DNA of 64,000 nt. Origin: Geodermatophilus sabuli (GTDB lineage: Bacteria; Actinomycetota; Actinomycetes; Mycobacteriales; Geodermatophilaceae). The notes beneath the pieces are model-generated. The model worked only from the letters and a program-made list of their open reading frames with translations. It had not been told where the DNA came from and made no database searches. The translations under genes and the position numbers were made by a program. The stretch is from the NCBI RefSeq assembly GCF_010686765.1, contig NZ_JAAGWF010000015.1:62001-126000 (forward strand), in the 5' to 3' direction. The stretch's first letter is position 1; every line of letters starts with the position of its first letter. Of the stretch, positions 1 through 64,000 are shown in pieces.

Positions 1-298
1 GCGAGTTGATCGGAGACATCACGCAGCCGGCCGCGGCGATGCCGTGGAAGACCACCGGGTACCAGGGCGTGTTGGGGCAGAAGACGGCGACGACGTCGCC
101 CTTGCGCAGGCCCCGGGCGTGCAGCGCGGCGGCGACCCGGTCCACGTAGGCGGCCAGCTGGCCGTGGGTGATGGTGTCGCCCTTGAGCCCGTCCACCAGC
201 GCGGGCGCGTCCGGCCGGGTACCGCCGGCGGACAGGACGTGCGCGGGTACCGACACGTCGGGGATCTCGACGTCGGGATAGAGGCTGGGCAGCGCCAC
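1..298 (-). CDS. Acyl-CoA synthetase / AMP-dependent ligase, N-terminal part (runs off the left edge)
   Basis: Reading the minus strand from a GTG at 298 gives 99 residues that match the N-terminal lobe of class I adenylate-forming ligases of the 4-coumarate/fatty acyl-CoA type: a short leader, then a GDTITHGQLAAYVDRVAAAL segment, an LRKGDVVAVFCPN segment and an AAGCVMSPINS segment. These enzymes activate a carboxylic acid with ATP and transfer it to CoA. The start is supported by AAGGAG six to seven bases upstream. The AMP-binding signature and C-terminal domain lie outside the window, so the substrate cannot be judged. Confidence 0.85.
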   Translation of the reverse strand, partial: MALPSLYPDVEIPDVSVPAHVLSAGGTRPDAPALVDGLKGDTITHGQLAAYVDRVAAALHARGLRKGDVVAVFCPNTPWYPVVFHGIAAAGCVMSPINS

Positions 299-386
299 GG
301 AGGAGCTCCTTACTCGTCGGTTGTGGCGCCAGTCTCACATCCGGGGGCGCCGCCCACCCAGGAGGGCCGCGGCGTCCCGGCCCGGG

Positions 387-809
387 TCAGCGCGGCCAGA
401 GGACCGACTGCGTGCAGCGGAACAACGCGAGCGTCCTGCCCGACTCGGCCTGCACGACGGCGTCCCACACCTGCGTGGTCCGCCCGGCGTGCGCGTTGGT
501 GGCCACCGTGGTGATCCGCCCCTCCCGGACGGTGCCGAGGAAGTTGGTCTTCAGCTCGATGGTCGTGAAGCCCGACGACCCCTCGGGCAGGAGCGCCCGC
601 GTGGCCAGCCCGCAGGAGGTGTCGGCCAGGCCGACCACGGTCGCGGCGTGCAGGTAGCCGTTGGGGGCCAGCAGCTCCGGCCGCACGGTCAGTTCCGCCT
701 CCAGCCGACCGGGCTCGTGGGCGGTGATGCTCAGCCCGAGCAGGCCCGGCAGGGTGCCGGGGAGGAGGGCGTTGAGCTCGTCGGCGGTGTGGAACCCGGT
801 GGCGGCCAT
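387..809 (-). CDS. PaaI-type hotdog thioesterase
   Basis: 140 residues from ATG 809, the usual length of a single hotdog-fold thioesterase of the PaaI/YdiI family, which hydrolyses small acyl-CoA thioesters in the cytoplasm. Visible family features are LGLSITAHEPGRLEAELTV near the N terminus, the central helix segment NGYLHAATVVGLADTSCG containing the active-site region, and the strand ending TTIELKTNFLGTVREGRI. It lies 88 bp behind the acyl-CoA ligase gene on the same strand, which fits acyl-CoA metabolism. A TAGGTT hexamer lies seven bases before the ATG and no Shine-Dalgarno is seen, so a leaderless transcript is likely. A TTG at 818 is the alternative start. The true substrate is unknown. 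Confidence 0.85.
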   Translation of the reverse strand: MAATGFHTADELNALLPGTLPGLLGLSITAHEPGRLEAELTVRPELLAPNGYLHAATVVGLADTSCGLATRALLPEGSSGFTTIELKTNFLGTVREGRITTVATNAHAGRTTQVWDAVVQAESGRTLALFRCTQSVLWPR

Positions 810-816
810 GCCGCGC

Positions 817-822
817 AACCTA
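817..822 (-). promoter_or_regulatory. Candidate -10 element for a leaderless thioesterase mRNA
   Basis: TAGGTT on the minus strand, seven bases before the ATG at 809, with no ribosome-binding site in between. This spacing is typical of actinobacterial leaderless promoters. No convincing -35 was identified. Inference only. Confidence 0.4.
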
Positions 823-915
823 TCGACGCGCCGTCGTCCTGCCTGATCAGGTCACCTGGCGCCACCGGTCGTGAGGTCCGAGCCCGCCCGACCAGGGGAC
901 CTGGTCATCGGCGGA

Positions 916-1296
916 TCAGCGGGCGGTCTCCCACAGCCCGACGACGTTGCCCTCGGGGTCGGTGAAGTAGGCGGCGAAGCCCATGTCGCCGACCGGTGTC
1001 CTCCCGACGACCGTGGAGCCGCCGAGGCCCCCGATCTTCTCGAGGGCCGTCTCGATGCTGTCCACGTCGACGACCAGGACCGGGCCGCTGGTGGCCGCCT
1101 GCGCGCGGGACAGCATGCCGCCGTTGATGAAGCCGGCCTCGCTCGGGCCGCTGTCGTCGCCGGGGCCGGTCATGACGATCGTGTAGCCCATCTCGGGCAT
1201 CTCCATGGTCCGCCAGCCGAAGGCCTCCTCGTAGAAGCCCCGCGCCCGGTCCCCGTCGTCGAACGGGACCTCGAAGTGCACGACCCGACCGCTCAT
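916..1296 (-). CDS. VOC-family (glyoxalase/bleomycin-resistance fold) protein
   Basis: 126 residues from ATG 1296. The opening VVHFEVPFDDGDRARGFYEEAFGW is cut here only in part: residues 5-28 are the first beta-alpha-beta module of a VOC fold, and GFAAYFTDPEGNVVGLWE near the C terminus is the second module with the usual DPEGN turn and a metal-ligand-type glutamate. Such single-domain proteins are often dioxygenase- or glyoxalase-like, but no specific reaction can be assigned. It lies downstream of the folP2-like gene on the same strand, separated by a duplicated palindrome, so it probably has its own promoter. Confidence 0.85.
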   Translation of the reverse strand: MSGRVVHFEVPFDDGDRARGFYEEAFGWRTMEMPEMGYTIVMTGPGDDSGPSEAGFINGGMLSRAQAATSGPVLVVDVDSIETALEKIGGLGGSTVVGRTPVGDMGFAAYFTDPEGNVVGLWETAR

Positions 1297-1352
1297 GACG
1301 CCACCTCCCGGCTGACCCTGGACCTGACGCGGGGCAGGCTAGTGCCGCGGCA

Positions 1353-1459
1353 CCCTCCCGGGTACCGGCCGGAGCGCGCGAGGCGTGCGGGGCAGGGGTC
1401 AGGCCCCCCTCCCGGGTACCGCCCCGAGACTGCGAGGTGCGGGGAGGAGGGGTCCTTCG
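1353..1459. repeat. Direct duplication of a palindromic GC-rich unit (about 54 bp period), probable terminator
   Basis: The string CCCTCCCGGGTACCG occurs at 1353 and again from 1407, each time followed about 25-30 bases later by a G-rich arm (GGGGCAGGGG, then GGGGAGGAGGGG) that can pair with the first C-rich arm. The second unit ends where the folP2-like gene (minus strand) begins its stop codon, so a hairpin terminator for that gene is plausible. The arm and loop style resembles the palindromes at about 4.5 and 5.6 kb. Confidence 0.5.
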
Positions 1460-2359
1460 TCAGGCGAGGCCGCGGACGGTGCGCAGCGGCGGCCGGTCGC
1501 CCCGGATGGCGGCCACCATGTCCAGCGTCTGCCGGGTCGGTGCGACGTCGTGCGCGCGGAACACCGTCGCACCCAGCCACGCACTCACCGCGGTCGCCGC
1601 CAGCGTGCCGGTGAGCCGGTCGTCGAGGGGGACGTCGAGGGTCTCCCCGACGAAGTCCTTGTTCGACAGCGCCACGAGCACCGGCCAGCCGGTGCCGACG
1701 AGCTCGTCCAGGCGCCGGGTGGTCTCCAGCGAGTGGCGGGTGTTCTTGCCGAAGTCGTGCCCCGGGTCGACCAGCACCCGTTCCCGGTCGACACCGGCCG
1801 CGACGGCGGCCTCCGCCAGCGCCGTCGTCCGCCCGACCACGTCGGCGACCACGTCGTCGTAGGTGACCCGGTGCGGCCGGGTGCGCGGCGGCAGCCCGCC
1901 GGCGTGCGTGCAGACGATCCCGGCCCCGGCCTCGGCGGCCACGGCGGCCAGCTCGGGGTCGACCCCACCCCAGGCGTCGTTGACCACGTCGGCGCCGGCC
2001 GCGAGTGCCTCCCTCGCCACCTCGGCCCGCCAGGTGTCGATGGAGATGGGCAGCGTCGGGTGGGCGGTGCGGATGGCCGCGACCAGGCCGACGGTGCGGC
2101 GGATCTCCTCGGCGGCGTCGACGTCGTCACCCGGGGCGGCCTTGACCCCGCCGACGTCCACCATGTCCGCGCCCTCGGCCACCACCCGGTCGACCCGCTC
2201 GAGCGCCGCGGCCAGCTGGTAGGTGGCGCCGCGGTCGTAGAACGAGTCGGGGGTGCGGTTGACGATCGCCATGACGACGAACCGGCCGGCCGGCACGTCG
2301 AGGGCCCCCAGGCGCAGCAACCGGCCCCCCGTTCGGTCCGTGTGGTGGAGTCCCGCCAA
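1460..2359 (-). CDS. folP2: Dihydropteroate synthase homologue, FolP2 type
   Basis: TIM-barrel protein of the dihydropteroate synthase family. The sequence follows mycobacterial FolP2 rather than FolP1: MAIVNRTPDSFYDRGATY, DMVDVGGVKAAPGD, ISIDTWRAEVA, VNDAWGGVDPEL, VLVDPGHDFGKNTRHSLE, ALSNKDFVGETL and the C-terminal RTVRGLA are all recognisable from memory of the family. FolP2 proteins have been reported to lack measurable DHPS activity, so a role in folate synthesis is not assured. A TTG at 2359 (299 aa) fits where similarity begins; the frame stays open to 2518, and the low-complexity upstream part looks non-coding. There is no clear ribosome-binding site, so the start is uncertain. Confidence 0.85.
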   Translation of the reverse strand: MAGLHHTDRTGGRLLRLGALDVPAGRFVVMAIVNRTPDSFYDRGATYQLAAALERVDRVVAEGADMVDVGGVKAAPGDDVDAAEEIRRTVGLVAAIRTAHPTLPISIDTWRAEVAREALAAGADVVNDAWGGVDPELAAVAAEAGAGIVCTHAGGLPPRTRPHRVTYDDVVADVVGRTTALAEAAVAAGVDRERVLVDPGHDFGKNTRHSLETTRRLDELVGTGWPVLVALSNKDFVGETLDVPLDDRLTGTLAATAVSAWLGATVFRAHDVAPTRQTLDMVAAIRGDRPPLRTVRGLA

Positions 2360-2549
2360 CGTAGAGGACCACGCAGCGGGAGGAACGGCGCGACGGCGGC
2401 GACGACGGTGGACGGGACCGACGGCGTGCGGGGTCCGGTCGGGGAGCGGCACGGCGACGGGCGGGAGGTCACCCGGGAGCGGGTGGACCTGGTCGCCGAG
2501 CCGGCCGGCGACGACCACGGTCTCCCGCCGCCACCTGTGCAGCCCCCTG

Positions 2550-3806
2550 TCAGGTGACGATCGCCTGGTTGACCAGCTGGCGCAGGAAGTTGCGGATCGG
2601 CAGCGTGCTCGACGGCAGCAGCTGGGTGTAGAAGCCGACGGTCACGTCCTCCACCGGGTCGACGTAGAAGGCCGTCGACGCAGCCCCGCCCCAACTGTAG
2701 TCGCCCGGGCTGGCCAGCACGCCGTAGCGCGCCGGGTCCAGGACCATCGAGAACCCGAGCCCGAAGCCGACCCCGCGCAGCGGCGTCTCGGCGAACAGCG
2801 GCCGGCCGAAGGTCTCCAGGTCCGCTCCACCGGGCAGGTGGTTGCGGGTCATGTGCGCGATGGTGCGCGGGCCCAGCAGCCGCCCGCCGTCGAAGGACCC
2901 GCCCCGACGGAGCAGCTCGATGAACCGCAGGTAGTCACCGGCGGTGGAGACGAGCCCGCCGCCGCCGGACAGGAACGCCGGCTTGCGGAGGGCTCCGGCG
3001 CCCATGGCGTCCAGCGGCGCGATCCCCGTCGCGGGCCCACCGGGCCGGCCCGGGACGGCCGTGTACAGCCGGGCCAGCGACTCGGGGTCGTCGCCGTCCC
3101 GGAGCCCGAACGCGGTGTCGGTCATGCCCAGCGGGGCGAAGATCCGCTGCTGGAAGAACTCGTCGAGGGGCTGGCCGGAGAGCACCTCGACCAGCCGGCC
3201 CAGGACGTCGGTGGACACGCCGTAGTTCCACTCGGAGCCTGGCTGGAACACCAGCGGCATCGCCGCCCACTGCCGGCAGACCTCGGCGGAGTCGGCGCCG
3301 GCGGGCGTGCTCCACTCGTGCCCGGCCGCCCGGTACATCGCGTCCACCGGATGGGTGTGGTGGAACCCGTAGGTCAGGCCGGAGGTGTGGGTGAGCAGGT
3401 GCCGCACGCGGATCGGCTCGGTCTGTGGGGCGGTCACCGGCTTCAGTGCCGACCCGGCCACGTAGACCCGGGTCTCGGCGAACTCGGGCAGCCACGTGGC
3501 GATGGGGTCGGACAGCTCGAAGGCACCCTCCTCGTACAGCATCATCGCCGCGACCGAGGTGATCGGCTTGGTCATCGAGTAGATCCGCCAGCGGGTGTCG
3601 GCCTCCACCGGGAGGCCCTCCTCGACGTTGCGCGCGCCGGCCCGGCCGACGTGCACCAGCCGTCCGTGCCGGGCCACCGTCACGAGGAAGCCGGGGAGCT
3701 GCCCGTCGTCCACCCAGCGGGCCAGCCGCCCGTCGATGCGCGCCAGCCGGGCCGCGTCGAGACCGACCTCGGCCGGGTCGGTGTCCACCTGGAGTGCCGT
3801 CGTCAC
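2550..3806 (-). CDS. Serine hydrolase of the beta-lactamase/class C esterase family
   Basis: 418 residues from GTG 3806, chosen because GGAGGA sits six bases upstream; an in-frame codon at 3857 would only add an unlikely Arg-rich leader. The SxxK nucleophile motif is SMTK at residues 77-80, preceded by TRWRIYSMTK, and the YxN-type tyrosine appears as SEWNYGVSTDVLGRLVE in the middle of the protein. The C-terminal part carries FGLGFSMVLDP and YSWGGAASTAFYVDP. These are features of the family VIII esterase/penicillin-binding-protein-like group (EstB, LovD relatives). No signal peptide is visible, so an intracellular esterase or transesterase is likelier than a secreted beta-lactamase. Confidence 0.88.
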   Translation of the reverse strand: MTTALQVDTDPAEVGLDAARLARIDGRLARWVDDGQLPGFLVTVARHGRLVHVGRAGARNVEEGLPVEADTRWRIYSMTKPITSVAAMMLYEEGAFELSDPIATWLPEFAETRVYVAGSALKPVTAPQTEPIRVRHLLTHTSGLTYGFHHTHPVDAMYRAAGHEWSTPAGADSAEVCRQWAAMPLVFQPGSEWNYGVSTDVLGRLVEVLSGQPLDEFFQQRIFAPLGMTDTAFGLRDGDDPESLARLYTAVPGRPGGPATGIAPLDAMGAGALRKPAFLSGGGGLVSTAGDYLRFIELLRRGGSFDGGRLLGPRTIAHMTRNHLPGGADLETFGRPLFAETPLRGVGFGLGFSMVLDPARYGVLASPGDYSWGGAASTAFYVDPVEDVTVGFYTQLLPSSTLPIRNFLRQLVNQAIVT

Positions 3807-3910
3807 GTGTCCTCCGTTCCGGACACCGCCCGCCGTCGGGCGGCGCCTGCCCCGCATCCTGACCCACGGCGCTGTGGGTCAGGCCACACGGGGGGCCGTC
3901 CGACGGCGGG

Positions 3911-4090
3911 CCGGCGGACCGGACCGGCACCTCGTCGGTGCCGCGACGGTCAGACCGGCACGTCGCTGTGCCGCGACGGTCAGACCGGCACGCCGCTGCG
4001 CCGCGACGGTCAGACCGGCACGTCGCTGTGCCGCGACGGTCAGACCGGCACGCCGCTGCGCCGCGACGGTCAGACAGGCACGTTGCTGGC
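3911..4090. repeat. 30-bp tandem repeats derived from the 3' end of the HU gene
   Basis: Units start at 3941, 3971, 4001, 4031 and 4061, with a degenerate sixth unit at 3911. Units 1 and 3 are identical, and units 2 and 4 are identical, so the array grew as a 60-bp duplication. The unit at 4061 is the real end of the HU gene: on the minus strand it reads GTGCCTGTCTGA, encoding the final Val-Pro-Val and stop. The other units repeat this stop-codon region downstream of the gene. Each unit carries the short inverted repeat CGGTC-A-GACCG. There are no spacers, so this is not a CRISPR array. Confidence 0.9.
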
Positions 4091-4354
4091 GGCCTTCTTC
4101 AGGTTCGAGCCCGCGGTCACCTTGACGGTGTTGGCGGCGGGGATGTCGATCGACTCACCGGTCTGGGGGTTGCGACCGGTCCGCGCGGAGCGCTGGGTGC
4201 GCTCGACGGTCAGCAGGCCGGAGACGGCGACCTTCTCGCCACGGGTGATGGCGTCGACGAGCTCCTCCTGGAGCCCGGCGAGGACCGAGTCGACGGTGGC
4301 GGTGGGCACGTCGGCCCGCTTGGCGATGGCGGAGACGAGTTCGGCCTTGTTCAC
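4070..4354 (-). CDS. HU-family DNA-binding protein
   Basis: 94 residues from GTG 4354, the standard length for a bacterial HU/IHF subunit. It begins VNKAELVSAIAKRADVPTAT, contains GEKVAVSGLLTVERTQRSAR and the DNA-minor-groove arm with TGRNPQTGESIDIPA, and ends with a short lysine-containing tail. It lacks the long Lys/Ala-rich C-terminal extension of mycobacterial and streptomycete HupB/HupS, so it is the short form. GAGAGGA lies just upstream of the GTG, which decides this start over the long open frame beginning at 4633. The last 30 bp of the gene are the seed of the downstream tandem array. Confidence 0.93.
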   Translation of the reverse strand: MNKAELVSAIAKRADVPTATVDSVLAGLQEELVDAITRGEKVAVSGLLTVERTQRSARTGRNPQTGESIDIPAANTVKVTAGSNLKKAASNVPV

Positions 4355-4499
4355 GGAGTTCCTCTCGCAGGGGGACGGGATCAGGCGGCCGGCCGCGGCA
4401 GATCCGCCGAGGCCGGGCCGGGAGGCACGGTGCCACGTGGGGCCGACAACCCGCCACCGCGGGGGGTCCGGCGCGCCCCGGGCGCCCCATCGGCATCGG

Positions 4500-4633
4500 C
4501 GGGGGCGTCTCCTCCGGACGGCGGCACCGGCCCTCCTGCAGGGGCCGGTCGCGAGCCCCGGACGGCGGGACCGGCCCTCCTGCAGGGGCCCGTCGCGAGC
4601 CTGCGAGCGACGGGGGGCAGGAGGCTCCTTCAT
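4500..4633. repeat. Duplicated palindromic element upstream of the aldo/keto reductase gene
   Basis: The core CGGCCCTCCTGCAGGGGCC occurs twice, centred near 4540 and 4580, each centred on CTGCAG. The second copy is extended into a long imperfect hairpin: CCTCCTGC ... CCCGTCGC ... GCGACGGG ... GCAGGAGG, ending around 4623. It lies between divergent genes (HU to the left, aldo/keto reductase to the right), so a terminator role is unlikely here and a mobile palindrome (REP-like) origin is more plausible. A relative lies at 5572-5630. Confidence 0.55.
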
Positions 4634-4634
4634 C

Positions 4635-4640
4635 TAGCGT
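4635..4640 (+). promoter_or_regulatory. Candidate -10 element for leaderless aldo/keto reductase mRNA
   Basis: TAGCGT six bases before the ATG at 4647, with no Shine-Dalgarno between. The upstream palindromic repeat occupies the -35 region and no -35 hexamer is evident. Inference. Confidence 0.35.
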
Positions 4641-4646
4641 GAGTGC

Positions 4647-5570
4647 ATGCCCCAGATCCCCGGTACCGACCTGGACGTCAGCGACCTCTGCCTGGGCGGC
4701 AACGTCTTCGGCTGGACGGCGGACGAGCCGACGTCCGCCGCCCTGCTGGACCGGTTCGTGGACGCGACCCCCAGCACGCTGTCCCCGTTCGTCGACACCG
4801 CGGAGATGTACGGCAACGGTCGCTCGGAGGAGATCCTGGGCAGCTGGATGACCGCGCGCGGCATGCGCGACCGGGTGGTCGTGGCCACCAAGGCCTCGCC
4901 GGGGCAGAAGGAGCACCCGCTGTCGGCCCCGGAGATCCGCGCGGCGGCCGAGCGCTCGCTGCGGAACCTGCAGACCGACCACATCGACCTCTACTACGCG
5001 CACTACGACGACGAGACGACGCCGCTCGAGGAGACCCTGCAGGCCTTCGACGAGCTGGTGCAGGCGGGCAAGGTCCGGCACGTCGCGGCGTCGAACTACT
5101 CGGCGAAGCGGCTGACCGAGGCGCTGGAGACCGCCGAGCGCCTGGGCACCGCCCGCTACGTCGCCCTGCAGCCGCACTACAACCTCATGGAGCGGCCGGC
5201 CTACGAGGACGAGCTGCGCGACGTCGTGGCGGAGCAGGGCCTGGGGATCCTGCCCTACTTCGCGCTGGCCAAGGGCTTCCTCACCGGCAAGTACCGCGCC
5301 GGCGAGCAGGTCGAGTCGCCGCGGGCCCGGGGTGCCTCGGTCTACGTCGGCGAGCGGGGCGACCGGGTGCTGGCCGCCCTCGCCGAGGTCGCCCGCGCGC
5401 ACGGGGTGACCGGCGCGGCGGTCGCCCTGCGGTGGCTCGCCGACCAGCCGACCGTGGTGGCACCCATCGCCAGCGGCCGGTCGGTCGAGCAGCTGGCCGA
5501 CCTGCTGCCGATGCTGGACCTCGTCCTCACCGACGAGCAGCGTCGCCTGCTCAGCGACGCGTCCGCCTGA
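4647..5570 (+). CDS. Aldo/keto reductase
   Basis: 307 residues, single (beta/alpha)8 barrel NADPH-dependent oxidoreductase of the YajO/Tas-like branch. The catalytic tetrad is visible as Asp50 and Tyr55 in FVDTAEMYGNGRSEEILG, Lys82 in VVVATKAS and His119 in IDLYYAHYDD. The NADP phosphate-binding end appears as ALRWLADQPTVVAPIASGRS near residue 270. The substrate is unknown; such enzymes usually reduce aldehydes or ketones in detoxification or sugar metabolism. It is a monocistron: the HU gene is divergent, the EAL-like gene is convergent, and a hairpin follows the stop codon. Confidence 0.93.
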   Translation: MPQIPGTDLDVSDLCLGGNVFGWTADEPTSAALLDRFVDATPSTLSPFVDTAEMYGNGRSEEILGSWMTARGMRDRVVVATKASPGQKEHPLSAPEIRAAAERSLRNLQTDHIDLYYAHYDDETTPLEETLQAFDELVQAGKVRHVAASNYSAKRLTEALETAERLGTARYVALQPHYNLMERPAYEDELRDVVAEQGLGILPYFALAKGFLTGKYRAGEQVESPRARGASVYVGERGDRVLAALAEVARAHGVTGAAVALRWLADQPTVVAPIASGRSVEQLADLLPMLDLVLTDEQRRLLSDASA

Positions 5571-5571
5571 G

Positions 5572-5630
5572 AGAGGACCCTCCTGCCCCCCGCCACTCGC
5601 ACGCTCGCGGCGGGCCCCTGCAGGAAGGCC
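5572..5630. terminator. Bidirectional hairpin between convergent genes
   Basis: A long imperfect inverted repeat: left arm TCCTGC-CCCCCGCCACTCGC, right arm GCTCGCGGCGGG-GCAGGA (with interruptions). It fills the 61 bp between the stop codons of the aldo/keto reductase and the EAL-like gene, which face each other, so one hairpin could end both transcripts. It shares its arms with the palindromes at 4.5-4.6 kb. Confidence 0.6.
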
Positions 5631-5631
5631 G

Positions 5632-6726
5632 TCAGCGGCAGGCCGCGGCGGTGACGAGGTCCTCGATCCGCAGCAGGCCGAGGACGGTGCCGGTCGCGTC
5701 GGTGCAGACGACGGGGTCGAAGCGCTGGGCCGGCGGTCGGGTGAGGGCGCGCTGCAGCGTCTCGGTGATGCCGGCGGTCGGGGGCACGCGCAGCGACACC
5801 GGCGCGGTGAACGCCGCCGCCGTCCGGGGGCAGGCGAGCAGGAGACCGACCGGCTCGCCCCGCTGCCCGAGGAGCACCGCCGGCGGGACGCCCGGCAGGG
5901 TCGAGCCCGCCTCGCACTGACGAGCCGGGCGCAGCAGGCCGGCCACGCTCCCGCTGACCCGGGCGCGGGCCACCTGGGCGTGCACCAGCCGGGTGACCTC
6001 CGGCGCCAGCGGCTGGAAGACCGGCGACGGCCGGCCGAGCAGCCACCCCCGGGCCAGCGGGATGCCGAGCCGCGCCAGGACCGCGAGTTGGCCGGGGGTC
6101 TCGACGCCCCGCGCCAGCAGCCGCGCGTCGATCCGGCCGGCGAACCCGCCGACCAGCTCGGCCAGCGCCAGCTGCACCGGGTCGGTGTCGACGTCGGTGA
6201 CCAGCGCGCGGTCGAGCGTGACCAGCTCCGGCCGGATCGTGGCCATCTGCTGGAGGCCGGAGTGCCCCGAGCCGGCGCCGTCCAGCGCGACCAGGGCGCC
6301 CCGGGCACGCAGCGCCGCGGTCTGGCTGCGCACCGCGTCCAGGTCGGCGACGGGGATGTGCCCGGTCAGCTCGACGACCACCCGGTGCAGGCCGTCCGGT
6401 CCGTCCAGCGCCTCCCGCACCGGCCGGGTGCCGAGCAGGTGCGGGCTGACGCCGACAGTGAGGGAGGTGTCGTCCGGCAGCAGCGGGACGGCGTCGAGGG
6501 CCCGGGCGATCGCCAGCGCCTCGAGCTCGGCGGCCAGCCCGCACTCGGCGGCGGCGGCCAGCCACACGTCCGGGCCGGCGGTGCCGGGGAACCGGGACAG
6601 CGCCTGGTAGCCGACGACGCGGGCCGCGGCGAGGTCGACGATCGGCTGGAAGACCACCGACAGGTCGCCGGGGTCGGCGAGCAGCGGCCGGCAGTCGGGC
6701 AGGGCGCGCGTCCGGGTGACCGACAT
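5632..6726 (-). CDS. EAL-domain protein with degenerate catalytic motifs, plus C-terminal CBS-like region
   Basis: 364 residues from ATG 6726, which has GGGAGG just upstream. Residues 20-255 align with an EAL cyclic-di-GMP phosphodiesterase domain (VVFQPIVDLAAARVVGYQAL, then LDGAGSGHSGLQQM and LARGVETPGQL), but key positions are changed: the EAL signature reads QAL, the ELTE segment reads ELTGH, the DDFG segment reads LDGAG, and the AEGVE segment reads LARGVE. It is therefore probably catalytically dead, acting as a c-di-GMP binder or partner-binding domain. The last 110 residues (VLLGQRGEPVGLLL ... VVCTDATGTVLGLLRIEDLV) look like a CBS-type sensory pair. It is divergent from the SpoIIE-type phosphatase gene, sharing a 179-bp promoter region. 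Confidence 0.82.
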   Translation of the reverse strand: MSVTRTRALPDCRPLLADPGDLSVVFQPIVDLAAARVVGYQALSRFPGTAGPDVWLAAAAECGLAAELEALAIARALDAVPLLPDDTSLTVGVSPHLLGTRPVREALDGPDGLHRVVVELTGHIPVADLDAVRSQTAALRARGALVALDGAGSGHSGLQQMATIRPELVTLDRALVTDVDTDPVQLALAELVGGFAGRIDARLLARGVETPGQLAVLARLGIPLARGWLLGRPSPVFQPLAPEVTRLVHAQVARARVSGSVAGLLRPARQCEAGSTLPGVPPAVLLGQRGEPVGLLLACPRTAAAFTAPVSLRVPPTAGITETLQRALTRPPAQRFDPVVCTDATGTVLGLLRIEDLVTAAACR

Positions 6727-6905
6727 GCCCTCCCATCGGCCGCGGGACCGCGCTCCTCCACCGGCGCCGGCCACCGCCTCACCCCGCCGGGGGAACCGGG
6801 GGTGACGCGGGCGGAGACGATACGGCCGCGCCTGCGCGCGCGTGACAGCATGGTGCGTCCTCGCAGTCGCGCGGAGGGCATGCAGGGGATGGAGGGGGCA
6901 GGCGA

Positions 6906-9740
6906 GTGCTGTCCGCGTTCCCGTTGCCGGGCCCCGACGTCGTCGGCGACCCGCACCGCATCGCCGCCGCGCGCCGGCTGCTGGTCGAGGTGCCGGGGCC
7001 TGCGGCGTTCGACCGGCTCTCCGGCCTGGCCGCCCGGCTGCTGGGCACCGGCCACGCCAAGGTGACCCTCTTCACCGACCAGGACACGGTCGTCGGCGGG
7101 TACGGGCTGCCGCCGGGTGTCGTCGGCGGGCCGGCGCTGCTCACCGGGGCGCTGTCGGCCGTCACCGTCCGGCAGGGCAGCGCCCTGGTGGTCCAAGACG
7201 CCGCCGCGCAGCCGCACCTCGCCCACCTCCCGGCGGTCACGTCCGGGCAGGTGGCGGCCTATCTCGGGGCGCCGCTGGTGGCGGCGTCCGGGCACGTCGT
7301 CGGCGTCCTCGCCGTCTACGACCCCCGACCCCGCCCCTGGTCGGACGACGACGCCGCGCTGCTGGAACAGCTGGCCGCCTCCGTCATCGCCGAGCTCGAG
7401 CTGTCGGCCGCCCGCTCGGCGATCGGGGTCTCCCTCGCCCGGCTGGACGTGGCCCTCGAGGCCGCGTCGATCGGCATCTGGGAGCGCGACCTCCGCACCG
7501 GTGTCGTGCACTGGGACGAGCGCTGCGCGGCGATCTTCGGCATCGAGGGTGCGGTCGAGACCACGTCGGTCCAGGACCTGATGTCCGAGCGCATCCACCC
7601 CGACGACCGCGACGCCGTCACCGAGGCCATGCGGTCGGCGCTCTCGGGCACGGGGGAGTTCCTCGTCGAGGCCCGGGTGCTGCGCGTCGACGGCACGGTG
7701 CGCTGGACGGTGTCCCGCGGCCGCGTCGTCACCGACTCCGCCGGCAGCCCGAGGCGCGTGCTGGGCACCGCCGTCGACGTCACCGCCGCCCGTGAGCAGG
7801 CCGAGCGCCGCATGTCGGCGGTGCAGCGCGCAGCGGCGATCGCCGAGGTCGCGGCGCAGCTGGCCAACGCGACCCGCATCACCCAGCTCGCCGAGATCGC
7901 GCTGCGCGGCGCCGCGGTGCTCGGCGCGGAGTCGATCGGTCTGGCCGTGTTCGACCCCGGCGGTGGCCCGCTGCGGCTGCACCTCACCCGGCGGATCGTC
8001 GACGCGGTGGCCAGCGAGGCCGACGTCCAGTTGCCGCCCGAGGGGATCCCGCTCGAGCAGGACGACGAGCTGCCCACCCAGTACGTCGCCCGGCACGGGG
8101 AACGGCTGCTGTTCGCCGACGCGGCCGCGGCCGAGGCCCGCTTCCCCCGGATGGCCGAGATCAACGCGGTGCTGGGCACCCGGGCCGTCGCCGCGCTGCC
8201 GCTGCGGGTGGAGGGCCGGCCGCTCGGCAGCTTCATCGTCGTCTGGGCCACCGACCACGCGTTCACCGAGAGCGACGTCGAACTGCTGGAGGGGCTGACC
8301 GCGCAGATCGCCCTGACCGCGTCCCGGCTGCAGGCGGACCTGGTCCGCGCCGACGCCGTCGCGGCCATGACCGAGGCGAACGGCCGGCTGCAGCTCCTGG
8401 CCGACGCCGGGCGGGTGCTGTCGGGCAGCCTGGACATCGCCCAGCAGGTCGGACAGCTGGCCGACCTCGTCGTCCCCACCCTCGCGGACTGGTGCTGGCT
8501 GGTGGTGACCGACGAGCAGGGCCGGTTGCACGAGCTGGCGTCCGCACACCGCGACCCGGGGCTGCGCGCCGAGCTCGAGCTGTACGTGCACTCGATGGTC
8601 GCGGTGATGACCGAGCACGCCGCCGCCCAGGTGGTCACCCGCACCGGCCGGCCCCTGGTGCTCCCGGAGATCGACCGCGAGCGGGTCGAGCGGGCTCTCC
8701 CGGAGGACGCCACCCGCCAGCTGCTGGCCCGGCTGGGGCTGGCCTCGGGCACGATCGTGCCGCTGGTCGCGCGGGGGCAGACCCTGGGTGCCCTGGGCCT
8801 GTTCAACGCCGCGGACCGCGGCTCGCACACCCAGGCCGAGATCGACACGGCGCTGGAGGTCGGCCGGCGGGCGGGGCTGGCGCTGCACCACGCGCGGCTC
8901 TACGGGCAGCAGCGGGCGTTGGCCGACGCGCTCCAGCACAGCATGCTCACCGCGCCGCCCGAGCCCGACCACTGCGAGATCGTCGTCCGCTACGTCCCGG
9001 CGGCGGCCGGCGCCGAGATCGGCGGCGACTGGTACGACGCGTTCCTGGAGGCCGGTGGCGCGACGGTGCTGGCCATCGGCGACGTCGTCGGCCACGACAG
9101 CCGGGCCGCGGCGGCGATGGGGCAGGTCCGCGGGCTGCTGCGGGGCATCAGCTACTCCAGCGGTGCGCCGCCGGCGGAGGTGCTCACCCAGCTGGACCGC
9201 GCGATCCGCGGGCTCGCCCTGGACACCATGGCCACCGCGCTGGTCGCCCGGATCGAGCAGGACGACGCGGACCTGCGGCTGGACCAGGCCCGCCTGCGGT
9301 GGTCCAGTGCCGGCCACCCGCCGCCGATCGTCGTCGCCCCGGACGGCGTGGTCACCGTGCTGGAGCCGCTGCCCGCCGACCTGCTGCTCGGGGTGCAGCC
9401 CTCGACGGCACGCACCGACCGGGTGGTCGTCCTGCCTGCGGGCAGCACCCTGTTCCTCTACACGGACGGGCTGGTCGAGCGGCGCGACCGCGACCTCGAC
9501 ACCGGTACGGCCCAGCTCGCCGCGGTGCTGGGGGAGTCCGCCGGGCTGACCCTCGACGAGCTCTGCGACCGGGTGCTCGAGCAGCTGTTCCTGCCCGACG
9601 CCGAGGACGACGTCGCGCTGCTCGCCGTCCGGCTGTCCGCCCACTCGGAGCCGCGCCCGGCCGAGGCCGGGTCGCAGCTGGTCCCGCCGGGGATCGAGCC
9701 GGCGCCGCCGGTGCAGCCGGTGGCCGGCACCGACCGCTGA
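6906..9740 (+). CDS. Multi-sensor PP2C (SpoIIE/RsbU-type) phosphatase: GAF-PAS-GAF-GAF-SpoIIE
   Basis: 944 residues from GTG 6906 with GGAGG upstream. Approximate domains: GAF 20-165, PAS/PAC 185-300 (IGIWERDLRTGVVHWDERCA and TVRWTVSRGRVVTDSAG), GAF 315-475, GAF 500-670, and SpoIIE phosphatase 690-910. The metal-binding aspartates of the phosphatase are visible in AEIGGDWYDAF, AIGDVVGHD and the C-terminal ALVARIEQDD and DAEDDVALLAV. Such proteins dephosphorylate STAS-domain anti-anti-sigma factors in partner-switching stress pathways; candidate STAS partners lie at 22.8-23.4 kb. No membrane segment is visible, so it should be a cytoplasmic sensor of redox, light or ligands. It ends four bases before the convergent enoyl-reductase-like gene. 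Confidence 0.9.
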   Translation: MLSAFPLPGPDVVGDPHRIAAARRLLVEVPGPAAFDRLSGLAARLLGTGHAKVTLFTDQDTVVGGYGLPPGVVGGPALLTGALSAVTVRQGSALVVQDAAAQPHLAHLPAVTSGQVAAYLGAPLVAASGHVVGVLAVYDPRPRPWSDDDAALLEQLAASVIAELELSAARSAIGVSLARLDVALEAASIGIWERDLRTGVVHWDERCAAIFGIEGAVETTSVQDLMSERIHPDDRDAVTEAMRSALSGTGEFLVEARVLRVDGTVRWTVSRGRVVTDSAGSPRRVLGTAVDVTAAREQAERRMSAVQRAAAIAEVAAQLANATRITQLAEIALRGAAVLGAESIGLAVFDPGGGPLRLHLTRRIVDAVASEADVQLPPEGIPLEQDDELPTQYVARHGERLLFADAAAAEARFPRMAEINAVLGTRAVAALPLRVEGRPLGSFIVVWATDHAFTESDVELLEGLTAQIALTASRLQADLVRADAVAAMTEANGRLQLLADAGRVLSGSLDIAQQVGQLADLVVPTLADWCWLVVTDEQGRLHELASAHRDPGLRAELELYVHSMVAVMTEHAAAQVVTRTGRPLVLPEIDRERVERALPEDATRQLLARLGLASGTIVPLVARGQTLGALGLFNAADRGSHTQAEIDTALEVGRRAGLALHHARLYGQQRALADALQHSMLTAPPEPDHCEIVVRYVPAAAGAEIGGDWYDAFLEAGGATVLAIGDVVGHDSRAAAAMGQVRGLLRGISYSSGAPPAEVLTQLDRAIRGLALDTMATALVARIEQDDADLRLDQARLRWSSAGHPPPIVVAPDGVVTVLEPLPADLLLGVQPSTARTDRVVVLPAGSTLFLYTDGLVERRDRDLDTGTAQLAAVLGESAGLTLDELCDRVLEQLFLPDAEDDVALLAVRLSAHSEPRPAEAGSQLVPPGIEPAPPVQPVAGTDR

Positions 9741-9744
9741 GCTC

Positions 9745-10971
9745 TCAGCCGGGGGTCACCTCGTAGCGGTGCCCGGCGGCGCGCAGCCGCTGCACCAGCA
9801 CGTCGCCGAGTGCCGTCGCGGGGGTCAGCGAGCCGGCGCGGGCGGGCAGCCGCTCGCCGTCCAGCGCGAGGGCCAGTGCCGTCTCGCCCAGCATGACCGC
9901 GGTCGCGGCGTAACCCGGATCGCCCTGACCGGCCGCGGTGGCGCGGTAGTCGCGGCCGTCCTCCGTCGTCGCGTGCACGTCCATGCGGAACCATCCGTCG
10001 CGGCGGACGGACTCGCTCGGACCGGTGCCCGGGGCCGGCAGGACCCGGTCGAGCAGCGCGCGCGTGGGCGGCAGGCCCATGGCCGCCAGCGCCGCGGCCA
10101 GCCCGCCGGTGACGGCCGCCGCGGTGGCCGCGCCCAGCGGTCCGCGCCCGCAGCCGAGCGTCTCGCCGTAGCTCATCGACCGGCCGTACCCCCAGCCCTG
10201 CAGGGCGTTGCTGCGCCGCACGATCCGGGTGTTGAACGGCGCCATCACGAACGGGGCGGTCCACCGGCCGTCCGGGGTGCGCGCGGGCGGACCGGCGTCC
10301 CGCGGCTGCCGGACCGCCGGCTCGGCGTCCCTGTCCGGGCTGAGCGCGTAGGGGTCGGCCGTCAGCCGGCGGGCGGCCGGGTCGCTGCGCACGGCCGCGA
10401 TCTGCGCGCGGAGCGAGTCGATCGTGCCCCCGCTGAACCCGCCGCGGAGGGCGGCGACGAGACGGACCTCGCGCAGCCCGCCGGCACCCTCGGCCGCCGC
10501 CCGGTCCGCGAGCAGCAGCGTGCTGAGGTCGGACGGGACCGAGTCGTAGCCGCAGGCGTGCACGATCCGCGCCCCGGTGTCGCGGGCCACGGCGTCGGTG
10601 CGGTCGATCGCCGCCCGGACGAAGAGGACCTCGCCGGTGAGGTCGGCGTAGTGCGTGCCGGCCCGCGCGCAGGCCTCGACGACCGGGAGGCCGTGGCGGA
10701 GGTAGGGGCCGACCGTGGTGGCCAGCGCCCGGGTCGCGCCGGCCAGCGCGGCCAGCGACGCCGGGTCGGTGGAGTCGGCGACGAGGACGTCCCACTCCCG
10801 GCCGGCGGGCGGCAGGCCGGCCCGCACCTGCTCGAGCCGGTCGCGGTCGCGGCCGGCGAGCGCGATCCGCGTGCCGGCCGGTGCGTGCCGCGCCAGGTGG
10901 CCGGCGAGCAGCCGGCCGACGAAGCCGGTGGCGCCGAAGACGATGAGGTCGTACCGGCGGGTGTCGGGCAC
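9745..10971 (-). CDS. Saccharopine-dehydrogenase-like protein (trans-acting enoyl reductase family)
   Basis: 408 residues from GTG 10971. The N terminus is a Rossmann fold: DLIVFGATGFVGRLLAGHLA with the GATGFVG nucleotide-binding loop, followed by a TTVGPYLRHGLPVVEACARA segment and HYADLTGEV. The length and order match the mycobacterial family that includes the trans-acting enoyl reductase Rv2953, which reduces polyketide intermediates of phenolic lipids, and related saccharopine-dehydrogenase-like proteins. In an organism without those lipids the substrate is open. An upstream frame without stops exists but is anti-sense to other sequence and not homologous. Confidence 0.85.
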   Translation of the reverse strand: MPDTRRYDLIVFGATGFVGRLLAGHLARHAPAGTRIALAGRDRDRLEQVRAGLPPAGREWDVLVADSTDPASLAALAGATRALATTVGPYLRHGLPVVEACARAGTHYADLTGEVLFVRAAIDRTDAVARDTGARIVHACGYDSVPSDLSTLLLADRAAAEGAGGLREVRLVAALRGGFSGGTIDSLRAQIAAVRSDPAARRLTADPYALSPDRDAEPAVRQPRDAGPPARTPDGRWTAPFVMAPFNTRIVRRSNALQGWGYGRSMSYGETLGCGRGPLGAATAAAVTGGLAAALAAMGLPPTRALLDRVLPAPGTGPSESVRRDGWFRMDVHATTEDGRDYRATAAGQGDPGYAATAVMLGETALALALDGERLPARAGSLTPATALGDVLVQRLRAAGHRYEVTPG

Positions 10972-11012
10972 CGGGCCATCCTCGCCCGGACCGTGCGCCC
11001 CCCGCGCGGCGG

Positions 11013-11726
11013 TCAGGCCCGGCGGCGCCACCGCGTTCCCCGGCTGCCGCGCACCCGGCCCAGCCGGCTGCGGGCGCGCTGGGGCAGGTCGACGGCGACC
11101 GGTGCCTCCCACCCGCGCCAGACCGACAGCACCCGCAGGGCGGCGACCAGGCCGATGACCAGGGCGGCCACCGGGATCGGGTCCACGCCGAGCGGGCCCG
11201 CGAGGACCGTGAGGGCGGTGGCGCCGATCAGTGCTGCGACGGCGTTGTAGGGCCCGGGCTGGACGATGTCGGCCCGCTGGGCGAGCAGCACGTCGCGGAT
11301 CACCGCGCCGCCGACGGCGGTGAGCGTGCCGATGAAGACGACCGACGCGCTCGGCAGGGCGGCCAGCTGCGCCTTCTGTGCGCCGATGACGGTGAACAAC
11401 CCCAGGGTCAGCGCGTCGAGGACGACGAGCAGCCCGGTCAGCCGGGACAGCCACCCGGAGAAGAAGAAGGTGACCCCCGCGGTGATGGCGACCGCGGGCA
11501 GGTAGGCGGGATTGGTGAGCGCGACCGGTGGGCCCTGCGCCAGCAGGACGTCGCGGATCAGCCCGCCGCCGAGGCCTCCGCTGACCGCCAGCAGCAGGAC
11601 GCCGGACACCGCGAAGCCCTCCCGGGCGGCGAGCAGGCCCCCGGTGAGTGCGCCCACGACGATGGCCGCGAGGTCGACCGGCGCCGGCACGCGCAGCGTC
11701 TCGGCCACCGCCGCGAGGAGTTCCAC
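11013..11726 (-). CDS. TRIC / UPF0126 family membrane protein
   Basis: 237 residues with about seven hydrophobic segments and the internal duplication typical of the UPF0126 (TRIC-like cation channel) family: [21 protein letters not shown] in the first half and [19 protein letters not shown] in the second. Prokaryotic TRIC proteins form trimeric potassium-permeable channels; a glycine-transporter function has also been suggested for relatives. The last 25 residues are Arg-rich and cytoplasmic. It lies 41 bp upstream of the enoyl-reductase-like gene on the same strand and may be co-transcribed with it. Confidence 0.88.
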
Positions 11727-11770
11727 GGCCGCGCATTCTCCCCTGGGCGCCGGGACGTCGTCCTCGCTGG

Positions 11771-12063
11771 CTTGCCGTCGACGGTCCGCTGAGCGGGCGC
11801 ACGGTGGCGGTCAAGGACGACGTCGCGGTGGTCGGCGTCCCGATGATGAACGGCTCGGCCACGGTCGAGGGCTTCGTCCCCGCCCGGGACGCGACCGTGG
11901 TCACCCGGCTGCTGGCGCCCGAGGTGCGCCGGCAGTACGACGCCGCCCTGGGTCTGCCGGTCGGGACGATGCTGGTCGGGCGCCGCTCCGAGGACACCAC
12001 CTGCCTCCGGGTCGCCCACGCCTTCGAGGAGCTCTCCGGCGGTTTCCCGCGCCCCGCCGGCCC
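11771..12063 (+). pseudogene. Amidase remnant with the catalytic middle deleted
   Basis: Between 11771 and about 12063 one open frame joins two separated pieces of an amidase-signature enzyme. The first piece, [20 protein letters not shown] followed by a [15 protein letters not shown] segment, is the N-terminal region with the catalytic lysine. The second, [20 protein letters not shown] and then RVAHAFEEL, is the C-terminal end. The glycine/serine-rich middle with the Ser-cisSer-Lys triad is missing (a normal enzyme has about 450 residues), and there is no start codon with a ribosome-binding site. The frame runs on without a stop into the ABC binding-protein gene, but a hairpin at 12075 separates them. 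Confidence 0.75.
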
Positions 12064-12074
12064 GCTGACCTCCC

Positions 12075-12116
12075 GGCACGTCCGCGGTCCGCACGGTGGG
12101 GATCCGCGGACGTGCC
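12075..12116. terminator. Strong perfect hairpin after the amidase remnant
   Basis: Arms GGCACGTCCGCGG (12075-12087) and CCGCGGACGTGCC (12104-12116) are perfectly complementary over 13 bp with a 16-nt loop. No T-run follows, as is usual in such GC-rich genomes. It sits immediately downstream of the C-terminal remnant of the amidase, so it is probably the old terminator of that gene; it also insulates the peptide transporter operon. Confidence 0.65.
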
Positions 12117-12241
12117 CGGTCGCGGGCTGCGTTACCGGCCGGTCTCGAAGCGGCAACGATCACCGTCCCGACCTGCGGGGAACGGGCGACCGGGCCAGGG
12201 TCGGGTGCAGGACGCAACAGCCGAGCCCGCCGGAGGTCCCC

Positions 12242-13774
12242 GTGCGCAGAACCCGACTCCTGCCCCTGGCCGCGGCGGCGGCCCTCCTGCTCACCGCCTG
12301 TGGCGGCGGCGGCGAGAGCGTCGACACCGGTGGCGGCGGGGGCGGCGGGGGCGAGGGCGGGACCCTGGTCGCGGCCGTCGCGGCCCAGCCCGACCAGTTC
12401 GATCCGCACGTGACGACGGCCTACCCGAGCTTCCAGGTGCTCGAGAACGTCTACGACACCCTGGTCGTCCCCAGCGCCGAGGACCTCACCTTCGAGCCCA
12501 GCCTGGCGACCGAGTGGGAGACCAGCGAGGACGCCCTGACCTGGACGTTCACCCTCCGCGAGGACGTCACCTTCCACGACGGCAGCGAGTTCGACTCCGC
12601 CGACGTCGTGTACTCCTACAACCGGATCATCGACGAGGAGCTGTCCAACTCCTTCCGGTTCGCCAACGTGGAGTCGGTGGCGGCCGACGGCCCGCAGACG
12701 GTCGTCATCACGCTCAGCCAGCCGACGCCGAACCTGCTCGAGCGCATCGGCTCCTTCAAGGGCATGGCGATCCTGCCGGAGAACGCCGCCGAGGACATCG
12801 ACCTCACCACCGAGGCCAACGGCACCGGGCCCTTCCAGCTGGAGAGCTCGGACTCCAGCAGCACCGTCCTCACCGCCTTCGAGGACTACTGGGGTGGGGC
12901 GCCGAGCGTCGGCGGGGTCGAGTTCCGCTACATCACCGAGCCGGCCGCGGCCCTGACCGCGCTGCAGAACGGCGAGGTGCAGTGGACCGACAACGTCCCG
13001 CCGCAGCAGATCGAGTCGCTGGAGGGGGACGACTCGGTCGAGCTCCAGACCACCCCGAGCGTGGACTACTGGTACATGTCCATGAACTACGCGCGGGCGC
13101 CGTTCGACAACCGGGACGTGCGGCGGGCCATCTCCTTCGCCATCGACCGCGAGGCGGTGGCCGAGGCGGCGTGGTTCGGTGCGGCGCAGGCCAACCAGAC
13201 CGCGATCCCCGAGGACAGCTTCTTCTACCACGACTACGCGCCGTTCCAGCCCGACCCGGACCAGGCCCGTCAGCTGCTGCAGCAGGCCGGCGTCCAGACA
13301 CCACTGACCATGGGCCTGATGGTCACCGACGAGTTCCCCGAGACGGTCACGGCCGCCCAGGTGATCGCCAGCCAGCTGGAGCCGATCGGGATCGACGTCG
13401 AGATCGAGACCCTGGACTTCGCCACGTGGCTGGACCGGCAGGGCCAGGGTGACTACGACGCCTTCTACCTCGGCTGGCTCGGCAACCTCGACCCCGCGGC
13501 CTACTACCAGGAGCAGCACCAGACCGGCGGGCCGAACAACTACCAGGGCTACAGCAACCCGCAGGTCGACCAGCTGCTCCAGCAGGGCGCCACGGAGACC
13601 GACGACGCCGCCCGCAAGGCCGCCTACGACCAGGCGGCGGAGATCATCGTGGACGACGTCTCCTACCTGTACCTGTACAACCCGGACGTCGTGCAGGCCT
13701 GGGCGCCCGGGCTGTCGGGCTACCAGATCCGCGCGGACAAGGCGATCAACTTCGAGTCGGTGGAGCTGCCCTGA
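12242..13774 (+). CDS. ABC transporter substrate-binding lipoprotein (peptide/nickel family 5)
   Basis: 510 residues from GTG 12242 with GGAGG just upstream. The N terminus is a lipoprotein signal peptide: two arginines, a hydrophobic run and the lipobox LLTAC with lipidated Cys20, followed by a Gly-rich linker. The mature part is an SBP_bac_5 (DppA/OppA) protein: [59 protein letters not shown] and [20 protein letters not shown] are typical. It would capture oligopeptides or similar ligands outside the membrane. It is the first gene of a five-gene importer operon; the ligand cannot be deduced from the sequence. Confidence 0.95.
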
Positions 13775-14712
13775 GCGGCTACCTCCTCCGCCGGGTCGGC
13801 CAGTCGCTCGTCGTCCTGGCGGGGGTGAGCGTGATCGTCTTCGCCCTGGTCCAGCTGGTCCCGGGCGACCCGATCCGGCTGGCCCTGGGCACCCGGTTCG
13901 ACCAGGAGACCTACGACGCGCTCCTCGCGCGGTCCGGCCTGGACCAGCCACTGGTCCAGCAGTACTTCTCGTGGGCCGGCCGGGCCCTCACCGGGGACCT
14001 CGGGGTCAGCTTCCGCAGCGGTGAGACGGTGACCTCGCAGATCGCCGAGCGGCTGCCGGCCACGCTGACGCTGGCGGTCGCCTCGATCCTGGTGGCCCTG
14101 GTGATCGCCATCCCCCTGGGCACGCTGTCGGCGCTGCGGCCCCGCTCCGTCGTGGACCGCGTCGCCACCGTGCTGAGCCAGATCGGCATCTCGGTGCCGG
14201 AGTTCTGGATGGCGATCGTGCTGATCCTGGTCTTCGCCGGGACGCTGGGCTGGCTGCCCTCGGGCGGGTACGTCCCGCTCACGGACGACCCGGTCGGCTG
14301 GCTGCGGCGGCTGGTCATGCCCGCGGTCGTCACGGGGGTGGTGTCGGGCTCGGTCATCACCCGCTTCGTCCGGTCCAGCGTCCTCGAAGCCCTCGGCGCC
14401 GACCACGTGCGGACGGCGCAGGCGAAGGGGCTCACCAGCCGGCAGGTCTTCACCTGGCACGTCCTCCGCAACGCGTTGCTGCCGCTGGTCACCATCACCG
14501 GCGTGCAGTTGGCCTACCTGCTCTCCGGCGTCGTCGTGGTGGAGATCGTGTTCTCCTGGCCGGGACTCGGGCAGTTGGCGCTGCAGGCGGTCCAGGCCCG
14601 CGACTACCCGGTGCTGCAGGGGGCGATCCTGCTGTTCGCCGTCGTCTTCCTGGTCATCAACCTGGTGGTGGACCTGCTCTACACCGCCATCGACCCACGG
14701 ATCCGCCGATGA
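13771..14712 (+). CDS. ABC transporter permease (DppB/OppB type), CTG start
   Basis: Permease of the binding-protein-dependent type with about six membrane helices; [20 protein letters not shown] followed by VPGDP is the conserved N terminus of DppB proteins, and the EAA loop appears as [20 protein letters not shown]. Homology begins upstream of the first conventional start (GTG 13825), which would remove half of helix 1. In frame, the only plausible initiator is CTG at 13771, overlapping the TGA of the preceding gene (CTGA) and giving 313 residues, the standard length. I infer translationally coupled initiation at CTG; automatic annotation would probably use 13825. Confidence 0.88.
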
Positions 14713-14734
14713 CCCACAGCCGGGTGCCGCTGCG

Positions 14735-15676
14735 ATGACCGGCGCGCCCCTCCCCGAGCCGGCGCCGTCCCCGACGGCGACGGACGCCGGCGTCCCCTCG
14801 ACGCAGCGCGCGGCCCGCCCCCGCTGGCGCGAGACGCTGGGCCTGCTGGCCCGCAACCCCACCGCCGCGGCGGCCGGGCTCGTCCTGCTGGCGATCGTGC
14901 TGATCGCCGTCTTCGACGAGACCCTCGCGCCCAGCGGCCCCAACGAGATCTCGGTCGAGGACCGGCTGCAGGCACCGAGCCTGGCGCACCCCTTCGGCAC
15001 CGACGACCTCGGCCGGGACATCCTCAGCCGGGTCGTCCTCGGGGCGGGGGTCTCGCTGCGGGTCGGCTTCCTCGCGGTCGCGTTCGCGCTGGTCGTCGGC
15101 AGCCTCATCGGTCTGCTGGCCGGCTTCTACGGCCGGTGGGTGGACGACGTCCTCATGCGGTTCATGGACGTCCTGTTCGCCTTCCCCGCGGTGCTGCTGG
15201 CCATCGCGGTGCTCGCCGTGCGGGGCCCCGGCGCCGGGAACACGGCGCTGGCGATCGGCGTCGTGTACGTCCCGGTCTTCGCCCGGGTGACCCGCGCGAG
15301 CGTGCTGGGCGTCCGGGAGGAGGTGTACGTGCGGGCCTCGCGGTCGGTCGGCGCCTCGGACTTCCGGCTGCTCACCCGGCACGTGCTGCCCAACGCCGCA
15401 CCGCCGATCATCGTGCAGACCTCGATCAGCCTGGCGTTCGCCGTCCTGGCCGAGGCCGCGCTGTCGTTCCTCGGTCTGGGCACCCAGCCGCCCAACCCCT
15501 CGTGGGGGCTGATGCTCGCCGAGGGGCGCGGGTTCATCGACATCGCCTGGTGGCTGGCCTTCTTCCCCGGCATCGCCATCTTCCTCACGGTGCTGTGCTT
15601 CAACCTGCTCGGTGACGGCCTCCGCGACGTCCTCGACCCGCGGCAGCGCACGCTGATGGCCGGAGGCGGCCGGTGA
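14735..15676 (+). CDS. ABC transporter permease (DppC/OppC type)
   Basis: 313 residues. A 35-residue cytoplasmic N terminus is followed by a first membrane helix (TAAAAGLVLLAIVLIAVF), the family segment LAHPFGTDDLGRDILSRVVL, and a permease domain with the EAA-type loop YVRASRSVGASDFRLLTRHV LPN (given in two parts). This is the second membrane subunit of the peptide importer, pairing with the CTG-start permease. It starts 22 bp after the first permease and its stop codon overlaps the GTG of the next gene. Confidence 0.93.
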   Translation: MTGAPLPEPAPSPTATDAGVPSTQRAARPRWRETLGLLARNPTAAAAGLVLLAIVLIAVFDETLAPSGPNEISVEDRLQAPSLAHPFGTDDLGRDILSRVVLGAGVSLRVGFLAVAFALVVGSLIGLLAGFYGRWVDDVLMRFMDVLFAFPAVLLAIAVLAVRGPGAGNTALAIGVVYVPVFARVTRASVLGVREEVYVRASRSVGASDFRLLTRHVLPNAAPPIIVQTSISLAFAVLAEAALSFLGLGTQPPNPSWGLMLAEGRGFIDIAWWLAFFPGIAIFLTVLCFNLLGDGLRDVLDPRQRTLMAGGGR

Positions 15677-16785
15677 GCGGGCCGGCGTCCTCGGGGACCG
15701 GGCCGGTGCCCTCGGGGACCGGGCCGGTGCTGGAGGTCGAGGACCTGCAGGTCGACCTGCGCACTCCCCGGGGGACGGCCCACGTGGTCAACGGGCTGAG
15801 CTACACCGTGGGGCACGGTGAGACGGTCGCCGTGGTGGGGGAGTCGGGCAGCGGCAAGAGCGTGTCGGTGCTCGCGCTGCTGGGGCTGCTGCCGGCGCGG
15901 GTCGCCACGGTCACGGGACGGGCCCTCCTGCACGGCGAGGACCTGCTCACCATGTCGCCCGAGCGGCTGCGGCAGGTGCGCGGCCCGGGCGCCGGGATGG
16001 TCTTCCAGGATCCGATGACCTCGCTCAACCCGGTGCTGACGGTCGGCCGGCAGCTGGTCGAGGGTATCCGGGCGCACGGTGAGGTCTCGAAGGCCGACGC
16101 GCGGAGGCGGGCGGTGGAACTGCTCGGCGAGGTCGGGTTGCCCGATCCCGGCCGGGCGGTCGACCGGTACCCGCACGAGCTGTCCGGCGGCATGCGGCAG
16201 CGGGTCATGATCGCCATCGCGCTGTCCAACTCGCCGGGACTGCTCATCGCCGACGAGGCGACGACCGCGCTCGACGTCACCGTGCAGGCGCAGATCATCG
16301 ACCTGGTGGAGAAGCTGCAGGCCGAGCGCGGCACCGGCGTCGTGTGGATCACCCACGACCTCGGCGTCGTCGCGGGCATCGCCGACCGGGTGCTGGTCAT
16401 GTACGGCGGGCGGTGCGTCGAGGACGGCACGGTGGACGACGTCCTGGAGCGCCCCGTGCACCCCTACACCCGCGGCCTGCTGGGCGCGCTGCCCGACCTG
16501 GCCGCGCCGGCCGGTCCGGACGGCGTCGTGCCCGACCTGGCCACGGTGCCCGGCGTCCCCCCGGCGCCGACCGACCTGCCGCCGGGCTGCGTGTTCTGGC
16601 CGCGCTGCCCGGTCCGCTCGGACCCGCGCTGCGAGACCGAGCAGCCGCCGCTGGTCCAGGTCGGCGGCGGCCCGGGGGCCCTGCCGCACCGCGCCGCGAC
16701 GTGGTGCGAGGACCGGACTCCCGGCGCCGCAAGTGCGGTCGACCGGACCTTCGGCGCCGCAAGTCCAGGGGAGGGTGGGTCGTGA
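15673..16785 (+). CDS. ABC transporter ATPase (DppD/OppD type) with a repeat-derived C-terminal tail
   Basis: 370 residues from GTG 15673, overlapping the preceding gene by 4 nt. Walker A is GESGSGKS, the signature is LSGGMRQR, Walker B is [13 protein letters not shown] and the switch His is in WITHDLGVV. The C-terminal oligopeptide/dipeptide transporter region has the cysteine cluster [19 protein letters not shown] that in related proteins binds an iron-sulfur cluster. Two oddities: residues 6-17 are encoded by a short tandem duplication ([14 protein letters not shown]), and the last 25 residues are encoded by two copies of a dispersed palindromic repeat, giving DRTPGAAS and DRTFGAAS. The tail is therefore unlikely to be functionally constrained. 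Confidence 0.94.
16715..16766. repeat. Two palindromic repeat copies inside the 3' coding end of the ATPase gene
   Basis: Copies at 16715-16736 and 16745-16766, each of form GGAC-TYC-GGCGCC-GCAAGTSC, 30 bp apart. They are close relatives of the perfect palindromes at 28517 and 28605 (GGACTTTC-GGCGCC-GAAAGTCC). Here they are translated as the C-terminal tail of the DppD-like ATPase. Confidence 0.7.
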
Positions 16786-17816
16786 CGGAGGACGTGCTGG
16801 TCTCCGCCCGCGGGCTGGAGGTGCACTTCCCGATCCGCTCCGGCGGTGCGCTGCGGCGGACCAGTGGGGTGCTCCGCGCGGTGGACGGCGTGGACCTCGA
16901 CATCCTGCGCGGCGAGACGCTCGGACTGGTCGGGGAGTCCGGCTGCGGGAAGTCGACGCTGGGCAACGCGCTGCTGCGGCTGGTGCCGCCGACGGGCGGG
17001 ACGGTGACCTTCGACGGCACCGACGTCACCTCGCTGGACCGGCGCGGGCTCAAGGAGATGCGCCGCCGGGCCGGGATGGTGTTCCAGGACCCGTTCGCCT
17101 CCCTCGACCCGCGCCGCACGGTTGCCCAGACGGTCTCCGAGCCGCTGGAGGTGCACGGGCTGCGCTCGGGCGGCCGCGAGCGGGCCGCGCGGGTGGCCGA
17201 GCTGCTGGAGCTGGTCGGCCTCGACCCGGCGGTGGCCGGGCGCTATCCGCACGAGTTCTCCGGCGGTCAGCGGCAGCGGGTGGGCATCGCGCGGGCGCTG
17301 GCCGGCGAGCCGGACTTCCTGGTCTGCGACGAGGCGATCGCCTCCCTCGACGTGAGCGTGCAGGCGCAGGTGCTCAACCTGCTGCGGCGGCTGCAACGGC
17401 AACTGGGCCTCACCCTGCTGTTCATCTCCCACGACCTGTCCGCGGTCCGGCACATCGCCGACCGGATCGCGGTGATGTACCTCGGCCGGGTGGTCGAGGT
17501 GGGCCCCGCGGACGCCGTCGGCTCGGACCCGCAGATGCCCTACACGCAGGCGCTGCTGTCGGCCGTGCCGGTGCCGCATCCGGAGCTGGAGCGCTCCCGG
17601 AAGCGGATCGTGCTGCGCGGCGACGTCCCCTCGCCGGCCGCCGTGCCCAGCGGCTGCCGGTTCCGCACCCGGTGTCCGTACGCGTTCGAGCCGTGCCCGG
17701 ACGTCGACCCCGCACTGCAGCCGGTCGGTGCTCCGGGTCAGCTGGCCGCCTGCCACCTGCACGGCGTGGTGGGGCGGCCGGTGGACTCCGGTGAGCCGGT
17801 CGCGGCCCGCGACTGA
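16782..17816 (+). CDS. ABC transporter ATPase (DppF/OppF type)
   Basis: 344 residues from GTG 16782, which overlaps the previous stop codon (GTGA) and has a GGGGAGGG ribosome-binding site. Walker [10 protein letters not shown]-loop [12 protein letters not shown], signature FSGGQRQR, Walker [14 protein letters not shown], switch ISHDLSAV. The C-terminal region contains the family cysteine cluster [18 protein letters not shown]. The Walker B is followed by Ala-Ile rather than Pro-Thr/Val, as seen in many DppF proteins. It is the last gene of the peptide importer operon and forms the ATPase heterodimer with the preceding gene product. Confidence 0.94.
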
Positions 17817-18035
17817 GCGCGACGCGCCGGTGCGCCGGCGCCGTTCCGGGATGACCGACGGGGTCCGCAGCGCCGCCACGCTCAGGACGGGTGGGCAAGT
17901 CGACAAGGTCCCGGACGCAGCGCGGGGTCACGGACGGTCCTGCGGGCCGGAGACAACGATCGGGTGACGGGCGCCCTCCCGGTGGCGTCCGAGGAAGCCG
18001 GTCGGAGGTGCGCGGACCCTAGCTTTCTGGTTGTT

Positions 18036-18056
18036 CGCGGCCCTTCCCCGGCCGCG
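18036..18056 (+). promoter_or_regulatory. Hairpin in the upstream region of the 302-aa membrane-anchored protein
   Basis: Arms CGCGGCC (18036-18042) and GGCCGCG (18050-18056) with a CTTCCCC loop, 25 bp before the ATG. A TAGCTT hexamer at 18020 could be the -10, so the hairpin would sit at the very 5' end of the transcript. The remaining 17817-18019 stretch shows no gene or motif that I can support. Confidence 0.35.
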
Positions 18057-18080
18057 ACGGACGTCATGGAGGACGGCGCG

Positions 18081-18989
18081 ATGATGCTGTTGTGGCCGAC
18101 GGTGGCCGTGCTGGGCTTCGTCACCCTGGCCGGTCTGGTCATCGCGTTGGGCAGGGGCTCGACCGCCCGGTACGAGTACGAGCGCAACTCCGTGGCCGCT
18201 CAGCGTCGCCAGCCCGTCGCCGCGGCCGTGCCCGCCGCGGCGAGTGGCGGGTCGGCGGGCGGCCCGGCCGGAGACCCTCCCCGGCAGGCGGGGCGCGGCG
18301 CGAGTGCGCCGGCGGCCGGAGGCCAGCTCGAGCAGCGCACGGCGGTCGGCGTGGCCGCCCACCCCGCCGGCAAGCGGAGCATGGAGGGCGCCTCCGACCC
18401 GGCGTGGTGGCTGGTCGACGAGTCCGGTGACGAGCGGGTCACGGAGATCGTGGCGGGCCCGTTCGCCGACCGCCTCGAGGCGGACTGGGCCGCCCTGGCC
18501 AACGGGCTGGCCGACACTGTGCGACCGGTCCACGGCGTCCAGCGGGCCGACGGCGCGCTGGCCCGCCGGCAGTCGCCGCAGGAGCGGGCGTGGCTGGCCG
18601 AGCTCGGTGCGCACCTCGACCGGCTGCCCGAGGACTGGGACGAGCTGCTGTCGGACACCGACGCCCTGACCACGCTGGTGGTGGAGGTCGGCGCCGCGCT
18701 GATCGAGGCCGGCCTGCCGCTGCACGACTGGGCGGGCTGCGGCCCGGACGGCGGCGGTCCCGGCGGCGGGGTGTGCCTGACGCCCGACCTCGGCTCCGGC
18801 GGCATCCTGGTCAGCTGGCGCCAGCACGACCGGATGAGCCTGCAGCAGGTCCGGGGCGCGGCCGTGGACGCCGCGGTGCAGGAGACGATGAACGCCGCGG
18901 TCGCCACCGTCCTGGCCCAGCTGGGCTTCCGCGTCGAGGCGCTGGACTCGAGCAGCTGCTACCGGGTGACCGCCGTCCCGGAGGACTGA
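18081..18989 (+). CDS. Unrecognised protein with an N-terminal membrane anchor
   Basis: 302 residues from ATG 18081, preceded by GGAGG eight bases upstream (an in-frame ATG at 18066 is the alternative). Residues 2-22 (MLLWPTVAVLGFVTLAGLVI) form a single membrane helix or uncleaved signal anchor. Residues 35-100 are Ala/Gly-rich and probably disordered. Residues 110-300 look like a folded, acidic domain with tryptophans (DPAWWLVDESGDERVTEIVA, PEDWDELLSDTDALTTLVVE, GSGGILVSWRQHD). I do not recognise the family and assign no function. The downstream DUF2975/HTH genes are on the same strand but have their own leader. Confidence 0.75.
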   Translation: MMLLWPTVAVLGFVTLAGLVIALGRGSTARYEYERNSVAAQRRQPVAAAVPAAASGGSAGGPAGDPPRQAGRGASAPAAGGQLEQRTAVGVAAHPAGKRSMEGASDPAWWLVDESGDERVTEIVAGPFADRLEADWAALANGLADTVRPVHGVQRADGALARRQSPQERAWLAELGAHLDRLPEDWDELLSDTDALTTLVVEVGAALIEAGLPLHDWAGCGPDGGGPGGGVCLTPDLGSGGILVSWRQHDRMSLQQVRGAAVDAAVQETMNAAVATVLAQLGFRVEALDSSSCYRVTAVPED

Positions 18990-19011
18990 TCCGGTGAACC
19001 ACCCGGCGTGG

Positions 19012-19048
19012 TCGATTGACTTTCGATAGATTCACCGCGAGAGTCGAT
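19012..19048 (+). promoter_or_regulatory. TCGAT repeats before the DUF2975/HTH pair
   Basis: TCGAT occurs at 19012, 19023 and 19044 in the 62 bp before the DUF2975 gene; the first two give TCGA-N7-TCGA symmetry. The pair encodes its own HTH regulator, so this is a candidate autoregulatory operator. The region is locally AT-richer than its surroundings. Inference from spacing only. Confidence 0.35.
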
Positions 19049-19051
19049 CGC

Positions 19052-19546
19052 ATGACGCACTTGCGCCGGGTGGTGCTCCCGCTCCGGATCCTGCTGGTGA
19101 TCGTGTTCGCGGCCCTGGTGGTCGCCCAGGTCTGGGGCGTGCCGGGGATGGTGCCGGACCTGACCGAGCCGACGCTGGAGCGCTCGCTCGTGAAGGCGGT
19201 GATGGCGACCGTCTCGGTGCTGGCGCTCGGCTGCGTCCAGGTCGTCGTCGTCTGCACCTGGACGTTGCTCACCCTGGTCACGAAGGACCAGATCTTCAGC
19301 TCCAGCGCCCTGCCGTGGGTGAACGGCATCGTGCGGGCCACCGTCGTCGGCTGGGGGATGCTGCTCGGCGCCTTCGTCTGCAGCTGGTACTTCATCGTCG
19401 ACGAGGTCAGCGACGACCCGGCGCTGCCGGCCCTGCTGCTGCTGTCGCTGCTCGTCGGAGCCGTCCTGGGCCTGCTCATCGTCATCATGCGGGCGCTGCT
19501 GCGGCAGGCGACGACGCTGCGGACCGACATGGAATCGGTCATCTGA
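19052..19546 (+). CDS. DUF2975 membrane protein
   Basis: Start ATG 19052 (164 aa) is preferred over the TTG at 19016, which lies within the TCGAT-rich leader. Four membrane helices are evident: residues about 9-30, 53-80, 95-120 and 130-150, with an aromatic-rich AFVCSWYFIVDE segment. The four-helix layout and the HTH gene immediately downstream match the DUF2975 family, which typically occurs with a small Cro/C1-type regulator. Function is not established; a role in sensing membrane stress or signalling peptides has been guessed for such pairs. Confidence 0.75.
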   Translation: MTHLRRVVLPLRILLVIVFAALVVAQVWGVPGMVPDLTEPTLERSLVKAVMATVSVLALGCVQVVVVCTWTLLTLVTKDQIFSSSALPWVNGIVRATVVGWGMLLGAFVCSWYFIVDEVSDDPALPALLLLSLLVGAVLGLLIVIMRALLRQATTLRTDMESVI

Positions 19547-19791
19547 TGCCCATCGTCGTCCGCATCGACGTCGAGCTGGCCCGCCGCAAGATGAGCGTCG
19601 GGGAGTTCGCCGAGAAGGTGGGGCTCACGCCGGCCAACGTGGCCGTGCTGAAGAACGGCCGGGCCAAGGCCGTCCGCTTCAGCACCCTGGAGGCCATGTG
19701 CCGGGTGCTCGACTGCCAGCCCGGCGACCTGCTCGAGTGGGTCGAGGACGACCACACCGCGTCGCAGGCTCCGCACGAGGCCCGGCGATGA
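19546..19791 (+). CDS. Small XRE/Cro-type HTH regulator (DUF2975 partner)
   Basis: 81 residues. ATG 19546 overlaps the stop codon of the DUF2975 gene by one base (TGATG), indicating translational coupling. The helix-turn-helix is clear: VELARRKMSVGEFAEKVGLT, then NVAVLKNGRAKAVRFSTLEA and a final CRVLDCQPGDLLEW, which is the YozG/Cro-C1 subfamily pattern. It probably represses its own operon through the TCGAT sites. Its stop codon overlaps the ATG of the flavoprotein gene (ATGA), so that gene may be co-transcribed. Confidence 0.88.
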   Translation: MPIVVRIDVELARRKMSVGEFAEKVGLTPANVAVLKNGRAKAVRFSTLEAMCRVLDCQPGDLLEWVEDDHTASQAPHEARR

Positions 19792-20996
19792 CCGGGGTCC
19801 GGGACGCCCCGGCCGGTCGCCGTCCCGATCCGGGGACCGTCGACGTGCTGGTCGTCGGAGCGGGGCTGGCCGGGCTGCACACGGCCACGCTGCTCGCCCA
19901 CCGGGGCCACGACGTGCTGCTGGTCGAGCGGCGCGCCCGGCTCACCGGCGCCATCCGCACCACGGGGATCTTCGTCCGGAAGACCCTCGACGACTTCGCG
20001 CTGCCTCCCCAGCACCTCGGGCCGCCGATCCGGCGGGTGGTGCTCTACCCCCCGGGGCTCGATCGGCCGGTGACCCTGGTCAGCGCCCGGGACGAGTTCC
20101 GCGTGGGCGACATGGGGCCGCTGTACGCGACGGCGGCCCGCGCGGCGGCCGACGCCGGTGTGCGGATCGCCCTGGGCACCCGCTACGAGGGGCGGCGGGA
20201 CGGGACCGTCCACCTCGCCGGCCCGGAGGGTCCGGCGCGGGTGCGGGCGCGCTTCCTCGTCGGCGCCGACGGAGCCCGCTCGCGGGTCGCCCGGGACCTG
20301 GGCCTGGACCGCAACGACCACCTGCTCGTCGGCGCCGAGGAGGTCTTCGAGATCCCCTGCGGCGAGGACCCCCCGACGTTCCACTGCGTGCTCGACCCGT
20401 CGCTGGCGCCGGGCTACCTGGCGTGGGTGGTCAACGACGGCCGGCACGCCCACGTCGGCGTGGCCGGCTACGCGCGCCGCTTCCCCGAGGGGCTCCGCCG
20501 GGCGCTGGAGCGGTTCGCCGCCGGCGCCCCCGGGCTGTCCGGCGTCGACCGTCCGGACGACGTGGAGCGCCGCGGTGGCCCCATCCCGGTCGGGGGACTG
20601 CTGCGCCGGATCAGCTGCGCCGACGGCCTGCTCGTGGGCGATGCCGCGGGCGCGGTCTCACCGCTCACCGCCGGTGGGCTCGATCCGTGCCTGCGACTGT
20701 CGGAGCTCGCCGCCGCCGTCCTCGACGACGCCCTGCGGGCCGGGCGGCCCGACGCCGTGCGGCACTACGACGGAGCCGCCCTGCGGGCCAGCTTCCGGGG
20801 GCGGCTCCTGATGCGCCGGGGACTGGCCCAGGTGCGCACCCCGGCGGCCGCGGCCACGGCGTTCAGGCTGCTGCGCACGCCGTTCGGGCAGGCCGCCGCC
20901 CGTCGGGTCCTCTTCGGCGACCTGTCCTTCCCGGACGCCGCCCCGCGCCGGGACTCCTCGCCGGTCCGTAGGATCGGCGCGGGAGGGCTCGCCTAG
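19788..20996 (+). CDS. FAD-dependent oxidoreductase of the geranylgeranyl reductase family
   Basis: 402 residues from ATG 19788 (ATGA overlap with the HTH gene). The N-terminal dinucleotide fold is VDVLVVGAGLAGLHTATLLA with an E at the end of strand 2 (LLVERRARLTG); the second FAD motif is CADGLLVGDAAGAVSPLTAG. This is the layout of the PHBH-like geranylgeranyl-reductase/halogenase group, which reduce isoprenoid double bonds or oxidise aromatic substrates. The active-site sequence does not identify the substrate. Its TAG stop (20994-20996) lies inside the tRNA-Ser gene, so the last 15 nt of the coding region are also the 5' end of the tRNA. Confidence 0.88.
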   Translation: MTGVRDAPAGRRPDPGTVDVLVVGAGLAGLHTATLLAHRGHDVLLVERRARLTGAIRTTGIFVRKTLDDFALPPQHLGPPIRRVVLYPPGLDRPVTLVSARDEFRVGDMGPLYATAARAAADAGVRIALGTRYEGRRDGTVHLAGPEGPARVRARFLVGADGARSRVARDLGLDRNDHLLVGAEEVFEIPCGEDPPTFHCVLDPSLAPGYLAWVVNDGRHAHVGVAGYARRFPEGLRRALERFAAGAPGLSGVDRPDDVERRGGPIPVGGLLRRISCADGLLVGDAAGAVSPLTAGGLDPCLRLSELAAAVLDDALRAGRPDAVRHYDGAALRASFRGRLLMRRGLAQVRTPAAAATAFRLLRTPFGQAAARRVLFGDLSFPDAAPRRDSSPVRRIGAGGLA

Positions 20997-21068
20997 TGGC
21001 CGATGGCGGCGGTCTTGAAAACCGCTATGGGGTCAAACCCATCGTGGGTTCGAATCCCACGCCCTCCG
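20982..21068 (+). tRNA. tRNA-Ser (anticodon UGA)
   Basis: 87 nt. The acceptor stem is GGAGGGC (20982-20988) pairing with GCCCTCC (21061-21067), with discriminator G. The anticodon stem is GCGGT/ACCGC with loop CTTGAAA, so the anticodon TGA lies at 21016-21018. A long variable arm (TGGGGTCAAACCCA) and a T arm GTGGGTTCGAATCCCAC are present, confirming a class II serine tRNA. CCA is not encoded. The 5' end overlaps the end of the flavoprotein gene. No integrase or duplicated 3' end was found nearby. Confidence 0.95.
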
Positions 21069-21195
21069 CTCTCGACGTCGTCCGGCTGCGCTCCACGAGC
21101 GGATCCCGACGGTGATCGGCCAGCGCTGGACCGCCCTGAGGGGGCAGGTGCGCTGGCGCCGGTCTCCGGTGCACCATCCACGGGGCCCGGTCGAG

Positions 21196-21444
21196 TCAGC
21201 GGCGGGCCATCGCTACGCGCACCTGCCGCAGCGATGGGTTGGTCAGGTACTCGGGCCCGACGACCACGGTCGGCGAGAGCTCGAACCCCTTCTCGTGATG
21301 GGCCCGGACCGCGCTGGCCCCCTCCTCGTCGTCGCGGAAGCGCACCGACCGGTGAGGCACGCGAGCGAGGGTGAGCTGAGCGCGCAGCCTGGCCGCGTAC
21401 GGGCATCCCGGCTCGTAGTAGACGATCGGGGTGTCATCGGCCAT
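21196..21444 (-). CDS. Glutaredoxin-like protein with a single active-site cysteine (CPYA)
   Basis: 82 residues from ATG 21444. A glutaredoxin/NrdH fold is suggested by PIVYYEPGCPYAARLRAQLT, the strand VPHRSVRFRDDEEGA and the cis-proline-like segment LSPTVVVGPEYLTNPS. The usual CxxC is CPYA, so only the N-terminal cysteine remains and a monothiol mechanism or a non-redox role is likely. Actinobacterial relatives (mycoredoxin-like) normally keep CxxC or CxxA. It stands alone between the tRNA and the acetyltransferase gene. Confidence 0.8.
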   Translation of the reverse strand: MADDTPIVYYEPGCPYAARLRAQLTLARVPHRSVRFRDDEEGASAVRAHHEKGFELSPTVVVGPEYLTNPSLRQVRVAMARR

Positions 21445-21573
21445 GGCAGACCTCCAGGGGCACGGCTGACGGTGTCACCGTGCCGCGGGGTCGATGTCCA
21501 GGGCAAGCGACGCCCGGGCGAGCCCGGCCGCGCCGGCAGTCGCTGAACGGGGCGGGGTGGGCGGTCGCGGCAC

Positions 21574-22092
21574 TCAGGTGTCGTGGGTGTGCCGCCTGCC
21601 GGGCGTCAGCTCCCAGCGCCAGACGGCGCCGACGTCGGGATCGCTGAGCTCGGCGGTGCGTCGGAAGCCCAGTCGCCGGAGGACTGCTGTCGACGGGTTC
21701 TCCTCGGCGAGGGTGTGGGCACGCACCAGCGTCACTCCACGGGCGGTGGCGATGTCCAGCCAGCGGCGGGCGGCCTCGGTGGCGTGGCCCCGTCCGCGGT
21801 GGGCCGGAGCGACGCTGTAGCCGATCTCGACGGTCCCGTCGGTCGGCGGACCCGTGAAGCCGCCCAGGCCGACGACCGTGTTCGTCGTGGGGTCGATGAT
21901 CAGGTAGCTGAACCAGCCGGGGTCCATGCCGTCCCCGAGCGCCTGGATCGTCGCGGGCAGGGCCTCCGGGAACTCCAGGTAGCCGGCGGCGACCCGGTAG
22001 CCGAACTGGCGTGTGAAGGCGTCGTCCCCCTCGAGCAGCGCCTCGGCGCGGTCACGCGTGAGCGGTTCGACGGTGGTGAGCTGCGGTTCCAT
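21574..22092 (-). CDS. GNAT-family N-acetyltransferase (RimJ/RimL-like)
   Basis: 172 residues from ATG 22092. The acetyl-CoA-binding region is EIGYSVAPAHRGRGHATEAA (motif A, with the R/Q-x-x-G-x-G/A loop), preceded by VVGLGGFTGPPTDGTV and followed by VRAHTLAEENPSTAVLRRLG FRR, a classic RimL-type end. It would acetylate a protein N terminus or a small amine. The start lies where similarity begins; a much longer upstream frame is spurious. It is divergent from the small HTH gene. Confidence 0.9.
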   Translation of the reverse strand: MEPQLTTVEPLTRDRAEALLEGDDAFTRQFGYRVAAGYLEFPEALPATIQALGDGMDPGWFSYLIIDPTTNTVVGLGGFTGPPTDGTVEIGYSVAPAHRGRGHATEAARRWLDIATARGVTLVRAHTLAEENPSTAVLRRLGFRRTAELSDPDVGAVWRWELTPGRRHTHDT

Positions 22093-22330
22093 GACCTCAT
22101 CCAGTCCCCGTGCCGACGCGGCGGGTGCGTGCGGTGGATCGCCGCCATCCTGGCCTGAGCGCGGCACCGATGGGTCGTGATCCGGCCCCCGCTCCGGGGA
22201 GGGGAGGCCGACGAGGTGCAGGCGTCCGCTCAGCTGCCGGGTGCCGCCGGCGGCATGACAGCCGTGCGAGCCTCGCCCTCGGCCGCCGCAGGTGGCCGGT
22301 ACCACCGAGCCGGGCGTCGGGCGCGAACGG

Positions 22331-22359
22331 GTGACGCCGGTCCAGGCGTGGCCTAGCCT
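22331..22359 (+). promoter_or_regulatory. Promoter for the small HTH gene, leaderless type
   Basis: GTGACG (22331-22336), 17 bp spacer, TAGCCT (22354-22359), then six bases to the GTG at 22366. Both hexamers resemble the sigma-70 consensus and the distance to the start codon predicts a leaderless mRNA. The rest of the 273-bp gap between 22093 and 22365 shows nothing that I recognise. Confidence 0.5.
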
Positions 22360-22365
22360 GCGCTG

Positions 22366-22671
22366 GTGGCTGACGACGACCTGCAGGGCCTGGTGCGGCG
22401 TCGCCTCTGGGAGCTGGGCGTGACCGCGGACGAGGCGTCGCGCCGGTCGCGGTGGGTGGTGCCGGCGCAGACCATCCAGCGCATGGCCCAGCGCGGCGGC
22501 CGCAGCTTCATCAGCGCTGGTCTGGCCCGGCACCTGGCCCGAGCGCTCGGCGTTCCGGAGAACAGAGTCCGCCGGGCGGCGGGCTTGCCCCCGGTGGACC
22601 CAGGCGAGACCATCGCCACGGGCCCGCATCTCAGGCTGGTCCGCCGGGAGGACCAGCGCCACCTGGACTGA
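22366..22671 (+). CDS. Small helix-turn-helix protein
   Basis: 101 residues from GTG 22366. The segment LWELGVTADEASRRSRWVVP, then QTIQRMAQRGG and GLARHLARALGVPENRVRRA looks like a divergent XRE-type HTH with the closing helix that counts off a promoter-recognition domain. The N-terminal part before the HTH is only about ten residues, so this is a stand-alone DNA-binding protein. I cannot name its family. Transcription probably starts at or next to the GTG. Confidence 0.65.
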   Translation: MADDDLQGLVRRRLWELGVTADEASRRSRWVVPAQTIQRMAQRGGRSFISAGLARHLARALGVPENRVRRAAGLPPVDPGETIATGPHLRLVRREDQRHLD

Positions 22672-22774
22672 CGAGGACCGCGGCGGGACCCGGGCCCGCC
22701 CCAGGGGCGGTTCCCCGGCGGCCTCGGCCCCAGTGCGCTGGACGCTCGCCGCACGGGGCCGGTGCCGGCCCCGG

Positions 22775-23023
22775 TCAGGTCCGGATCAACAGCTCCCCGC
22801 CGTCGGCGGCGAAGTCGCGGCGCAGCTCCCGCAGGATGTCCAGCCCCTCCGCATCGGCGGATCGGACGTCACGCAGATCGAGCACCACCCGGACGTGGCC
22901 GCTGCCGCGCAGCCCGTCCGCCGTCCCGCGCAGCAGGTCCGCGCCCAGTGACGTGAGCGTGCCCCTCGCCCGGATCAGCCCGGCGGACCGGTCGACGACC
23001 TCGGTCAGCGACGAGTCGTTCAC
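22775..23023 (-). CDS. STAS-domain protein (anti-sigma factor antagonist type)
   Basis: 82 residues from GTG 23023, overlapping the upstream STAS gene by 4 nt. The fold is visible in IRARGTLTSLGADLLRGTAD, VRVVLDLRDVRSADAEGLDI (the position where the phosphorylatable serine sits in SpoIIAA, here in RSADAEG) and LRRDFAADGGELLI. The canonical D-x-S is R-S-A-D, so phospho-regulation is uncertain. It would bind an anti-sigma kinase in a partner-switching module together with its neighbour. Confidence 0.8.
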   Translation of the reverse strand: MNDSSLTEVVDRSAGLIRARGTLTSLGADLLRGTADGLRGSGHVRVVLDLRDVRSADAEGLDILRELRRDFAADGGELLIRT

Positions 23024-23382
23024 GCCACCGCTCCGGCGGTCGCCGGCTCGACCTCGATGACGCGCCAGAGCCCGGTGCGGTGCAGGAGGTCCTCGGTGCG
23101 GCGGTTGGCGCCACGCAGCACCACCGCTCCGCCGCGGGCCCGGCAGGTGCGATGGGCCGAGAGGAAGCTCGCGACGGCGGAACTCGACAGGTGCTCGACC
23201 CCGGACAGGTCGACGACCAGACGGCGGGCGCCGGCCATCAGCGCGTCGTGCAGCAGCCAGCGGACGTCGGCCAGCCCGTCGGCGAGCAACTCGTCGTCGA
23301 GGTGGATCGTGCCCACGTCCCCCCGTGTCCCGCCGTCCGCCGCGCAGCCGCCCGTCCTGGACCGTGCCGGTGCTGTCGTCAC
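23020..23382 (-). CDS. STAS-domain protein
   Basis: 120 residues from GTG 23382 with GAGGAGG eight to nine bases upstream. A 30-residue flexible leader precedes the STAS core: TIHLDDELLADGLADVRWLL, ARRLVVDLSGVEHLSSSAVA (the phospho-acceptor-loop DLSGVEHLSSS carries a serine at the expected place) and CRARGGAVVLRGANRRTEDL. First gene of a two-gene STAS operon divergent from the response-regulator gene. Together with SpoIIE-type phosphatases such as the one at 6.9 kb these could control a stress sigma factor; that link is inference. Confidence 0.85.
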   Translation of the reverse strand: MTTAPARSRTGGCAADGGTRGDVGTIHLDDELLADGLADVRWLLHDALMAGARRLVVDLSGVEHLSSSAVASFLSAHRTCRARGGAVVLRGANRRTEDLLHRTGLWRVIEVEPATAGAVA

Positions 23383-23519
23383 TGTCGGCTCCTCCTCTGT
23401 CGCTGACCGCGATCCTGCCCTCGGCCACTGACAGCTTCCTGCGCGAAGGTTGCGATCCCGCCGGGAGTTGCTTTGCGATCGCGTGACGGGACGGCGGCCG
23501 CCGGGCGACCGCTGGCAGC

Positions 23520-24248
23520 ATGTCGCGGGTGGCGCTGCGTCTGCTCGTCGTCGAGGACGACGACCCGATCCGCACCGCCCTGCGCTGGGCGCTGGAGGAC
23601 GAGGGCTACGACGTCGCCGAGGCGGCGAGCGGCGAGGAGGCCCTCGCGCAGGTGGCCGTCGCCACACCCGACCTCATGGTGGTCGACCTGATGCTCGGCT
23701 CGATGGACGGGTTCGCCGTCATCCGCGAGGTCCGCCGCGACCACGCCCTGCCGATCATCGTGGTGAGCGCGCGCGCCGACACCCATGACATCGTCGCGGC
23801 GCTGGAGGCCGGCGCCGACGACTACGTGACCAAGCCGTTCGAGGTGAAGGAGATCACCGCGCGGCTGCGTGCGCTGCGCCGGCGGGCGGGCGCGGGGAGC
23901 GGTGCCACGGGGGCACCGGACGCCCGGCCGGACGAGGTGCTCCTCGACCGGCACCCGCCGGCGCCGCTGGTCCTGCGGGAGATGCGCGGCACCGTCCACC
24001 GCGGCGGCGCGCAGGTGCCGCTGACCCTCACCGAGTTCCGGCTGCTGTGCGAGCTGGCGTCGGCGCCCGGCCGGGTCTTCAGCCGTGCGGCCCTGCTGGA
24101 GCGGGTGTGGGAGCACGGCTTCTTCGGCGACGAGCGGATCGTCGACGTCCACATCCGGCGGCTGCGCACCAAGGTCGAACTCGACCCGGGAGCCCCGCGC
24201 CTGGTGGTGACCGTGCGCGGGCTGGGTTACCGGCTGGACCCACAGTGA
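23520..24248 (+). CDS. OmpR/PhoB-family response regulator
   Basis: 242 residues from ATG 23520. Receiver domain: acidic pocket at residues 12-15 (VEDDD), phospho-acceptor Asp56 in MVVDLMLG, Lys105 in DDYVTKPFE. The DNA-binding winged helix occupies the last 100 residues, with LTLTEFRLLCELASAPGRVF and VDVHIRRLRTKVE as the recognition segment. Between them is a 35-residue linker. Its stop codon overlaps the kinase gene by 4 nt. The divergent STAS genes share the 137-bp promoter region. Confidence 0.95.
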   Translation: MSRVALRLLVVEDDDPIRTALRWALEDEGYDVAEAASGEEALAQVAVATPDLMVVDLMLGSMDGFAVIREVRRDHALPIIVVSARADTHDIVAALEAGADDYVTKPFEVKEITARLRALRRRAGAGSGATGAPDARPDEVLLDRHPPAPLVLREMRGTVHRGGAQVPLTLTEFRLLCELASAPGRVFSRAALLERVWEHGFFGDERIVDVHIRRLRTKVELDPGAPRLVVTVRGLGYRLDPQ

Positions 24249-25618
24249 GAGCGGCCCTCGGGTCACGGGGGCTCCGGGCGCGGATCGTGCTGGGCTTCGC
24301 CGTCGGCACCCTGCTGGTCTCCGCCGTCCTGGTGACCACGACCTGGCTGCTGGCCCGCGGCTACCTGGTCGACCAGCGCGAGCGCTCGCTCACCCGGCAG
24401 GCGTTCGCCGACGCCAACGTGCTCAGCAGCCGGCTGTCGACGGCGGGCACCGAGGTCGGCGACGTGGTCGGGGAGCTGGTGCCCTCCGGCGGTGCCGACG
24501 TCGTCGTCCGCAGCGGCGACTCCTGGTACTCCTCCGGTCTGGAGGTCGGCGCCCGCGACGTGCCCGCCGAGCTCCGCGCGATCGTCGGCGGCGGCGCGGC
24601 CGGCACCGTCCGCGTCGACACCCCGAGCGGCCCGGCGCTGCTGGTCGGCGTCCCGGTCGCCAGTGCGGGTGTGGAGTTCTACGAGCTCTCCCCGCTGGCC
24701 GAGCTGGAGCAGGTGCTGCGCACGCTGGCCACCGTCCTGGGCGCCGGCGCGCTGGCCGCCACCGCGGCCGGCGCGGCGTTCGGCGGGTGGGCCAGCCGGC
24801 GGGCCGTGCAGCCGCTGGAGCAGGTGGCGGCCGCGGCGACCCGGATCGCCGGGGGCGAGCTGACCACCCGGCTGCCGCCGTCGGAGGACCCCGACCTGCT
24901 GGCCATCGTCGCCAGCTTCAACAGCATGGTCGACGCGCTGGCCGCGCGGATCGAGCGCGACGCCCGCTTCGTGGGCGACGTCAGCCACGAGCTGCGCAGC
25001 CCGCTCACCGGCGTCCTGACCAGCGTGGAGGTGCTCGCGGCCCGCCGCGCCGAGCTGTCGCCGCGGGCCGACCAGGCGCTGGCCCTGGTGGAGCAGGAGC
25101 TCGGCCGGTTCCGCCGGATGCTCGACGACCTGCTCGAGCTGGCCCGCATCGACGGCGCACCGCGCTCGGACCGCGCCGCGCCGGTGTCGATGACGGCGCT
25201 CGTGCGTGAGGTGCTCGCCGCCAGCGGCCGGGACACCCGCCTGCTGCACGGCGATCCGGACACCGAGACGACGGTGGTCGGGGACAAGAACGGGCTGGAG
25301 CGGGCGGTGCGCAACCTGCTGGACAACGCCGACCGGCACGCCGGCGGCCCGTGCGCGGTCCACGTCCAGCGGCGGGACGGCGCGGTGGTGGTGAGCGTGG
25401 ACGACGCCGGACCCGGCGTTCCCACGGCCGATCGCGAACGGGTCTTCGAGCGCTTCGTGCGTGGCCCCCGGGCCGCCCGCAGGTCGCTGCCGGGCGCCGG
25501 GCTCGGGCTGGCCATCGTCGCCGAGATCGCCGCCCGGCACGACGGCGCGGCCTGGTGCTGCACCGCACCGGACGGCGGCGCGCGGTTCAGCCTCTCGCTG
25601 CCCGGAAGTGCCCGGTGA
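24245..25618 (+). CDS. Sensor histidine kinase
   Basis: 457 residues from GTG 24245 (GTGA overlap with the regulator gene). Membrane helix 1 spans about 15-37, an extracytoplasmic sensor of about 120 residues follows, then helix 2 at 160-182, a HAMP domain (RRAVQPLEQVAAAATRIAGG), and the dimerisation box with phospho-acceptor His248 in GDVSHELRSPL. The N box is NLLDNADRHAGG and the G1 box DDAGPGVP. The order regulator-kinase-GerMN lipoprotein resembles the actinobacterial mtrA-mtrB-lpqB cluster, but the regulator and lipoprotein are too divergent for me to call this MtrB. Confidence 0.95.
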   Translation: MRAALGSRGLRARIVLGFAVGTLLVSAVLVTTTWLLARGYLVDQRERSLTRQAFADANVLSSRLSTAGTEVGDVVGELVPSGGADVVVRSGDSWYSSGLEVGARDVPAELRAIVGGGAAGTVRVDTPSGPALLVGVPVASAGVEFYELSPLAELEQVLRTLATVLGAGALAATAAGAAFGGWASRRAVQPLEQVAAAATRIAGGELTTRLPPSEDPDLLAIVASFNSMVDALAARIERDARFVGDVSHELRSPLTGVLTSVEVLAARRAELSPRADQALALVEQELGRFRRMLDDLLELARIDGAPRSDRAAPVSMTALVREVLAASGRDTRLLHGDPDTETTVVGDKNGLERAVRNLLDNADRHAGGPCAVHVQRRDGAVVVSVDDAGPGVPTADRERVFERFVRGPRAARRSLPGAGLGLAIVAEIAARHDGAAWCCTAPDGGARFSLSLPGSAR

Positions 25619-26217
25619 GCCGCCGGGCCGCGGCGCTCGCCCTGCTGTGCCTGCTGGCCGGCTGCGGCGTCCCGACCGGCGGGCCCGCGGAGACCATCCC
25701 GGCATCCGAGGTCCCCCACGGGCTGACCTCGACCAGCCCCGCGCCGAGGCCGACCGCCGCTCCCGAGCCCCAGGCCGAGACCACCCGCATCCACCTGGTG
25801 GCCGGGGACGACAGCCTGGTGCCGCGACCGCGGGAGGTGTCCGGCTCGTCGGTGCGCGACCGGCTCGACGCGCTGCTGACCGATCTCGCGGCCGGTCCCA
25901 CGGCCGCCGAGCGCGATCTGCAGCTGTCCACCGCACTGCCGCCGGACGTCGAGCTCAGCGTCACCGACGTCTCGGACCCGACCGTGACCATCGACATCAG
26001 CGGCGCCGCGGACGCGCCGGCCGGGCTGGCCAGCCGGCGGGCGGTGGCGCAGATCGTGCTGTCGGCGACGAGCGTGCCCGGGGTCGACGCCGTCGTCCTC
26101 ACCCTCGACGGGGAGCGGGTCGAGGCGCCGCTGCCGTCGGGGGAGCTGACCCCCGCGCCGTTGACGGCAGACTCCTACACCGTCCTCCTGGCGCCGGCGT
26201 CCGCACCGCCGTCCTGA
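25615..26217 (+). CDS. GerMN-domain lipoprotein coupled to the two-component system
   Basis: 200 residues from GTG 25615, overlapping the kinase stop codon by 4 nt. The signal peptide ends in the lipobox CLLAGCG with Cys18. After a Pro/Ala-rich linker, residues 55-190 form a GerMN (spore-germination/LpqB N-terminal) domain: LVPRPREVSGSSVRDRLDAL, TDLAAGPTAAERDLQLSTAL PPDVEL, and AVAQIVLSATSVPGVDAVVL. LpqB in mycobacteria modulates MtrB; here the beta-propeller part of LpqB is absent. A role as an extracytoplasmic modulator of the kinase is inferred from the coupling. Confidence 0.85.
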   Translation: MSRRAAALALLCLLAGCGVPTGGPAETIPASEVPHGLTSTSPAPRPTAAPEPQAETTRIHLVAGDDSLVPRPREVSGSSVRDRLDALLTDLAAGPTAAERDLQLSTALPPDVELSVTDVSDPTVTIDISGAADAPAGLASRRAVAQIVLSATSVPGVDAVVLTLDGERVEAPLPSGELTPAPLTADSYTVLLAPASAPPS

Positions 26218-26233
26218 CGCCCGGGCCGCTTCC

Positions 26234-27373
26234 TCACCGGCCGCCCGCGGCCAGCCCGCGGACGGCGGCGGCCAGCGTGCGGCCGGTGAGCCGGCCGTCG
26301 GCCAGGCCCAGTGCCACGACGTCGTCGAAGACCCGCTGCCGCGCAGACGCGGCGCGGAAGGTGGCGTCCATGACCGCCGGCCACCGGCTCAGCTCCGAGG
26401 CCAGCCGCGCGGAGCGCAGGTGGCCGGACAGCCGCCGGCGCACCGCCGCCCGGTAGATCGCTCCCGCGGCCGGCCCGGCCTCGGCTGCCGCGCCGGCCAG
26501 CGCGCCGGAGAGGACGGCGTAGAAGATCCCCTCGCCGGTCAGGGGGTTGACCAGCGAGGCCGCGTCGCCGGCCAGCAGCACCCGGCCTCCCGGCAACCGC
26601 GGCCGCCCGGTCGACAGCGGCAGCCGGTGCGCCCGCAGCGGCCCCGGCGCGACGCCGGGCAGCAGCCGGTGCAGGCCCTCCACCAGCAGGGCGCGGGTGG
26701 CTCCACCGGAGACCAGTTCGCCGTAGCCGACGTTCGCCCGCCCGTCGCCGAGCGGGAACGACCACGCGTAGGCCGGCCAGCGCTGCTCCGTCGTCACCAG
26801 TACCTGGGTGCCCGCCTGACCGGGCAGCTCCGGGGCGTAGCCGCGGATGGCGACGGCGAGCCGGTCGTCCCGGTTGCTGCCCAGGCCCAGCGCCCGGCGG
26901 ACGACGGACTCCGCGCCGTCGGCTCCCACCAGCACGCCGGCGCGCACCGTGCCGTCGACGGTCACGCCGTCCGGGTCGGTCGCGACGGTGCGGACGGTGT
27001 GCCGGCGGAACCGCGCCCCGGCCGCCCGCGCCGCCGCCAGGAGCCGGCCGTCGAGCACGGCGCGGGGGACGACGTACGAGGGCCGGTGCGTGGCCCGGTC
27101 GACCGTCGCGCCGCCCGGTGACCGCAACGACAGCCGGGGCACCGGCGGATGGCCCTCGACGAGACCAGCCGGGTCGACCCCCAGACCGGTGAGGACGTCG
27201 AGCGCCTCGGGCGCGACGGCGTCCCCGCAGACCTTGTCGCGGGGGAACTCGGCGCGGTCGAGCACCAGCACCGAGGCGCCCGAGCGGCGGGCGGCGAGCG
27301 CGGCGGCCGAGCCGGCGGGTCCACCTCCGACGACGACGACGTCCCAGTGCTCCTCGGGCCCGGGTGGCGTCAC
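26234..27373 (-). CDS. Geranylgeranyl reductase family flavoprotein
   Basis: 379 residues from GTG 27373, overlapping the LOG-family gene by 4 nt. FAD-binding GxGxxG appears as VVVVGGGPAGSAAALAARRS, the family segment PRDKVCGDAVAPEALDVL carries the conserved cysteine, and the second FAD motif is VLLAGDAASLVNPLTGEGI. This cysteine motif is typical of menaquinone/geranylgeranyl reductases (MenJ, ChlP), which saturate isoprenoid side chains, so menaquinone modification is a reasonable guess. It is the clearer of the two such flavoproteins in the window. Confidence 0.9.
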   Translation of the reverse strand: MTPPGPEEHWDVVVVGGGPAGSAAALAARRSGASVLVLDRAEFPRDKVCGDAVAPEALDVLTGLGVDPAGLVEGHPPVPRLSLRSPGGATVDRATHRPSYVVPRAVLDGRLLAAARAAGARFRRHTVRTVATDPDGVTVDGTVRAGVLVGADGAESVVRRALGLGSNRDDRLAVAIRGYAPELPGQAGTQVLVTTEQRWPAYAWSFPLGDGRANVGYGELVSGGATRALLVEGLHRLLPGVAPGPLRAHRLPLSTGRPRLPGGRVLLAGDAASLVNPLTGEGIFYAVLSGALAGAAAEAGPAAGAIYRAAVRRRLSGHLRSARLASELSRWPAVMDATFRAASARQRVFDDVVALGLADGRLTGRTLAAAVRGLAAGGR

Positions 27374-27939
27374 GGCGGCGTCGGCGTCCACTTGCGCGCG
27401 GGGTGCTCGTAGCGCCCGACGAACTCCAGCAGCTCTGCCGCGTCGCCGACCACGCCGAGGGCGTCCAGCCGCCGGGCGTCGAGGTAGCCGTCGTCCACCA
27501 TGCGCCGCAGCTGGGTCAGCAGCGGCTGCCAGAAGCCGTCGACGTCCACCAGGACCGTCGGCTTGGCGTGCAGGCCGAGCATCCCCCAGGTCCAGGCCTC
27601 GAAGAGCTCCTCGAGCGTGCCCGCCGCTCCGGGCAGGGCGACGAAGGCGTCGGAGAGCTCGGCCATCCGCGCCTTGCGCTCGTGCATCGTCTGCACGACC
27701 TCGATCCGCGGCAGCCCGGGGTGCGCCAGTTCGTCGTCCACCAGGTGCTGGGGGATCACGCCGAGCACCTCCCCGCCGGCGGCCAGTGCGGCGTCGGCGA
27801 CGACGCCCATCAGCCCGACGTGGCCCCCGCCGTAGACGATGCCGACCCCCGCGCGGGCCAGGTCGGCGGCGAGGTCGGCGGCGGCCTGCTGATGGGACGG
27901 CGGCCCGGTCTGGGACCCGGTGAAGACGGCGACGCGCAC
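27370..27939 (-). CDS. LOG-family protein (nucleoside 5'-monophosphate phosphoribohydrolase)
   Basis: 189 residues from GTG 27939. Rossmann-like LOG fold with VAVFTGSQTGPP, GVGIVYGGGHVGLMGVVADA and the family signature region MHERKARMAELSDAFVALPG AAGTLEELFE. The usual PGGxGTxxE motif reads PGAAGTLEE, with alanine at the second glycine, while the catalytic Arg and Glu are kept. LOG proteins cleave cytokinin-type nucleotides to free bases; in many bacteria the substrate is ordinary AMP-like nucleotides. It is the first gene of a two-gene unit with the flavoprotein. Confidence 0.9.
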   Translation of the reverse strand: MRVAVFTGSQTGPPSHQQAAADLAADLARAGVGIVYGGGHVGLMGVVADAALAAGGEVLGVIPQHLVDDELAHPGLPRIEVVQTMHERKARMAELSDAFVALPGAAGTLEELFEAWTWGMLGLHAKPTVLVDVDGFWQPLLTQLRRMVDDGYLDARRLDALGVVGDAAELLEFVGRYEHPARKWTPTPP

Positions 27940-27992
27940 GCCCCGAGCCTGGCACGGCGGCGGTCGCGCCTCCCCTCGGGTTCACTGGAGGG

Positions 27993-28457
27993 GTGTTCAC
28001 CACGACCGACGGCTGGGTGAGCTGCTCGTTCGGGCACCGGCACTGGGGCCTGCTGGGCGCGGCCGGGCTGCTCGTGCACCGGGACGGCGACGACGGCCCC
28101 GAGCTGCTGCTCCAGCACCGGGCCACCTGGTCCCACCACGGCGGCACCTGGGGGACGCCGGGCGGAGCGCTGCACGCGGGGGAGTCGCCCGAGCGCGGCG
28201 CGCTGCGCGAGGTGCAGGAGGAACTGGGGCTGCTCCCCGACGACCTGTCACTGGGCGCGCACTCCGTCGACGACCACGGGGGCTGGGCGTACACGACCGT
28301 GCTGGCGCGGCCGTTGCGCGCCATCGAGCCGGGCGACCTGCGGCTGGACGGCGAGAGCGACGGGGTGGCCTGGATCGCGCTGGCCGAACTCGCTTCGGTG
28401 CCGCTGCACCCGGGCTTCGAGGCCTCCCTGACCCGCCTGCACGACCTGCTCCACTGA
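27993..28457 (+). CDS. Nudix hydrolase
   Basis: 154 residues from GTG 27993. The Nudix box is complete: GGALHAGESPERGALREVQE followed by ELG (GX5EX7REUXEEXGU), which binds the catalytic metals. It opens with SCSFGHRHWGLLGAAGLLVH, a pattern of Nudix proteins with an aromatic N-terminal strand. The substrate would be a nucleoside diphosphate linked to another moiety; unknown. TTCACT six bases before the GTG could be the -10, with GGAGGG overlapping as a close Shine-Dalgarno. The gene is followed by a cluster of palindromes. Confidence 0.92.
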   Translation: MFTTTDGWVSCSFGHRHWGLLGAAGLLVHRDGDDGPELLLQHRATWSHHGGTWGTPGGALHAGESPERGALREVQEELGLLPDDLSLGAHSVDDHGGWAYTTVLARPLRAIEPGDLRLDGESDGVAWIALAELASVPLHPGFEASLTRLHDLLH

Positions 28458-28484
28458 CCTCGGGCCTCTCCGCGGACCCCCCCG

Positions 28485-28655
28485 GGCCTTTCGGCGCCGA
28501 CGGTCCGGGACCCCGGGGACCTTCGGCGCCGAAGGTCCGGGACCCCACGGGCCTTTCCGCGAAACCCCCCGGGCCTTTCGGCGCCGAAGGTCCGGGACCC
28601 CGGGGGACTTTCGGCGCCGAAAGTCCGACCCCGGGGCTCTCGGCGCCGGGGGGCC
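28485..28655. repeat. Cluster of five to six palindromic repeats (GGACYTTC-GGCGCC-GAARGTCC)
   Basis: Copies start at 28485, 28517, 28549 (truncated), 28571, 28605 and 28633 (degenerate). The copies at 28517-28538 and 28605-28626 are perfect palindromes with 8-nt arms GGACCTTC or GGACTTTC and centre GGCGCC. They are joined by CGGGACCCC-type linkers. The cluster fills the whole 213-bp gap between convergent genes (Nudix and EEP phosphatase), consistent with a REP-type element that also serves as terminator. Confidence 0.8.
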
Positions 28656-28670
28656 GGTGGGTCCGGCCCG

Positions 28671-29477
28671 TCAGGTGGGGGAGACGGTGACGCGCAGCGC
28701 ACGGTGGTCGCCGACGGCCAGTTCCTGGGCCCGCCCGTCGCGGGCGGACAGGCCGTTCCCGACCGCCAGCAGGTGGTCCAGCTGCACCCGCGGGTCGGCG
28801 GCCGGGAAGCTGGCCGCGCGCACCAGCGGGGTGGCCCGCAGCAACCGGGCCGGGACGCCGCCGGGCAGGTTGAGGTCGCCGGCCAGCACCGTGGGACCGG
28901 GCAGGGTCGCCATCCACCGGCGCAGTCGCAGCAGCTGACGCACCGAGGTGTGCGGCGCGAAGGACAGGTGGGTGGCCACCACGGTGAGGTGCTCGAGCCG
29001 GGCGGCGACGGCGATCCGCGGCTCGTCGGGGATCCACCACCACCGCAGGCCCCCGGTGCGCGGGTCCGGCGCCTTCATCGGCAGGCGGGCGCGTCCGGCG
29101 CCCAGCCCGAGCACCGACCACTCGAGCACGGGGAGCCGGCTGATCAGGGCGATCCCGTAGACCGGCCCGGCCTGGCCGTCGTCCGGTCCGCGCAGTGCCG
29201 GGTGAGCCGGGGACCAGCTGCGGAACGGATCCGGGGTGCCCGTGAGCGTCGCCGCGCCGCGCCAGTCCGCGGCGTCCAGCCCGTCGGCCACCGCGGCCGC
29301 CTGGTCGGCACCGGAGGAGCGCGGCTGGCCGGCGTCCACCTCCTGGACGGCGAGCACGTCGGCGTCGAGGACGGCCACCGCTGCCCCCAACGCGGCCGGG
29401 GCGAGCACCGACCCCGCCGCGCTGCGCCCCGAGGAGATGTTCACGGTGCCGATCCGCACGGCGCGCGCGTCGGGCAC
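28671..29477 (-). CDS. Endonuclease/exonuclease/phosphatase (EEP) family protein
   Basis: 268 residues. The metal-dependent DNase I-like fold is shown by VRIGTVNISSGR at the N terminus, VLAVQEVDAGQPRS (catalytic Glu), THLSFAPHTSVRQLLRLR, VLAGDLNLP (catalytic Asp-x-Asn) and the C-terminal VQLDHLLAVG and VGDHRALRVTV with the catalytic His. Members hydrolyse phosphodiesters in nucleic acids or lipids. No signal peptide is present. The start at 29477 is a GTG; an internal start is not excluded. Confidence 0.88.
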   Translation of the reverse strand: MPDARAVRIGTVNISSGRSAAGSVLAPAALGAAVAVLDADVLAVQEVDAGQPRSSGADQAAAVADGLDAADWRGAATLTGTPDPFRSWSPAHPALRGPDDGQAGPVYGIALISRLPVLEWSVLGLGAGRARLPMKAPDPRTGGLRWWWIPDEPRIAVAARLEHLTVVATHLSFAPHTSVRQLLRLRRWMATLPGPTVLAGDLNLPGGVPARLLRATPLVRAASFPAADPRVQLDHLLAVGNGLSARDGRAQELAVGDHRALRVTVSPT

Positions 29478-29575
29478 GCCCCGACGCTACCGGGGCGGCC
29501 GGGACCCCGACGTGCCGCTGCGTCCGGACGCCCTTACGTTGGGCGAGTTCCGTCACCCGCCGAAGGAGCCCGGCC

Positions 29576-30508
29576 CTGTCCCGCCGACCCCGCCACCTCG
29601 CCGCCGGCGATCCGCACCGCGCCCCCACTCGTCCCGGTCGCCTGCAGGACACGCTGCAGACCCGGGGGCCCTTCGCGCTGTTCTTCCTGGCCGGGTTCCT
29701 GTGCGCCGCCGCGGTGGCCATGATCCTGTTCGGCCCGTCCCCCGAGCGGACCGGCGGCGCCTCGGCCGGGGGGCAGGACGTCGCCGAGGAGGGCATCGGC
29801 ACCGCGGCCCGCGCCTCGTCGGCGGCCGGGGGCCGGGCGTCCTCGATGACGCGCGGATCGTCGGGAGCCGACGCTGACGGGACGGCCGACGGCGCCGACC
29901 CTGCCGGCGCTCCGGGCGGTGTGCCCGGTGCCGTGTCCGGCGCCGTGCCCGGTGCGCCCGCCGGGACCCCGGGGCAGCCGGCGGTGGAGTCGGGGCGGAC
30001 CGCGGATCCGGGGCAGGCGCCGGCAGAGCCCGGGACGCCGTCCGGTCCGCCGGCCGGCCCGGGCGGTGAGGCGGCGGGTCAGGCCGCCGGCCCCGCACCG
30101 GACCAAGGCGAGGGCCCGGCGAGCGACCCGGCGGCGACCGGCGCCGCGGCGACCACCGCCGCGAGCCGGACCGAGGCAGCGCCCGCCACCGGCCGCCCCC
30201 CGACCGCCGGCGCTCCCACGGGACCCGCGGCCGAGGGTCCCCGTGCGGCGCCGGTGCCCCGGCCGGGTGTGCCGACCCGGACGCCGTCCGGCCCGCCGGC
30301 TCCGGCTCCCCCTCCCGCCCCGGCTCCGGCACCTGCCCCCGCCCCGGCGCCGGCTCCTGCCCCGGCACCTGCTCCCGCCCCGGCACCTGCTCCCGCCCCG
30401 GCACCTGCCCCCGCGCCCGGTGGCGACTGTCTGTGCGACGTCGTCGAGGACGTCACCGGCGGGGTGGGGACCGTCGTGGGTGGGGTCGTCGGCGGCCTCG
30501 TCCCGTGA
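29576..30508 (+). CDS. Membrane-anchored Ala/Pro-rich protein, CTG start
   Basis: 310 residues if translation begins at CTG 29576, where AAGGAG lies seven bases upstream and no ATG/GTG/TTG is available before the single membrane helix (FALFFLAGFLCAAAVAMILF, residues about 37-56). A start at GTG 29714 would cut the helix in half. The exposed part is low-complexity: Gly/Ala/Pro/Thr-rich, with a run of Ala-Pro dipeptides at about residues 245-285 (30300-30420), ending in a conserved-looking CLCDVVEDVTGGVGTVVGGV tail. Such Pro/Ala segments usually span the cell wall. Function unknown. It resembles in build the frameshifted gene at 53.8 kb. Confidence 0.7.
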   Translation: MSRRPRHLAAGDPHRAPTRPGRLQDTLQTRGPFALFFLAGFLCAAAVAMILFGPSPERTGGASAGGQDVAEEGIGTAARASSAAGGRASSMTRGSSGADADGTADGADPAGAPGGVPGAVSGAVPGAPAGTPGQPAVESGRTADPGQAPAEPGTPSGPPAGPGGEAAGQAAGPAPDQGEGPASDPAATGAAATTAASRTEAAPATGRPPTAGAPTGPAAEGPRAAPVPRPGVPTRTPSGPPAPAPPPAPAPAPAPAPAPAPAPAPAPAPAPAPAPAPAPAPGGDCLCDVVEDVTGGVGTVVGGVVGGLVP

Positions 30509-30529
30509 CCGGCTGTTCCGCGGTCGCAC

Positions 30530-30535
30530 TAGGTT
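30530..30535 (+). promoter_or_regulatory. Candidate -10 element of menB, leaderless type
   Basis: TAGGTT seven bases before the ATG at 30543 and no Shine-Dalgarno. The hexamer and spacing are the same as at the thioesterase gene at 0.8 kb. A GTGACC 19 bp upstream is a weak -35 candidate. Confidence 0.4.
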
Positions 30536-30542
30536 CGCTCGC

Positions 30543-31460
30543 ATGAGCGCCCGCCCCGACGTCTCCGAGATCTTCGACAGCGCCGCGTGGGAGCCGGTCG
30601 CGGGCTTCGACTTCGCCGACCTCACCTACCACCGCGCCGTGGACGCCGGCGTGGTCCGGATCGCGTTCGACCGGCCGGAGGTCCGCAACGCGTTCCGCCC
30701 GCAGACCGTCGACGAGCTGATCGCCGCCTTGGAGCACGCGCGGCTGTCCACCGACGTCGGCTGCGTGCTCCTCACCGGCAACGGACCCAGCCCCAAGGAC
30801 GGCGGCTGGGCCTTCTGCTCCGGCGGCGACCAGCGGGTGCGCGGGAAGTACGGCTACGAGTACGGCGGCGCTCAGGCGGCTGGGGCCGGTGCGGGCGGTG
30901 GAGGACAGGGCCGGCTGCACGTCCTCGAGGCGCAGCGGCTGATCCGCTTCATGCCCAAGGTCGTCATCTGCGTCGTCCCCGGGTGGGCCGCCGGGGGCGG
31001 GCACAGCCTGCACGTCGTCTCCGACCTCACCCTGGCCAGCGCCGAGCACGCCCGGTTCAAGCAGACCGACGCCGACGTCGGCAGCTTCGACGGTGGCTTC
31101 GGCTCGGCCTACCTCGCCCGTCAGGTGGGCCAGAAGTTCGCCCGCGAGATCTTCTTCCTCGGCGACGAATACACCGCCGCCGACGCGCACGCGATGGGCA
31201 TGGTCAACCGCGTCGTCCCCCACGCCGAACTCGAGGCCACCGCGCTGGACTGGGGTCGGCGGATCGTGGCCAAGAGCCCGACGGCGCAGCGGATGCTCAA
31301 GTACTCGTTCAACCTGATCGACGACGGTCTGGTCGGGCAGCAGCTGTTCGCCGGGGAGACCACCCGGCTGGCCTACATGGCCGAGGAGGCGGTGGAGGGC
31401 CGCGACGCCTTCCTGGAGAAGCGGGATCCCGACTTCACCCGCTTCCCCTGGCACGTGTAG
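30543..31460 (+). CDS. menB: 1,4-dihydroxy-2-naphthoyl-CoA synthase
   Basis: 305 residues, crotonase fold. It catalyses the ring closure of o-succinylbenzoyl-CoA in menaquinone biosynthesis. Diagnostic MenB segments are present: VRIAFDRPEVRNAFRPQTVD, WAFCSGGDQRVRGKYGYEYG, VPGWAAGGGHSLHVVSDLTL, FKQTDADVGSFDGGFGSAYL (the YxxDxxxFDGG region with catalytic Asp) and the C-terminal EKRDPDFTRFPWHV. The 10-residue longer loop rich in Gly/Ala after YEYGG is typical of actinobacteria. The gene stands alone here without other men genes and ends with TAG, showing that UAG works as a stop codon in this organism. Confidence 0.97.
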   Translation: MSARPDVSEIFDSAAWEPVAGFDFADLTYHRAVDAGVVRIAFDRPEVRNAFRPQTVDELIAALEHARLSTDVGCVLLTGNGPSPKDGGWAFCSGGDQRVRGKYGYEYGGAQAAGAGAGGGGQGRLHVLEAQRLIRFMPKVVICVVPGWAAGGGHSLHVVSDLTLASAEHARFKQTDADVGSFDGGFGSAYLARQVGQKFAREIFFLGDEYTAADAHAMGMVNRVVPHAELEATALDWGRRIVAKSPTAQRMLKYSFNLIDDGLVGQQLFAGETTRLAYMAEEAVEGRDAFLEKRDPDFTRFPWHV

Positions 31461-31483
31461 GGACCTTCGGTACAGGAAGTCCC
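31460..31483 (+). terminator. Hairpin after menB, related to the palindromic repeats
   Basis: Arms GGGAC(C)TTC and GAAGTCCC with a GGTACAG loop, starting at the last base of the menB stop codon. It could end the menB transcript or stabilise it; the next gene starts 17 bp later with its own strong ribosome-binding site. Same architecture as the hairpin at 46121. Confidence 0.55.
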
Positions 31484-31500
31484 AACAGGAGGGAGACGTC

Positions 31501-31833
31501 ATGATCGTCGAGGTGGTGACGGGCGCCGACGAGCGTCCGGAGGCACGGGTCGTCGACGTCGACGACCTCGGCCGGCTGCACCTGGCCCTGGGGCAGGTGA
31601 CCGACGAGGAGGCCGCGGAGGTCCTCGAGGGCGCCGGGCTCGGCCGGTTCCAGGACAGCGAGACCGCCGTCCTGGACGTCGCCGCGCTGCGCGCCGCGGC
31701 CGAGCAGCAGGCCACGGCCTCGGACTGGCCGGCGCGGTGGGACGAGATGGTGGGTCAGGCCCGCTCGAAGGGCTGGCTGTCCGAGGACGGTGCCACCCTC
31801 CAGGTGCACGTGGAGAGCGCTGCCGGGGCGTGA
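31501..31833 (+). CDS. Small acidic protein of unknown function
   Basis: 110 residues from ATG 31501, preceded by GGAGGGAGACGTC, a strong ribosome-binding site. The sequence is acidic with two helical stretches (TDEEAAEVLEGAGLGRFQDS and WPARWDEMVGQARSKGWLSE) and a strand-like start MIVEVVTGA. No membrane segment, signal or metal motif. I do not recognise the family. It follows menB by 40 bp and may be co-transcribed with it if the hairpin between is leaky. Confidence 0.7.
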   Translation: MIVEVVTGADERPEARVVDVDDLGRLHLALGQVTDEEAAEVLEGAGLGRFQDSETAVLDVAALRAAAEQQATASDWPARWDEMVGQARSKGWLSEDGATLQVHVESAAGA

Positions 31834-31869
31834 TGCGTGGGGCGACCGCCCGTTCGCATGCCGCACATA

Positions 31870-31884
31870 CTTGAGACTCTCAAG
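31870..31884 (+). promoter_or_regulatory. Palindromic operator candidate for the TetR-type regulator
   Basis: CTTGAG-ACT-CTCAAG, a perfect 6-bp inverted repeat in the AT-richest stretch of the 143-bp gap before the TetR gene. The left arm contains TTGAGA, which could double as a -35. A second short palindrome GTGG-TGACT-CCAC lies at 31915-31927. Typical TetR repressors bind 15-bp palindromes in their own promoters; this is the inference. Confidence 0.5.
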
Positions 31885-31976
31885 AAAAGCCTGTGAGTTC
31901 CGGTCCCGGTCATTGTGGTGACTCCACCGAACGTCCACGATGTCGCGGTGAAGTCCTCCGATGACGGGGCAGCGGC

Positions 31977-32570
31977 GTGACGGGGACGCCGGGTCGCCCT
32001 CTGAGCGCCGAACTCTCCGACCAGCTGCTCTCGGTCGCTGTCGACATCCTGGCCGACGAGGGCTGGGGCAGGCTCAACAGCGACCGGGTCGCCGCCCGAG
32101 CCCGCGCGGGCAAGGCAGGCATCTACCGACGGTGGCCGACGATGGCGGCGATGGCCCGACACGCGGTCGGGCGGTTCACCCTGGTCCCGGCTCCGCCGGA
32201 CTCGGGGTCCGTGCGCGACGACCTCGCCGCGCTCGTCGACCGCTGGCGGCACCCCCTCGACCGAGAGGAGCGAGCCGCCGCCAGCCTGGTGGGCGCCGCC
32301 CGCCACGACGAGGACCTGCGGGCCGGACTCGACGCCGCTCTGGTCCAGCCGCTGGCCGACGCGGTGGCGACCATCGGCACCCGCTCCGCCGAGCGCGGAC
32401 AGGTGCTGCCCGAGGCCCGCCTGGCGCTGCTCGGGTCGGTGCTCGAGGCGTTCTGGTGGCAGCGGCTGACCGCGGCGGCCGGGGCGATGACCGCGGCCCA
32501 GGTTCAGCGCGTCGTCGACGACGTCCTGCTACCGCTCCTGCAGCCGGCTCGCGAGGCCGCCGCCGTCTGA
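31977..32570 (+). CDS. TetR-family transcriptional regulator
   Basis: 197 residues from GTG 31977. The N-terminal HTH reads LLSVAVDILADEGWGRLNSD, then RVAARARAGKAGIYRRWPTM, the pattern of TetR/AcrR regulators. The C-terminal ligand domain (residues 60-195) has the TetR_C_16-like features DREERAAASLVGAARHDEDL and LALLGSVLEAFWWQRLTAAA. It probably represses itself through the palindrome at 31870. No obvious target operon is adjacent: menB and the small acidic gene lie upstream in the same direction and another TetR gene is convergent. Confidence 0.9.
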   Translation: MTGTPGRPLSAELSDQLLSVAVDILADEGWGRLNSDRVAARARAGKAGIYRRWPTMAAMARHAVGRFTLVPAPPDSGSVRDDLAALVDRWRHPLDREERAAASLVGAARHDEDLRAGLDAALVQPLADAVATIGTRSAERGQVLPEARLALLGSVLEAFWWQRLTAAAGAMTAAQVQRVVDDVLLPLLQPAREAAAV

Positions 32571-32621
32571 CCCCGGCTGCACCCGGGCGGGTCCCCGCCT
32601 GCCGCGGCCGGCGGGGACCGC

Positions 32622-33323
32622 TCAGCCGGTGCGGCGGACGGCGTCCGGCCAGCCGGGAGCGGTCGGCCTGGCCGTTCCGGCGTGCATCGGGCCGAGCCCC
32701 TCCTGGAGCTGACCGAGCACCTGGTCGGCCAGCGACTCGATGCGGGCCGCCGACCGGGCGGCGCTCACGTGGTCGCCGAGGACTGGACGCTGGCTGACCA
32801 GCAGCACGCGGACGGCCGCCAGCCAGGTGGCCGCGGTGAGCGACGCGGCGGTGACCGGGTCCGGTGCGGTGTACGGGCCGTCCGACCACGCCGCGGTCAG
32901 AGCCTCGGCCAGCCGGCGCTCCGCCTCGTGGACCAGTTCCAGTTCCCGGACGCGCAGTGCGGCCGACGCCTCGATCGTGGCGATGAAGCGGCGGCGCTGC
33001 TCGGTGGTGTGCGCGCCCGCCAGGGCGGCCACCATCCCGACGAGGTGCCTGCGCAACGCAGTCAGCGGCGGCACGCCCGGCGGTCGGGAACGCACCGCCT
33101 CCGCGGGGCCGTCGACCCAGGGCGTGCGGCCGTCGAAGAAGAGCTCCTCCTTCGTGCAGAAGTGGTTGAACACCGTCTGCACGGCGACGTCCGCCGTCGT
33201 GGCGATGTCGGCGATGGTGACCGCCTCGAAGCCCCGCTCGGCGAACAGGTCCTGGGCGACCGACCGGATGAGGGCGCGGGTCTGCGCCTTCTTGCGGGCC
33301 CGCCGGTCGTTCAGATCACTCAC
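32622..33323 (-). CDS. TetR-family transcriptional regulator
   Basis: 233 residues. HTH: ALIRSVAQDLFAERGFEAVT followed by IADIATTADVAVQTVFNHFC, with the usual TVFNHF/YYHF signature. The ligand domain runs from about 60 to 215. Distinct in sequence from the neighbouring TetR protein. It faces that gene tail to tail, with only 51 bp between stops. The DUF5946 gene begins upstream of it on the same strand and ends 9 bp before its GTG, so the two are probably co-transcribed. Confidence 0.9.
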   Translation of the reverse strand: MSDLNDRRARKKAQTRALIRSVAQDLFAERGFEAVTIADIATTADVAVQTVFNHFCTKEELFFDGRTPWVDGPAEAVRSRPPGVPPLTALRRHLVGMVAALAGAHTTEQRRRFIATIEASAALRVRELELVHEAERRLAEALTAAWSDGPYTAPDPVTAASLTAATWLAAVRVLLVSQRPVLGDHVSAARSAARIESLADQVLGQLQEGLGPMHAGTARPTAPGWPDAVRRTG

Positions 33324-33332
33324 CGTCGCAGC

Positions 33333-33845
33333 TTAACTGCGCTCGGTAGTTCGATCGGGCATGCGGGTCGGTTCGCGCCGCCAGTCGGCGAGCACCGCAC
33401 GCGCCCAGGTCTCGACCAGGACGGGCAGGTCGATGACGTCGAGGTCGGCGGCGACGTCGGCGATCGTCGTCCGCCAGGCCTCGGGTGCCTCGGCCACGTC
33501 GCCCGGCGGGGTGGGCACCGGCTCGGCGAGCCGTCCGGCGAGGTCGTCGAGGACCTCCGCGAGCCGCTGAGGGCCCGTGGCGCCGGGGTGCTGGGCGGCA
33601 TAGGCGCCGTCGGCCAGGGCGACGACGACGGCGACCTGCGCGTCGGTGACCTCCTCACGCAGACCCCGCAGGGTCTCCTCGAACAACCGGGTGCAGGCGG
33701 CGGAGACCCCCGCTGGCGCCGGGTCGTCCCCCCGGGCGGGGACGAGCACGCAGCCACACCCGGGGCACCGGACGCTGGTGTCGGCGCCGAGCCGGGCCGC
33801 GGGCGGCGGGGACGGGGACGGGGACACCCGCCGATCGTGCCCCAC
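33333..33845 (-). CDS. DUF5946 family protein
   Basis: 170 residues. The N-terminal CPGCGCVLVPA has the two-cysteine pair of the family, and ALADGAYAAQHPGATGPQRL corresponds to the family's conserved DxYAxQHPG motif; a second cysteine/histidine set is partly preserved (SAACTRLFEE). The function of the family is unknown; a metal site is likely. The start at 33845 is uncertain; a GTG at residue 7-8 is equally possible. Confidence 0.7.
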   Translation of the reverse strand: MGHDRRVSPSPSPPPAARLGADTSVRCPGCGCVLVPARGDDPAPAGVSAACTRLFEETLRGLREEVTDAQVAVVVALADGAYAAQHPGATGPQRLAEVLDDLAGRLAEPVPTPPGDVAEAPEAWRTTIADVAADLDVIDLPVLVETWARAVLADWRREPTRMPDRTTERS

Positions 33846-33893
33846 CCTCGCGGCCGCGCGGCAGGAGGCCCCGTCCGGGCCGCCGCCGTGCGA

Positions 33894-34886
33894 TCAGCCG
33901 ACGACGTCGGCCGGCAGCGCGCGGTACTCGGGCACGGTGACCATCGGCGGGCGCTCGTCGACGGCGACCGGTGTGCTGTGCGGCACGAAACCCATCCCGT
34001 CGTGACGGAACTGGGTGAGCAGGCCGCCGGCCTCCTCCAGCCGGTGGTCGGTCCGGCCGCGCCCGGCACGGGACAGCACCGTGGACACCACCTGCCCGGC
34101 CATCCGGCCCAGTGCCTCCTGACTCTGCGAGGTGTGGCGGCGGACGCCCAGGTCGACCTGGGCCAGCCCGGCGAGACCGGTCAGGTCCAGCAGGTCGATG
34201 AGCAGGCCGATCTCGACGCCGTAGCCGGAGACGAAGGGCACCTGCTCCAGCACCGAGCGGCGGCCGGCGTACTCCCCACCCAGCGGCTGGACGACGCCGG
34301 CCAGCTCCGGCCAGAGCGCGTTCAGCAGCGGGCGGGCGGTCAGCTCGGTCACCCGCCCGCCGCCGGCCGGACTGCTCACCCCGTCGGCCCGCAGTGGCCG
34401 CGTGTAGCAGCCCTTCACGTAGCTGGTCTGCGGATCGGTCAGCAGCGGGGTGAGCAGCGCCGGCACGTAGTGGGTGACGTCCCCGAGGAGGTCGGCGTCG
34501 AGGAACACCAGGAGGTCGCCGGTGGTGGCGGCCAGCGACTTCCACAGCGCCTCGCCCTTGCCCGGACGGGTGCCGTGGCCCGGCAGCACGTCGGCGGTCG
34601 AGACGACGTCGGCGCCCGCGGCCCGCGCCACCCGGGCGGTGTCGTCGGTGGAGTCGGAGTCGACCACGAGCAGCTCGTCGACCAGGGGGAGCCGCTGCAC
34701 CCAGTGGGAGCGCAGTCCGGTGACCAGGTCCCCGACCGTCGCCTCCTCGTCCCGCGCGGGCAGGACGACGCTGACCCGGTGCCGGCCGCGGCGCTTGGCG
34801 CGCAGCAGGGCGCCGGGGTCGACGTCGTCCAGGGACGGCGCCACGGTCGTGCGCTCGGCGAACCAGGCGCCCGCGTCGGGTCTCAT
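33894..34886 (-). CDS. gpgS: Glucosyl-3-phosphoglycerate synthase
   Basis: 330 residues from ATG 34886, GGAGAG upstream. GT-A glycosyltransferase of family GT81: the N terminus has FAERTTVAPSLDDVDPGALL, the nucleotide-binding region is VSVVLPARDEEATVGDLVTG, the metal-binding DxD is in LLVFLDADLLGD, and the acceptor-loop segments TSYVKGCYTRPL, QPLGGEYAGRRSVLEQVPFV and GYGVEIGLLIDL match GpgS. It transfers glucose from an activated donor to 3-phosphoglycerate, the first step towards glucosylglycerate and methylglucose lipopolysaccharides. It follows the membrane phosphodiesterase gene by 102 bp on the same strand. Confidence 0.94.
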   Translation of the reverse strand: MRPDAGAWFAERTTVAPSLDDVDPGALLRAKRRGRHRVSVVLPARDEEATVGDLVTGLRSHWVQRLPLVDELLVVDSDSTDDTARVARAAGADVVSTADVLPGHGTRPGKGEALWKSLAATTGDLLVFLDADLLGDVTHYVPALLTPLLTDPQTSYVKGCYTRPLRADGVSSPAGGGRVTELTARPLLNALWPELAGVVQPLGGEYAGRRSVLEQVPFVSGYGVEIGLLIDLLDLTGLAGLAQVDLGVRRHTSQSQEALGRMAGQVVSTVLSRAGRGRTDHRLEEAGGLLTQFRHDGMGFVPHSTPVAVDERPPMVTVPEYRALPADVVG

Positions 34887-34988
34887 CGCCCTACTCTCCG
34901 TGACCCGGCTGCGCCGGTGCCAGGTCCCGCCGTCCTGTTCATTCGATCGTCACCGGCTGTCCCGGAGCGGGCCGGACGCGACCCCGGA

Positions 34989-37139
34989 TCACACCCGGGC
35001 GTCGTCCCGCTGCAGCGCGGTGGCGCTGAGCGGTCCGACCGTCGCGCCCTCGCCGGTCGGCTCCGGATGGCCCAGGTCGGTCAGCCAGCCGCGGAACACC
35101 CGGTGCAGCCGCTCGGCGCCGACCACCTCGCCGGGCGGCCGGAACGAGCGGGGGTGCAGCAGGAAGCCGTGCTGCTGGGCCCCCCCGAGGCCGCCGTGCG
35201 AGCCCACGTGCGGCTCGAACGCCGAGGCCTCGTCGGTGTCGGGGTCGTAGCGGCTGTTGATGACGACGTCGGCGCAGGTCGCGAACCCCGACATCCGTGT
35301 CACCAGCCCGGCCGCGTGCACGCCGTAGACAGCGAGGGGGTCCTCGCCGATGACGATGCCCGTGGTCAGCCGGTGCAGCCCCTCGCGGCCGAGGACGACC
35401 GGCCCGAACTCCTCGGAGTGCACGAGCAGGAAGCCGACGCCGTCGTGGTCGACCAGGCCGGGCAGCAACCCGGGCCAGTGCCGCTCGATCTCCTCCAGCG
35501 ACACCCGGCCGGGGATGTCGGGGAACGAGACCATCGCGGTGTGCCCGGACACGGCCACGACCACGCCGGGCGCCACCCGGGGCACCGAACCGGCCCGCTC
35601 GGGCAGCTCGTGCGAGTGCGGCACGTCGGCGGCGCGCTCGACCCGTTCGCGCAGCCGGCGGGCGATCGGTCCGGCGCTCTCCGCCAGCGCGGCACCGACC
35701 TGCCAGGCCTCGGTGAGCCGGCGGCTGTCGCGCGGGCCGGTCAGGTGCGGCTCCGGCAGCGCGCCGGGTGCGCCGCAGAGCCGGCCGACCAGCTCCTCGA
35801 TCGACTCCCCGAACCGGGCGGCGAACGCCTCGCCCTGGGTCTGCCCGTGGTCGGAGAGGCAGACCAGGTGGTACTCCCGCGGGGCCAGCTGGGCGGCCCG
35901 GTGCAGCCGGCCGATCTGCTGGTCGATGGTGCGCAGCACCGCGAGGCTGTCGGCGCGCTCCAGGCCCGCGTGGTGGGCGGCCTCGTCGTAGCCGAGGAAG
36001 TCCGCGTAGGCGACGGGTCGCCCCGCCATCATGTCCTCGAGCAGGGCGAACACGACGACGTCGCGCGCGATCACCGTCGTCCCCGGACGGGCGAGGGGGT
36101 AGATGCCGCCGCGGGACACCCGCGGCCGGACGTCGTCGCGGCGCTCCCGGGCCGCGGCGAGCAGCTCGCGGTGGATGTCCACGGCCGACACCGCGATGGT
36201 CCGCAGCGCGTTCACCGGGTTGGCGAAGTAGGCGTAGTACCCGGAGCCCACCCGCTCCCGGGCCTGCCGGGCGCGCCGGCTGGTCGCGGGGACGACGTGC
36301 GAGAGCGAGCTCATCGTCAGGCTCACGTGCGCCGCGTCGCCGGTGAACAGGTTGCCCCGGCTCGCGCCGCCGCCGGAGAGCAGGCCGCGGCCGTCGGAGT
36401 GCGCGCGCTCGAGCTCCGCGGCGTCCAGCGGGGAGGAGACGCGGACCATCCGGTCGCGGGCCTTGTCGTACCAGCGGAAACCGGGGATGTCCTGGTTGGA
36501 GCCGTGCAGGATGCCCATGACAGCCGCGCCGGTCTGCGAGCTCCAGTCGGTGTGCCAGGAGGTCAGCGCGTGGCTGCCCGAGCGCAGCCACGCGGCCAGG
36601 TTGGGCATGGAGCCGTCCCGGACGGCGCGGCGGGCGGTGTCGAAGGACAGCGCGTCGATCTGCAGGAACACCACGCCGGGGGGCAGCGGCGCAGCCCCCG
36701 GCGTCGGGCGGGCCCGGCGGCGGGCGCGGCGGAAGAACAGCTCGTCCTCGTCGATGGCCAGCACGCTGCTGACCAGCCCGGAGACCGCGGCCATCCCGAC
36801 CCCGACGGTGACCGCGGTGCGCAGGTTCTCGATGACCACGCCGGGGACGAGGAACGACAGCCCCAGCACCGCCGCCCCGAGCAGCAGGAAGCTGCCCAGG
36901 CCGAGGGTGAGGAAGGCCAGCGGCAGCGCGATCCGCATGACCAGCGGCCAGACCACGGCGGTGAGCAGCCCCAGGAGCAGCGCGATCACCGGCGGCTGCC
37001 ACCAGGAGTCCATGGTGAAGTCGGCCAGCCACGAGTCCAGCGCGGCCAGCGCGGCGGTGGTGGCGAGCCAGGTGAGCAGCACGCGGGCCGGCGTACGGCC
37101 CCGCCGCACCACCCGGCCCGGGGTGGCGGGACGGGTCAT
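34989..37139 (-). CDS. Membrane protein with holin-like helices and type I phosphodiesterase/alkaline phosphatase domain
   Basis: 716 residues from ATG 37139, whose ATGA overlaps the stop codon of the DedA gene. Residues 20-125 hold three to four membrane helices of the phage-holin (superfamily IV) type (PPVIALLLGLLTAVVWPLVM). Residues 150-690 are an alkaline-phosphatase-superfamily domain: GVVFLQIDALSFDTARRAV (metal-ligand Asp), TSWHTDWSSQTGAAVMGILH with the nucleophile position, ADFLGYDEAAHHAG and CLSDHGQTQGEAF (Asp-His pair). The catalytic domain would face outside or inside depending on topology; targets may be lipid or teichoic-type phosphodiesters. Related two-part proteins are common in actinobacteria but poorly studied. 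Confidence 0.85.
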   Translation of the reverse strand: MTRPATPGRVVRRGRTPARVLLTWLATTAALAALDSWLADFTMDSWWQPPVIALLLGLLTAVVWPLVMRIALPLAFLTLGLGSFLLLGAAVLGLSFLVPGVVIENLRTAVTVGVGMAAVSGLVSSVLAIDEDELFFRRARRRARPTPGAAPLPPGVVFLQIDALSFDTARRAVRDGSMPNLAAWLRSGSHALTSWHTDWSSQTGAAVMGILHGSNQDIPGFRWYDKARDRMVRVSSPLDAAELERAHSDGRGLLSGGGASRGNLFTGDAAHVSLTMSSLSHVVPATSRRARQARERVGSGYYAYFANPVNALRTIAVSAVDIHRELLAAARERRDDVRPRVSRGGIYPLARPGTTVIARDVVVFALLEDMMAGRPVAYADFLGYDEAAHHAGLERADSLAVLRTIDQQIGRLHRAAQLAPREYHLVCLSDHGQTQGEAFAARFGESIEELVGRLCGAPGALPEPHLTGPRDSRRLTEAWQVGAALAESAGPIARRLRERVERAADVPHSHELPERAGSVPRVAPGVVVAVSGHTAMVSFPDIPGRVSLEEIERHWPGLLPGLVDHDGVGFLLVHSEEFGPVVLGREGLHRLTTGIVIGEDPLAVYGVHAAGLVTRMSGFATCADVVINSRYDPDTDEASAFEPHVGSHGGLGGAQQHGFLLHPRSFRPPGEVVGAERLHRVFRGWLTDLGHPEPTGEGATVGPLSATALQRDDARV

Positions 37140-37849
37140 GCCGGTCCGCAGGGTGAGCGGTCCGGATCCGTCTCGTGGGGGCGTCGGGCCGGCGGGATCC
37201 GGCCCGATCCGACGCGGCCCCGGTCCTCGTCGTCCGCCGGTGGCTCCGGGTGCCCGTCGTGTCCCGCCGAGCGCCGGCGTCGCGAGCTCACCGCGTTGAG
37301 CACCGCACCGACGAGGAGCACCAGCCCGGTGGCCAGCAGGACGGCGGTCAGCGGCGAGTCGAAGACGCCGCCGCTGACGACCCCGAGCAGCGCGTAGGCC
37401 ACCGCCCAGAGGAAGGCGGCCAGCAGCGAGGCAGGGAGCAGCCGCCGCCACGGGTAGGCCAGGGCGCCCGCGGCCAGCAGCACCGGGATCCGTCCCGCGG
37501 GCAGCAGCCGGCCCGCGACGACGATCTGCCAGCCGTGCCGGCGGAACTGGTCGCGGACCTCCTCGATCCGTTCGGCGTGCTGGCCCCGGGCGACCCAGCG
37601 GACCGCCGACGGGCCGCCGAACCGGCAGATCGCGAAGGTGACGACGTCCCCGATCCAGGCGGCCAGGGTGGCGACCGCCACCACCAGCGGCAGGTTCAGG
37701 CCGTGCGCGGTGACCGCGAAGGCCGCCCCCGCGCCGACCAGGGCGCCGGTCGGCACCACGGGCACGACCGAGCCGAGCAGCACGCCGCCGAAGAGCACCG
37801 GGTAGCCGATCGCCGAACCGTCGGTCCACGCCGCGGCGAGCGCGCTCAC
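37136..37849 (-). CDS. DedA/VTT-family membrane protein
   Basis: 237 residues from GTG/ATG 37849. Features of the DedA superfamily are VVPVVPTGALVGAGAAFAVT, FAICRFGGPSAVRWVARGQH, and the R-x-x-P/G segment VVAGRLLPAGRIPVLLAAGA with the functionally important arginine. About five membrane helices; the last 45 residues are polar and charged. DedA proteins act as phospholipid or undecaprenyl-phosphate scramblases/flippases. Overlaps by 4 nt with both neighbours, in the middle of a three-gene envelope operon. Confidence 0.9.
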   Translation of the reverse strand: MSALAAAWTDGSAIGYPVLFGGVLLGSVVPVVPTGALVGAGAAFAVTAHGLNLPLVVAVATLAAWIGDVVTFAICRFGGPSAVRWVARGQHAERIEEVRDQFRRHGWQIVVAGRLLPAGRIPVLLAAGALAYPWRRLLPASLLAAFLWAVAYALLGVVSGGVFDSPLTAVLLATGLVLLVGAVLNAVSSRRRRSAGHDGHPEPPADDEDRGRVGSGRIPPARRPHETDPDRSPCGPA

Positions 37850-38655
37850 GGTGTCGCCGTCCCGGTGGGGAGGACCACCGGCCGCCCCGGCTGGGTGACC
37901 GCGACGTGGGTGCCCAGGCCGCGGCCGGCCACGGCGGCGGCGAAGGTGTGCGGTGGCTCGACCAGCAGTGCCCGCATCCGGCTGCCCAGCCCCGGCAGCA
38001 CGGTGCTGCCGCGGACGGCGAGGGTGCCCCAGTGCACCGGGACGGCGATCCGCGGGCGCAGCCGGGCGACGGCCTCGGCCGCCTCCGCCGGGTCGAGGTG
38101 CCCCGGCCCCAGGGTGGGGCCCCAGCCCCAGACCGGCAGCAGTGCGACGTCGATCCCGCGGTCGCCGAGCAGGTGCATCTCGTCGAACAGGCCGGTGTCG
38201 CCGCTGACGTAGACCGTCCGACCGCCGCCCTCGACCAGGTGGCCGAGGGCGCTCGTGTCCGGACCGTGGGTCAGCCGCGGGCCCCAGCGGTGCCCGGTGT
38301 GGCGGGCCGGGACGGCCGTGACCCGCAGGGCGCCGTGGTCGAAGGACTCACCCGGCAGGAGCTCGACGACCTGCCGGAAGCCCCGGCCGCGCAGCCACCC
38401 CCCGGCGCCGCGGGGGACGGCGATCGGCACGTCCGGGTCCAGCAGCCGCAGCGAGGGCAGGTGCAGGTGGTCGGCGTGCAGGTGGCTGATCAGCACCAGG
38501 TCGACGCCCGCCCAGGTCTCGGGGGACGGCGCGGGGACGACGCGCCGCAACGGCCCCACCCGCCCGGTGAGCAGCGGGTCGGTCAGCAGGGTGTGCCCGG
38601 CCAGCTCGACCCGCACGGTCGAGTGGCCGAGGAAGTGCAGCACCGGCTCGCTCAC
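37846..38655 (-). CDS. Metallo-beta-lactamase fold hydrolase (UlaG-like)
   Basis: 269 residues from GTG 38655; GATACT sits six bases upstream, compatible with a leaderless promoter. ATG 38685 would add ten residues. The metal motif HxHxDH is LISHLHADHLHLPSL, followed by VTAVPARHTGHRW, YVSGDTGLFDEM and the C-terminal HWGTL, the arrangement of the UlaG/lactonase-like branch including NAPE-PLD-like phospholipases. Substrate unknown, but linkage with a DedA protein and a membrane phosphodiesterase suggests lipid or cell-envelope phosphate metabolism. Confidence 0.88.
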   Translation of the reverse strand: MSEPVLHFLGHSTVRVELAGHTLLTDPLLTGRVGPLRRVVPAPSPETWAGVDLVLISHLHADHLHLPSLRLLDPDVPIAVPRGAGGWLRGRGFRQVVELLPGESFDHGALRVTAVPARHTGHRWGPRLTHGPDTSALGHLVEGGGRTVYVSGDTGLFDEMHLLGDRGIDVALLPVWGWGPTLGPGHLDPAEAAEAVARLRPRIAVPVHWGTLAVRGSTVLPGLGSRMRALLVEPPHTFAAAVAGRGLGTHVAVTQPGRPVVLPTGTATP

Positions 38656-38882
38656 CGCGCCAGTATCGACCTCGGGGGTGACCATCCAGAACCGGATTGA
38701 CCCTTCCGGGGAGACCCTGACCACCGGCCAAGCCCGCTCCGGCCTCGCCTCGGCCCTCCTCGCGGGCCTCCTCGCCGCCCCGGCCCTCCCCGCGTTGATC
38801 ATGCGGTTGTTGCGCGCGACACGCGACGACCTGCCGCGACGACCGGCAACGAGCCCATGGTCGACGAGGAGACCCGCGTGCC

Positions 38883-41516
38883 TCACCGGGCGGAGGCCGA
38901 GGCGACGCCGGTCGCGACGACACCGGTGGGCCAGTGACCCTGCACCAGCTGCGCGACCTCCAGGGGGCGGGCGAGGGCGTAGCCCTGCAGGAAGCGGTGC
39001 CCCATGTCGCGGAGCAGGGTGAGCTCGGTGTCGGTGGTCACCCCCTCCACGACCACCGGCAGGCCGAGGCTGCCGCCCAGGTGCAGCACCGAGCGGCACA
39101 GGGCCTGCCGCTGGGTGTCGTGCTCGACGCCGGCCAGGAACTGCCGGTCCATCTTCAGGACGTCGATCGGCAGCCCGACCAGGTAGGCCAGCGAGGACCA
39201 GCCGGTGCCGAAGTCGTCCACGGCCACCCGCACGCCGAGCTGCCGGAGCGTCGTGAGGTCCTCGATCACGGCGTCGGAGTCGAGCAGCAGGGACTCGGTG
39301 AGCTCGACGACCAGCCGGCCGGCGGGCAGTCCGCTGGCGGCGAGCGCGGCCAGCACGTCGGGGACCAGGGACCCGCCCTGCACCTGCCGGGCAGAGACGT
39401 TGACCGCCACGGCGAGGTCGGGGTCCGGCAGCGCGGCGACCGTGGCGCACGCCTGGCCGAGCACCCACCGGCCGAGGGTGCTGATCAGCGGGGACTGCTC
39501 GGCCAGCGGCACGAACTCCGCGGGGGAGATCTCGCCGAGCACCGGGTGCGTCCAGCGCAGCAGCGCCTCGACCGACACGGTGCGGTGCAGCACGACGTCC
39601 ACCACCGGCTGGAAGACCAGTCGGAGCTGACCGCCCTCCAGCGCGCAGGCGAGGTCGGCGCGCAGGGTGTCCTGCCGGTCCTGCTGGAGGCGCAGGGCGT
39701 CGTCGTGCCGGTGTACCGAGCCCGGTCCGGCCGCCCGGGCGCTGCGCAGGGCGAGGTCGCACTGCCGCAGCGCCTCCGCCGGGTCCAGGTCGTCGGGGAG
39801 CACGGTGACCCCGCCGCAGGCGTGCAGCGCGACGGGACCGGCCGGTGTGGTCAGGGTCCCGACGCAGGCCACGAGCCGGGCGGCGAGCACCTCGGCGTCG
39901 GCCACGCTGCCGTCGGCGACGACGGCGAAGTCGCCGTCCTTGGTGCGGGCCAGCCAGTCCTCGCCGCGCAGCACCCGGACCAGCCGGGCGGTGATCCCGC
40001 GGAGCGCGGCGGCGCCGGACTCGCCGGGGAGGGCGTCGAGGCCGCTGATGCCCAGGACTGCCAGCGACCGGGGCCGCCCACCGGCCTCCGCCCGCAGCGC
40101 GGACAGCCGCCGCACCAGCGCCGCCCGGTTGGGCAGCCCGGTGACCGGGTCGGTGAGGGAGAGCTCGAGCAGTGCGGGGTCGGGGTCGCCCGCGGGCGTC
40201 GCGGCCGTGACGTCTCGGCAGTAGAGGACCAGTCCGCCGACGTCCGGGTCGTCCCGCAGGTCGCGCACGGTGGCCTGGATCAGCCGCCACCGGCCGTCGG
40301 TGTGACGGACCCGTGCGGTCCGCACCGTGGACCCCGTACCGGCCGGTCCCGGCGGCCGGCCGAACAGGGCCGTGGCGTCGTCCCGGTGCACCACGTCGAG
40401 CAGGGCGCGGCCGACGGCCTGCTCGGGGTCCAGGCCGAGCAGGTCGGTGAGCGCGCGCGAGGCGAAGGTGATCCGCAGCCGGTCGTCGAGGATGACGACG
40501 GGGTCGGCGCTGCTCCGGACCAGGGTGGCGAAGTAGGACTGGCTGCGCAGCAGGTCGGCCGTCAGCCGCTGCTGGGTCCGCCACATGACGGCCTGGTGGG
40601 CGAGGACGACGAGCAGCCCCACGACGGCCAGGGCCACGTCGACGCCGTCGGCGGAGCCGGTGAGGCCGATCCGGAGGAACAGCAGGCAGCCGGCGACCAC
40701 GGCCATCGCGTGCGGCAGCAGCGCGACGGTGACGCCGACCGGGCGGGGCCCGGAACCCTCGGCGTCGCGGGGGACGTCGAGTCGGCAGGCCACGCAGACC
40801 AGCACGACGGCGACCGCGGTCGCCGGCCTCGTCCAGACCGCCAGCGACGGCGGGACCTCGCCCCACGCGAGCACGGCGAGCGTGCTCGCGCCGGCCATGA
40901 CCGCCTGGGCGGCCAGCAGCAGCCCGGCGACCCCGCGTCGCCGCGGGTCGACGGTGCCGAGGAACAGCAGCGCGGCGGCCGTGGTGAGGGCGACGGTCAC
41001 CGGGACGACCAGGACGGCGGCGCGCAGCAGTCCCGCGGTACCGGGGCCGGCGTCCAGGGGGGCCAGGACCAGGCGCACGGCGAGGAGGGTGGCGATCGCT
41101 GAGAGGGCGGCCGCCGTGACCAGCTGCGCCCGGCCGGTCCGCCACGCGCCGCGCAGCCGGACCAGTGCGACGACCGTCAGCAGGTGGCCGGCGACGGCGC
41201 CGAGCACGGCGCTCGCCGGGACGTCGGTGACCAGCCGGATGAGCGCCCCGCCGGCGCAGGTGACGGCGAGCGCGCCGGCGTACCAGCGCCAGCCGGCCGG
41301 GGCGGCGGTGCGACGGGCGCCGAGCAGGAGGACCAGCACGCCGGTCGCCGCGAGGAGGGCGCCCGACGCGTGCTGCACGGCCGCCGGCGCAGCGACGAGG
41401 CAGACCCCCGCCGCGCCGGTGGCGACCGTCAGGACGACCGGGGCGCGCACGAGCCGGCGCAGCGGGCACTGCGCCCGGACGGCGGCCGGCGGTGCCGGTG
41501 CGGGAGCGGAGGTCAC
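38883..41516 (-). CDS. Membrane PAS-GGDEF-EAL protein, probable c-di-GMP phosphodiesterase
   Basis: 877 residues from GTG 41516 (a start at 41579 is possible). Eight to nine membrane helices in residues 20-310, a PAS domain about 330-430 (SSADPVVILDDRLRITFASR), a GGDEF domain 440-600 and an EAL domain 610-860. The GGDEF signature is degenerate, reading KDGDF in RTKDGDFAVVADG, so cyclase activity is doubtful. The EAL domain is intact: SVEALLRW, VELTESLLLDSDA, VAVDDFGTGWSSLAYL, KMDRQFL and VVVEGVT. Expected net function is c-di-GMP hydrolysis controlled by a membrane sensor. It is divergent from the formate dehydrogenase operon. Confidence 0.92.
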   Translation of the reverse strand: MTSAPAPAPPAAVRAQCPLRRLVRAPVVLTVATGAAGVCLVAAPAAVQHASGALLAATGVLVLLLGARRTAAPAGWRWYAGALAVTCAGGALIRLVTDVPASAVLGAVAGHLLTVVALVRLRGAWRTGRAQLVTAAALSAIATLLAVRLVLAPLDAGPGTAGLLRAAVLVVPVTVALTTAAALLFLGTVDPRRRGVAGLLLAAQAVMAGASTLAVLAWGEVPPSLAVWTRPATAVAVVLVCVACRLDVPRDAEGSGPRPVGVTVALLPHAMAVVAGCLLFLRIGLTGSADGVDVALAVVGLLVVLAHQAVMWRTQQRLTADLLRSQSYFATLVRSSADPVVILDDRLRITFASRALTDLLGLDPEQAVGRALLDVVHRDDATALFGRPPGPAGTGSTVRTARVRHTDGRWRLIQATVRDLRDDPDVGGLVLYCRDVTAATPAGDPDPALLELSLTDPVTGLPNRAALVRRLSALRAEAGGRPRSLAVLGISGLDALPGESGAAALRGITARLVRVLRGEDWLARTKDGDFAVVADGSVADAEVLAARLVACVGTLTTPAGPVALHACGGVTVLPDDLDPAEALRQCDLALRSARAAGPGSVHRHDDALRLQQDRQDTLRADLACALEGGQLRLVFQPVVDVVLHRTVSVEALLRWTHPVLGEISPAEFVPLAEQSPLISTLGRWVLGQACATVAALPDPDLAVAVNVSARQVQGGSLVPDVLAALAASGLPAGRLVVELTESLLLDSDAVIEDLTTLRQLGVRVAVDDFGTGWSSLAYLVGLPIDVLKMDRQFLAGVEHDTQRQALCRSVLHLGGSLGLPVVVEGVTTDTELTLLRDMGHRFLQGYALARPLEVAQLVQGHWPTGVVATGVASASAR

Positions 41517-41737
41517 ACCGGGTCCATCGGAACGACTCCGTCCGTCCTGCAGCCCGCGGGCCGATCGGCTCACCCACAAGGGGCGTCGGCGGCGGGACGG
41601 CAGCGCCGGCCGGCGACCCGGAGGGGTGCCGCTCGATCGTCACGTGGCGACCCGGCGGCGCCGGCAACCCCCGGTGACCTGCGGAGGAGAGCCGGTCCGA
41701 TGCGCCGGATCGATCCCGAGGTGGCAGAGTCCAGGAG

Positions 41738-44700
41738 GTGAAGACGTGGCTCGATGCGTGGCCGGTGTTCCGGCAGCTGACCGGCTCCGATCCGCTCGGA
41801 CGCGGCAGCGCCGCCCGCAGCAAGGCGACCGAGAACGTGGTGAGCCGGACGGCCACCGCCGACCGCGTCGTCCAGAGCGTCTGCCCCTACTGCGCGGTGG
41901 GCTGTGGCCAGCGGATCTACGTGAAGGACGAGCGGATCGTCCAGATCGAGGGCGATCCGGACTCGCCGATCAGCCGCGGGCGGCTGTGCCCCAAGGGCAG
42001 CGCGAGCAAGCAGTTGGTGACCAGCCCGACGCGGGTCACCACGGTCCGGTACCGCCGTCCGTTCGGGACGGAGTGGGAGGACCTCGAACTCGACACGGCG
42101 ATGGAGATGATCGCCGACCGCGTCCTCGAGGCCCGGCGGAAGGGCTGGCAGGACGAGCACGAGGGCAAGCGCGTCAACCGGACCATGGGAGTAGCGAGCC
42201 TCGGAGGGGCGACCCTCGACAACGAGGAGAACTACCTCATGAAGAAGCTCTACAGCGCCCTCGGCGCGATCCAGATCGAGAACCAGGCGCGCATATAGCA
42301 CTCCTCCACGGTCCCCGGTCTGGGGTCCTCGTTCGGACGTGGCGGTGCCACGAACTTCCAGGAAGACCTGGCGAACTCCGACTGCATCGTCATCGAGGGT
42401 TCGAACATGGCCGAGTGCCACCCGGTGGGCTTCCAGTGGGTGATGGAGGCCAAGGCGCGCGGCGCCAAGGTCATCCACATCGACCCCCGGTTCACCCGGA
42501 CCAGCGCGGTCGCCGACCTGCACGTGCCCATCCGCGCCGGCGCGGACATCGCGTTCCTCGGCGGCCTGATCAAGTACGTGCTGGACAACGAGCTGTACCT
42601 CGAGGAGTACGTCCGCGCCTACACCAACGCGTCCGCGCTGGTGAGCGAGGACTTCGTCGACACCGAGGACCTCGGGGGCGTCTTCTCCGGCTTCGACCCC
42701 GAGCAGGGGCACTACGACGAGGCCAGCTGGCAGTACGAGCCTGAGGAGCCGCCGCACTCGGGCTCCGACGACCCGCAGGGCGCCGCCGAGCAGAAGGCAC
42801 TCGAGCAGGACGACGACGTCAAGTCCGCGGACCGGGCGCAGGCGTCCGGCAGCGGCGGGCCCCCGATCGCGGCCAAGCCGATGCGCGACGAGACCCTGCA
42901 GCACCCGCGCAGCGTCTTCCAGGTGCTCAAGCGGCACTTCGACCGCTACACGCCCGAGATGGTCGCCGAGGTGTGCGGCATCGAGCCCGAGGTGTTCCAC
43001 CAGGTCGCCCGCTGGGTGACGGAGAACAGCGGGCGCGAGCGGACGACGGCGTGGGTGTACTCGGTCGGCTGGACGCAGCACAGCGTCGGCGCGCAGTACA
43101 TCCGCACCGCCTCGATCCTGCAGACCCTGCTGGGCAACATCGGCCGACCGGGCGGCGGGATCCTGGCGCTGCGCGGGCACGCCAGCATCCAGGGTTCCAC
43201 CGACGTCCCGACGCTGTTCAACCTGCTGCCCGGCTACCTGCCGATGCCGCACGCCGCCCAGCACCAGTCGCTGGACGACTACGTCGCCGACGCCGCCGGC
43301 AAGGGTGGCTTCTGGGGCAACAAGCGGGCCTACACCGTCAGCCTCCTCAAGGCCTGGTTCGGGGACGCAGCAGGGCCGGAGAACGACTTCTGCTTCGGCC
43401 ACCTGCCCAAGATCAGCGGGGACCACAGCTCCTACCGCACGATCGCCGACATGATCGAGGGGAAGGTCTCGGGCTACTTCCTGGTCGGGGAGAACCCCTC
43501 GGTCGGACACCCGAACGGGCGGATGAACCGCTTCGGGCTGGCCAACCTCGACTGGCTCGTCGTCCGCGACCTGCAGATGATCGAGTCGGCGACGTTCTGG
43601 AACGAGTCCCCCGAGATCGAGACCGGCGAACTGGCACCGGAGACGATCGGGACCGAGGTCTTCTTCATGCCCGCGGCCACGCACGCGGAGAAGGACGGCA
43701 CCTTCACCCAGACGCAGCGGCTGCTGCAGTGGCGGCACAAGGCGGTCGAGCCGCCGGGCGATGCCCGCAGCGACCTGTGGTTCTACTTCCACCTCGGCCG
43801 CATCCTGCGGGAGCGGCTCAAGGACTCCACCGACCCACGCGACCGCGCGCTGCTCGACCTCACCTGGGACTACCCGGTCGAGGGCGAGACCCAGGACCCG
43901 AGCGCCGCGGCGGTCCTCCGGGAGATCAACGGGGTGGGCCCGGACGGTCGGGCGCTCTCGGGGTACATGGAGCTCAAGGACGACGGGTCCACGTCGTCCG
44001 GCTGCTGGATCTACTCCGGGGTCTACGCCGACGAGGTCAACCAGGCCGCGCGGCGCAAGCCCGGTCGCGAGCAGGGGCCGGTCCCGACCGAGTGGGGCTG
44101 GGCCTGGCCGTACAACCGGCGCATCCTCTACAACCGCGCCTCCGCCGACCCGGCCGGCCGGCCCTGGAGCGAGCGCAAGGCCTACGTCTGGTGGGACGAG
44201 GAGGCCGGGCGCTGGACAGGCCTGGACAACCCGGACTTCGAGGCGACCAAGCGGCCGGACTACGTGCCACCGGAGGGCGCCAAGGCCCAGGACGCCATCG
44301 CCGGGACCGACCCCTTCGTCATGCAGGGCGACGGGAAGGCCTGGCTGTACGCGCCCGCCGGCCTGGTCGACGGCCCGCTGCCGACGCACTACGAGCCGGT
44401 GGAGTCGGTGGTGGAGAACGGCCTGTACGAGCAGCAGGCCAGCCCCACGATCGAGCGGATCCCGGGGCCGTGGAACCGGGAGAACCCCTCCCGCAGCGAG
44501 GTCTTCCCGTTCCAGGTGACCACCTACCGGCTGACCGAGCACCACACGGCCGGCGGGATGAGCCGCACGCTGCCCTACCTCGCCGAGCTCCAGCCGGAGT
44601 TCTTCGTCGAGGTCAGCCCGGAGCTGGCGGAGCTGCGCGGGCTGACCAACGGGGAGTACGCGACGCTGGTCAGCACCCGGACGGCGATCGAGGCCAAGGT

Positions 44701-45028
44701 GCTGGTCACCGAGCGGATGCGGCCGATCAAGCTGGGCGGCGGTCAGGTCGTCCACCAGATCGGCATGCCGTACCACTGGTCCTACAGCGGCATCTCGACC
44801 GGCGACTCGGCCAACGACCTGCTCGGCATCGCCCTCGACGCGAACACCCACATCCAGGAGGACAAGGTCAGCACCGCCGACATCCGGCCGGGGCGCCGGC
44901 CCCGCGGGCCGGAGCTCCTCGAGTTCGTCGAGTCCTACCGCCGGCGAGCCGGGGTGGAATCGGGTCGGGTCGGCGTGAACGGCCGCGACCCCGTCGAGGC
45001 CTCGGCCGGCGAGGGGTCGACGCAGTGA
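41738..45028 (+). CDS. fdhA: Formate dehydrogenase catalytic subunit, selenoprotein with UAG-encoded selenocysteine 187
   Basis: One frame of 1097 codons interrupted only by TAG at codon 187. Upstream residues 1-186 include the [4Fe-4S] ligands Cys49, Cys52, Cys56 and Cys84 (SVCPYCAVGCG, GRLCPKGSAS) and GVASLGGATLDNEENYLMKK; the last residues before the TAG are AIQIENQARI, exactly where FdnG/FdoG-type enzymes have selenocysteine, and the codons after it give the catalytic His188 (HSSTVPGLGSSFGRGGATNF). The downstream part has FQWVMEAKARGAKVIHIDPR, the molybdopterin domains, and the C-terminal TSTRTAIEAKVLVTE-like molydopterin-binding region. It oxidises formate to CO2 at a Mo/W-bis-MGD centre coordinated by Sec. 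No Tat signal is visible. GTG 41738 abuts an AGGAG, and homologues begin here. Confidence 0.93.
42296..42298 (+). other. In-frame UAG at the selenocysteine position
   Basis: The codon order is CAG GCG CGC ATA TAG CAC: Gln-Ala-Arg-Ile-[Sec]-His. In other selenocysteine formate dehydrogenases this position is UGA. A single base change from UGA cannot explain the intact downstream 910 codons and SECIS hairpin unless UAG is read as an amino acid. UAG-decoding tRNA-Sec (anticodon CUA) has been reported in Geodermatophilus and Blastococcus; the tRNA itself is not in this window. Confidence 0.93.
42299..42328 (+). promoter_or_regulatory. Bacterial SECIS hairpin directing UAG recoding
   Basis: Twelve bases after the TAG begins a hairpin: GG-T-CCCC (42310-42316), loop GGTCT (42317-42321), GGGG-T-CC (42322-42328). 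Counting the UAG as 1-3, the unpaired U17 and loop bases G23 and U24 fall at the same positions as in the E. coli fdhF SECIS, where they contact SelB. The loop GGUCU is identical to the E. coli loop core. Confidence 0.9.
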
Positions 45029-45050
45029 GCGACACAGAGAGGAGGCCGGC

Positions 45051-46118
45051 ATGACCTCGATCAGCTCGGCGAGCCCGGCCTTCACCGGCCGCGACCCGGA
45101 CAACCGGCTGTTCGGCCCGCTGCCGGACGTGCAGGGCGAGGCCGGCTACGACGACGACCACCCGGCCCGGGTCGGCTTCTTCACCGACACCTCGGTCTGC
45201 ATCGGCTGCAAGGCCTGCGAGGTGGCCTGCAAGGAGTGGAACCTCCTGCCGATGGACGACTCGCACGGCGCGCGAGACGTCATCGGGCTGTCGGGGATGT
45301 CCTACGACAACACCGGGCAGCTGGGCGCCAACAGCTGGCGGCACGTGGCGTTCATCGAGCAGAGCCGGACCGTGGACCTGCCGATGCCCGCCGTCGGTCT
45401 GCCCGGCGCGACCCGGCAGGACTCCGGCCCGTCGGCGGCCAACGCGACCGGGGACAGCCTGGCCCACGCGCAGCAGTCCAGCGTGCTCAACGCCGAGGCG
45501 CTCAGCGAGTTCGACCCGCAGACCGGGCAGACCGGGGCGGACAAGCAGATCCGCTGGCTGATGAGCTCCGACGTGTGCAAGCACTGCACGCACGCCGGGT
45601 GCCTCGACGTCTGCCCCACCGGCGCGCTGTTCCGCACCGAGTTCGGCACCGTGGTCGTCCAGGGCGACATCTGCAACGGCTGCGGCTACTGCGTGCCGTC
45701 CTGCCCCTACGGCGTGATCAACCAGCGCAAGGACGACGGCCGGGTGTTCAAGTGCACCCTGTGCTACGACCGGCTGACCGACGGCCTGCAGCCGGCCTGC
45801 GCGACGGCGTGCCCGACCCAGTCCATCCAGTTCGGCAACCTCGACGAGCTGCAGGCCCGGGCCGACGCCCGGCTGGCCACGCTCAAGGAGCAGGGCGTGG
45901 AGACCGCCCGGCTCTACGGCCGCGACGAGAACGACGGCGTGGGCGGCAACGGCGCCTTCTTCCTGCTGCTGGACGAGCCGGAGGTCTACGGGCTGCCGCC
46001 GGACCCCATCGTCACGACCCGGGACCTGCCGGCCATGTGGCGGGCGGCCGCGGCGGGTGCGGCGATGATCGTCGGCGTGGCCCTGTCCGCCGTCCTCGGC
46101 TCGCGGAGGCCCCGATGA
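45051..46118 (+). CDS. fdhB: Formate dehydrogenase iron-sulfur (beta) subunit
   Basis: 355 residues, four [4Fe-4S] clusters. The first ligands are Cys50, 53, 56 and 60 (SVCIGCKACEVACKEW); further sets are CKHCTHAGCLDVCPTGALF, CNGCGYCVPSCPYGVIN and CTLCYDRLTDGLQPACATAC. A C-terminal hydrophobic segment (AAAAGAAMIVGVALSAVLG) anchors it in the membrane, as in FdnH. It relays electrons from the selenoprotein subunit to the NrfD-like subunit. It starts 22 bp after the catalytic gene with GAGAGGAGG upstream. An insertion between clusters (residues 65-170, Gln/Ser-rich) is typical for actinobacterial versions. Confidence 0.95.
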   Translation: MTSISSASPAFTGRDPDNRLFGPLPDVQGEAGYDDDHPARVGFFTDTSVCIGCKACEVACKEWNLLPMDDSHGARDVIGLSGMSYDNTGQLGANSWRHVAFIEQSRTVDLPMPAVGLPGATRQDSGPSAANATGDSLAHAQQSSVLNAEALSEFDPQTGQTGADKQIRWLMSSDVCKHCTHAGCLDVCPTGALFRTEFGTVVVQGDICNGCGYCVPSCPYGVINQRKDDGRVFKCTLCYDRLTDGLQPACATACPTQSIQFGNLDELQARADARLATLKEQGVETARLYGRDENDGVGGNGAFFLLLDEPEVYGLPPDPIVTTRDLPAMWRAAAAGAAMIVGVALSAVLGSRRPR

Positions 46119-46120
46119 CA

Positions 46121-46144
46121 GGGCCTTCGTGGCCAGGAAGGCCG
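46121..46144 (+). promoter_or_regulatory. Intra-operon hairpin between fdhB and the NrfD-like gene
   Basis: GGCCTTC (46122-46128), loop GTGGCCAG, GAAGGCC (46137-46143): a perfect 7-bp stem immediately after the fdhB stop codon and directly before the ribosome-binding site of the next gene. It could tune expression of the membrane subunit or protect the upstream mRNA. Same style as the hairpin at 31460. Confidence 0.5.
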
Positions 46145-46155
46145 GAGGAGGCGGC

Positions 46156-47190
46156 GTGACCGAGGGAGTGGCGACGCCGGGCGCGGGCTGGCGCCGGGCG
46201 GACGGGCCGCCGTCCCAGCGACGGCAGAAGCGCCGGCGCCGGGGCGGGGGACGTCCCGGCGGCGAGGTGGCGATGGTCGAGGAGGCCGAGTTCACCTCCT
46301 ACTACGGCCGTCCGATCATCAAGCCGCCGGTGTGGAAGACGCCGGACGTGCCGCTGTACCTCTTCCTCGGCGGTGCCGCCGGCTCGTCAGCGGTCCTCGG
46401 TGCGATCGCCGACCTCAGCGGCCGGCCGGGCCTGACCCGGGCGGCCCGGTACGTGGCCGGTGGTGGCTCGATCGCCTCGGTCGGCTTCCTGATCCACGAC
46501 CTGGGCCGGCCCGAGCGGTTCCTGCACATGCTGCGGGTGATCAAGGTGACCTCGCCGCTGTCGGTCGGCACCTACATCCTGTCGCCGTTCAGCGCGGCGG
46601 CCGGTGCGACCGCGGCGGTGGAGCTGCTGGGCTGGTTCCCGCGGCTGAAGCGGTTCGGCGGCATCGTGTCGGGGCTGTTCGGCGGTCCGATGGCCACCTA
46701 CACCGCCGTGCTGCTGGCCAACACCGCCGTCCCGTCGTGGCACGCGTTCCACACCCGGCTGCCGTTCGTGTTCGGCGGCTCGGCGATGGCCGCCGGCGGT
46801 GGGCTGTGCATGGCGCTGGCGCCGCTGGCGGAGTCCGAGCCGGCCCGGAAGATGGCCATCATCGGAGCCGGCATCGAACTGGCCGCCGTCCGCGGCGTGG
46901 AGAACGACGAGAGCGTCGTGTCCGAGCCGTACCACATCGGCCGGGCGGGGACGTTCATGCGGGCCGCCAAGGCCTGCACCGCCACCGGCCTGGGGCTGGC
47001 CGTCCTCGGCGGGCGGACGCGGGTGGGGGCGGTCGCGTCCGGCGTCCTGCTCGCGGCCGGGTCGCTGCTCACCCGGTTCGGCGTCTTCGACGCGGGCATG
47101 GCCAGCGCGAGGGACCCGAAGTACACCGTGGTCCCGCAGCGGGAGCGCATGGCGGCCCGGGAGGCCGGGGTCCACTCCGTCACCCGCTGA
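46156..47190 (+). CDS. NrfD/PsrC-type membrane subunit of formate dehydrogenase
   Basis: 344 residues from GTG 46156, GGAGGAGG five bases upstream. A 50-residue cytoplasmic leader rich in Arg/Gly is followed by about eight membrane helices: VPLYLFLGGAAGSSAVLGAI, GGGSIASVGFLIHDLGRP, SVGTYILSPFSAAAGATAAV, FGGPMATYTAVLLANTAVPS and others. The SYYGRPIIKPPVWKTPDVP segment before helix 1 is typical of NrfD proteins. Unlike FdnI it is not a four-helix b-type cytochrome; electrons would go directly to (mena)quinone, which fits MenB in the same genome. Third gene of the fdh operon. Confidence 0.92.
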   Translation: MTEGVATPGAGWRRADGPPSQRRQKRRRRGGGRPGGEVAMVEEAEFTSYYGRPIIKPPVWKTPDVPLYLFLGGAAGSSAVLGAIADLSGRPGLTRAARYVAGGGSIASVGFLIHDLGRPERFLHMLRVIKVTSPLSVGTYILSPFSAAAGATAAVELLGWFPRLKRFGGIVSGLFGGPMATYTAVLLANTAVPSWHAFHTRLPFVFGGSAMAAGGGLCMALAPLAESEPARKMAIIGAGIELAAVRGVENDESVVSEPYHIGRAGTFMRAAKACTATGLGLAVLGGRTRVGAVASGVLLAAGSLLTRFGVFDAGMASARDPKYTVVPQRERMAAREAGVHSVTR

Positions 47191-47236
47191 GCGCGCCGAG
47201 CGCGTCCAGCGGACCCTCGGGCGGCGAAGGACCGGT

Positions 47237-47425
47237 GTGTTCGTCCTCGTGCTCGTCGTCCCGGCGCTGCTCGTGGTGGTGCTGGGCTACGTCGTCGGGT
47301 ACGCGCTGTGGGAGTGGGCCGGCGGGGGAGCGCTGCTGACCCCGGAGGTGCCCGGGTGGACCGCCGGGCTGGTGCTGCTGGCCGTGGTGCTGCGGATCGC
47401 GGTGCGCCGGCTCCGGCGGCGCTGA
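47237..47425 (+). CDS. Small two-helix membrane protein at the end of the fdh operon
   Basis: 62 residues from GTG 47237 with AAGGA nearby upstream. Two hydrophobic stretches (VFVLVLVVPALLVVVLGYVV and TAGLVLLAVVLRIAVRRL) separated by a Gly-rich loop, ending in Arg-rich residues. No family recognised. It lies 46 bp after the NrfD-like gene, on the same strand and just before a convergent gene, so it is likely part of the fdh transcript. The protein is too short to be sure it is translated. Confidence 0.5.
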   Translation: MFVLVLVVPALLVVVLGYVVGYALWEWAGGGALLTPEVPGWTAGLVLLAVVLRIAVRRLRRR

Positions 47426-47433
47426 GGTCACGG

Positions 47434-47934
47434 TCAGCCGCGGTGGCGGACGACGCTCCCCGGTCCGGTGCCGCGGGCGGTGCGCAGGCTGAGGGTGGCG
47501 CGCCGCATGGTCTCGCGGGCGGGCACCTCCGGATCGAGGGCGACCACGCCGGCGCAGGCGCTGAGGCCCGGGATGCCCAGGTCGGTGAGCGCCGTGGTGA
47601 CCCGAGCGGCCGCGGTCTCGGCGGCGTCGGCGGGGACCGGGAGCAGCACGCCGAACTCGCCGTCCCCCCACCGGCCGAGCCAGTCGTCGCCGCGCAGCGA
47701 GCGGGCCACGACCGCGGTGGCCGCCGCGAGGGTGCTGGTCGGCGTCGGCAAGTGGTCGTCGCGGCGGAGGAGGCCGAGGACGACCAGGGCGCCCGGGGTG
47801 GTGGCCGCGGCGGCGCTCCACTCGTCCACGTGGGCCAGGACGGAGTTGGGGCCAGGGAGGAGGCTGGTGACGTCGTTCTCGGGCGGCAGCACCGGGACGA
47901 CGGGGGGACGGGACAGCAGCGGGTCGACGGCCAT
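47434..47934 (-). CDS. Degenerate GGDEF-domain protein
   Basis: 166 residues from ATG 47934. The whole protein is a shortened GGDEF domain: ALVVLGLLRRDDHLPTPTST, VVARSLRGDDWLGRWGDGEF (signature WGDGEF in place of GGDEF/GGEEF) and DLGIPGLSACAGVVALDP. The signature has lost the first glycine but keeps the acidic residues, and the substrate-binding N-terminal half is short, so cyclase activity is doubtful. It may bind c-di-GMP or be a relic. It is convergent with the fdh operon, 8 bp from its last stop codon. Confidence 0.78.
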   Translation of the reverse strand: MAVDPLLSRPPVVPVLPPENDVTSLLPGPNSVLAHVDEWSAAAATTPGALVVLGLLRRDDHLPTPTSTLAAATAVVARSLRGDDWLGRWGDGEFGVLLPVPADAAETAAARVTTALTDLGIPGLSACAGVVALDPEVPARETMRRATLSLRTARGTGPGSVVRHRG

Positions 47935-48130
47935 GCCCGCTGTTTCGGTACCGAGAGCGTCCGCTTTGAGCCTCCCGGCGCCCGCTCCACCCGGAGGGAG
48001 GAGTTCCCAGGTCACGACACGGTCGCGCGGACGTCGGAACGTCGCAGTTCCGTCGGCTCCGGTGCCTACGCTTCCGCGGCACAGGGCCGGCGTCAGCGCT
48101 GACACCGGGCACGGGGCGACGGGGGAGCGC

Positions 48131-48631
48131 GTGGCAGTCGAGGACGACGTCGCGGCCGTGGAGTTCACGGTCGAGACGGGGCTGGGGGTAGCGGCGATCC
48201 GGGCCGCCGGGAAGCGCGCCGCCGAGGCCGGGCGCCGATACATGCGGACGACGATCAGCGAGACCCGCGCCGACGGCGGGGTGGTCGGCTACGTGGCCCG
48301 CGGGCCGGGCGGCGTCCGGCAGATGGCGCTCCGGATGAGCTGGGCCGCCGCCGGCCGCGGCCGCCTCCGAGTGCACCTGTCGGTCGGCGAGTACCAGGTG
48401 GAGCGGCCCCGGCTGTTCGGCATCCCGGTGGGCCGGGCGACGGTGCCGGCGCTGGACTCAGCCCGCCGGTTCGCCGCCGCGCTCCGGGCGGAACTCGCCG
48501 GGGCGCCGCTGTCCGTCCGTGGTCACGACGGGCCCGCGGCGCTGACGTCCTGGCCGTCGGACGAGGCGGCTCCGCACGGGCACTGGGGGCGGCGTCTACC
48601 TGGCGGTGAGCCCGTCGCTCCCGGCGTCTGA
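48131..48631 (+). CDS. Unrecognised basic protein
   Basis: 166 residues from GTG 48131, GGGGGAG six bases upstream. N-terminal VEFTVETGLGVAAIRAAGKR, then RYMRTTISETRADGGVVGYV and SWAAAGRGRLRVHLSVGEYQ suggest a small alpha/beta fold; RTTISETR is followed by several strands, ending in Pro/Gly-rich tail. No membrane segment. I know no family. Its 3' end overlaps that of the convergent 88-residue gene by 36 bp, so one of the two may end differently in vivo. Confidence 0.65.
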   Translation: MAVEDDVAAVEFTVETGLGVAAIRAAGKRAAEAGRRYMRTTISETRADGGVVGYVARGPGGVRQMALRMSWAAAGRGRLRVHLSVGEYQVERPRLFGIPVGRATVPALDSARRFAAALRAELAGAPLSVRGHDGPAALTSWPSDEAAPHGHWGRRLPGGEPVAPGV

Positions 48632-48862
48632 CGCGGGCGTCAGACGCCGCGAGCGACGCCCGGACGTCACCAGCAGTCCGAGCTCGGAGAGGAGGGCGGC
48701 GGCCCATCCGCTGACGATGAAGAGGTCACCCAGGTGGATGCCGTGACCCCGGGAGACCGTCACCAGCACGGGGCCGTCGTTGACGTACTGCCCGGTGATC
48801 AGCAGGAGGGCGAACGCCGACACGATGACGGCGACGACGAGCGCGAACAGCCAGCGGAGCAC
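48596..48862 (-). CDS. Small two-helix membrane protein
   Basis: 88 residues from ATG 48862. Hydrophobic helices at residues 2-23 (LRWLFALVVAVIVSAFALLL) and about 45-66 (GDLFIVSGWAAALLSELGLL), an exposed loop with GPVLVTVSRGHGIHLGD, and an Arg-rich C terminus. No known family. It is upstream of nothing on its strand and its last 36 bp overlap the convergent gene. Confidence 0.6.
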   Translation of the reverse strand: MLRWLFALVVAVIVSAFALLLITGQYVNDGPVLVTVSRGHGIHLGDLFIVSGWAAALLSELGLLVTSGRRSRRLTPASDAGSDGLTAR

Positions 48863-48913
48863 ACGACGACGGTAGCCGGGACCCGGCGGGAAACCCGGCT
48901 CGCGCTGCGCCTG

Positions 48914-50110
48914 TCACTCCTCCGAGAGGAGGCCGGCCCGCGTCTTGGCGGTCAGGGCGGTGCGCACGGCGTCGTCCACCGTGGCGGAGAAGCCGGGGTC
49001 GGCCTCGGCGCGCGCCAGGACGGCGTCGACCATCGTCGGGACGGTGCCCGCGTCGACGGTGAGGACCAGGGTGCCGCCGGCGGCGAGGAACCGGACGGCC
49101 CGCTCGCCGACCGGCACGTCCTGCACCGCCTGCGCGGCGCCGACGTCGTCGGAGATGACCACGCCGTCGAAGCCCAGTTGCTCGCGGAGCACGTCGGTGA
49201 TGACCACGGGGGAGAAGGCCGCCGGCCCGGCGAGGTCGATCTGCGGGTAGGTGGCCGACGACATCATGACGAACGGCTCGGCGGGGGAGCGGGTGAGCGT
49301 CCCGAAGGCGGCCACCTGCTCGTCGTACCGCGTGGTGACGGTGTCGGTGACGTCACGGCTCTCGTCGGTGTTCTCCCGCACCCGGCCCAGGCCGGGGAAG
49401 TGCTTCACCGTCGCGGTGACCCCGTGCGCGGCCAGCCCGTCGATGATGGTGCCCGCCGCGGCGGTGACCTCGGCCGCGGTGCCGCCGTATTGGCGGCCGT
49501 AGGCGCCGATGGGCGCGTTGCCGGCCTCCGAGCCCGCGGGGACGACGTCGGCCACCGGCGCCAGGTCGAGCGTGATGCCGGCGCTCGCGAGGGAGGCGCC
49601 CAGGCCGTCGGCGAGGGCCGCCAGCTCCTCTGCAGGCAGCCGGCCCTGGTCGACGGCGCGCGGCAGCTCGGGGAACTCCGGGCCGGACAGGCTCTGCACG
49701 GCACCGCCCTCCTGGTCGACGGCGACCCACGGCCGGATCGCCGGTGCCGCCTCCGCCCACCGCCGCGTGGTGGCGGCGAGCACGTCGGCGGACGCGGTGC
49801 TGCGGCCCTGCAGGAAGATGCCGCCCACGCCGTGGTCGGTGATCAGGGCGTCGGCGGGGGTGAGGTCGGTCAGTGGGACGCCGACGACGACGAGCTGGGC
49901 GATCTGGCGGCGCCGGTCCAGGCCAGCCAGGGCGGCGTCCACCCGGACCTCCTCCGGATCGGGGGCCGGGCTGGCCGACGGGCTCGCCGTCGGCTCGCTG
50001 GTCGCCTGGCCGGGCTCGCTGCCGGCGCGGCCGGGCTCCGGACCGGCGCAACCGGCCAGGAGCAGGCACAGCAGGGCGGTGGCCGCGGTGGAACGGGACG
50101 CCGGCTGCAC
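48914..50110 (-). CDS. Glycoside hydrolase family 3 lipoprotein (beta-N-acetylhexosaminidase, NagZ-like)
   Basis: 398 residues from GTG 50110. Lipoprotein signal with lipobox CLLLAGCAG (Cys21), then a 35-residue Ser/Pro linker. The family 3 domain has GVGGIFLQGRSTASADVLAA, RPWVAVDQEGGAVQSLSG, GITLDLAPVADVVP, the TVKHFPGLGRVRENTDES motif (KHFPG) and the nucleophile Asp in VVISDDVGAAQAV. NagZ-type enzymes remove GlcNAc from muropeptides; in Gram-positive bacteria they are often secreted lipoproteins, so cell-wall recycling outside the membrane is likely. The PP2C gene is divergent. Confidence 0.93.
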   Translation of the reverse strand: MQPASRSTAATALLCLLLAGCAGPEPGRAGSEPGQATSEPTASPSASPAPDPEEVRVDAALAGLDRRRQIAQLVVVGVPLTDLTPADALITDHGVGGIFLQGRSTASADVLAATTRRWAEAAPAIRPWVAVDQEGGAVQSLSGPEFPELPRAVDQGRLPAEELAALADGLGASLASAGITLDLAPVADVVPAGSEAGNAPIGAYGRQYGGTAAEVTAAAGTIIDGLAAHGVTATVKHFPGLGRVRENTDESRDVTDTVTTRYDEQVAAFGTLTRSPAEPFVMMSSATYPQIDLAGPAAFSPVVITDVLREQLGFDGVVISDDVGAAQAVQDVPVGERAVRFLAAGGTLVLTVDAGTVPTMVDAVLARAEADPGFSATVDDAVRTALTAKTRAGLLSEE

Positions 50111-50252
50111 GTGCCCATTCTGACCGCGACGCGGAGGGTCATCCGGCCCGTCGTCGGTCCGCGACGCGCTGGTTGGCTCGTGACCTTCTAGGCTCGGCGA
50201 ACCCGCCTTCCCCGCGGGTGGTCCTGTCGTCGATGCGTGTTGTGGAGTGCGG

Positions 50253-51014
50253 ATGCCGCCGGTCGAGTTGACGTGGGGAGCGGCGACCGCGCTGGGTCAG
50301 CGCGAGGACAACCAGGACAGGTTCCTCACCCAGCCGCCGGTCTTCGCCGTCGCGGACGGCATGGGCGGCCATGCGGGCGGCGCGGCCGCTGCCGAGGCCG
50401 TGGTGGGGGCGCTGGCCTCCCTCACCGACGGCGAGACGACGACCGTGGCGCGGATCCGGGTGGCCCTGCAGCGGGCGGACGGCGAGATCCGCGCGTTCAG
50501 CGGGCCGGCCACCAGTGGAGCCGGGACGACCATCGCCGGGGTGGCCGTGGTCGACGAGGGGGACGGGCCGCAGTGGGCGGTGTTCCACGTCGGTGACTCG
50601 CGGGTCTACCGCTGGTCGGACGGGCGGCTGCAGCAGCTGAGCACCGACCACTCCGTGGTGCAGGAGCTGATCGACGCCGGGTACATCTCCGACGAGTCGG
50701 CCGCCAGCCACCCGCAGCGGCACATCATCACCCGCGCCCTCGGTGTCGGCGCCAGCAGTGAGCCGGACGTCCTGCTGCTGCCGATCACGCCTGGCGACCG
50801 CTTTCTCGCCTGCTCGGACGGGCTGACCGGCGAGGTGGCCGACGACCGCATCGCCGGGCTGCTGTCCGCGGGGAACGACCCTGGGGCTGTGGCGTCCGCG
50901 CTGGTCGCAGAGGCCGAGGCCATGGGTGCCCGGGACAACGCCACGGTCACCGTCGTGCTGGTTGGCCGCGGTCCTTCCCAAGCCGAGGAGCGTTCCGCCA
51001 CGGCCACCCCTTGA
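50253..51014 (+). CDS. PP2C-family serine/threonine phosphatase
   Basis: 253 residues from ATG 50253, GGAG five bases upstream (GTG 50247 is also in frame). Conserved PP2C blocks: ALGQREDNQDRFL, FAVADGMGGHAGGAAAAEAV, GAGTTIAGVAVVDEG, FHVGDSRVYRWSDGRLQQLS TDH, FLACSDGLTGEV and ARDNATVTVV, supplying the binuclear metal site. It resembles PstP/Stp phosphatases that reverse Hanks-type kinases, but lacks the membrane segment and extracellular tail of PstP. It may act on LCP or other envelope targets. No kinase gene is adjacent. Confidence 0.92.
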   Translation: MPPVELTWGAATALGQREDNQDRFLTQPPVFAVADGMGGHAGGAAAAEAVVGALASLTDGETTTVARIRVALQRADGEIRAFSGPATSGAGTTIAGVAVVDEGDGPQWAVFHVGDSRVYRWSDGRLQQLSTDHSVVQELIDAGYISDESAASHPQRHIITRALGVGASSEPDVLLLPITPGDRFLACSDGLTGEVADDRIAGLLSAGNDPGAVASALVAEAEAMGARDNATVTVVLVGRGPSQAEERSATATP

Positions 51015-51022
51015 GTCGTCCG

Positions 51023-51236
51023 GTGCGCTGGTTGCTCATGGCCGGCCACGTGCCTGTGGACGGTCGTGGGGGCGGGATCGTGCGGGACACGGTCGAGCTC
51101 GCCCGCGCCCCTGCAGCGGCGTGAGGACATCGACCTGCACCTGCTGACCTCGCCTGAGTCGGCCGCCTCCGTCGCGGAGTTGGCGGGGTCGGCCGACCGG
51201 ATCGTGCCGCTGCCGCGTCTGACGACTCGCCAGTGA
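51023..51236 (+). pseudogene. Glycosyltransferase N-terminal remnant with a frameshift
   Basis: GTG 51023 starts VRWLLMAGHVPVDGRGGGIV, then RDTVELAR, a typical start of a GT4-family glycosyltransferase. At about 51105 one extra C shifts the frame: after removing it the reading continues ALQRREDIDLHLLTSPESAA and then SVAELAGSADRIVPLPRL, again typical. Both parts stop by 51236, so less than 75 residues of about 370 remain. It lies between the phosphatase and the LCP gene, in keeping with a decayed surface-glycan locus. Confidence 0.65.
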
Positions 51237-51296
51237 GTCGGCGTCCTGTGGACGTCGGCGACGTGCGCCGGGCGGCCGCCGGGAGCCGTGGGGTGC

Positions 51297-52376
51297 TCAG
51301 CGGGGGACGTCGGGCAGCGCCTGGTCGCGGAACTCGGCGGCGTTCTGGGAGAGCGAGTCGCTGCGCAGGTAAGCCCACATCCGGTCCGCCGACACCTGGT
51401 CGAGGTAGACGACACTCGCCGCCCCCTCCGTGCCGGTGCCGAGGACCGGGGCGGTGAAGAAGTCGAGGGTCTCCAGCGACAGGCCGCGCAGCGAGTAGGC
51501 CAGTGCGAGCATGTCGGCGTTCCCCAGCCCGTCGTCCACGGCGACCGCGCTCGTGACGGCGAGCAGGGCGGCGTCCATCCGGCCAGGGTTGGTGAAGGTG
51601 TCCGAACTCAGCATCTTGCCGAACATCGCCTGCAGGTACTGCTGCTGCCGGCGCACCCGGTCGAAGTCCCCGCCGGGGAGGCCGTAGCGCTGTCCGAGGT
51701 ACCAGCGGGCCTGGTCGCCGTTGAGGTGGTTGACGCCGGCCGGAAAGGTGTACGGCCCGTTGCTGGTCGTGTCGGCGACGACGACGTCGACGCCGCCCAG
51801 GTCGTCGGTGACCTGGATGATCCCCTGGAAGTCGATGGCCACGTAGTGGTCGATGCGGACCTCGGTCAGCTGCTCGATGGTCTGGATGAGCAGCGTCGGA
51901 CCGCCGAATGCGTACGCCGCATTGATCTTGTTCTTCCCGTGGCCGGGGATGTCCACCCACGAGTCGCGGGGGATCGAGATCAGCTGGGCGTGCCGCCGGT
52001 CGGCCGAGAACCGAGCGACCATGATCGCGTCGGAGCGTCCGCCCACGGCCACCCCCTCGTCAGCGGTCGCCCGGGTGTCCGAGCCCACGAGGAGGAACGT
52101 GAGCGGCTTCTCGCCGGCCTCCTCCGCCGGCGTCACTGCAGCAGGGCGCGCCTCCTCGTCCAGGTCGTCGAACACGGCGGAGACCCGCTCGACGTTGCCG
52201 GCGTACCGCTCGGAGAGGAACCACAGACCGCCGCCGACGAGCAGAGCGAGCACGACGCCCAGGACGCTCACGCTGATGAGCACGCGGCGTAGCACCCGCC
52301 GGTGACCGGCTGGTACCGGATCGGCTTCCTCGTCAGCGACGTGCCCAACCGGCGTGGCGGTCGTGTCGGCGCCCAT
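51297..52376 (-). CDS. LytR-CpsA-Psr (LCP) family cell-wall glycopolymer transferase
   Basis: 359 residues from ATG 52376; the open frame extends to 52502 but the upstream part looks non-coding. Residues 1-28 are cytoplasmic, 29-50 form a membrane helix (VLISVSVLGVVLALLVGGGL), and the LCP catalytic domain spans about 90-250: FLLVGSDTRATADEGV, GGRSDAIMVARFSADRRHAQ, ISIPRDSWVDIPGHGKNKIN and AYAFGG with its conserved Arg and Asp residues. LCP proteins attach glycopolymers from undecaprenyl carriers to peptidoglycan. The C-terminal 90 residues are family-typical. Loci for polymer synthesis follow at 55 kb and 60 kb. Confidence 0.93.
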   Translation of the reverse strand: MGADTTATPVGHVADEEADPVPAGHRRVLRRVLISVSVLGVVLALLVGGGLWFLSERYAGNVERVSAVFDDLDEEARPAAVTPAEEAGEKPLTFLLVGSDTRATADEGVAVGGRSDAIMVARFSADRRHAQLISIPRDSWVDIPGHGKNKINAAYAFGGPTLLIQTIEQLTEVRIDHYVAIDFQGIIQVTDDLGGVDVVVADTTSNGPYTFPAGVNHLNGDQARWYLGQRYGLPGGDFDRVRRQQQYLQAMFGKMLSSDTFTNPGRMDAALLAVTSAVAVDDGLGNADMLALAYSLRGLSLETLDFFTAPVLGTGTEGAASVVYLDQVSADRMWAYLRSDSLSQNAAEFRDQALPDVPR

Positions 52377-52616
52377 CGGAACCCCCGTCTGCAGGCAAGC
52401 GGGACCGACGCTAGGGGCGTGTGCAGGCGAAGGGGATGCCCCACCACTCGTCAGGGTGAGTCGAGACGGGTCGGTCAGGGGGCAGGTCGGACCACTCCGC
52501 ATCGGCAGGCGTCAGGGCGGCGCGAGGCTCACGACCGCTGACCTCCCCGGCGGGTTCACGCCGGTCGCGGCCCGGCGCGGACCCGCCGTCTCCACTCCGA
52601 CGTGTGACCGCCGGTC

Positions 52617-53483
52617 ATGAACGGCGGTGGACCTGCCGATGACTCCCGCGTGTGGTGGTGGATCGTCGGGGGACTGACCATGTGGGTGCTCGCCGCCCTC
52701 CTCGTGGCCATGGTCATCGGCCGCGGCGTGGCGCTGGCTGATCGGCGGTCGCCGGGTGCCGACGTGCAGCGCGGCGCCGTCCTCGCCCGCACCCCGCGCC
52801 GCCGCATCCCCCTCCCGCCGGTCGGTGTCGGTCTGGCCGCGACCGCCGTCCTCCTGGAGACGATCGGATACGTCGGCAGGCTCACCGGAGCCACCGGGCC
52901 GACGGCCCGAGCCCTCTCCATGGACGCCCCCTACTCGGCGCCGCGGCTGTTCGTCGCCGCGCTGTTCGCGGTCGCCGCCATCGCTGCGGTCGCCGGTGCC
53001 GCCCGCAACCCCGGTCGCCGGACGTGGTGGTCCGCCGTCGGTCTCGTCGCCGCGTTCATCGCATCGGTCAAGGCGGGCAGCACCGTGCACGCCGACGTCG
53101 TGGGCGGACTCGAGGACGCCCTCGGGTCGTCCGGCGCCTTCGTGGTCAGTGTCGCCATCGTCGCCGGCGTGCTCGCCGTCCTCGGTTTCATCAGCCGGGC
53201 CGAACGCCGCGACCGGCGGCGGGTCCTCAGCTCCCTCGCCGGCTACGCCGTCGCCGCGGTCGGGCTGTCGGCTCTCTCGGCGCTGGCCACGGGTCGCTGG
53301 GCGATCACGGCCACGTTCCTCGAGGAGTCCGGGGAGGCGCTGGCGGGGGTCGCCGTCCTCGTCGCCGTCCTCGTCGGGGTGGCGCCACGCCTGGTCCTGC
53401 CCGCCTCCTGGGTGCTGCGCCGGGACGACGACACAGCCGCGATGGAGCCGGCCGCGGAAGGCTTCCGTGGCAGCATGCCGTGA
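52617..53483 (+). CDS. Polytopic membrane protein of unknown function
   Basis: 288 residues with about seven hydrophobic segments (residues 13-35, 66-86, 108-130, 138-156, 175-195, 205-228 and 240-270). Polar loops carry RRIPLPPVG and AERRDRRR. No signature motif is visible to me. The start ATG 52617 follows GTGACCGCCGGTC without a clear Shine-Dalgarno. It is divergent from the LCP gene by 240 bp and precedes the Pro-rich secreted protein gene; functional linkage is unknown. Confidence 0.7.
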   Translation: MNGGGPADDSRVWWWIVGGLTMWVLAALLVAMVIGRGVALADRRSPGADVQRGAVLARTPRRRIPLPPVGVGLAATAVLLETIGYVGRLTGATGPTARALSMDAPYSAPRLFVAALFAVAAIAAVAGAARNPGRRTWWSAVGLVAAFIASVKAGSTVHADVVGGLEDALGSSGAFVVSVAIVAGVLAVLGFISRAERRDRRRVLSSLAGYAVAAVGLSALSALATGRWAITATFLEESGEALAGVAVLVAVLVGVAPRLVLPASWVLRRDDDTAAMEPAAEGFRGSMP

Positions 53484-53603
53484 CGCCCGCGGCACGCTCG
53501 GCCACGAGAGCGTGAGCTGAGTCACAACCGTCGGTGATGGCGTCTGCAACCTCCGTTGCCGCGCTATGGATCACGTGGCCGCACGATGCTCTCCATGGTC
53601 GAC

Positions 53604-53622
53604 TTGTCACCGTCCGTGACAA
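53604..53622 (+). promoter_or_regulatory. Perfect inverted repeat, candidate operator
   Basis: TTGTCAC (53604-53610), CGTCC, GTGACAA (53616-53622). Further GTCAC half-sites occur at 53520, 53652 and 53717, and a small hairpin GCGAC-GAAAA-GTCGC at 53676-53690. The 282-bp gap from 53484 to 53765 otherwise holds no gene. It precedes the Pro-rich protein and the polysaccharide operon, which a dimeric repressor could control. Inference. Confidence 0.45.
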
Positions 53623-53765
53623 AGCGCCGATGGCGGTCCAGGTCACAGTGCGTCGAGTTGACGCTCCGCAGCGGAGCGACGAAAAGTCGCCCGCGGTGCC
53701 CGCCGGTCCGATGACGGTCACCCGCCTCGTCGCCGCCCGAGCGGACGTGGCCACGGGAGTGCGTC

Positions 53766-54665
53766 GTGCAGAGCAGCGGCACAGCGGAGAGGGGAGCCGG
53801 ACTCGCCGGCTCGCCCCGCTCCGTGGGTGCTGCCCGCCGTCGCTCGTGGCCGCGTCGCCTCCTGCTCGCGGTGCTCTTCCTGATCGGCATCTGGACCCTC
53901 ATGGCCGCCGCAGCGGGGGACGCCGAAGCCGGCTCGTCCTCCTCCGGCGGTGCGGTCGCCGACCTCGTCGGCGGGGTCGTCAGCGGGTCGCCCGACGGCG
54001 ATCCCGTCGGGCCGCCGCCCGCCGGCGCTCCCGAGCCGGACGGCGTCGACGAGCCCGAGTCGCCCCCAGGAGCCGAGGGGGACCACCCGGGCGGTGACCC
54101 GTCGTCCGAGCCTGTCCCGGACGACGCCGGCGACCTCCCCGGCGAGGCCGCCGACCAGGGGGAGGACGTCCCCGGCGATCCGGCCGACCAGCCGGCCGAC
54201 CGGCCGGCGGGCCACGAACCCACCGGGACATCGGCCGACCCGGACCCGGCGGACGAGCTCCCGGACGTCGACGAGCCGTCGGCTCCTGCCCCGGTCGTGC
54301 CCGAGCCGGCTCCGGCTCCGGTGCCGGTGCCCGCCCCCACGTGCCCCGTCCCGCCCGTCGTGACCGGCGCCGGCGGAGCAGGCGCCGCGGCGACCGCCGC
54401 TCGCCCGGTCGCCGCGACGACGACCGTCGCGACGACGACGACCGTCGCGACCACGGCCCCGGCCGTCGTGCCGGTCGTCGACCCCTGCGCCCTCCCGGTT
54501 CCCGTCGACACGGCGGCCGCACCGAGCGCCCCCGCACCGACGAAGCCGGCGGTCGCGACGACCACGACCACGGCGGACGACGCGCTCCGGCCGTGGCTGC
54601 CCCAGCGACCGTGCCCGCCGACCCGGCGGCCGAGGTCCTCGCGGAGCAGCCCGCCGTCGCGGTGA
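53766..54665 (+). CDS. Pro/Ala-rich membrane-anchored protein, 5' part (frameshifted at about 54.58 kb)
   Basis: Starts at GTG 53766. Residues 1-30 are basic, followed by a membrane helix (LLLAVLFLIGIWTLMAAAAG). The exposed part is Asp/Glu/Pro-rich, then Pro/Thr/Val-rich (DPADELPDVDEPSAPAPVVP, ATTTVATTTTVATT). After the Thr-rich stretch at about 54580 this frame turns into Arg-rich nonsense and stops at 54665, while protein-like sequence continues in the -1 frame to 55069. The gene is probably one unit of about 430 residues interrupted by an indel or sequencing error. Function unknown; such proteins usually extend through the cell wall. Confidence 0.6.
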   Translation: MQSSGTAERGAGLAGSPRSVGAARRRSWPRRLLLAVLFLIGIWTLMAAAAGDAEAGSSSSGGAVADLVGGVVSGSPDGDPVGPPPAGAPEPDGVDEPESPPGAEGDHPGGDPSSEPVPDDAGDLPGEAADQGEDVPGDPADQPADRPAGHEPTGTSADPDPADELPDVDEPSAPAPVVPEPAPAPVPVPAPTCPVPPVVTGAGGAGAAATAARPVAATTTVATTTTVATTAPAVVPVVDPCALPVPVDTAAAPSAPAPTKPAVATTTTTADDALRPWLPQRPCPPTRRPRSSRSSPPSR

Positions 54666-55069
54666 CCCCGCCGCTGTCCCTCGACGCCTCGGAGTGGCTC
54701 TCGCTGCGGGGGATGCACGCCACGGGCACCGCCGCCGTCGGCTCGTCGGTCGAGGCCGGCGCACCCCGCGGCGTCGTGCCCGCGACGGCCACCGACTCCG
54801 ACGACCGCCCCGTGTCGCCGCCCCACCAGGCTCCCCCGCCGGTGCCCTCGGCACCGCCGGCCCCGGCCTCGCCGTCCGCACCCTCGGCCGGCAGTCACGC
54901 CAGTTCCTCGTCGTCCGGCTCCGGGAGCAACGGGGCGTACGGACTCCCGGCGGCAGTGCTGCCGGGCTCGTGGACGGCGCCCCCGCTGGGGTACGCCGTC
55001 CTCCTGCGGTCCGGCAGCGCCGGATCCGTCGTCGGTGGCCCCGACGACACGGGCTCCAGCCCCGGCTGA
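54581..55069 (+). pseudogene. Continuation of the Pro/Ala-rich protein in the -1 frame
   Basis: In this frame the sequence reads APAVAAPATVPADPAAEVLA, then PLSLDASEWLSLRGMHATGT, Pro/Ser-rich spacers and a C-terminal end rich in Gly/Ser (AVLLRSGSAGSVVGGPDDTG), with codon usage like real genes. It has no ribosome-binding site or convincing start of its own. The shift is from frame 0 to frame 2 relative to the upstream part, equivalent to one missing base, and no slippery heptamer is visible. It could be one polypeptide if the base loss is a sequencing error. Confidence 0.5.
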
Positions 55070-55232
55070 CCAGCGAACGAACCGGCTGACCCGCCGCGTC
55101 CGAAGACCGGACGCGCGCTTCTGGGCAGCCCCCTGCGCCGCGCTCGCCTCCTCCGGCGCCGCACCTCGCCTGGGTCCCACCCATGCGGTGCTGTCCATCC
55201 GCCCGCACGCTCGCACGCAAGGACTCACCTCC

Positions 55233-57548
55233 ATGAGCCGATCTCCGCGCTCTGGCCTGCCCACCGGCAGCCCGCCGACGACCCCCGTGTTCGCCAACCC
55301 CTCCGGACGGCGCTGGCGCTACCTGCGCGCCGTCCTGCTGACCCTGCTCGTCCTGGCTGTCGCCGGCGCGGTCGTCGCGGTGCCCAAGGTCCTGGCCTCA
55401 CCCGCACTGGGCGGCGCCGCCACCCCCGACGGGCCGACGCCCGAGGAGGTCGGCGAGGACGCCCCCGTCATCGGTGAGGGCCCGCTCGTGCGCGTGGTCC
55501 GCCTCCTGCAGGTCGACGGCGCCACCTACGGCCAGGAGCCCTTCACCGGCCAGGTCGTCAGCGAGCTGCCCGACTTCGAGGTCGCCCGCATCGGCGACGC
55601 CGACTACGCCCTCCAGCGCTACGGCTACGGCCCGGACGTGCACCGGACCATCACGCTGACCTTCGACGACGGACCCGACCCGGTGTGGACGCCGCGGCTG
55701 CTCGACCTGCTCAGCGCGAACGGCGTCCCCGCCACCTTCTTCGTCACCGGCGCCCAGGTGACCAGGCACCCGGAGATCATGGACCGGATCGTCCGGGAGG
55801 GGCACGCGGTCGGTAACCACTCGCTGACCCACATCGACGTCAGTGAGACCACCGCCTTCCGGCAGCAGCTCGAGCTCTCGTTGTCCGACCGGATCATGCG
55901 AGCCGAGGTCGGGCACGCGGCCCCGTACTTCCGGCTGCCCTACGAGGGCGACGACGAGGACTCGACGCGGGCGGCCGCCACCGGCATCCTGCGCGCCCAG
56001 CAGCTGGGCTACGTGGTGGCCTCGCACGACTTCGACACCCTCGACTGGGCGCACGCCTCGGGCGAGATCGACGGGCCCATCGAGCTGCCCCCGCTCGGCG
56101 AGCAGGACAACATCACGATGCTGCTGCACGACAGCGGCGGTGACCGGTCGATGACGCTGGCCTACGTCGAGCGGCTGGTGACCGAGGCCCGCGATGCCGG
56201 CTACTCCTTCACCACGATGCCCCAGTCGCAGCCGGAGATCCGCGGCGACATCGGCGCGGTCCAGTCCACGATCTACGACCGGCTGGCGCTGTGGCTGGCC
56301 ACCGGCCTGTTCGAGCTCCCGCCGGACCTGCTGTACGTGCTCTTCATCCTGGCGCTGGTCACCATGCTCGGCTACGGGCTGTTCAACGCGGTGCTGGCGG
56401 TCGCCCGGGCCCGGCGGCGGGTGCGGCCGATCAACACCGCCACCCCACCGGTCACCGTGCTCATCGCCGCGTACAACGAGGAACGGGTCATCGCCCGCAC
56501 GCTCGAGTACCTGCTCGCCTCGCACTACCCGATCGGCGAGATCGTGGTCATCGACGACGGCAGCACCGACGGGACGGCGGCGGCGGTCACGGCGGTCGCC
56601 GAGCGCGACGACCGGGTGCGGCTGTTCCGGCAGAACAACGCCGGCAAGTGGGCCGCGCTCAACAACGGCTTCGCCCGCGCCCGCCACGACTTCGTGGTGA
56701 CCTTGGACGCGGACACGCTGTTCACCCCCGACACCGTCGGCCGGCTCATGGAGCAGTTCCACTCGCCGCGGGTCGGGGCGGTGGCCGGGGTGATCAAGGT
56801 GGGCAACTTCTCCACCAACGTGATCACCCGGTGGCAGGCGCTGGAGTACATCACCCAGATCGGGCTGGAGCGGGCCGCAGCCGCGCTGCTCGACGCCGTC
56901 ATGATCGTCCCGGGCGCCTGCGCGGCGTGGCGGAAGGCCGCCGTCCTCGAGGCCGGCGGCTACACCGACGCCACGCTCGCCGAGGACTGCGACCTGACCC
57001 TCGGCCTGCACCAGGCCGGCTGGCGGGTCGAGCAGGCCGACCGGGCGATCGCCTGGACCGAGGCACCGGAGACCCTCGACTCCCTGCTGCGTCAGCGGGT
57101 GCGGTGGATGTACGGCACCATCCAGGCGGTCTGGCGGCACCGCGGCATGCTGCTGCGCCCGCGGTTCGGCTGGCTGGGCATGCTGGTCATGCCCATGACG
57201 GTGCTCACCCTCGTCGTCCCGCTGGTGTTCACCCCGCTGATCATCCTGGGCATCGTCCAGACCCTGGCGAGTCAGGGCCCGCTCGCGCTGGTGCTGTACT
57301 TCGCGTTGTTCGCCGCGGTGTACGGCGTCCTGGCGGCCATCGCCGTCCGGCTGCTCCACGAGCGCGCCGAGCACCTGCTGATGGTCCCGGTGTACCGGCT
57401 GATCTACGAGCCGCTGCGGGTGTACCTGCTCTACGCGTCGCTGGGGACGGCGTTGCGCGGGGTGCGGCTGGGCTGGGGCAAGCTGACCCGGACCGCCCGC
57501 ATGGACGACGTCGCCACCGCGACCCTCCCCGCGGTGGTGACCCCGTGA
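55233..57548 (+). CDS. Polysaccharide deacetylase fused to a GT2 glycosyltransferase (poly-GlcNAc-like polymer synthase)
   Basis: 771 residues from ATG 55233, AAGGA nine bases upstream. Membrane helix at 31-52, then a NodB-type deacetylase domain (residues about 135-330): TITLTFDDGPDP with metal-binding Asp145/146, VGNHSLTH with the His pair, YFRLPYEGDDED. Two helices separate it from the GT2 domain (residues 410-690): VTVLIAAYNEERVIA, IVVIDDGSTDGT, VTLDADTLF, LAEDCDLTLGLHQAG and the product-channel motif LLRQRVRWMYG (QxxRW), followed by C-terminal membrane helices. Deacetylase-GT2 fusions such as MatB in Streptomyces make beta-1,6-GlcNAc polymers for adhesion and pellicles. First of a three-gene operon. 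Confidence 0.93.
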   Translation: MSRSPRSGLPTGSPPTTPVFANPSGRRWRYLRAVLLTLLVLAVAGAVVAVPKVLASPALGGAATPDGPTPEEVGEDAPVIGEGPLVRVVRLLQVDGATYGQEPFTGQVVSELPDFEVARIGDADYALQRYGYGPDVHRTITLTFDDGPDPVWTPRLLDLLSANGVPATFFVTGAQVTRHPEIMDRIVREGHAVGNHSLTHIDVSETTAFRQQLELSLSDRIMRAEVGHAAPYFRLPYEGDDEDSTRAAATGILRAQQLGYVVASHDFDTLDWAHASGEIDGPIELPPLGEQDNITMLLHDSGGDRSMTLAYVERLVTEARDAGYSFTTMPQSQPEIRGDIGAVQSTIYDRLALWLATGLFELPPDLLYVLFILALVTMLGYGLFNAVLAVARARRRVRPINTATPPVTVLIAAYNEERVIARTLEYLLASHYPIGEIVVIDDGSTDGTAAAVTAVAERDDRVRLFRQNNAGKWAALNNGFARARHDFVVTLDADTLFTPDTVGRLMEQFHSPRVGAVAGVIKVGNFSTNVITRWQALEYITQIGLERAAAALLDAVMIVPGACAAWRKAAVLEAGGYTDATLAEDCDLTLGLHQAGWRVEQADRAIAWTEAPETLDSLLRQRVRWMYGTIQAVWRHRGMLLRPRFGWLGMLVMPMTVLTLVVPLVFTPLIILGIVQTLASQGPLALVLYFALFAAVYGVLAAIAVRLLHERAEHLLMVPVYRLIYEPLRVYLLYASLGTALRGVRLGWGKLTRTARMDDVATATLPAVVTP

Positions 57549-58612
57549 CGCGGCACCGCCGGGACCCGCTGCTCTGGGCGGGCGTGGCCGTCGCCGTGGT
57601 GCTGCTGGTGGTCGGGGCGGTCGCGCTCCGGCCGCGACTGTTCCCCTCCGCCCAACCCCTGGTGGCCGCGGCCTGGCTCCCGGCGTGGGACGACCGCGCC
57701 GCGACGTCCCTGGACCGCGCGCTCACCGAGGGCGGGCTCACCGAGGTGAGCCCCACCTGGGCGACCGTCTCGCCCGACGGCACCTTCGCGGTCACCCCGC
57801 CGACGCCGGCGGTGCTCGACACCATCGAGGCCGCCGGCGCCGAGCTCATCCCGACCGTGCAGAACTTCGCCGACGGCGAGTGGCAGGGCGAGCTGATCGC
57901 GGACCTGCTCGCCGACCGGACCCGGGCGCAGGCCCACCGGGCGGCTCTGGTCGACCTGGCGCTGGCCAACGACTGGGACGGCGTCGACGTCGACTACGAG
58001 AGCCTGCCGCCGACCGCCGGCCCGCAGTTCACCGACTTCCTGCGCGCGCTGGCCGACGACCTGCACGGGCACGACATGGTGCTCACCGTCGCCGTGCCCG
58101 CCCGCGACAGCGACGAGGACCGGAACGGCCTGGCGTACAGCTACCAGGTCATCGGGCAGATCGCCGACCAGGTGCGGGTCATGACCTACGACCACTCGTG
58201 GGACTCCAGCGACGCCGGCCCGGTGGCCCCGGCCGACTGGGTCGAGGACGTCGTGGCACATGCCGTCGACGAGGTGCCGGCGGAGAAGTTGATGCTCGGC
58301 CTGGCCACCTACGGCTACGACTGGGTCGGCCAGGAGGGCCGCAACCTGGGCGCCGCCGATGCGGTGGCACTGGCCGAGCAGGTGGGTGCACGACCGCGGT
58401 GGGACGACGAGGCCGCCGCGTGGACCTTCGACTACGACCGGGACGGCGAGCAGCACACCGTCTGGTACGAGGACGCGCGCTCGCTGGAGCGCAAGCAGGA
58501 GATCGCCGTCGCGCACGACCTGCGGGGCGTGGCGATCTGGAGCCTCGGCGGAGAGGACCCGCAGGTGTGGCCGACAGTGGCAACCGCAACGAGCACGAGG
58601 GTGCAGTCATGA
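57545..58612 (+). CDS. Membrane-anchored GH18-family glycoside hydrolase
   Basis: 355 residues from GTG 57545, GTGA overlap with the synthase gene. Signal anchor at 8-29, then a GH18 TIM barrel: LVAAAWLPAWDDRAATSLDR, ELIPTVQNF, the catalytic DxxDxDxE as WDGVDVDYES with acid/base Glu152, MVLTVAVPARDSDED, VRVMTYDHSWDSSDAGPVAP and GVAIWSLGGEDPQVW at the C terminus. The family includes chitinases, endo-N-acetylglucosaminidases and YaaH/SleL-like cortex enzymes. Its coupling to a poly-GlcNAc-type synthase suggests that it trims or releases that polymer, like the hydrolase half of PgaB, though PgaB uses a different family. Confidence 0.92.
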   Translation: MTRHRRDPLLWAGVAVAVVLLVVGAVALRPRLFPSAQPLVAAAWLPAWDDRAATSLDRALTEGGLTEVSPTWATVSPDGTFAVTPPTPAVLDTIEAAGAELIPTVQNFADGEWQGELIADLLADRTRAQAHRAALVDLALANDWDGVDVDYESLPPTAGPQFTDFLRALADDLHGHDMVLTVAVPARDSDEDRNGLAYSYQVIGQIADQVRVMTYDHSWDSSDAGPVAPADWVEDVVAHAVDEVPAEKLMLGLATYGYDWVGQEGRNLGAADAVALAEQVGARPRWDDEAAAWTFDYDRDGEQHTVWYEDARSLERKQEIAVAHDLRGVAIWSLGGEDPQVWPTVATATSTRVQS

Positions 58613-59967
58613 GACAGCGGGACCGGTACATCGACTTCCTCAGGGCCTTCGCGCTGATCCGCGTGATGACCTACCACACGTTCGGCTGGGCGTGGCTGCC
58701 CCTGGCGTTCCCGTCGATGGGCATCATGTTCGCCCTGGGTGGTGGCCTGGTCGCCGCGTCCCTCGACCGGGCCGGTTCCGCCCGTGCCTTCCTGCGCAAG
58801 CGGGTGCGGCGGCTGCTCCCACCGTTCTGGGTGTTCGGCGCGGTGATGGTGGCCGTCATGGTCGCGCTGGGCTGGCAGGTCGACAGCGACCTGGGTCAGC
58901 CGTTCAGCTGGAGCACGATCTGGCTGTGGCTGCTGCCGCTGTCGGACCCGCCCAGCTCGGCGCAGGGCTTCGAGTGGGTCGTCGCGGTCTGGTACATCCG
59001 CATCTACCTGTGGTTCCTGCTGCTCAGCCCGGCAATGCTCTGGCTGTTCCGCCGCTGGCCGCTGCGGATGATGGCGCTGCCGCCGGTCGTCCTGATCGTG
59101 ACCGTGCTCGGCCTGGTCGAGCTCGGCGGCCGGACGTACGACAACGTCGTCCTGCTCGCGGCCTACGCCTGCTGCTGGATGCTCGGCTTCGCCCACCACG
59201 ACGGCAAGCTGCGTGAGTTGCCGCTCAAGCGGACGCTGCTGGCCGGCGTCGCGCTGCTCGGCATCGGCCTCTGGTACGCCCTGACGCACCAGGAGCAGTA
59301 CGGCACCTACAACATCGACGACATCCCGCTCGCGAACATGCCCTACTGCCTGGGCGCGGTGCTGATCCTGCTGCGGATCTACCCCCGCTTCACCTGGCTG
59401 GAGCGGCTGCCGACCCTGGGTGCGGTCATCTCGCTGTTCAACAGCCGGGCGATGACCATCTACCTGTGGGGCAACTTCGCCATCGCGATGTCGCCGATCG
59501 TGCTGGGCTACTCGCCCCTGGCCCAGTACGACACCGACGACGCCCGCGGCATGGTGGTGGAGTACGCCACCGCGTGGACGCTGGTCTTCGTCGCCGTCCT
59601 CGCCGTCGGCTGGGTCGAGGACGTCGGGGCCGGGCGCAGGCCGCGGCTGCTCCCGTGGGACCGGGTGCGGCCGGTGCCGGCCTCCCGCCCGGCTCCCGAG
59701 CTGGCGCCGGTCCGGCAGGTCGTCTTCCAGGACAACGTCGTCCAGGACCGGCCCGCCGTCGAGCAGCCGGTCGCCGAGCCGCAGCCGCAGCCGCTGCCGC
59801 GGCCGGCCGCCAAGGCGCAGCCGCAGCCGCAGCCGGCCGCCAAGCCGGCGCCGCAGCCGGTGCCGCAGGCCGTGGGGGAGGTGCCCCTGCCCAGCCTCGT
59901 CCGCGCCTTCGGGCGGCGTGTGGTGCTGTCGGAGGGGGTGCCCGGCCGGGGCCGCCCCGGAGGGTGA
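58609..59967 (+). CDS. Acyltransferase-3 family membrane protein (O-acyltransferase)
   Basis: 452 residues from ATG 58609, ATGA overlap with the GH18 gene. The OafA/Acyl_transf_3 domain spans about 1-345 with ten membrane helices; the start RYIDFLRAFALIRVMTYHTF carries the family's catalytic-type His in MTYHTFG, and the RKRVRRLLPPFWVF segment the conserved R-x-x-R-L-x-P pair. From residue 355 the protein has a hydrophilic tail of Pro/Gln repeats (QPQPQPAAKPAPQPVPQAVG). It would O-acetylate or succinylate the exported polysaccharide. IcaC/PgaD-region acyltransferases play a comparable role. Confidence 0.93.
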   Translation: MRQRDRYIDFLRAFALIRVMTYHTFGWAWLPLAFPSMGIMFALGGGLVAASLDRAGSARAFLRKRVRRLLPPFWVFGAVMVAVMVALGWQVDSDLGQPFSWSTIWLWLLPLSDPPSSAQGFEWVVAVWYIRIYLWFLLLSPAMLWLFRRWPLRMMALPPVVLIVTVLGLVELGGRTYDNVVLLAAYACCWMLGFAHHDGKLRELPLKRTLLAGVALLGIGLWYALTHQEQYGTYNIDDIPLANMPYCLGAVLILLRIYPRFTWLERLPTLGAVISLFNSRAMTIYLWGNFAIAMSPIVLGYSPLAQYDTDDARGMVVEYATAWTLVFVAVLAVGWVEDVGAGRRPRLLPWDRVRPVPASRPAPELAPVRQVVFQDNVVQDRPAVEQPVAEPQPQPLPRPAAKAQPQPQPAAKPAPQPVPQAVGEVPLPSLVRAFGRRVVLSEGVPGRGRPGG

Positions 59968-60057
59968 GTGCCCTGGCCGGCCGGTCGCAGAGCCGGCCGG
60001 CCGGGTGCCCACCACCTCGCACGGCGCGGACACCGGGTACCCGGCAGCTGACCCCCG

Positions 60058-61281
60058 TCAGGCGGTGAGCGACCGCTGGTCCCTCACCGCCTGCCGGCCG
60101 GCCGCGACGACCCGGCGTGCGCCGCGGCCGAGCCGCCACTGGGTCGCGCGGTGCAGGCCGTAGCGGAGCGACGGCGGTGGCGCGCCGGAGTGGTCGACCG
60201 CCGTGGGATCCCGACGCATCCGCAGCGCGTAGCCGAACTCCAGCGGTGGACGACGGATGTGGCGGTCCACCTCCTCGAACCACCGGGCGCTGCGGTCGGC
60301 GTCCGCCTGCAGATCGAGCACCGCCGGGCGCCGCTCGTCCTCGTAGCGTCGCAGGACGGCCGGCAGCTCGGCCGGGCCGCGTCCGGCGACGGCGCGGCTC
60401 AGGGCCGAGGCGTCCTCCACCGCCATGCGGGTGCCCGACCCGATCGAGAAGTGCGCGGTGTGGGCGCAGTCCCCGAGCAGGGTCACGTTGCCGGCGCTCC
60501 ACCGCTCGTTGCCGACCGTGGTGAAGGTCGACCACTGGCTGGCGCCGCTGACGTCGGGCCGCAGCCGGAGGGGGTGGCCGGCCAACTGCCGGGCGAAGAT
60601 GCGGCTGAGCTCGGCGACGCTCGCCGCGTCGCCCATGGCGTCGAAGCCCAGGCGCCGCCACGTCGGCTCCGTGCACTCGACGATCACCGTGCTCGCCTCG
60701 CCCGCGAAGCCGTACGCGTGGAACCAGATCCACCCGGCCGCGGTCTCCACGAACGCGAAGGTGAAGTCGGGGAACGGGCAGGACGACCCCAGCCAGATGT
60801 GCTTGTCCCCTCCGGCGCGCTCGGTCGTGCCGAACGCGTCCGCACGGCTGCGCCGCAGTCGGCTCCGGGCGCCGTCCGCCAGGACCACGAGGTCGGCACC
60901 GGCGAGCTCGCCCAGGTCGCGGACGTCGTGCTCGTACGCGATGCGCACGCCGAGTTCGCGCGCCCGGCGGGCGAGGACGTCGAGCAGGAGCTGTCGGCCC
61001 ATCCCGAACCCGGTGCCGCCGAGGTGCACCGGACCGGCGTCCTCCACGAACAGGCGCTGCCCGCGCCACCGGACCGAGCCGGCCCTGATCGCCTGCGCGG
61101 TCGGGGGGTCGATCCGCCGGATCCCCTGGAGGAGGTCGTCCCAGTAGACGATCCCCCAGCCGTCGGTGCTGCCCGCCGTCCGGCGTTCCAGGACGGTGAC
61201 CTCGTGCGCCGGGTCGAGCACCCGGGTCGCGATGGCCAGCCAGAGGCCGGCGGGGCCCGCCCCGACGCAGGTGACCTTCAC
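60058..61281 (-). CDS. FAD-dependent aromatic-ring monooxygenase (VioD/salicylyl-CoA hydroxylase-like)
   Basis: 407 residues from GTG 61281 (GAGAGGGG upstream; GTGA overlap with the FemAB-like gene). N-terminal FAD fold: VTCVGAGPAGLWLAIATRVL with the ribose-binding Glu in VTVLERRTAGSTDGWGIVYW; the GWGIV(Y/F) continuation is characteristic of the VioD/anthraniloyl-CoA and salicylyl-CoA monooxygenase branch. The second FAD motif is NVTLLGDCAHTAHFSIGSG. The substrate is unknown; an aryl-CoA or indole compound would be typical. It is the last gene of the overlapping four-gene operon. Presence beside sugar-dehydrogenase and methyltransferase genes is unusual for a degradative enzyme. Confidence 0.88.
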   Translation of the reverse strand: MKVTCVGAGPAGLWLAIATRVLDPAHEVTVLERRTAGSTDGWGIVYWDDLLQGIRRIDPPTAQAIRAGSVRWRGQRLFVEDAGPVHLGGTGFGMGRQLLLDVLARRARELGVRIAYEHDVRDLGELAGADLVVLADGARSRLRRSRADAFGTTERAGGDKHIWLGSSCPFPDFTFAFVETAAGWIWFHAYGFAGEASTVIVECTEPTWRRLGFDAMGDAASVAELSRIFARQLAGHPLRLRPDVSGASQWSTFTTVGNERWSAGNVTLLGDCAHTAHFSIGSGTRMAVEDASALSRAVAGRGPAELPAVLRRYEDERRPAVLDLQADADRSARWFEEVDRHIRRPPLEFGYALRMRRDPTAVDHSGAPPPSLRYGLHRATQWRLGRGARRVVAAGRQAVRDQRSLTA

Positions 61282-62513
61282 CGTCGCCCCTCTCGTTCCT
61301 GGGGGCGGGCCGTCGGTCGCGGGGGTGGCGGCTGCCGGCGGCTGCGCAGCTGGACCTGGGCGCGGCGCAGTTGTGCGCGCCCCCATGCGCATCCGTTCGC
61401 CGCGTCGTAGACCTGACGCAGGAGGCGGGGCCGGATCAGCTCCACCGGGCCCGGATACCGGAAGGGGACGCCGCCGTACCGGAGCTTGGCCTGGTCGGGG
61501 CCGGGCCAGTCCTTGCTGCTGGTCACGCCGGCGTCGACCGCGTCGGCCAGCACCTGCTCGGAGAGGCCACCGAAGTCGAACCACCTGTAGCCGGTCCGCT
61601 TGGCCCACCGGATGATCTCCCACCGGGTCGCCGCGGGGACCAGCAGTTTCCCCCCGTCGCCGCTGCGGTCGAAACCGCAGAGCCGTCCCCGCACCGTCGT
61701 GCCGCACATGGTGACGAGGTCGGCGGTGGTGGGGACGCCGCGCACCTCGCCGATGAAGAGCGCCACGTTCCCCGTACGCGAGAGCTCGTCGTACAGGTGC
61801 CGGAGGTACTCCGGGCGTGGCGGCCGGGCGTAACCGCGCGCGTCCGCGGCCGCGGCCATCAGCTGCGCCAGCAGGTCGATGTCGCGCTCGTCCCCCTGGC
61901 GGACCGTGACTCCCTCGCGGGCCCACCGACGGGTCCACGCGCGCTGCCGGGCGGGCCAGCGGCTCAGGATGTCCTCCTCGGAGGCGGTCAGGTCCAGACG
62001 CACGGAGCCGGTCGGTGCGATACCGGCGGACGACGGTCGGAAGCCGTGCTCGAGGAGGGCCCGCCGTGCGTCGTGGCCACCCTCGGGTGGCTGGACGAAC
62101 AACACCCGGACCCCCGTCAAGGTGGCGAGAGCCCTCGCCAGTGCCGGGGCGGCGGCCGTGTCGTCGCTGTCGACGATCGGCCCGTAGGCCACGTAACCGA
62201 TTTCGCCGAGACCGCGGACGTGCCGGAGCAGCACCTGGGCTCCCCCGACGAGGTGGCACCCGCGGTGGGCGAACAGATACGTCGAGCGGAACCCCTCGAG
62301 CGCCCGGACGCGCGCCCAGACCGAGAGCTGGGTGACGTCGGTGCCGGTCGCGCTCGTCACGAGCCGGTCCCATCGGGCGAGCAGGTCCGGAGCCGGCTCG
62401 ACGTGCAGCTGCACCTCCACGTGCGCCGGGTCCGTGGGCACCGGACGGGACGTCATCGGTCCGCTTCCCCGCCCCAGCGCTCCGCGGAGGGCGACGTGCG
62501 CCGGCCGGTTCAT
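61278..62513 (-). CDS. FemAB/GNAT-like aminoacyl- or acyltransferase
   Basis: 411 residues from ATG 62513, which overlaps the stop codon of the methyltransferase gene (ATGA); ATG 62456 is a second candidate. A tandem GNAT fold of the FemX/BioF2-like type: VTQLSVWARVRALEGFRSTY, GYVAYGPIVDSDDTAAAPAL, VRVLFVQPPEGGHDARRALL, and in the second half SEEDILSRWPARQRAWTRRW, MAAAADARGYARPPRPEYLR and GYRWFDFGGLSEQVL. Such proteins add amino acids or acyl groups to lipid-linked or sugar-amine acceptors and are often found in capsule and surface-glycan loci. The donor is unknown. Confidence 0.82.
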   Translation of the reverse strand: MNRPAHVALRGALGRGSGPMTSRPVPTDPAHVEVQLHVEPAPDLLARWDRLVTSATGTDVTQLSVWARVRALEGFRSTYLFAHRGCHLVGGAQVLLRHVRGLGEIGYVAYGPIVDSDDTAAAPALARALATLTGVRVLFVQPPEGGHDARRALLEHGFRPSSAGIAPTGSVRLDLTASEEDILSRWPARQRAWTRRWAREGVTVRQGDERDIDLLAQLMAAAADARGYARPPRPEYLRHLYDELSRTGNVALFIGEVRGVPTTADLVTMCGTTVRGRLCGFDRSGDGGKLLVPAATRWEIIRWAKRTGYRWFDFGGLSEQVLADAVDAGVTSSKDWPGPDQAKLRYGGVPFRYPGPVELIRPRLLRQVYDAANGCAWGRAQLRRAQVQLRSRRQPPPPRPTARPQEREGRR

Positions 62514-63223
62514 CGGACCGTCGTCCCACGGACGGCGGTCACGAGCACCCAGGGGCTGAGCGCCGGGAGCCGGCACAGACCCAGCCGTCGTTCGACGGCG
62601 ACACAGAACGGGACCAGCCGCGAGTCGCTGGCCCGGCCGAACGGGAACCAGCAGAGTCCCCGCTCCGCCTCGATCCGGAAGCCGGCCTCCACCAGACGAC
62701 GACGCCAGGGCCGGTACGACGTCTGGTAGTGCTCGTGCTGCCTGCCCTCCCGCAGGCGCCTGCGGGCGCCGGCGGCCCGTCCCCGCAACGACGAACGGTT
62801 CCAGGCGACGGTGACCAACCGTCCCCCCGGCACGAGGACGCGGGAGGCCTCCCGGCAGAACCAGTCGGAGTGCGTCACCGGCAGCACCTCGATGCAGACG
62901 ACGACCGCCACCGAGTGGTCCGCGGCCGCCAAGGTCTCGTCGTGCGGGTCCACGAGCACGGGCTCGGCGGCCGGGTTCCGCCCCGCGCACGTGGCCAGGG
63001 CCTCCGGGTCGACGTCGACGGCCGTGACCGACCACCCGTGCTCCAGCAGCAGATCGGTCCAGCGGCCTCCGCCGCAGCCGACGTCGAGTGCGTGCTTCGG
63101 CGGCGGCGCAGCTGCCTGTGCCTCGGTGATGGCGTCGGTCTCCGCTGCGACGATGTACCTGCCCCAGGTGCGGTCGGCCACGTCCTCCCAGTACTGGACG
63201 GACCCCAGCGCCGCTGCGGTCAC
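62510..63223 (-). CDS. SAM-dependent class I methyltransferase
   Basis: 237 residues from GTG 63223 (GTGA overlap with the dehydrogenase gene). Motif I is HALDVGCGGGRWTDLLLEHG, motif post-I VTAVDVDPEAL, motif II VVVCIEVLPVTHSD and motif III SRVLVPGGRLVTVAWNR. The C-terminal part (QTSYRPWRRRLVEAGFRIEA) is typical of Methyltransf_11/25 proteins acting on small molecules or lipids. Probable O- or C-methylation of the product of this operon. Confidence 0.88.
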   Translation of the reverse strand: MTAAALGSVQYWEDVADRTWGRYIVAAETDAITEAQAAAPPPKHALDVGCGGGRWTDLLLEHGWSVTAVDVDPEALATCAGRNPAAEPVLVDPHDETLAAADHSVAVVVCIEVLPVTHSDWFCREASRVLVPGGRLVTVAWNRSSLRGRAAGARRRLREGRQHEHYQTSYRPWRRRLVEAGFRIEAERGLCWFPFGRASDSRLVPFCVAVERRLGLCRLPALSPWVLVTAVRGTTVR

Positions 63224-64000
63224 AGCCGGTCCACCGCCTCGGCCCGCACCCGGTTGCGGGTGTCCAGGACGTGGTCGGCGTGCCGCTCCAGCACGTCCCA
63301 CGGCAGGTCGTCGTGGTCGGTGAGGACGATCACCAGGTCGGCCGCGGCGATCTGGTCGGCCGTCCCCTCGACCAGGTCCACGCCGGCCGGCACGAGGGCC
63401 GGGTCGACCAGCGGGTCGATGGCGGAGAGCCGGGCACCGAGCAGCTGCAGTCGCCGGGCGACGACCAGGGCGGGGGACTGCCGGGCGTCGCCGGAGTTGC
63501 GCTTGTACGCCAGGCCGGCGAGCAGCACCGCGCTGTCCTTGACCGCCTTGCTGCGGTTGTTCAGGTGCTCGGCCGCCCGGGCCACGACGTAGTCGGGCAT
63601 GTGGTCGTTAATGTCGTTCGCGGTCTCGATGAACCGGAAGGCCTGGCCCAGCGACCGGCGGACCTGCCAGGACAGGTACGACGGGTCGATGGGGAGGCAG
63701 TGCCCTCCCACGCCTGGTCCGGGGGTGAACGGCATGAAGCCGAACGGCTTGGTGCTCGCGGCCTCGATGACCGACCACACGTCGACGCCGAGCCCGTGGC
63801 AGAAGATCGCCAGCTCGTTGACCAGCGCGATGTTCACGTGCCGGAACGTGTTCTCCAGCAGCTTCGCGAGCTCCGCCTCGCGGATGCCCTTCACCGGGAC
63901 CACCCGGTCGACCAGCGTGCTGTAGAACTCGGCCACCGCCTTGGCCGACACGTCGTCCACACCCGCGACGATCTTGGGCGTGTTGCGGAAGTTCCACGTC
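63220..64000 (-). CDS. Nucleotide-sugar (UDP-glucose/UDP-ManNAc-type) dehydrogenase, C-terminal part
   Basis: The frame is open from 64000 to the stop at 63220 and gives 259 residues, beginning in the middle of the protein (TWNFRNTPKIVAGVDD). The central domain segment LAKLLENTFRHVNIALVNEL contains the catalytic-type Lys and Asn, and the nucleophilic Cys is in TPGPGVGGHCLPIDPSYLSW. The C-terminal domain (AYKRNSGDARQSPALVVARR) and final DHDDLPWDVLERHADHVLDT are those of WecC/TviB/UDP-glucose dehydrogenases. It oxidises a UDP-sugar to its uronic acid for capsule or teichuronic-type polymers. The N-terminal NAD domain is beyond the window. Confidence 0.93.
   Translation of the reverse strand, partial: TWNFRNTPKIVAGVDDVSAKAVAEFYSTLVDRVVPVKGIREAELAKLLENTFRHVNIALVNELAIFCHGLGVDVWSVIEAASTKPFGFMPFTPGPGVGGHCLPIDPSYLSWQVRRSLGQAFRFIETANDINDHMPDYVVARAAEHLNNRSKAVKDSAVLLAGLAYKRNSGDARQSPALVVARRLQLLGARLSAIDPLVDPALVPAGVDLVEGTADQIAAADLVIVLTDHDDLPWDVLERHADHVLDTRNRVRAEAVDRL

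Follow-up and report, generated by a model that had tools for sequence, protein, structure and literature searches.

The α-subunit gene of a formate dehydrogenase (FDH) in Geodermatophilus sabuli most probably uses UAG as a selenocysteine (Sec) codon: with a probability of roughly 0.94, the in-frame TAG at its codon 187 would be read as Sec by means of a tRNA-Sec with anticodon CUA, SelA, SelD, SelB and a predicted SECIS-type hairpin. The gene lies in a window of 64,000 nucleotides (the whole stretch of DNA that was analysed) on contig C114; the genome measures 4.8 Mb, is divided into 122 contigs and is 99.99% complete. An earlier note had proposed this recoding from the letters of the window, and the proposal is now supported by the place of the TAG, a CUA tRNA-Sec, selA, selB and selD in the same genome, the hairpin and two UAG-bearing genes of the UGSC family. 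UAG-coded selenocysteine with a tRNA-Sec(CUA) was reportedly described in Geodermatophilaceae by Mukai et al. in 2016. In the accessible part of PMC5330540 (citing Mukai 2016), UAG-coded Sec with a CUA tRNA is attributed to FDH, UGSC and AhpC genes of this family, the AhpC gene with UAG being that of Blastococcus saxobsidens; the kind of recoding had thus already been reported, as the note said, and the FDH of the window is a further case of the published system. Judged by that part of the source, the two share the CUA tRNA-Sec, the UAG in FDH and UGSC-motif genes and the family itself, and no difference in mechanism was found.

Read again, the plus-strand frame holds, as first described, 1097 codons (1096 residues and a final TGA), in which the TAG is the sole internal stop, flanked as before by ENQARI and HSSTVPG (ENQARI*HSSTVPG). 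The read-through protein matches NF041513 (formate dehydrogenase) with 1919.7 bits over residues 4-1070 (cut-off 1400) and TIGR01553 with 927.5 bits (cut-off 814.2), as an α subunit of FDH-N type does. Codon 187 aligns with residue X of the solved Escherichia coli FDH-N (1kqf_A, NQARVXHGP) and of 1h0h_A, a residue that we take to be Sec in both, in line with the claim that the stop stands at the Sec position of FdnG/FdoG-type enzymes; the gene has in this respect the in-frame UAG at a selenoprotein Sec position that marks UAG-coded Sec systems of the Geodermatophilaceae type. Two further statements of the note, that the cofactor ligands and the codons 3' of the TAG are intact, agree with what was found: Cys 49, 52, 56 and 84, presumably the cysteines of the 4Fe-4S site, are retained, and 909 codons downstream of the TAG stay open with a coding-like composition. 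The GTG start shares one base with an AGGAGG, an overlap that leaves its position uncertain. Genes for α, β and γ follow one another in this order (table 1), and a promoter scan found nothing. E. coli FDH-N (FdnG, PDB 1kqf) belongs to the same enzyme family and carries Sec at the aligned position; its SECIS lies within the reading frame just downstream of the Sec codon, and E. coli inserts Sec by UGA and a UCA anticodon, unlike the UAG and CUA of the window.

Table 1. Features of the FDH locus in the window and of the UCA tRNA-Sec locus in Geodermatophilus marinus LHW52908 (G058)
Feature	Position	Strand	Basis or remark
Formate dehydrogenase α subunit	41738..45028	+	Read through TAG at codon 187; profile match and structure alignment
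ATA Ile codon immediately 5' of TAG	42293..42295	+	Precedes every UAG read in FDH relatives; rare elsewhere
In-frame TAG, selenocysteine position	42296..42298	+	Frame reading, relatives, alignment with solved FDHs
Predicted SECIS hairpin (stem of 7 positions; GGUCU as apical loop, +22 to +26 from T of TAG)	42310..42328	+	Loop of relatives and covariation
Formate dehydrogenase β subunit (4Fe-4S electron transfer)	45051..46118	+	Profile match
NrfD-type membrane (γ) subunit, start uncertain	about 46129..47190	+	PF03916, 30.2 bits
UCA tRNA-Sec	L199 (G058:C17) 1173-1263		Beside UGA-interrupted gene on IS-rich island
UGA-interrupted CMD-family gene	L199 (G058:C17) 1579-2154		PF02627, 28.2 bits vs 23

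Mechanical ORF calling yields pieces of 186 and 873 aa from the α gene, the split foreseen in the note, and these pieces are what speaks for two separate proteins, made by termination at the UAG and re-initiation, for instance at the ATG at 42407. Such an arrangement is very improbable, since it would divide a single catalytic subunit whose alignment with solved FDHs runs through the site, would omit the residue at the Sec position, and would need neither a tRNA-Sec nor a SECIS element.

Both of the latter are present or predicted. The note had asked for a selC tRNA with anticodon CUA and for selA, selB and selD, and all four were found in the genome. The tRNA-Sec with anticodon CTA (CUA) at G000:C10:94586-94677 scores 64.2 bits with Rfam (gathering threshold 47); the same curated threshold is passed at one other place in the genome, with 47.9 bits, by what ARAGORN calls tRNA-Ser(TGA). 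Directly after the CUA tRNA follow selA (416.9 bits) and selB (278.7 bits), both above their cut-offs, the selB model being matched at positions 2-355 of 581, with the expected SECIS-binding part outside the matched stretch; selD (388.2 bits, above cut-off) lies 1.5 kb upstream on the opposite strand. The genome most probably carries a UAG-coded Sec system of the Geodermatophilaceae type. The claim that the locus shows this system completely stands for the genome and fails for the window, as the tRNA and the sel genes are on another contig. ARAGORN labels the CUA tRNA as tRNA-Pyl, so that automatic annotation may call it by that name, and the label is the one point in favour of UAG being decoded as pyrrolysine or by another amber suppressor. 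Against this stand the Rfam score for tRNA-Sec, the place of the tRNA immediately 5' of selA and selB, the Sec carried by homologues at the position of codon 187, and a best pylS match in the genome of 23.9 bits with a cut-off of 178.15; we consider decoding of this kind still less probable than two separate proteins.

Downstream of the Sec codon, the predicted hairpin begins at +15, counted from the first base of the stop codon, and has the general form GGUNCCC-GGUCU-GGGNNCC in FDH. With identical contexts counted once, every distinct context that holds a stop codon has a loop RGUNU at +22 to +26 (UAG-FDH, 57 of 57; UGA-FDH, 37 of 37; UAG-UGSC, 36 of 36); among UGSC contexts with Cys, 0 of 9 have it. 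In 39 UAG-FDH sequences (25 distinct), 98.9% of the cells of the stem pair, compared with 90.5% on shuffling, and the covariation score is 0.264 versus 0.112, neither value being reached in 500 shuffles; sliding the stem by 1-3 columns lowers the score to 0.03 or less. Pair 18-30, which joins a Val codon and a Gly codon at their third positions, is C-G in 11 sequences, G-U in 10, G-C in 3 and U-A in 1. Two other measures are weaker: pairs changed on both sides number 2 (40/500 shuffles as high) and further pair types 5 (14/500); the sequences are related. In the window itself, pair 17-31 of the stem is a U.U mismatch, unique at this pair in the 57 UAG contexts, and the hairpin has a folding energy no better than that of shuffled sequence (z 0.01; 92/200 shuffles as good). 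The hairpin is thus predicted from the position of its loop and from covariation in relatives, with one mismatch and an ordinary energy in the window itself.

The Sec reading of UAG suggests the following course. The CUA tRNA-Sec would be charged through SelA and SelD; SelB would bring the Sec-tRNA to the UAG, helped by presumed recognition of the downstream hairpin; Sec would be inserted at residue 187, and formate would be oxidised by the α-β-γ complex. Release factor 1 would compete at the UAG of codon 187, and partial termination there is a likely side product.

A family-wide search gave 126 listed FDH matches, of which 118 span residue 187 and 8 do not; a TAG lies inside every one of the 118, scored by number of stops, and its place itself was read in 71 distinct contexts. 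A stop in a long frame resembles decay, and a disabling mutation or sequencing error that left the gene broken is the least probable reading of all, set against this constancy of the TAG, the open and coding-like downstream codons and the covariation of the hairpin at synonymous sites. Side observations on these matches include the loci L196 and L197 (G105 contig C5 and G111 contig C52), where the FDH α match falls into two pieces within one long open frame, as if there were an insertion or a divergent stretch near residues 330-350, and L185 and L186 (G079 contigs C12 and C4), where FDH α consists of two pieces that start near residue 200 and have other stops inside. Double recoding, by UGA as well as UAG, was considered for the FDH of G061, G052, G024, G009, G029 and G037, whose matches counted one TGA and one TAG as internal stops, and rejected, as the TGA is the ordinary C-terminal stop in the six stretches.

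A comparison with UGA-containing homologues was also suggested in the note. In 80 named FDH loci (the best 80 of 586 relatives), the Sec codon is TAG in 38 and TGA in 42; among these best 80, the TAG loci are named Geodermatophilus, Blastococcus, Modestobacter, Klenkia, Goekera or Trujillonella, genera that we take to be Geodermatophilaceae, and all the TGA loci are named as other actinobacteria. The FDH protein tree (81 rows) has a single change between TAG and TGA, with support 100. The CUA tRNA core occurs in 101 of 112 genomes of the family, namely in 101/103 of the nine genera with TAG genes and in 0/9 of the genera g5, g6 and g7; the 11 genomes that lack it are these nine and G097 and G098, which are 72 and 80% complete. 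A UCA tRNA-Sec is found in 7 of the 9 genomes of g5-g7 (G067 gave no match and G071 tRNA-Ser only), and selA and selB were found in L203, L206, L207 and L209 among their loci (L203-L209). Codon and anticodon thus occur together, TAG in FDH with the CUA tRNA genera and the UCA tRNA in the genera without CUA. The SelA tree, of 39 rows (35 CUA and 4 UCA genomes, after removal of matches shorter than 300 columns and of four duplicate loci), likewise has a single CUA/UCA change. An exact pattern of the CUA tRNA, which could miss diverged forms outside the family, was met in 0 of 392 sampled genomes of the class outside the family and in both family members sampled. These distributions are consistent with a single replacement of UCA/UGA by CUA/UAG in an ancestor shared by the nine genera, as far as unrooted trees and genus and family codes assigned by the tool can suggest; UCA/UGA is taken as ancestral because other actinobacteria use UGA. 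The nine genomes of the genera that keep UCA gave no match to an FDH of the window's type at E <= 1e-100, so the switch of the FDH codon cannot be traced within the family, and no UGA selenoprotein gene with the loop was seen beside selAB in the 7 contigs of g5-g7 scanned.

Beyond FDH, the UGSC family (PF24696) has four matches in the window's genome. Two of them, at C15:27848-28357 and C60:32711-33214, carry one in-frame TAG, which falls on the U of UGSC in the motif; in the other two, which are without it, the codon at that place is TGC. Over the family, TAG is found in 72 of the 95 rows listed, no stop in 23 and TGA in none; loci were read for 50 of the 95 rows, five of them giving no counted context (L223, L224, L225 and L226 without the motif, L260 a duplicate). 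In-frame TAG candidates were scanned in a part of the genome, the window and four other stretches (L009, L244, L245 and L246): the window has 15, with an RGUNU loop at the FDH one only, and all five stretches have 54, with the loop at 3, which are FDH and the two UGSC genes. Of 72 coding-like ORFs in the same stretches, 6 end in TAG, one of them being the FDH piece and another an enoyl-CoA hydratase gene. UAG is recoded at chosen sites, with no genome-wide reassignment, because the enoyl-CoA hydratase gene at 29919-31460 of the window ends normally in TAG, its domain match running up to residue 507 of 513. Elsewhere in the window, an ORF at 34989-37829 (-) is matched by two Pfam families, one of four-TMS phage holins and one of phosphodiesterases.

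The codon just before the Sec codon is itself unusual. It is ATA in 57 of 57 distinct UAG-FDH contexts; in 37 UGA-FDH contexts it is ATT 32 times, ATA 4 times and GTT once. The other Ile codons are ATC 2199, ATA 36 and ATT 7 in the UAG genes (ATA 1.6%), and ATC 1431, ATT 35 and ATA 14 in the UGA genes. The third-position G+C share at codon -1 is 0.00 in both sets of longer contexts (71 UAG, 40 UGA); in the UAG set, the remaining 24 upstream codons have shares of 0.86-1.00, and within 25 codons a share of 0.00 recurs at +7 alone, the loop U. In UGSC genes, the Asp codon before UAG is GAT in 24 of 36 contexts, as compared with 7 GAT and 308 GAC elsewhere in the same genes (binomial P 2e-31, an overstated value since related sequences are not independent); GAC stands before UAG in the other 12 of 36, and before Cys in 9 of 9 Cys-UGSC contexts. 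Codon -1 looks to be under selection, because many genera, and two gene families that are not related to each other, keep an A or U there in spite of the base composition. One possible reason is weaker release at the stop through a particular P-site tRNA or wobble pair. CTAG is rare in the window, with 8 copies where 37.4 are expected (ratio 0.21), and its avoidance, which could disfavour ATC-TAG, possibly fits part of the pattern; as a full reason it fails, leaving ATT before TGA and GAC-TAG in 12/36 UGSC contexts unaccounted for. A fourth base pair with tRNA position 37 was likewise discarded by reasoning, as it fits U before UGA and fails for A before UAG. No report of an effect of the upstream codon was found in the open-licence literature, including the accessible part of PMC4513850.

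One relative carries both tRNAs. Geodermatophilus marinus LHW52908 (G058), which shares its genus code with the window's genome, has the CUA tRNA, selA and selB on C11, and its UAG genes for FDH and UGSC are on C70 and C67, respectively; its C70 FDH stretch is identical over 3,300 bases to NZ_QVQH01000008.1 (Geodermatophilus sp. LHW52908; in the taxonomy, Geodermatophilus marinus). On C17 it also has a UCA tRNA-Sec (81.8 bits), about 300 bases from a CMD-family gene with an in-frame TGA at residue 98 (CFY*MESH). A perfect 7-bp hairpin starts at +14 after this TGA; its energy does not improve on that of shuffled sequence (z -0.44), and the only reading with an RGUNU loop puts this loop two bases closer to the stop codon than it is in FDH. 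At the place of the TGA, 120 listed CMD homologues of 174 have W in 58, C in 34, L in 1 and an unmatched motif in 27, and W stands in four of the nearest five among those listed (52-59% identical); the W may reflect TGA read by another code in metagenome annotation. Within the family, no other CMD match (E <= 1e-15) has an internal stop or more than 40% identity. SelA, SelB and SelD gave no match on C17, and G058 has one SelB above cut-off. The first 12 kb of C17 contain transposase genes and have a tetranucleotide correlation with other G058 stretches of 0.73, compared with 0.89-0.91 for the rest of C17 and 0.74-0.86 for loci of other genera; the island is probably mobile. Contamination is unlikely because C17 carries the sole dxs found in G058, 86-88% identical to that of three other genomes searched. 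In viral contigs, 8 stretches matched a pattern for P0002 relatives, none of them confirmed, and phages gave no match; the UCA tRNA piece was not found in viral contigs.

From these sequences it seems likely that a mobile selenoprotein gene arrived in a UAG-Sec host together with a tRNA of its own that reads UGA, and G. marinus LHW52908 may use two Sec codons, UAG and UGA, in one cell, a situation of which we found no report among the literature listings searched. A broader proposal, to which we give slightly less than an even chance, would take codon -1 as the upstream half of the Sec signal (a rare A/U-ending codon, with A before UAG and mostly U before UGA in FDH), SelA and SelB as indifferent to the stop, and G. 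marinus, with its imported UCA tRNA-Sec and UGA selenoprotein gene, as reading both UAG and UGA as Sec. The selected codon -1, the genera that keep UCA and the relative with both tRNAs are additions to what the accessible part of PMC5330540 contains.

Overall, the FDH gene is a clear case from nature of one stop codon carrying two meanings, split by ORF calling and served by a tRNA labelled Pyl by ARAGORN. The comparative data also make two matters open to test: the role of codon -1 in the contest with the release factor, and the route by which UGA gave way to UAG as the Sec codon of a lineage, given the genera that keep UCA and a possible two-codon relative. A linked counterpart is seen in Tsukamurella plasmid 17 and Arthrobacter pYA7-1a (L301 and L302), where fdh α, β and nrfD adjoin selA, selB, selD and a stretch resembling the UCA tRNA-Sec of G058, in one cassette, whereas fdh and sel lie on different contigs in the window's genome. 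The tRNA-Sec-like match is unannotated in these plasmids, and the Arthrobacter one is typed as conjugative.
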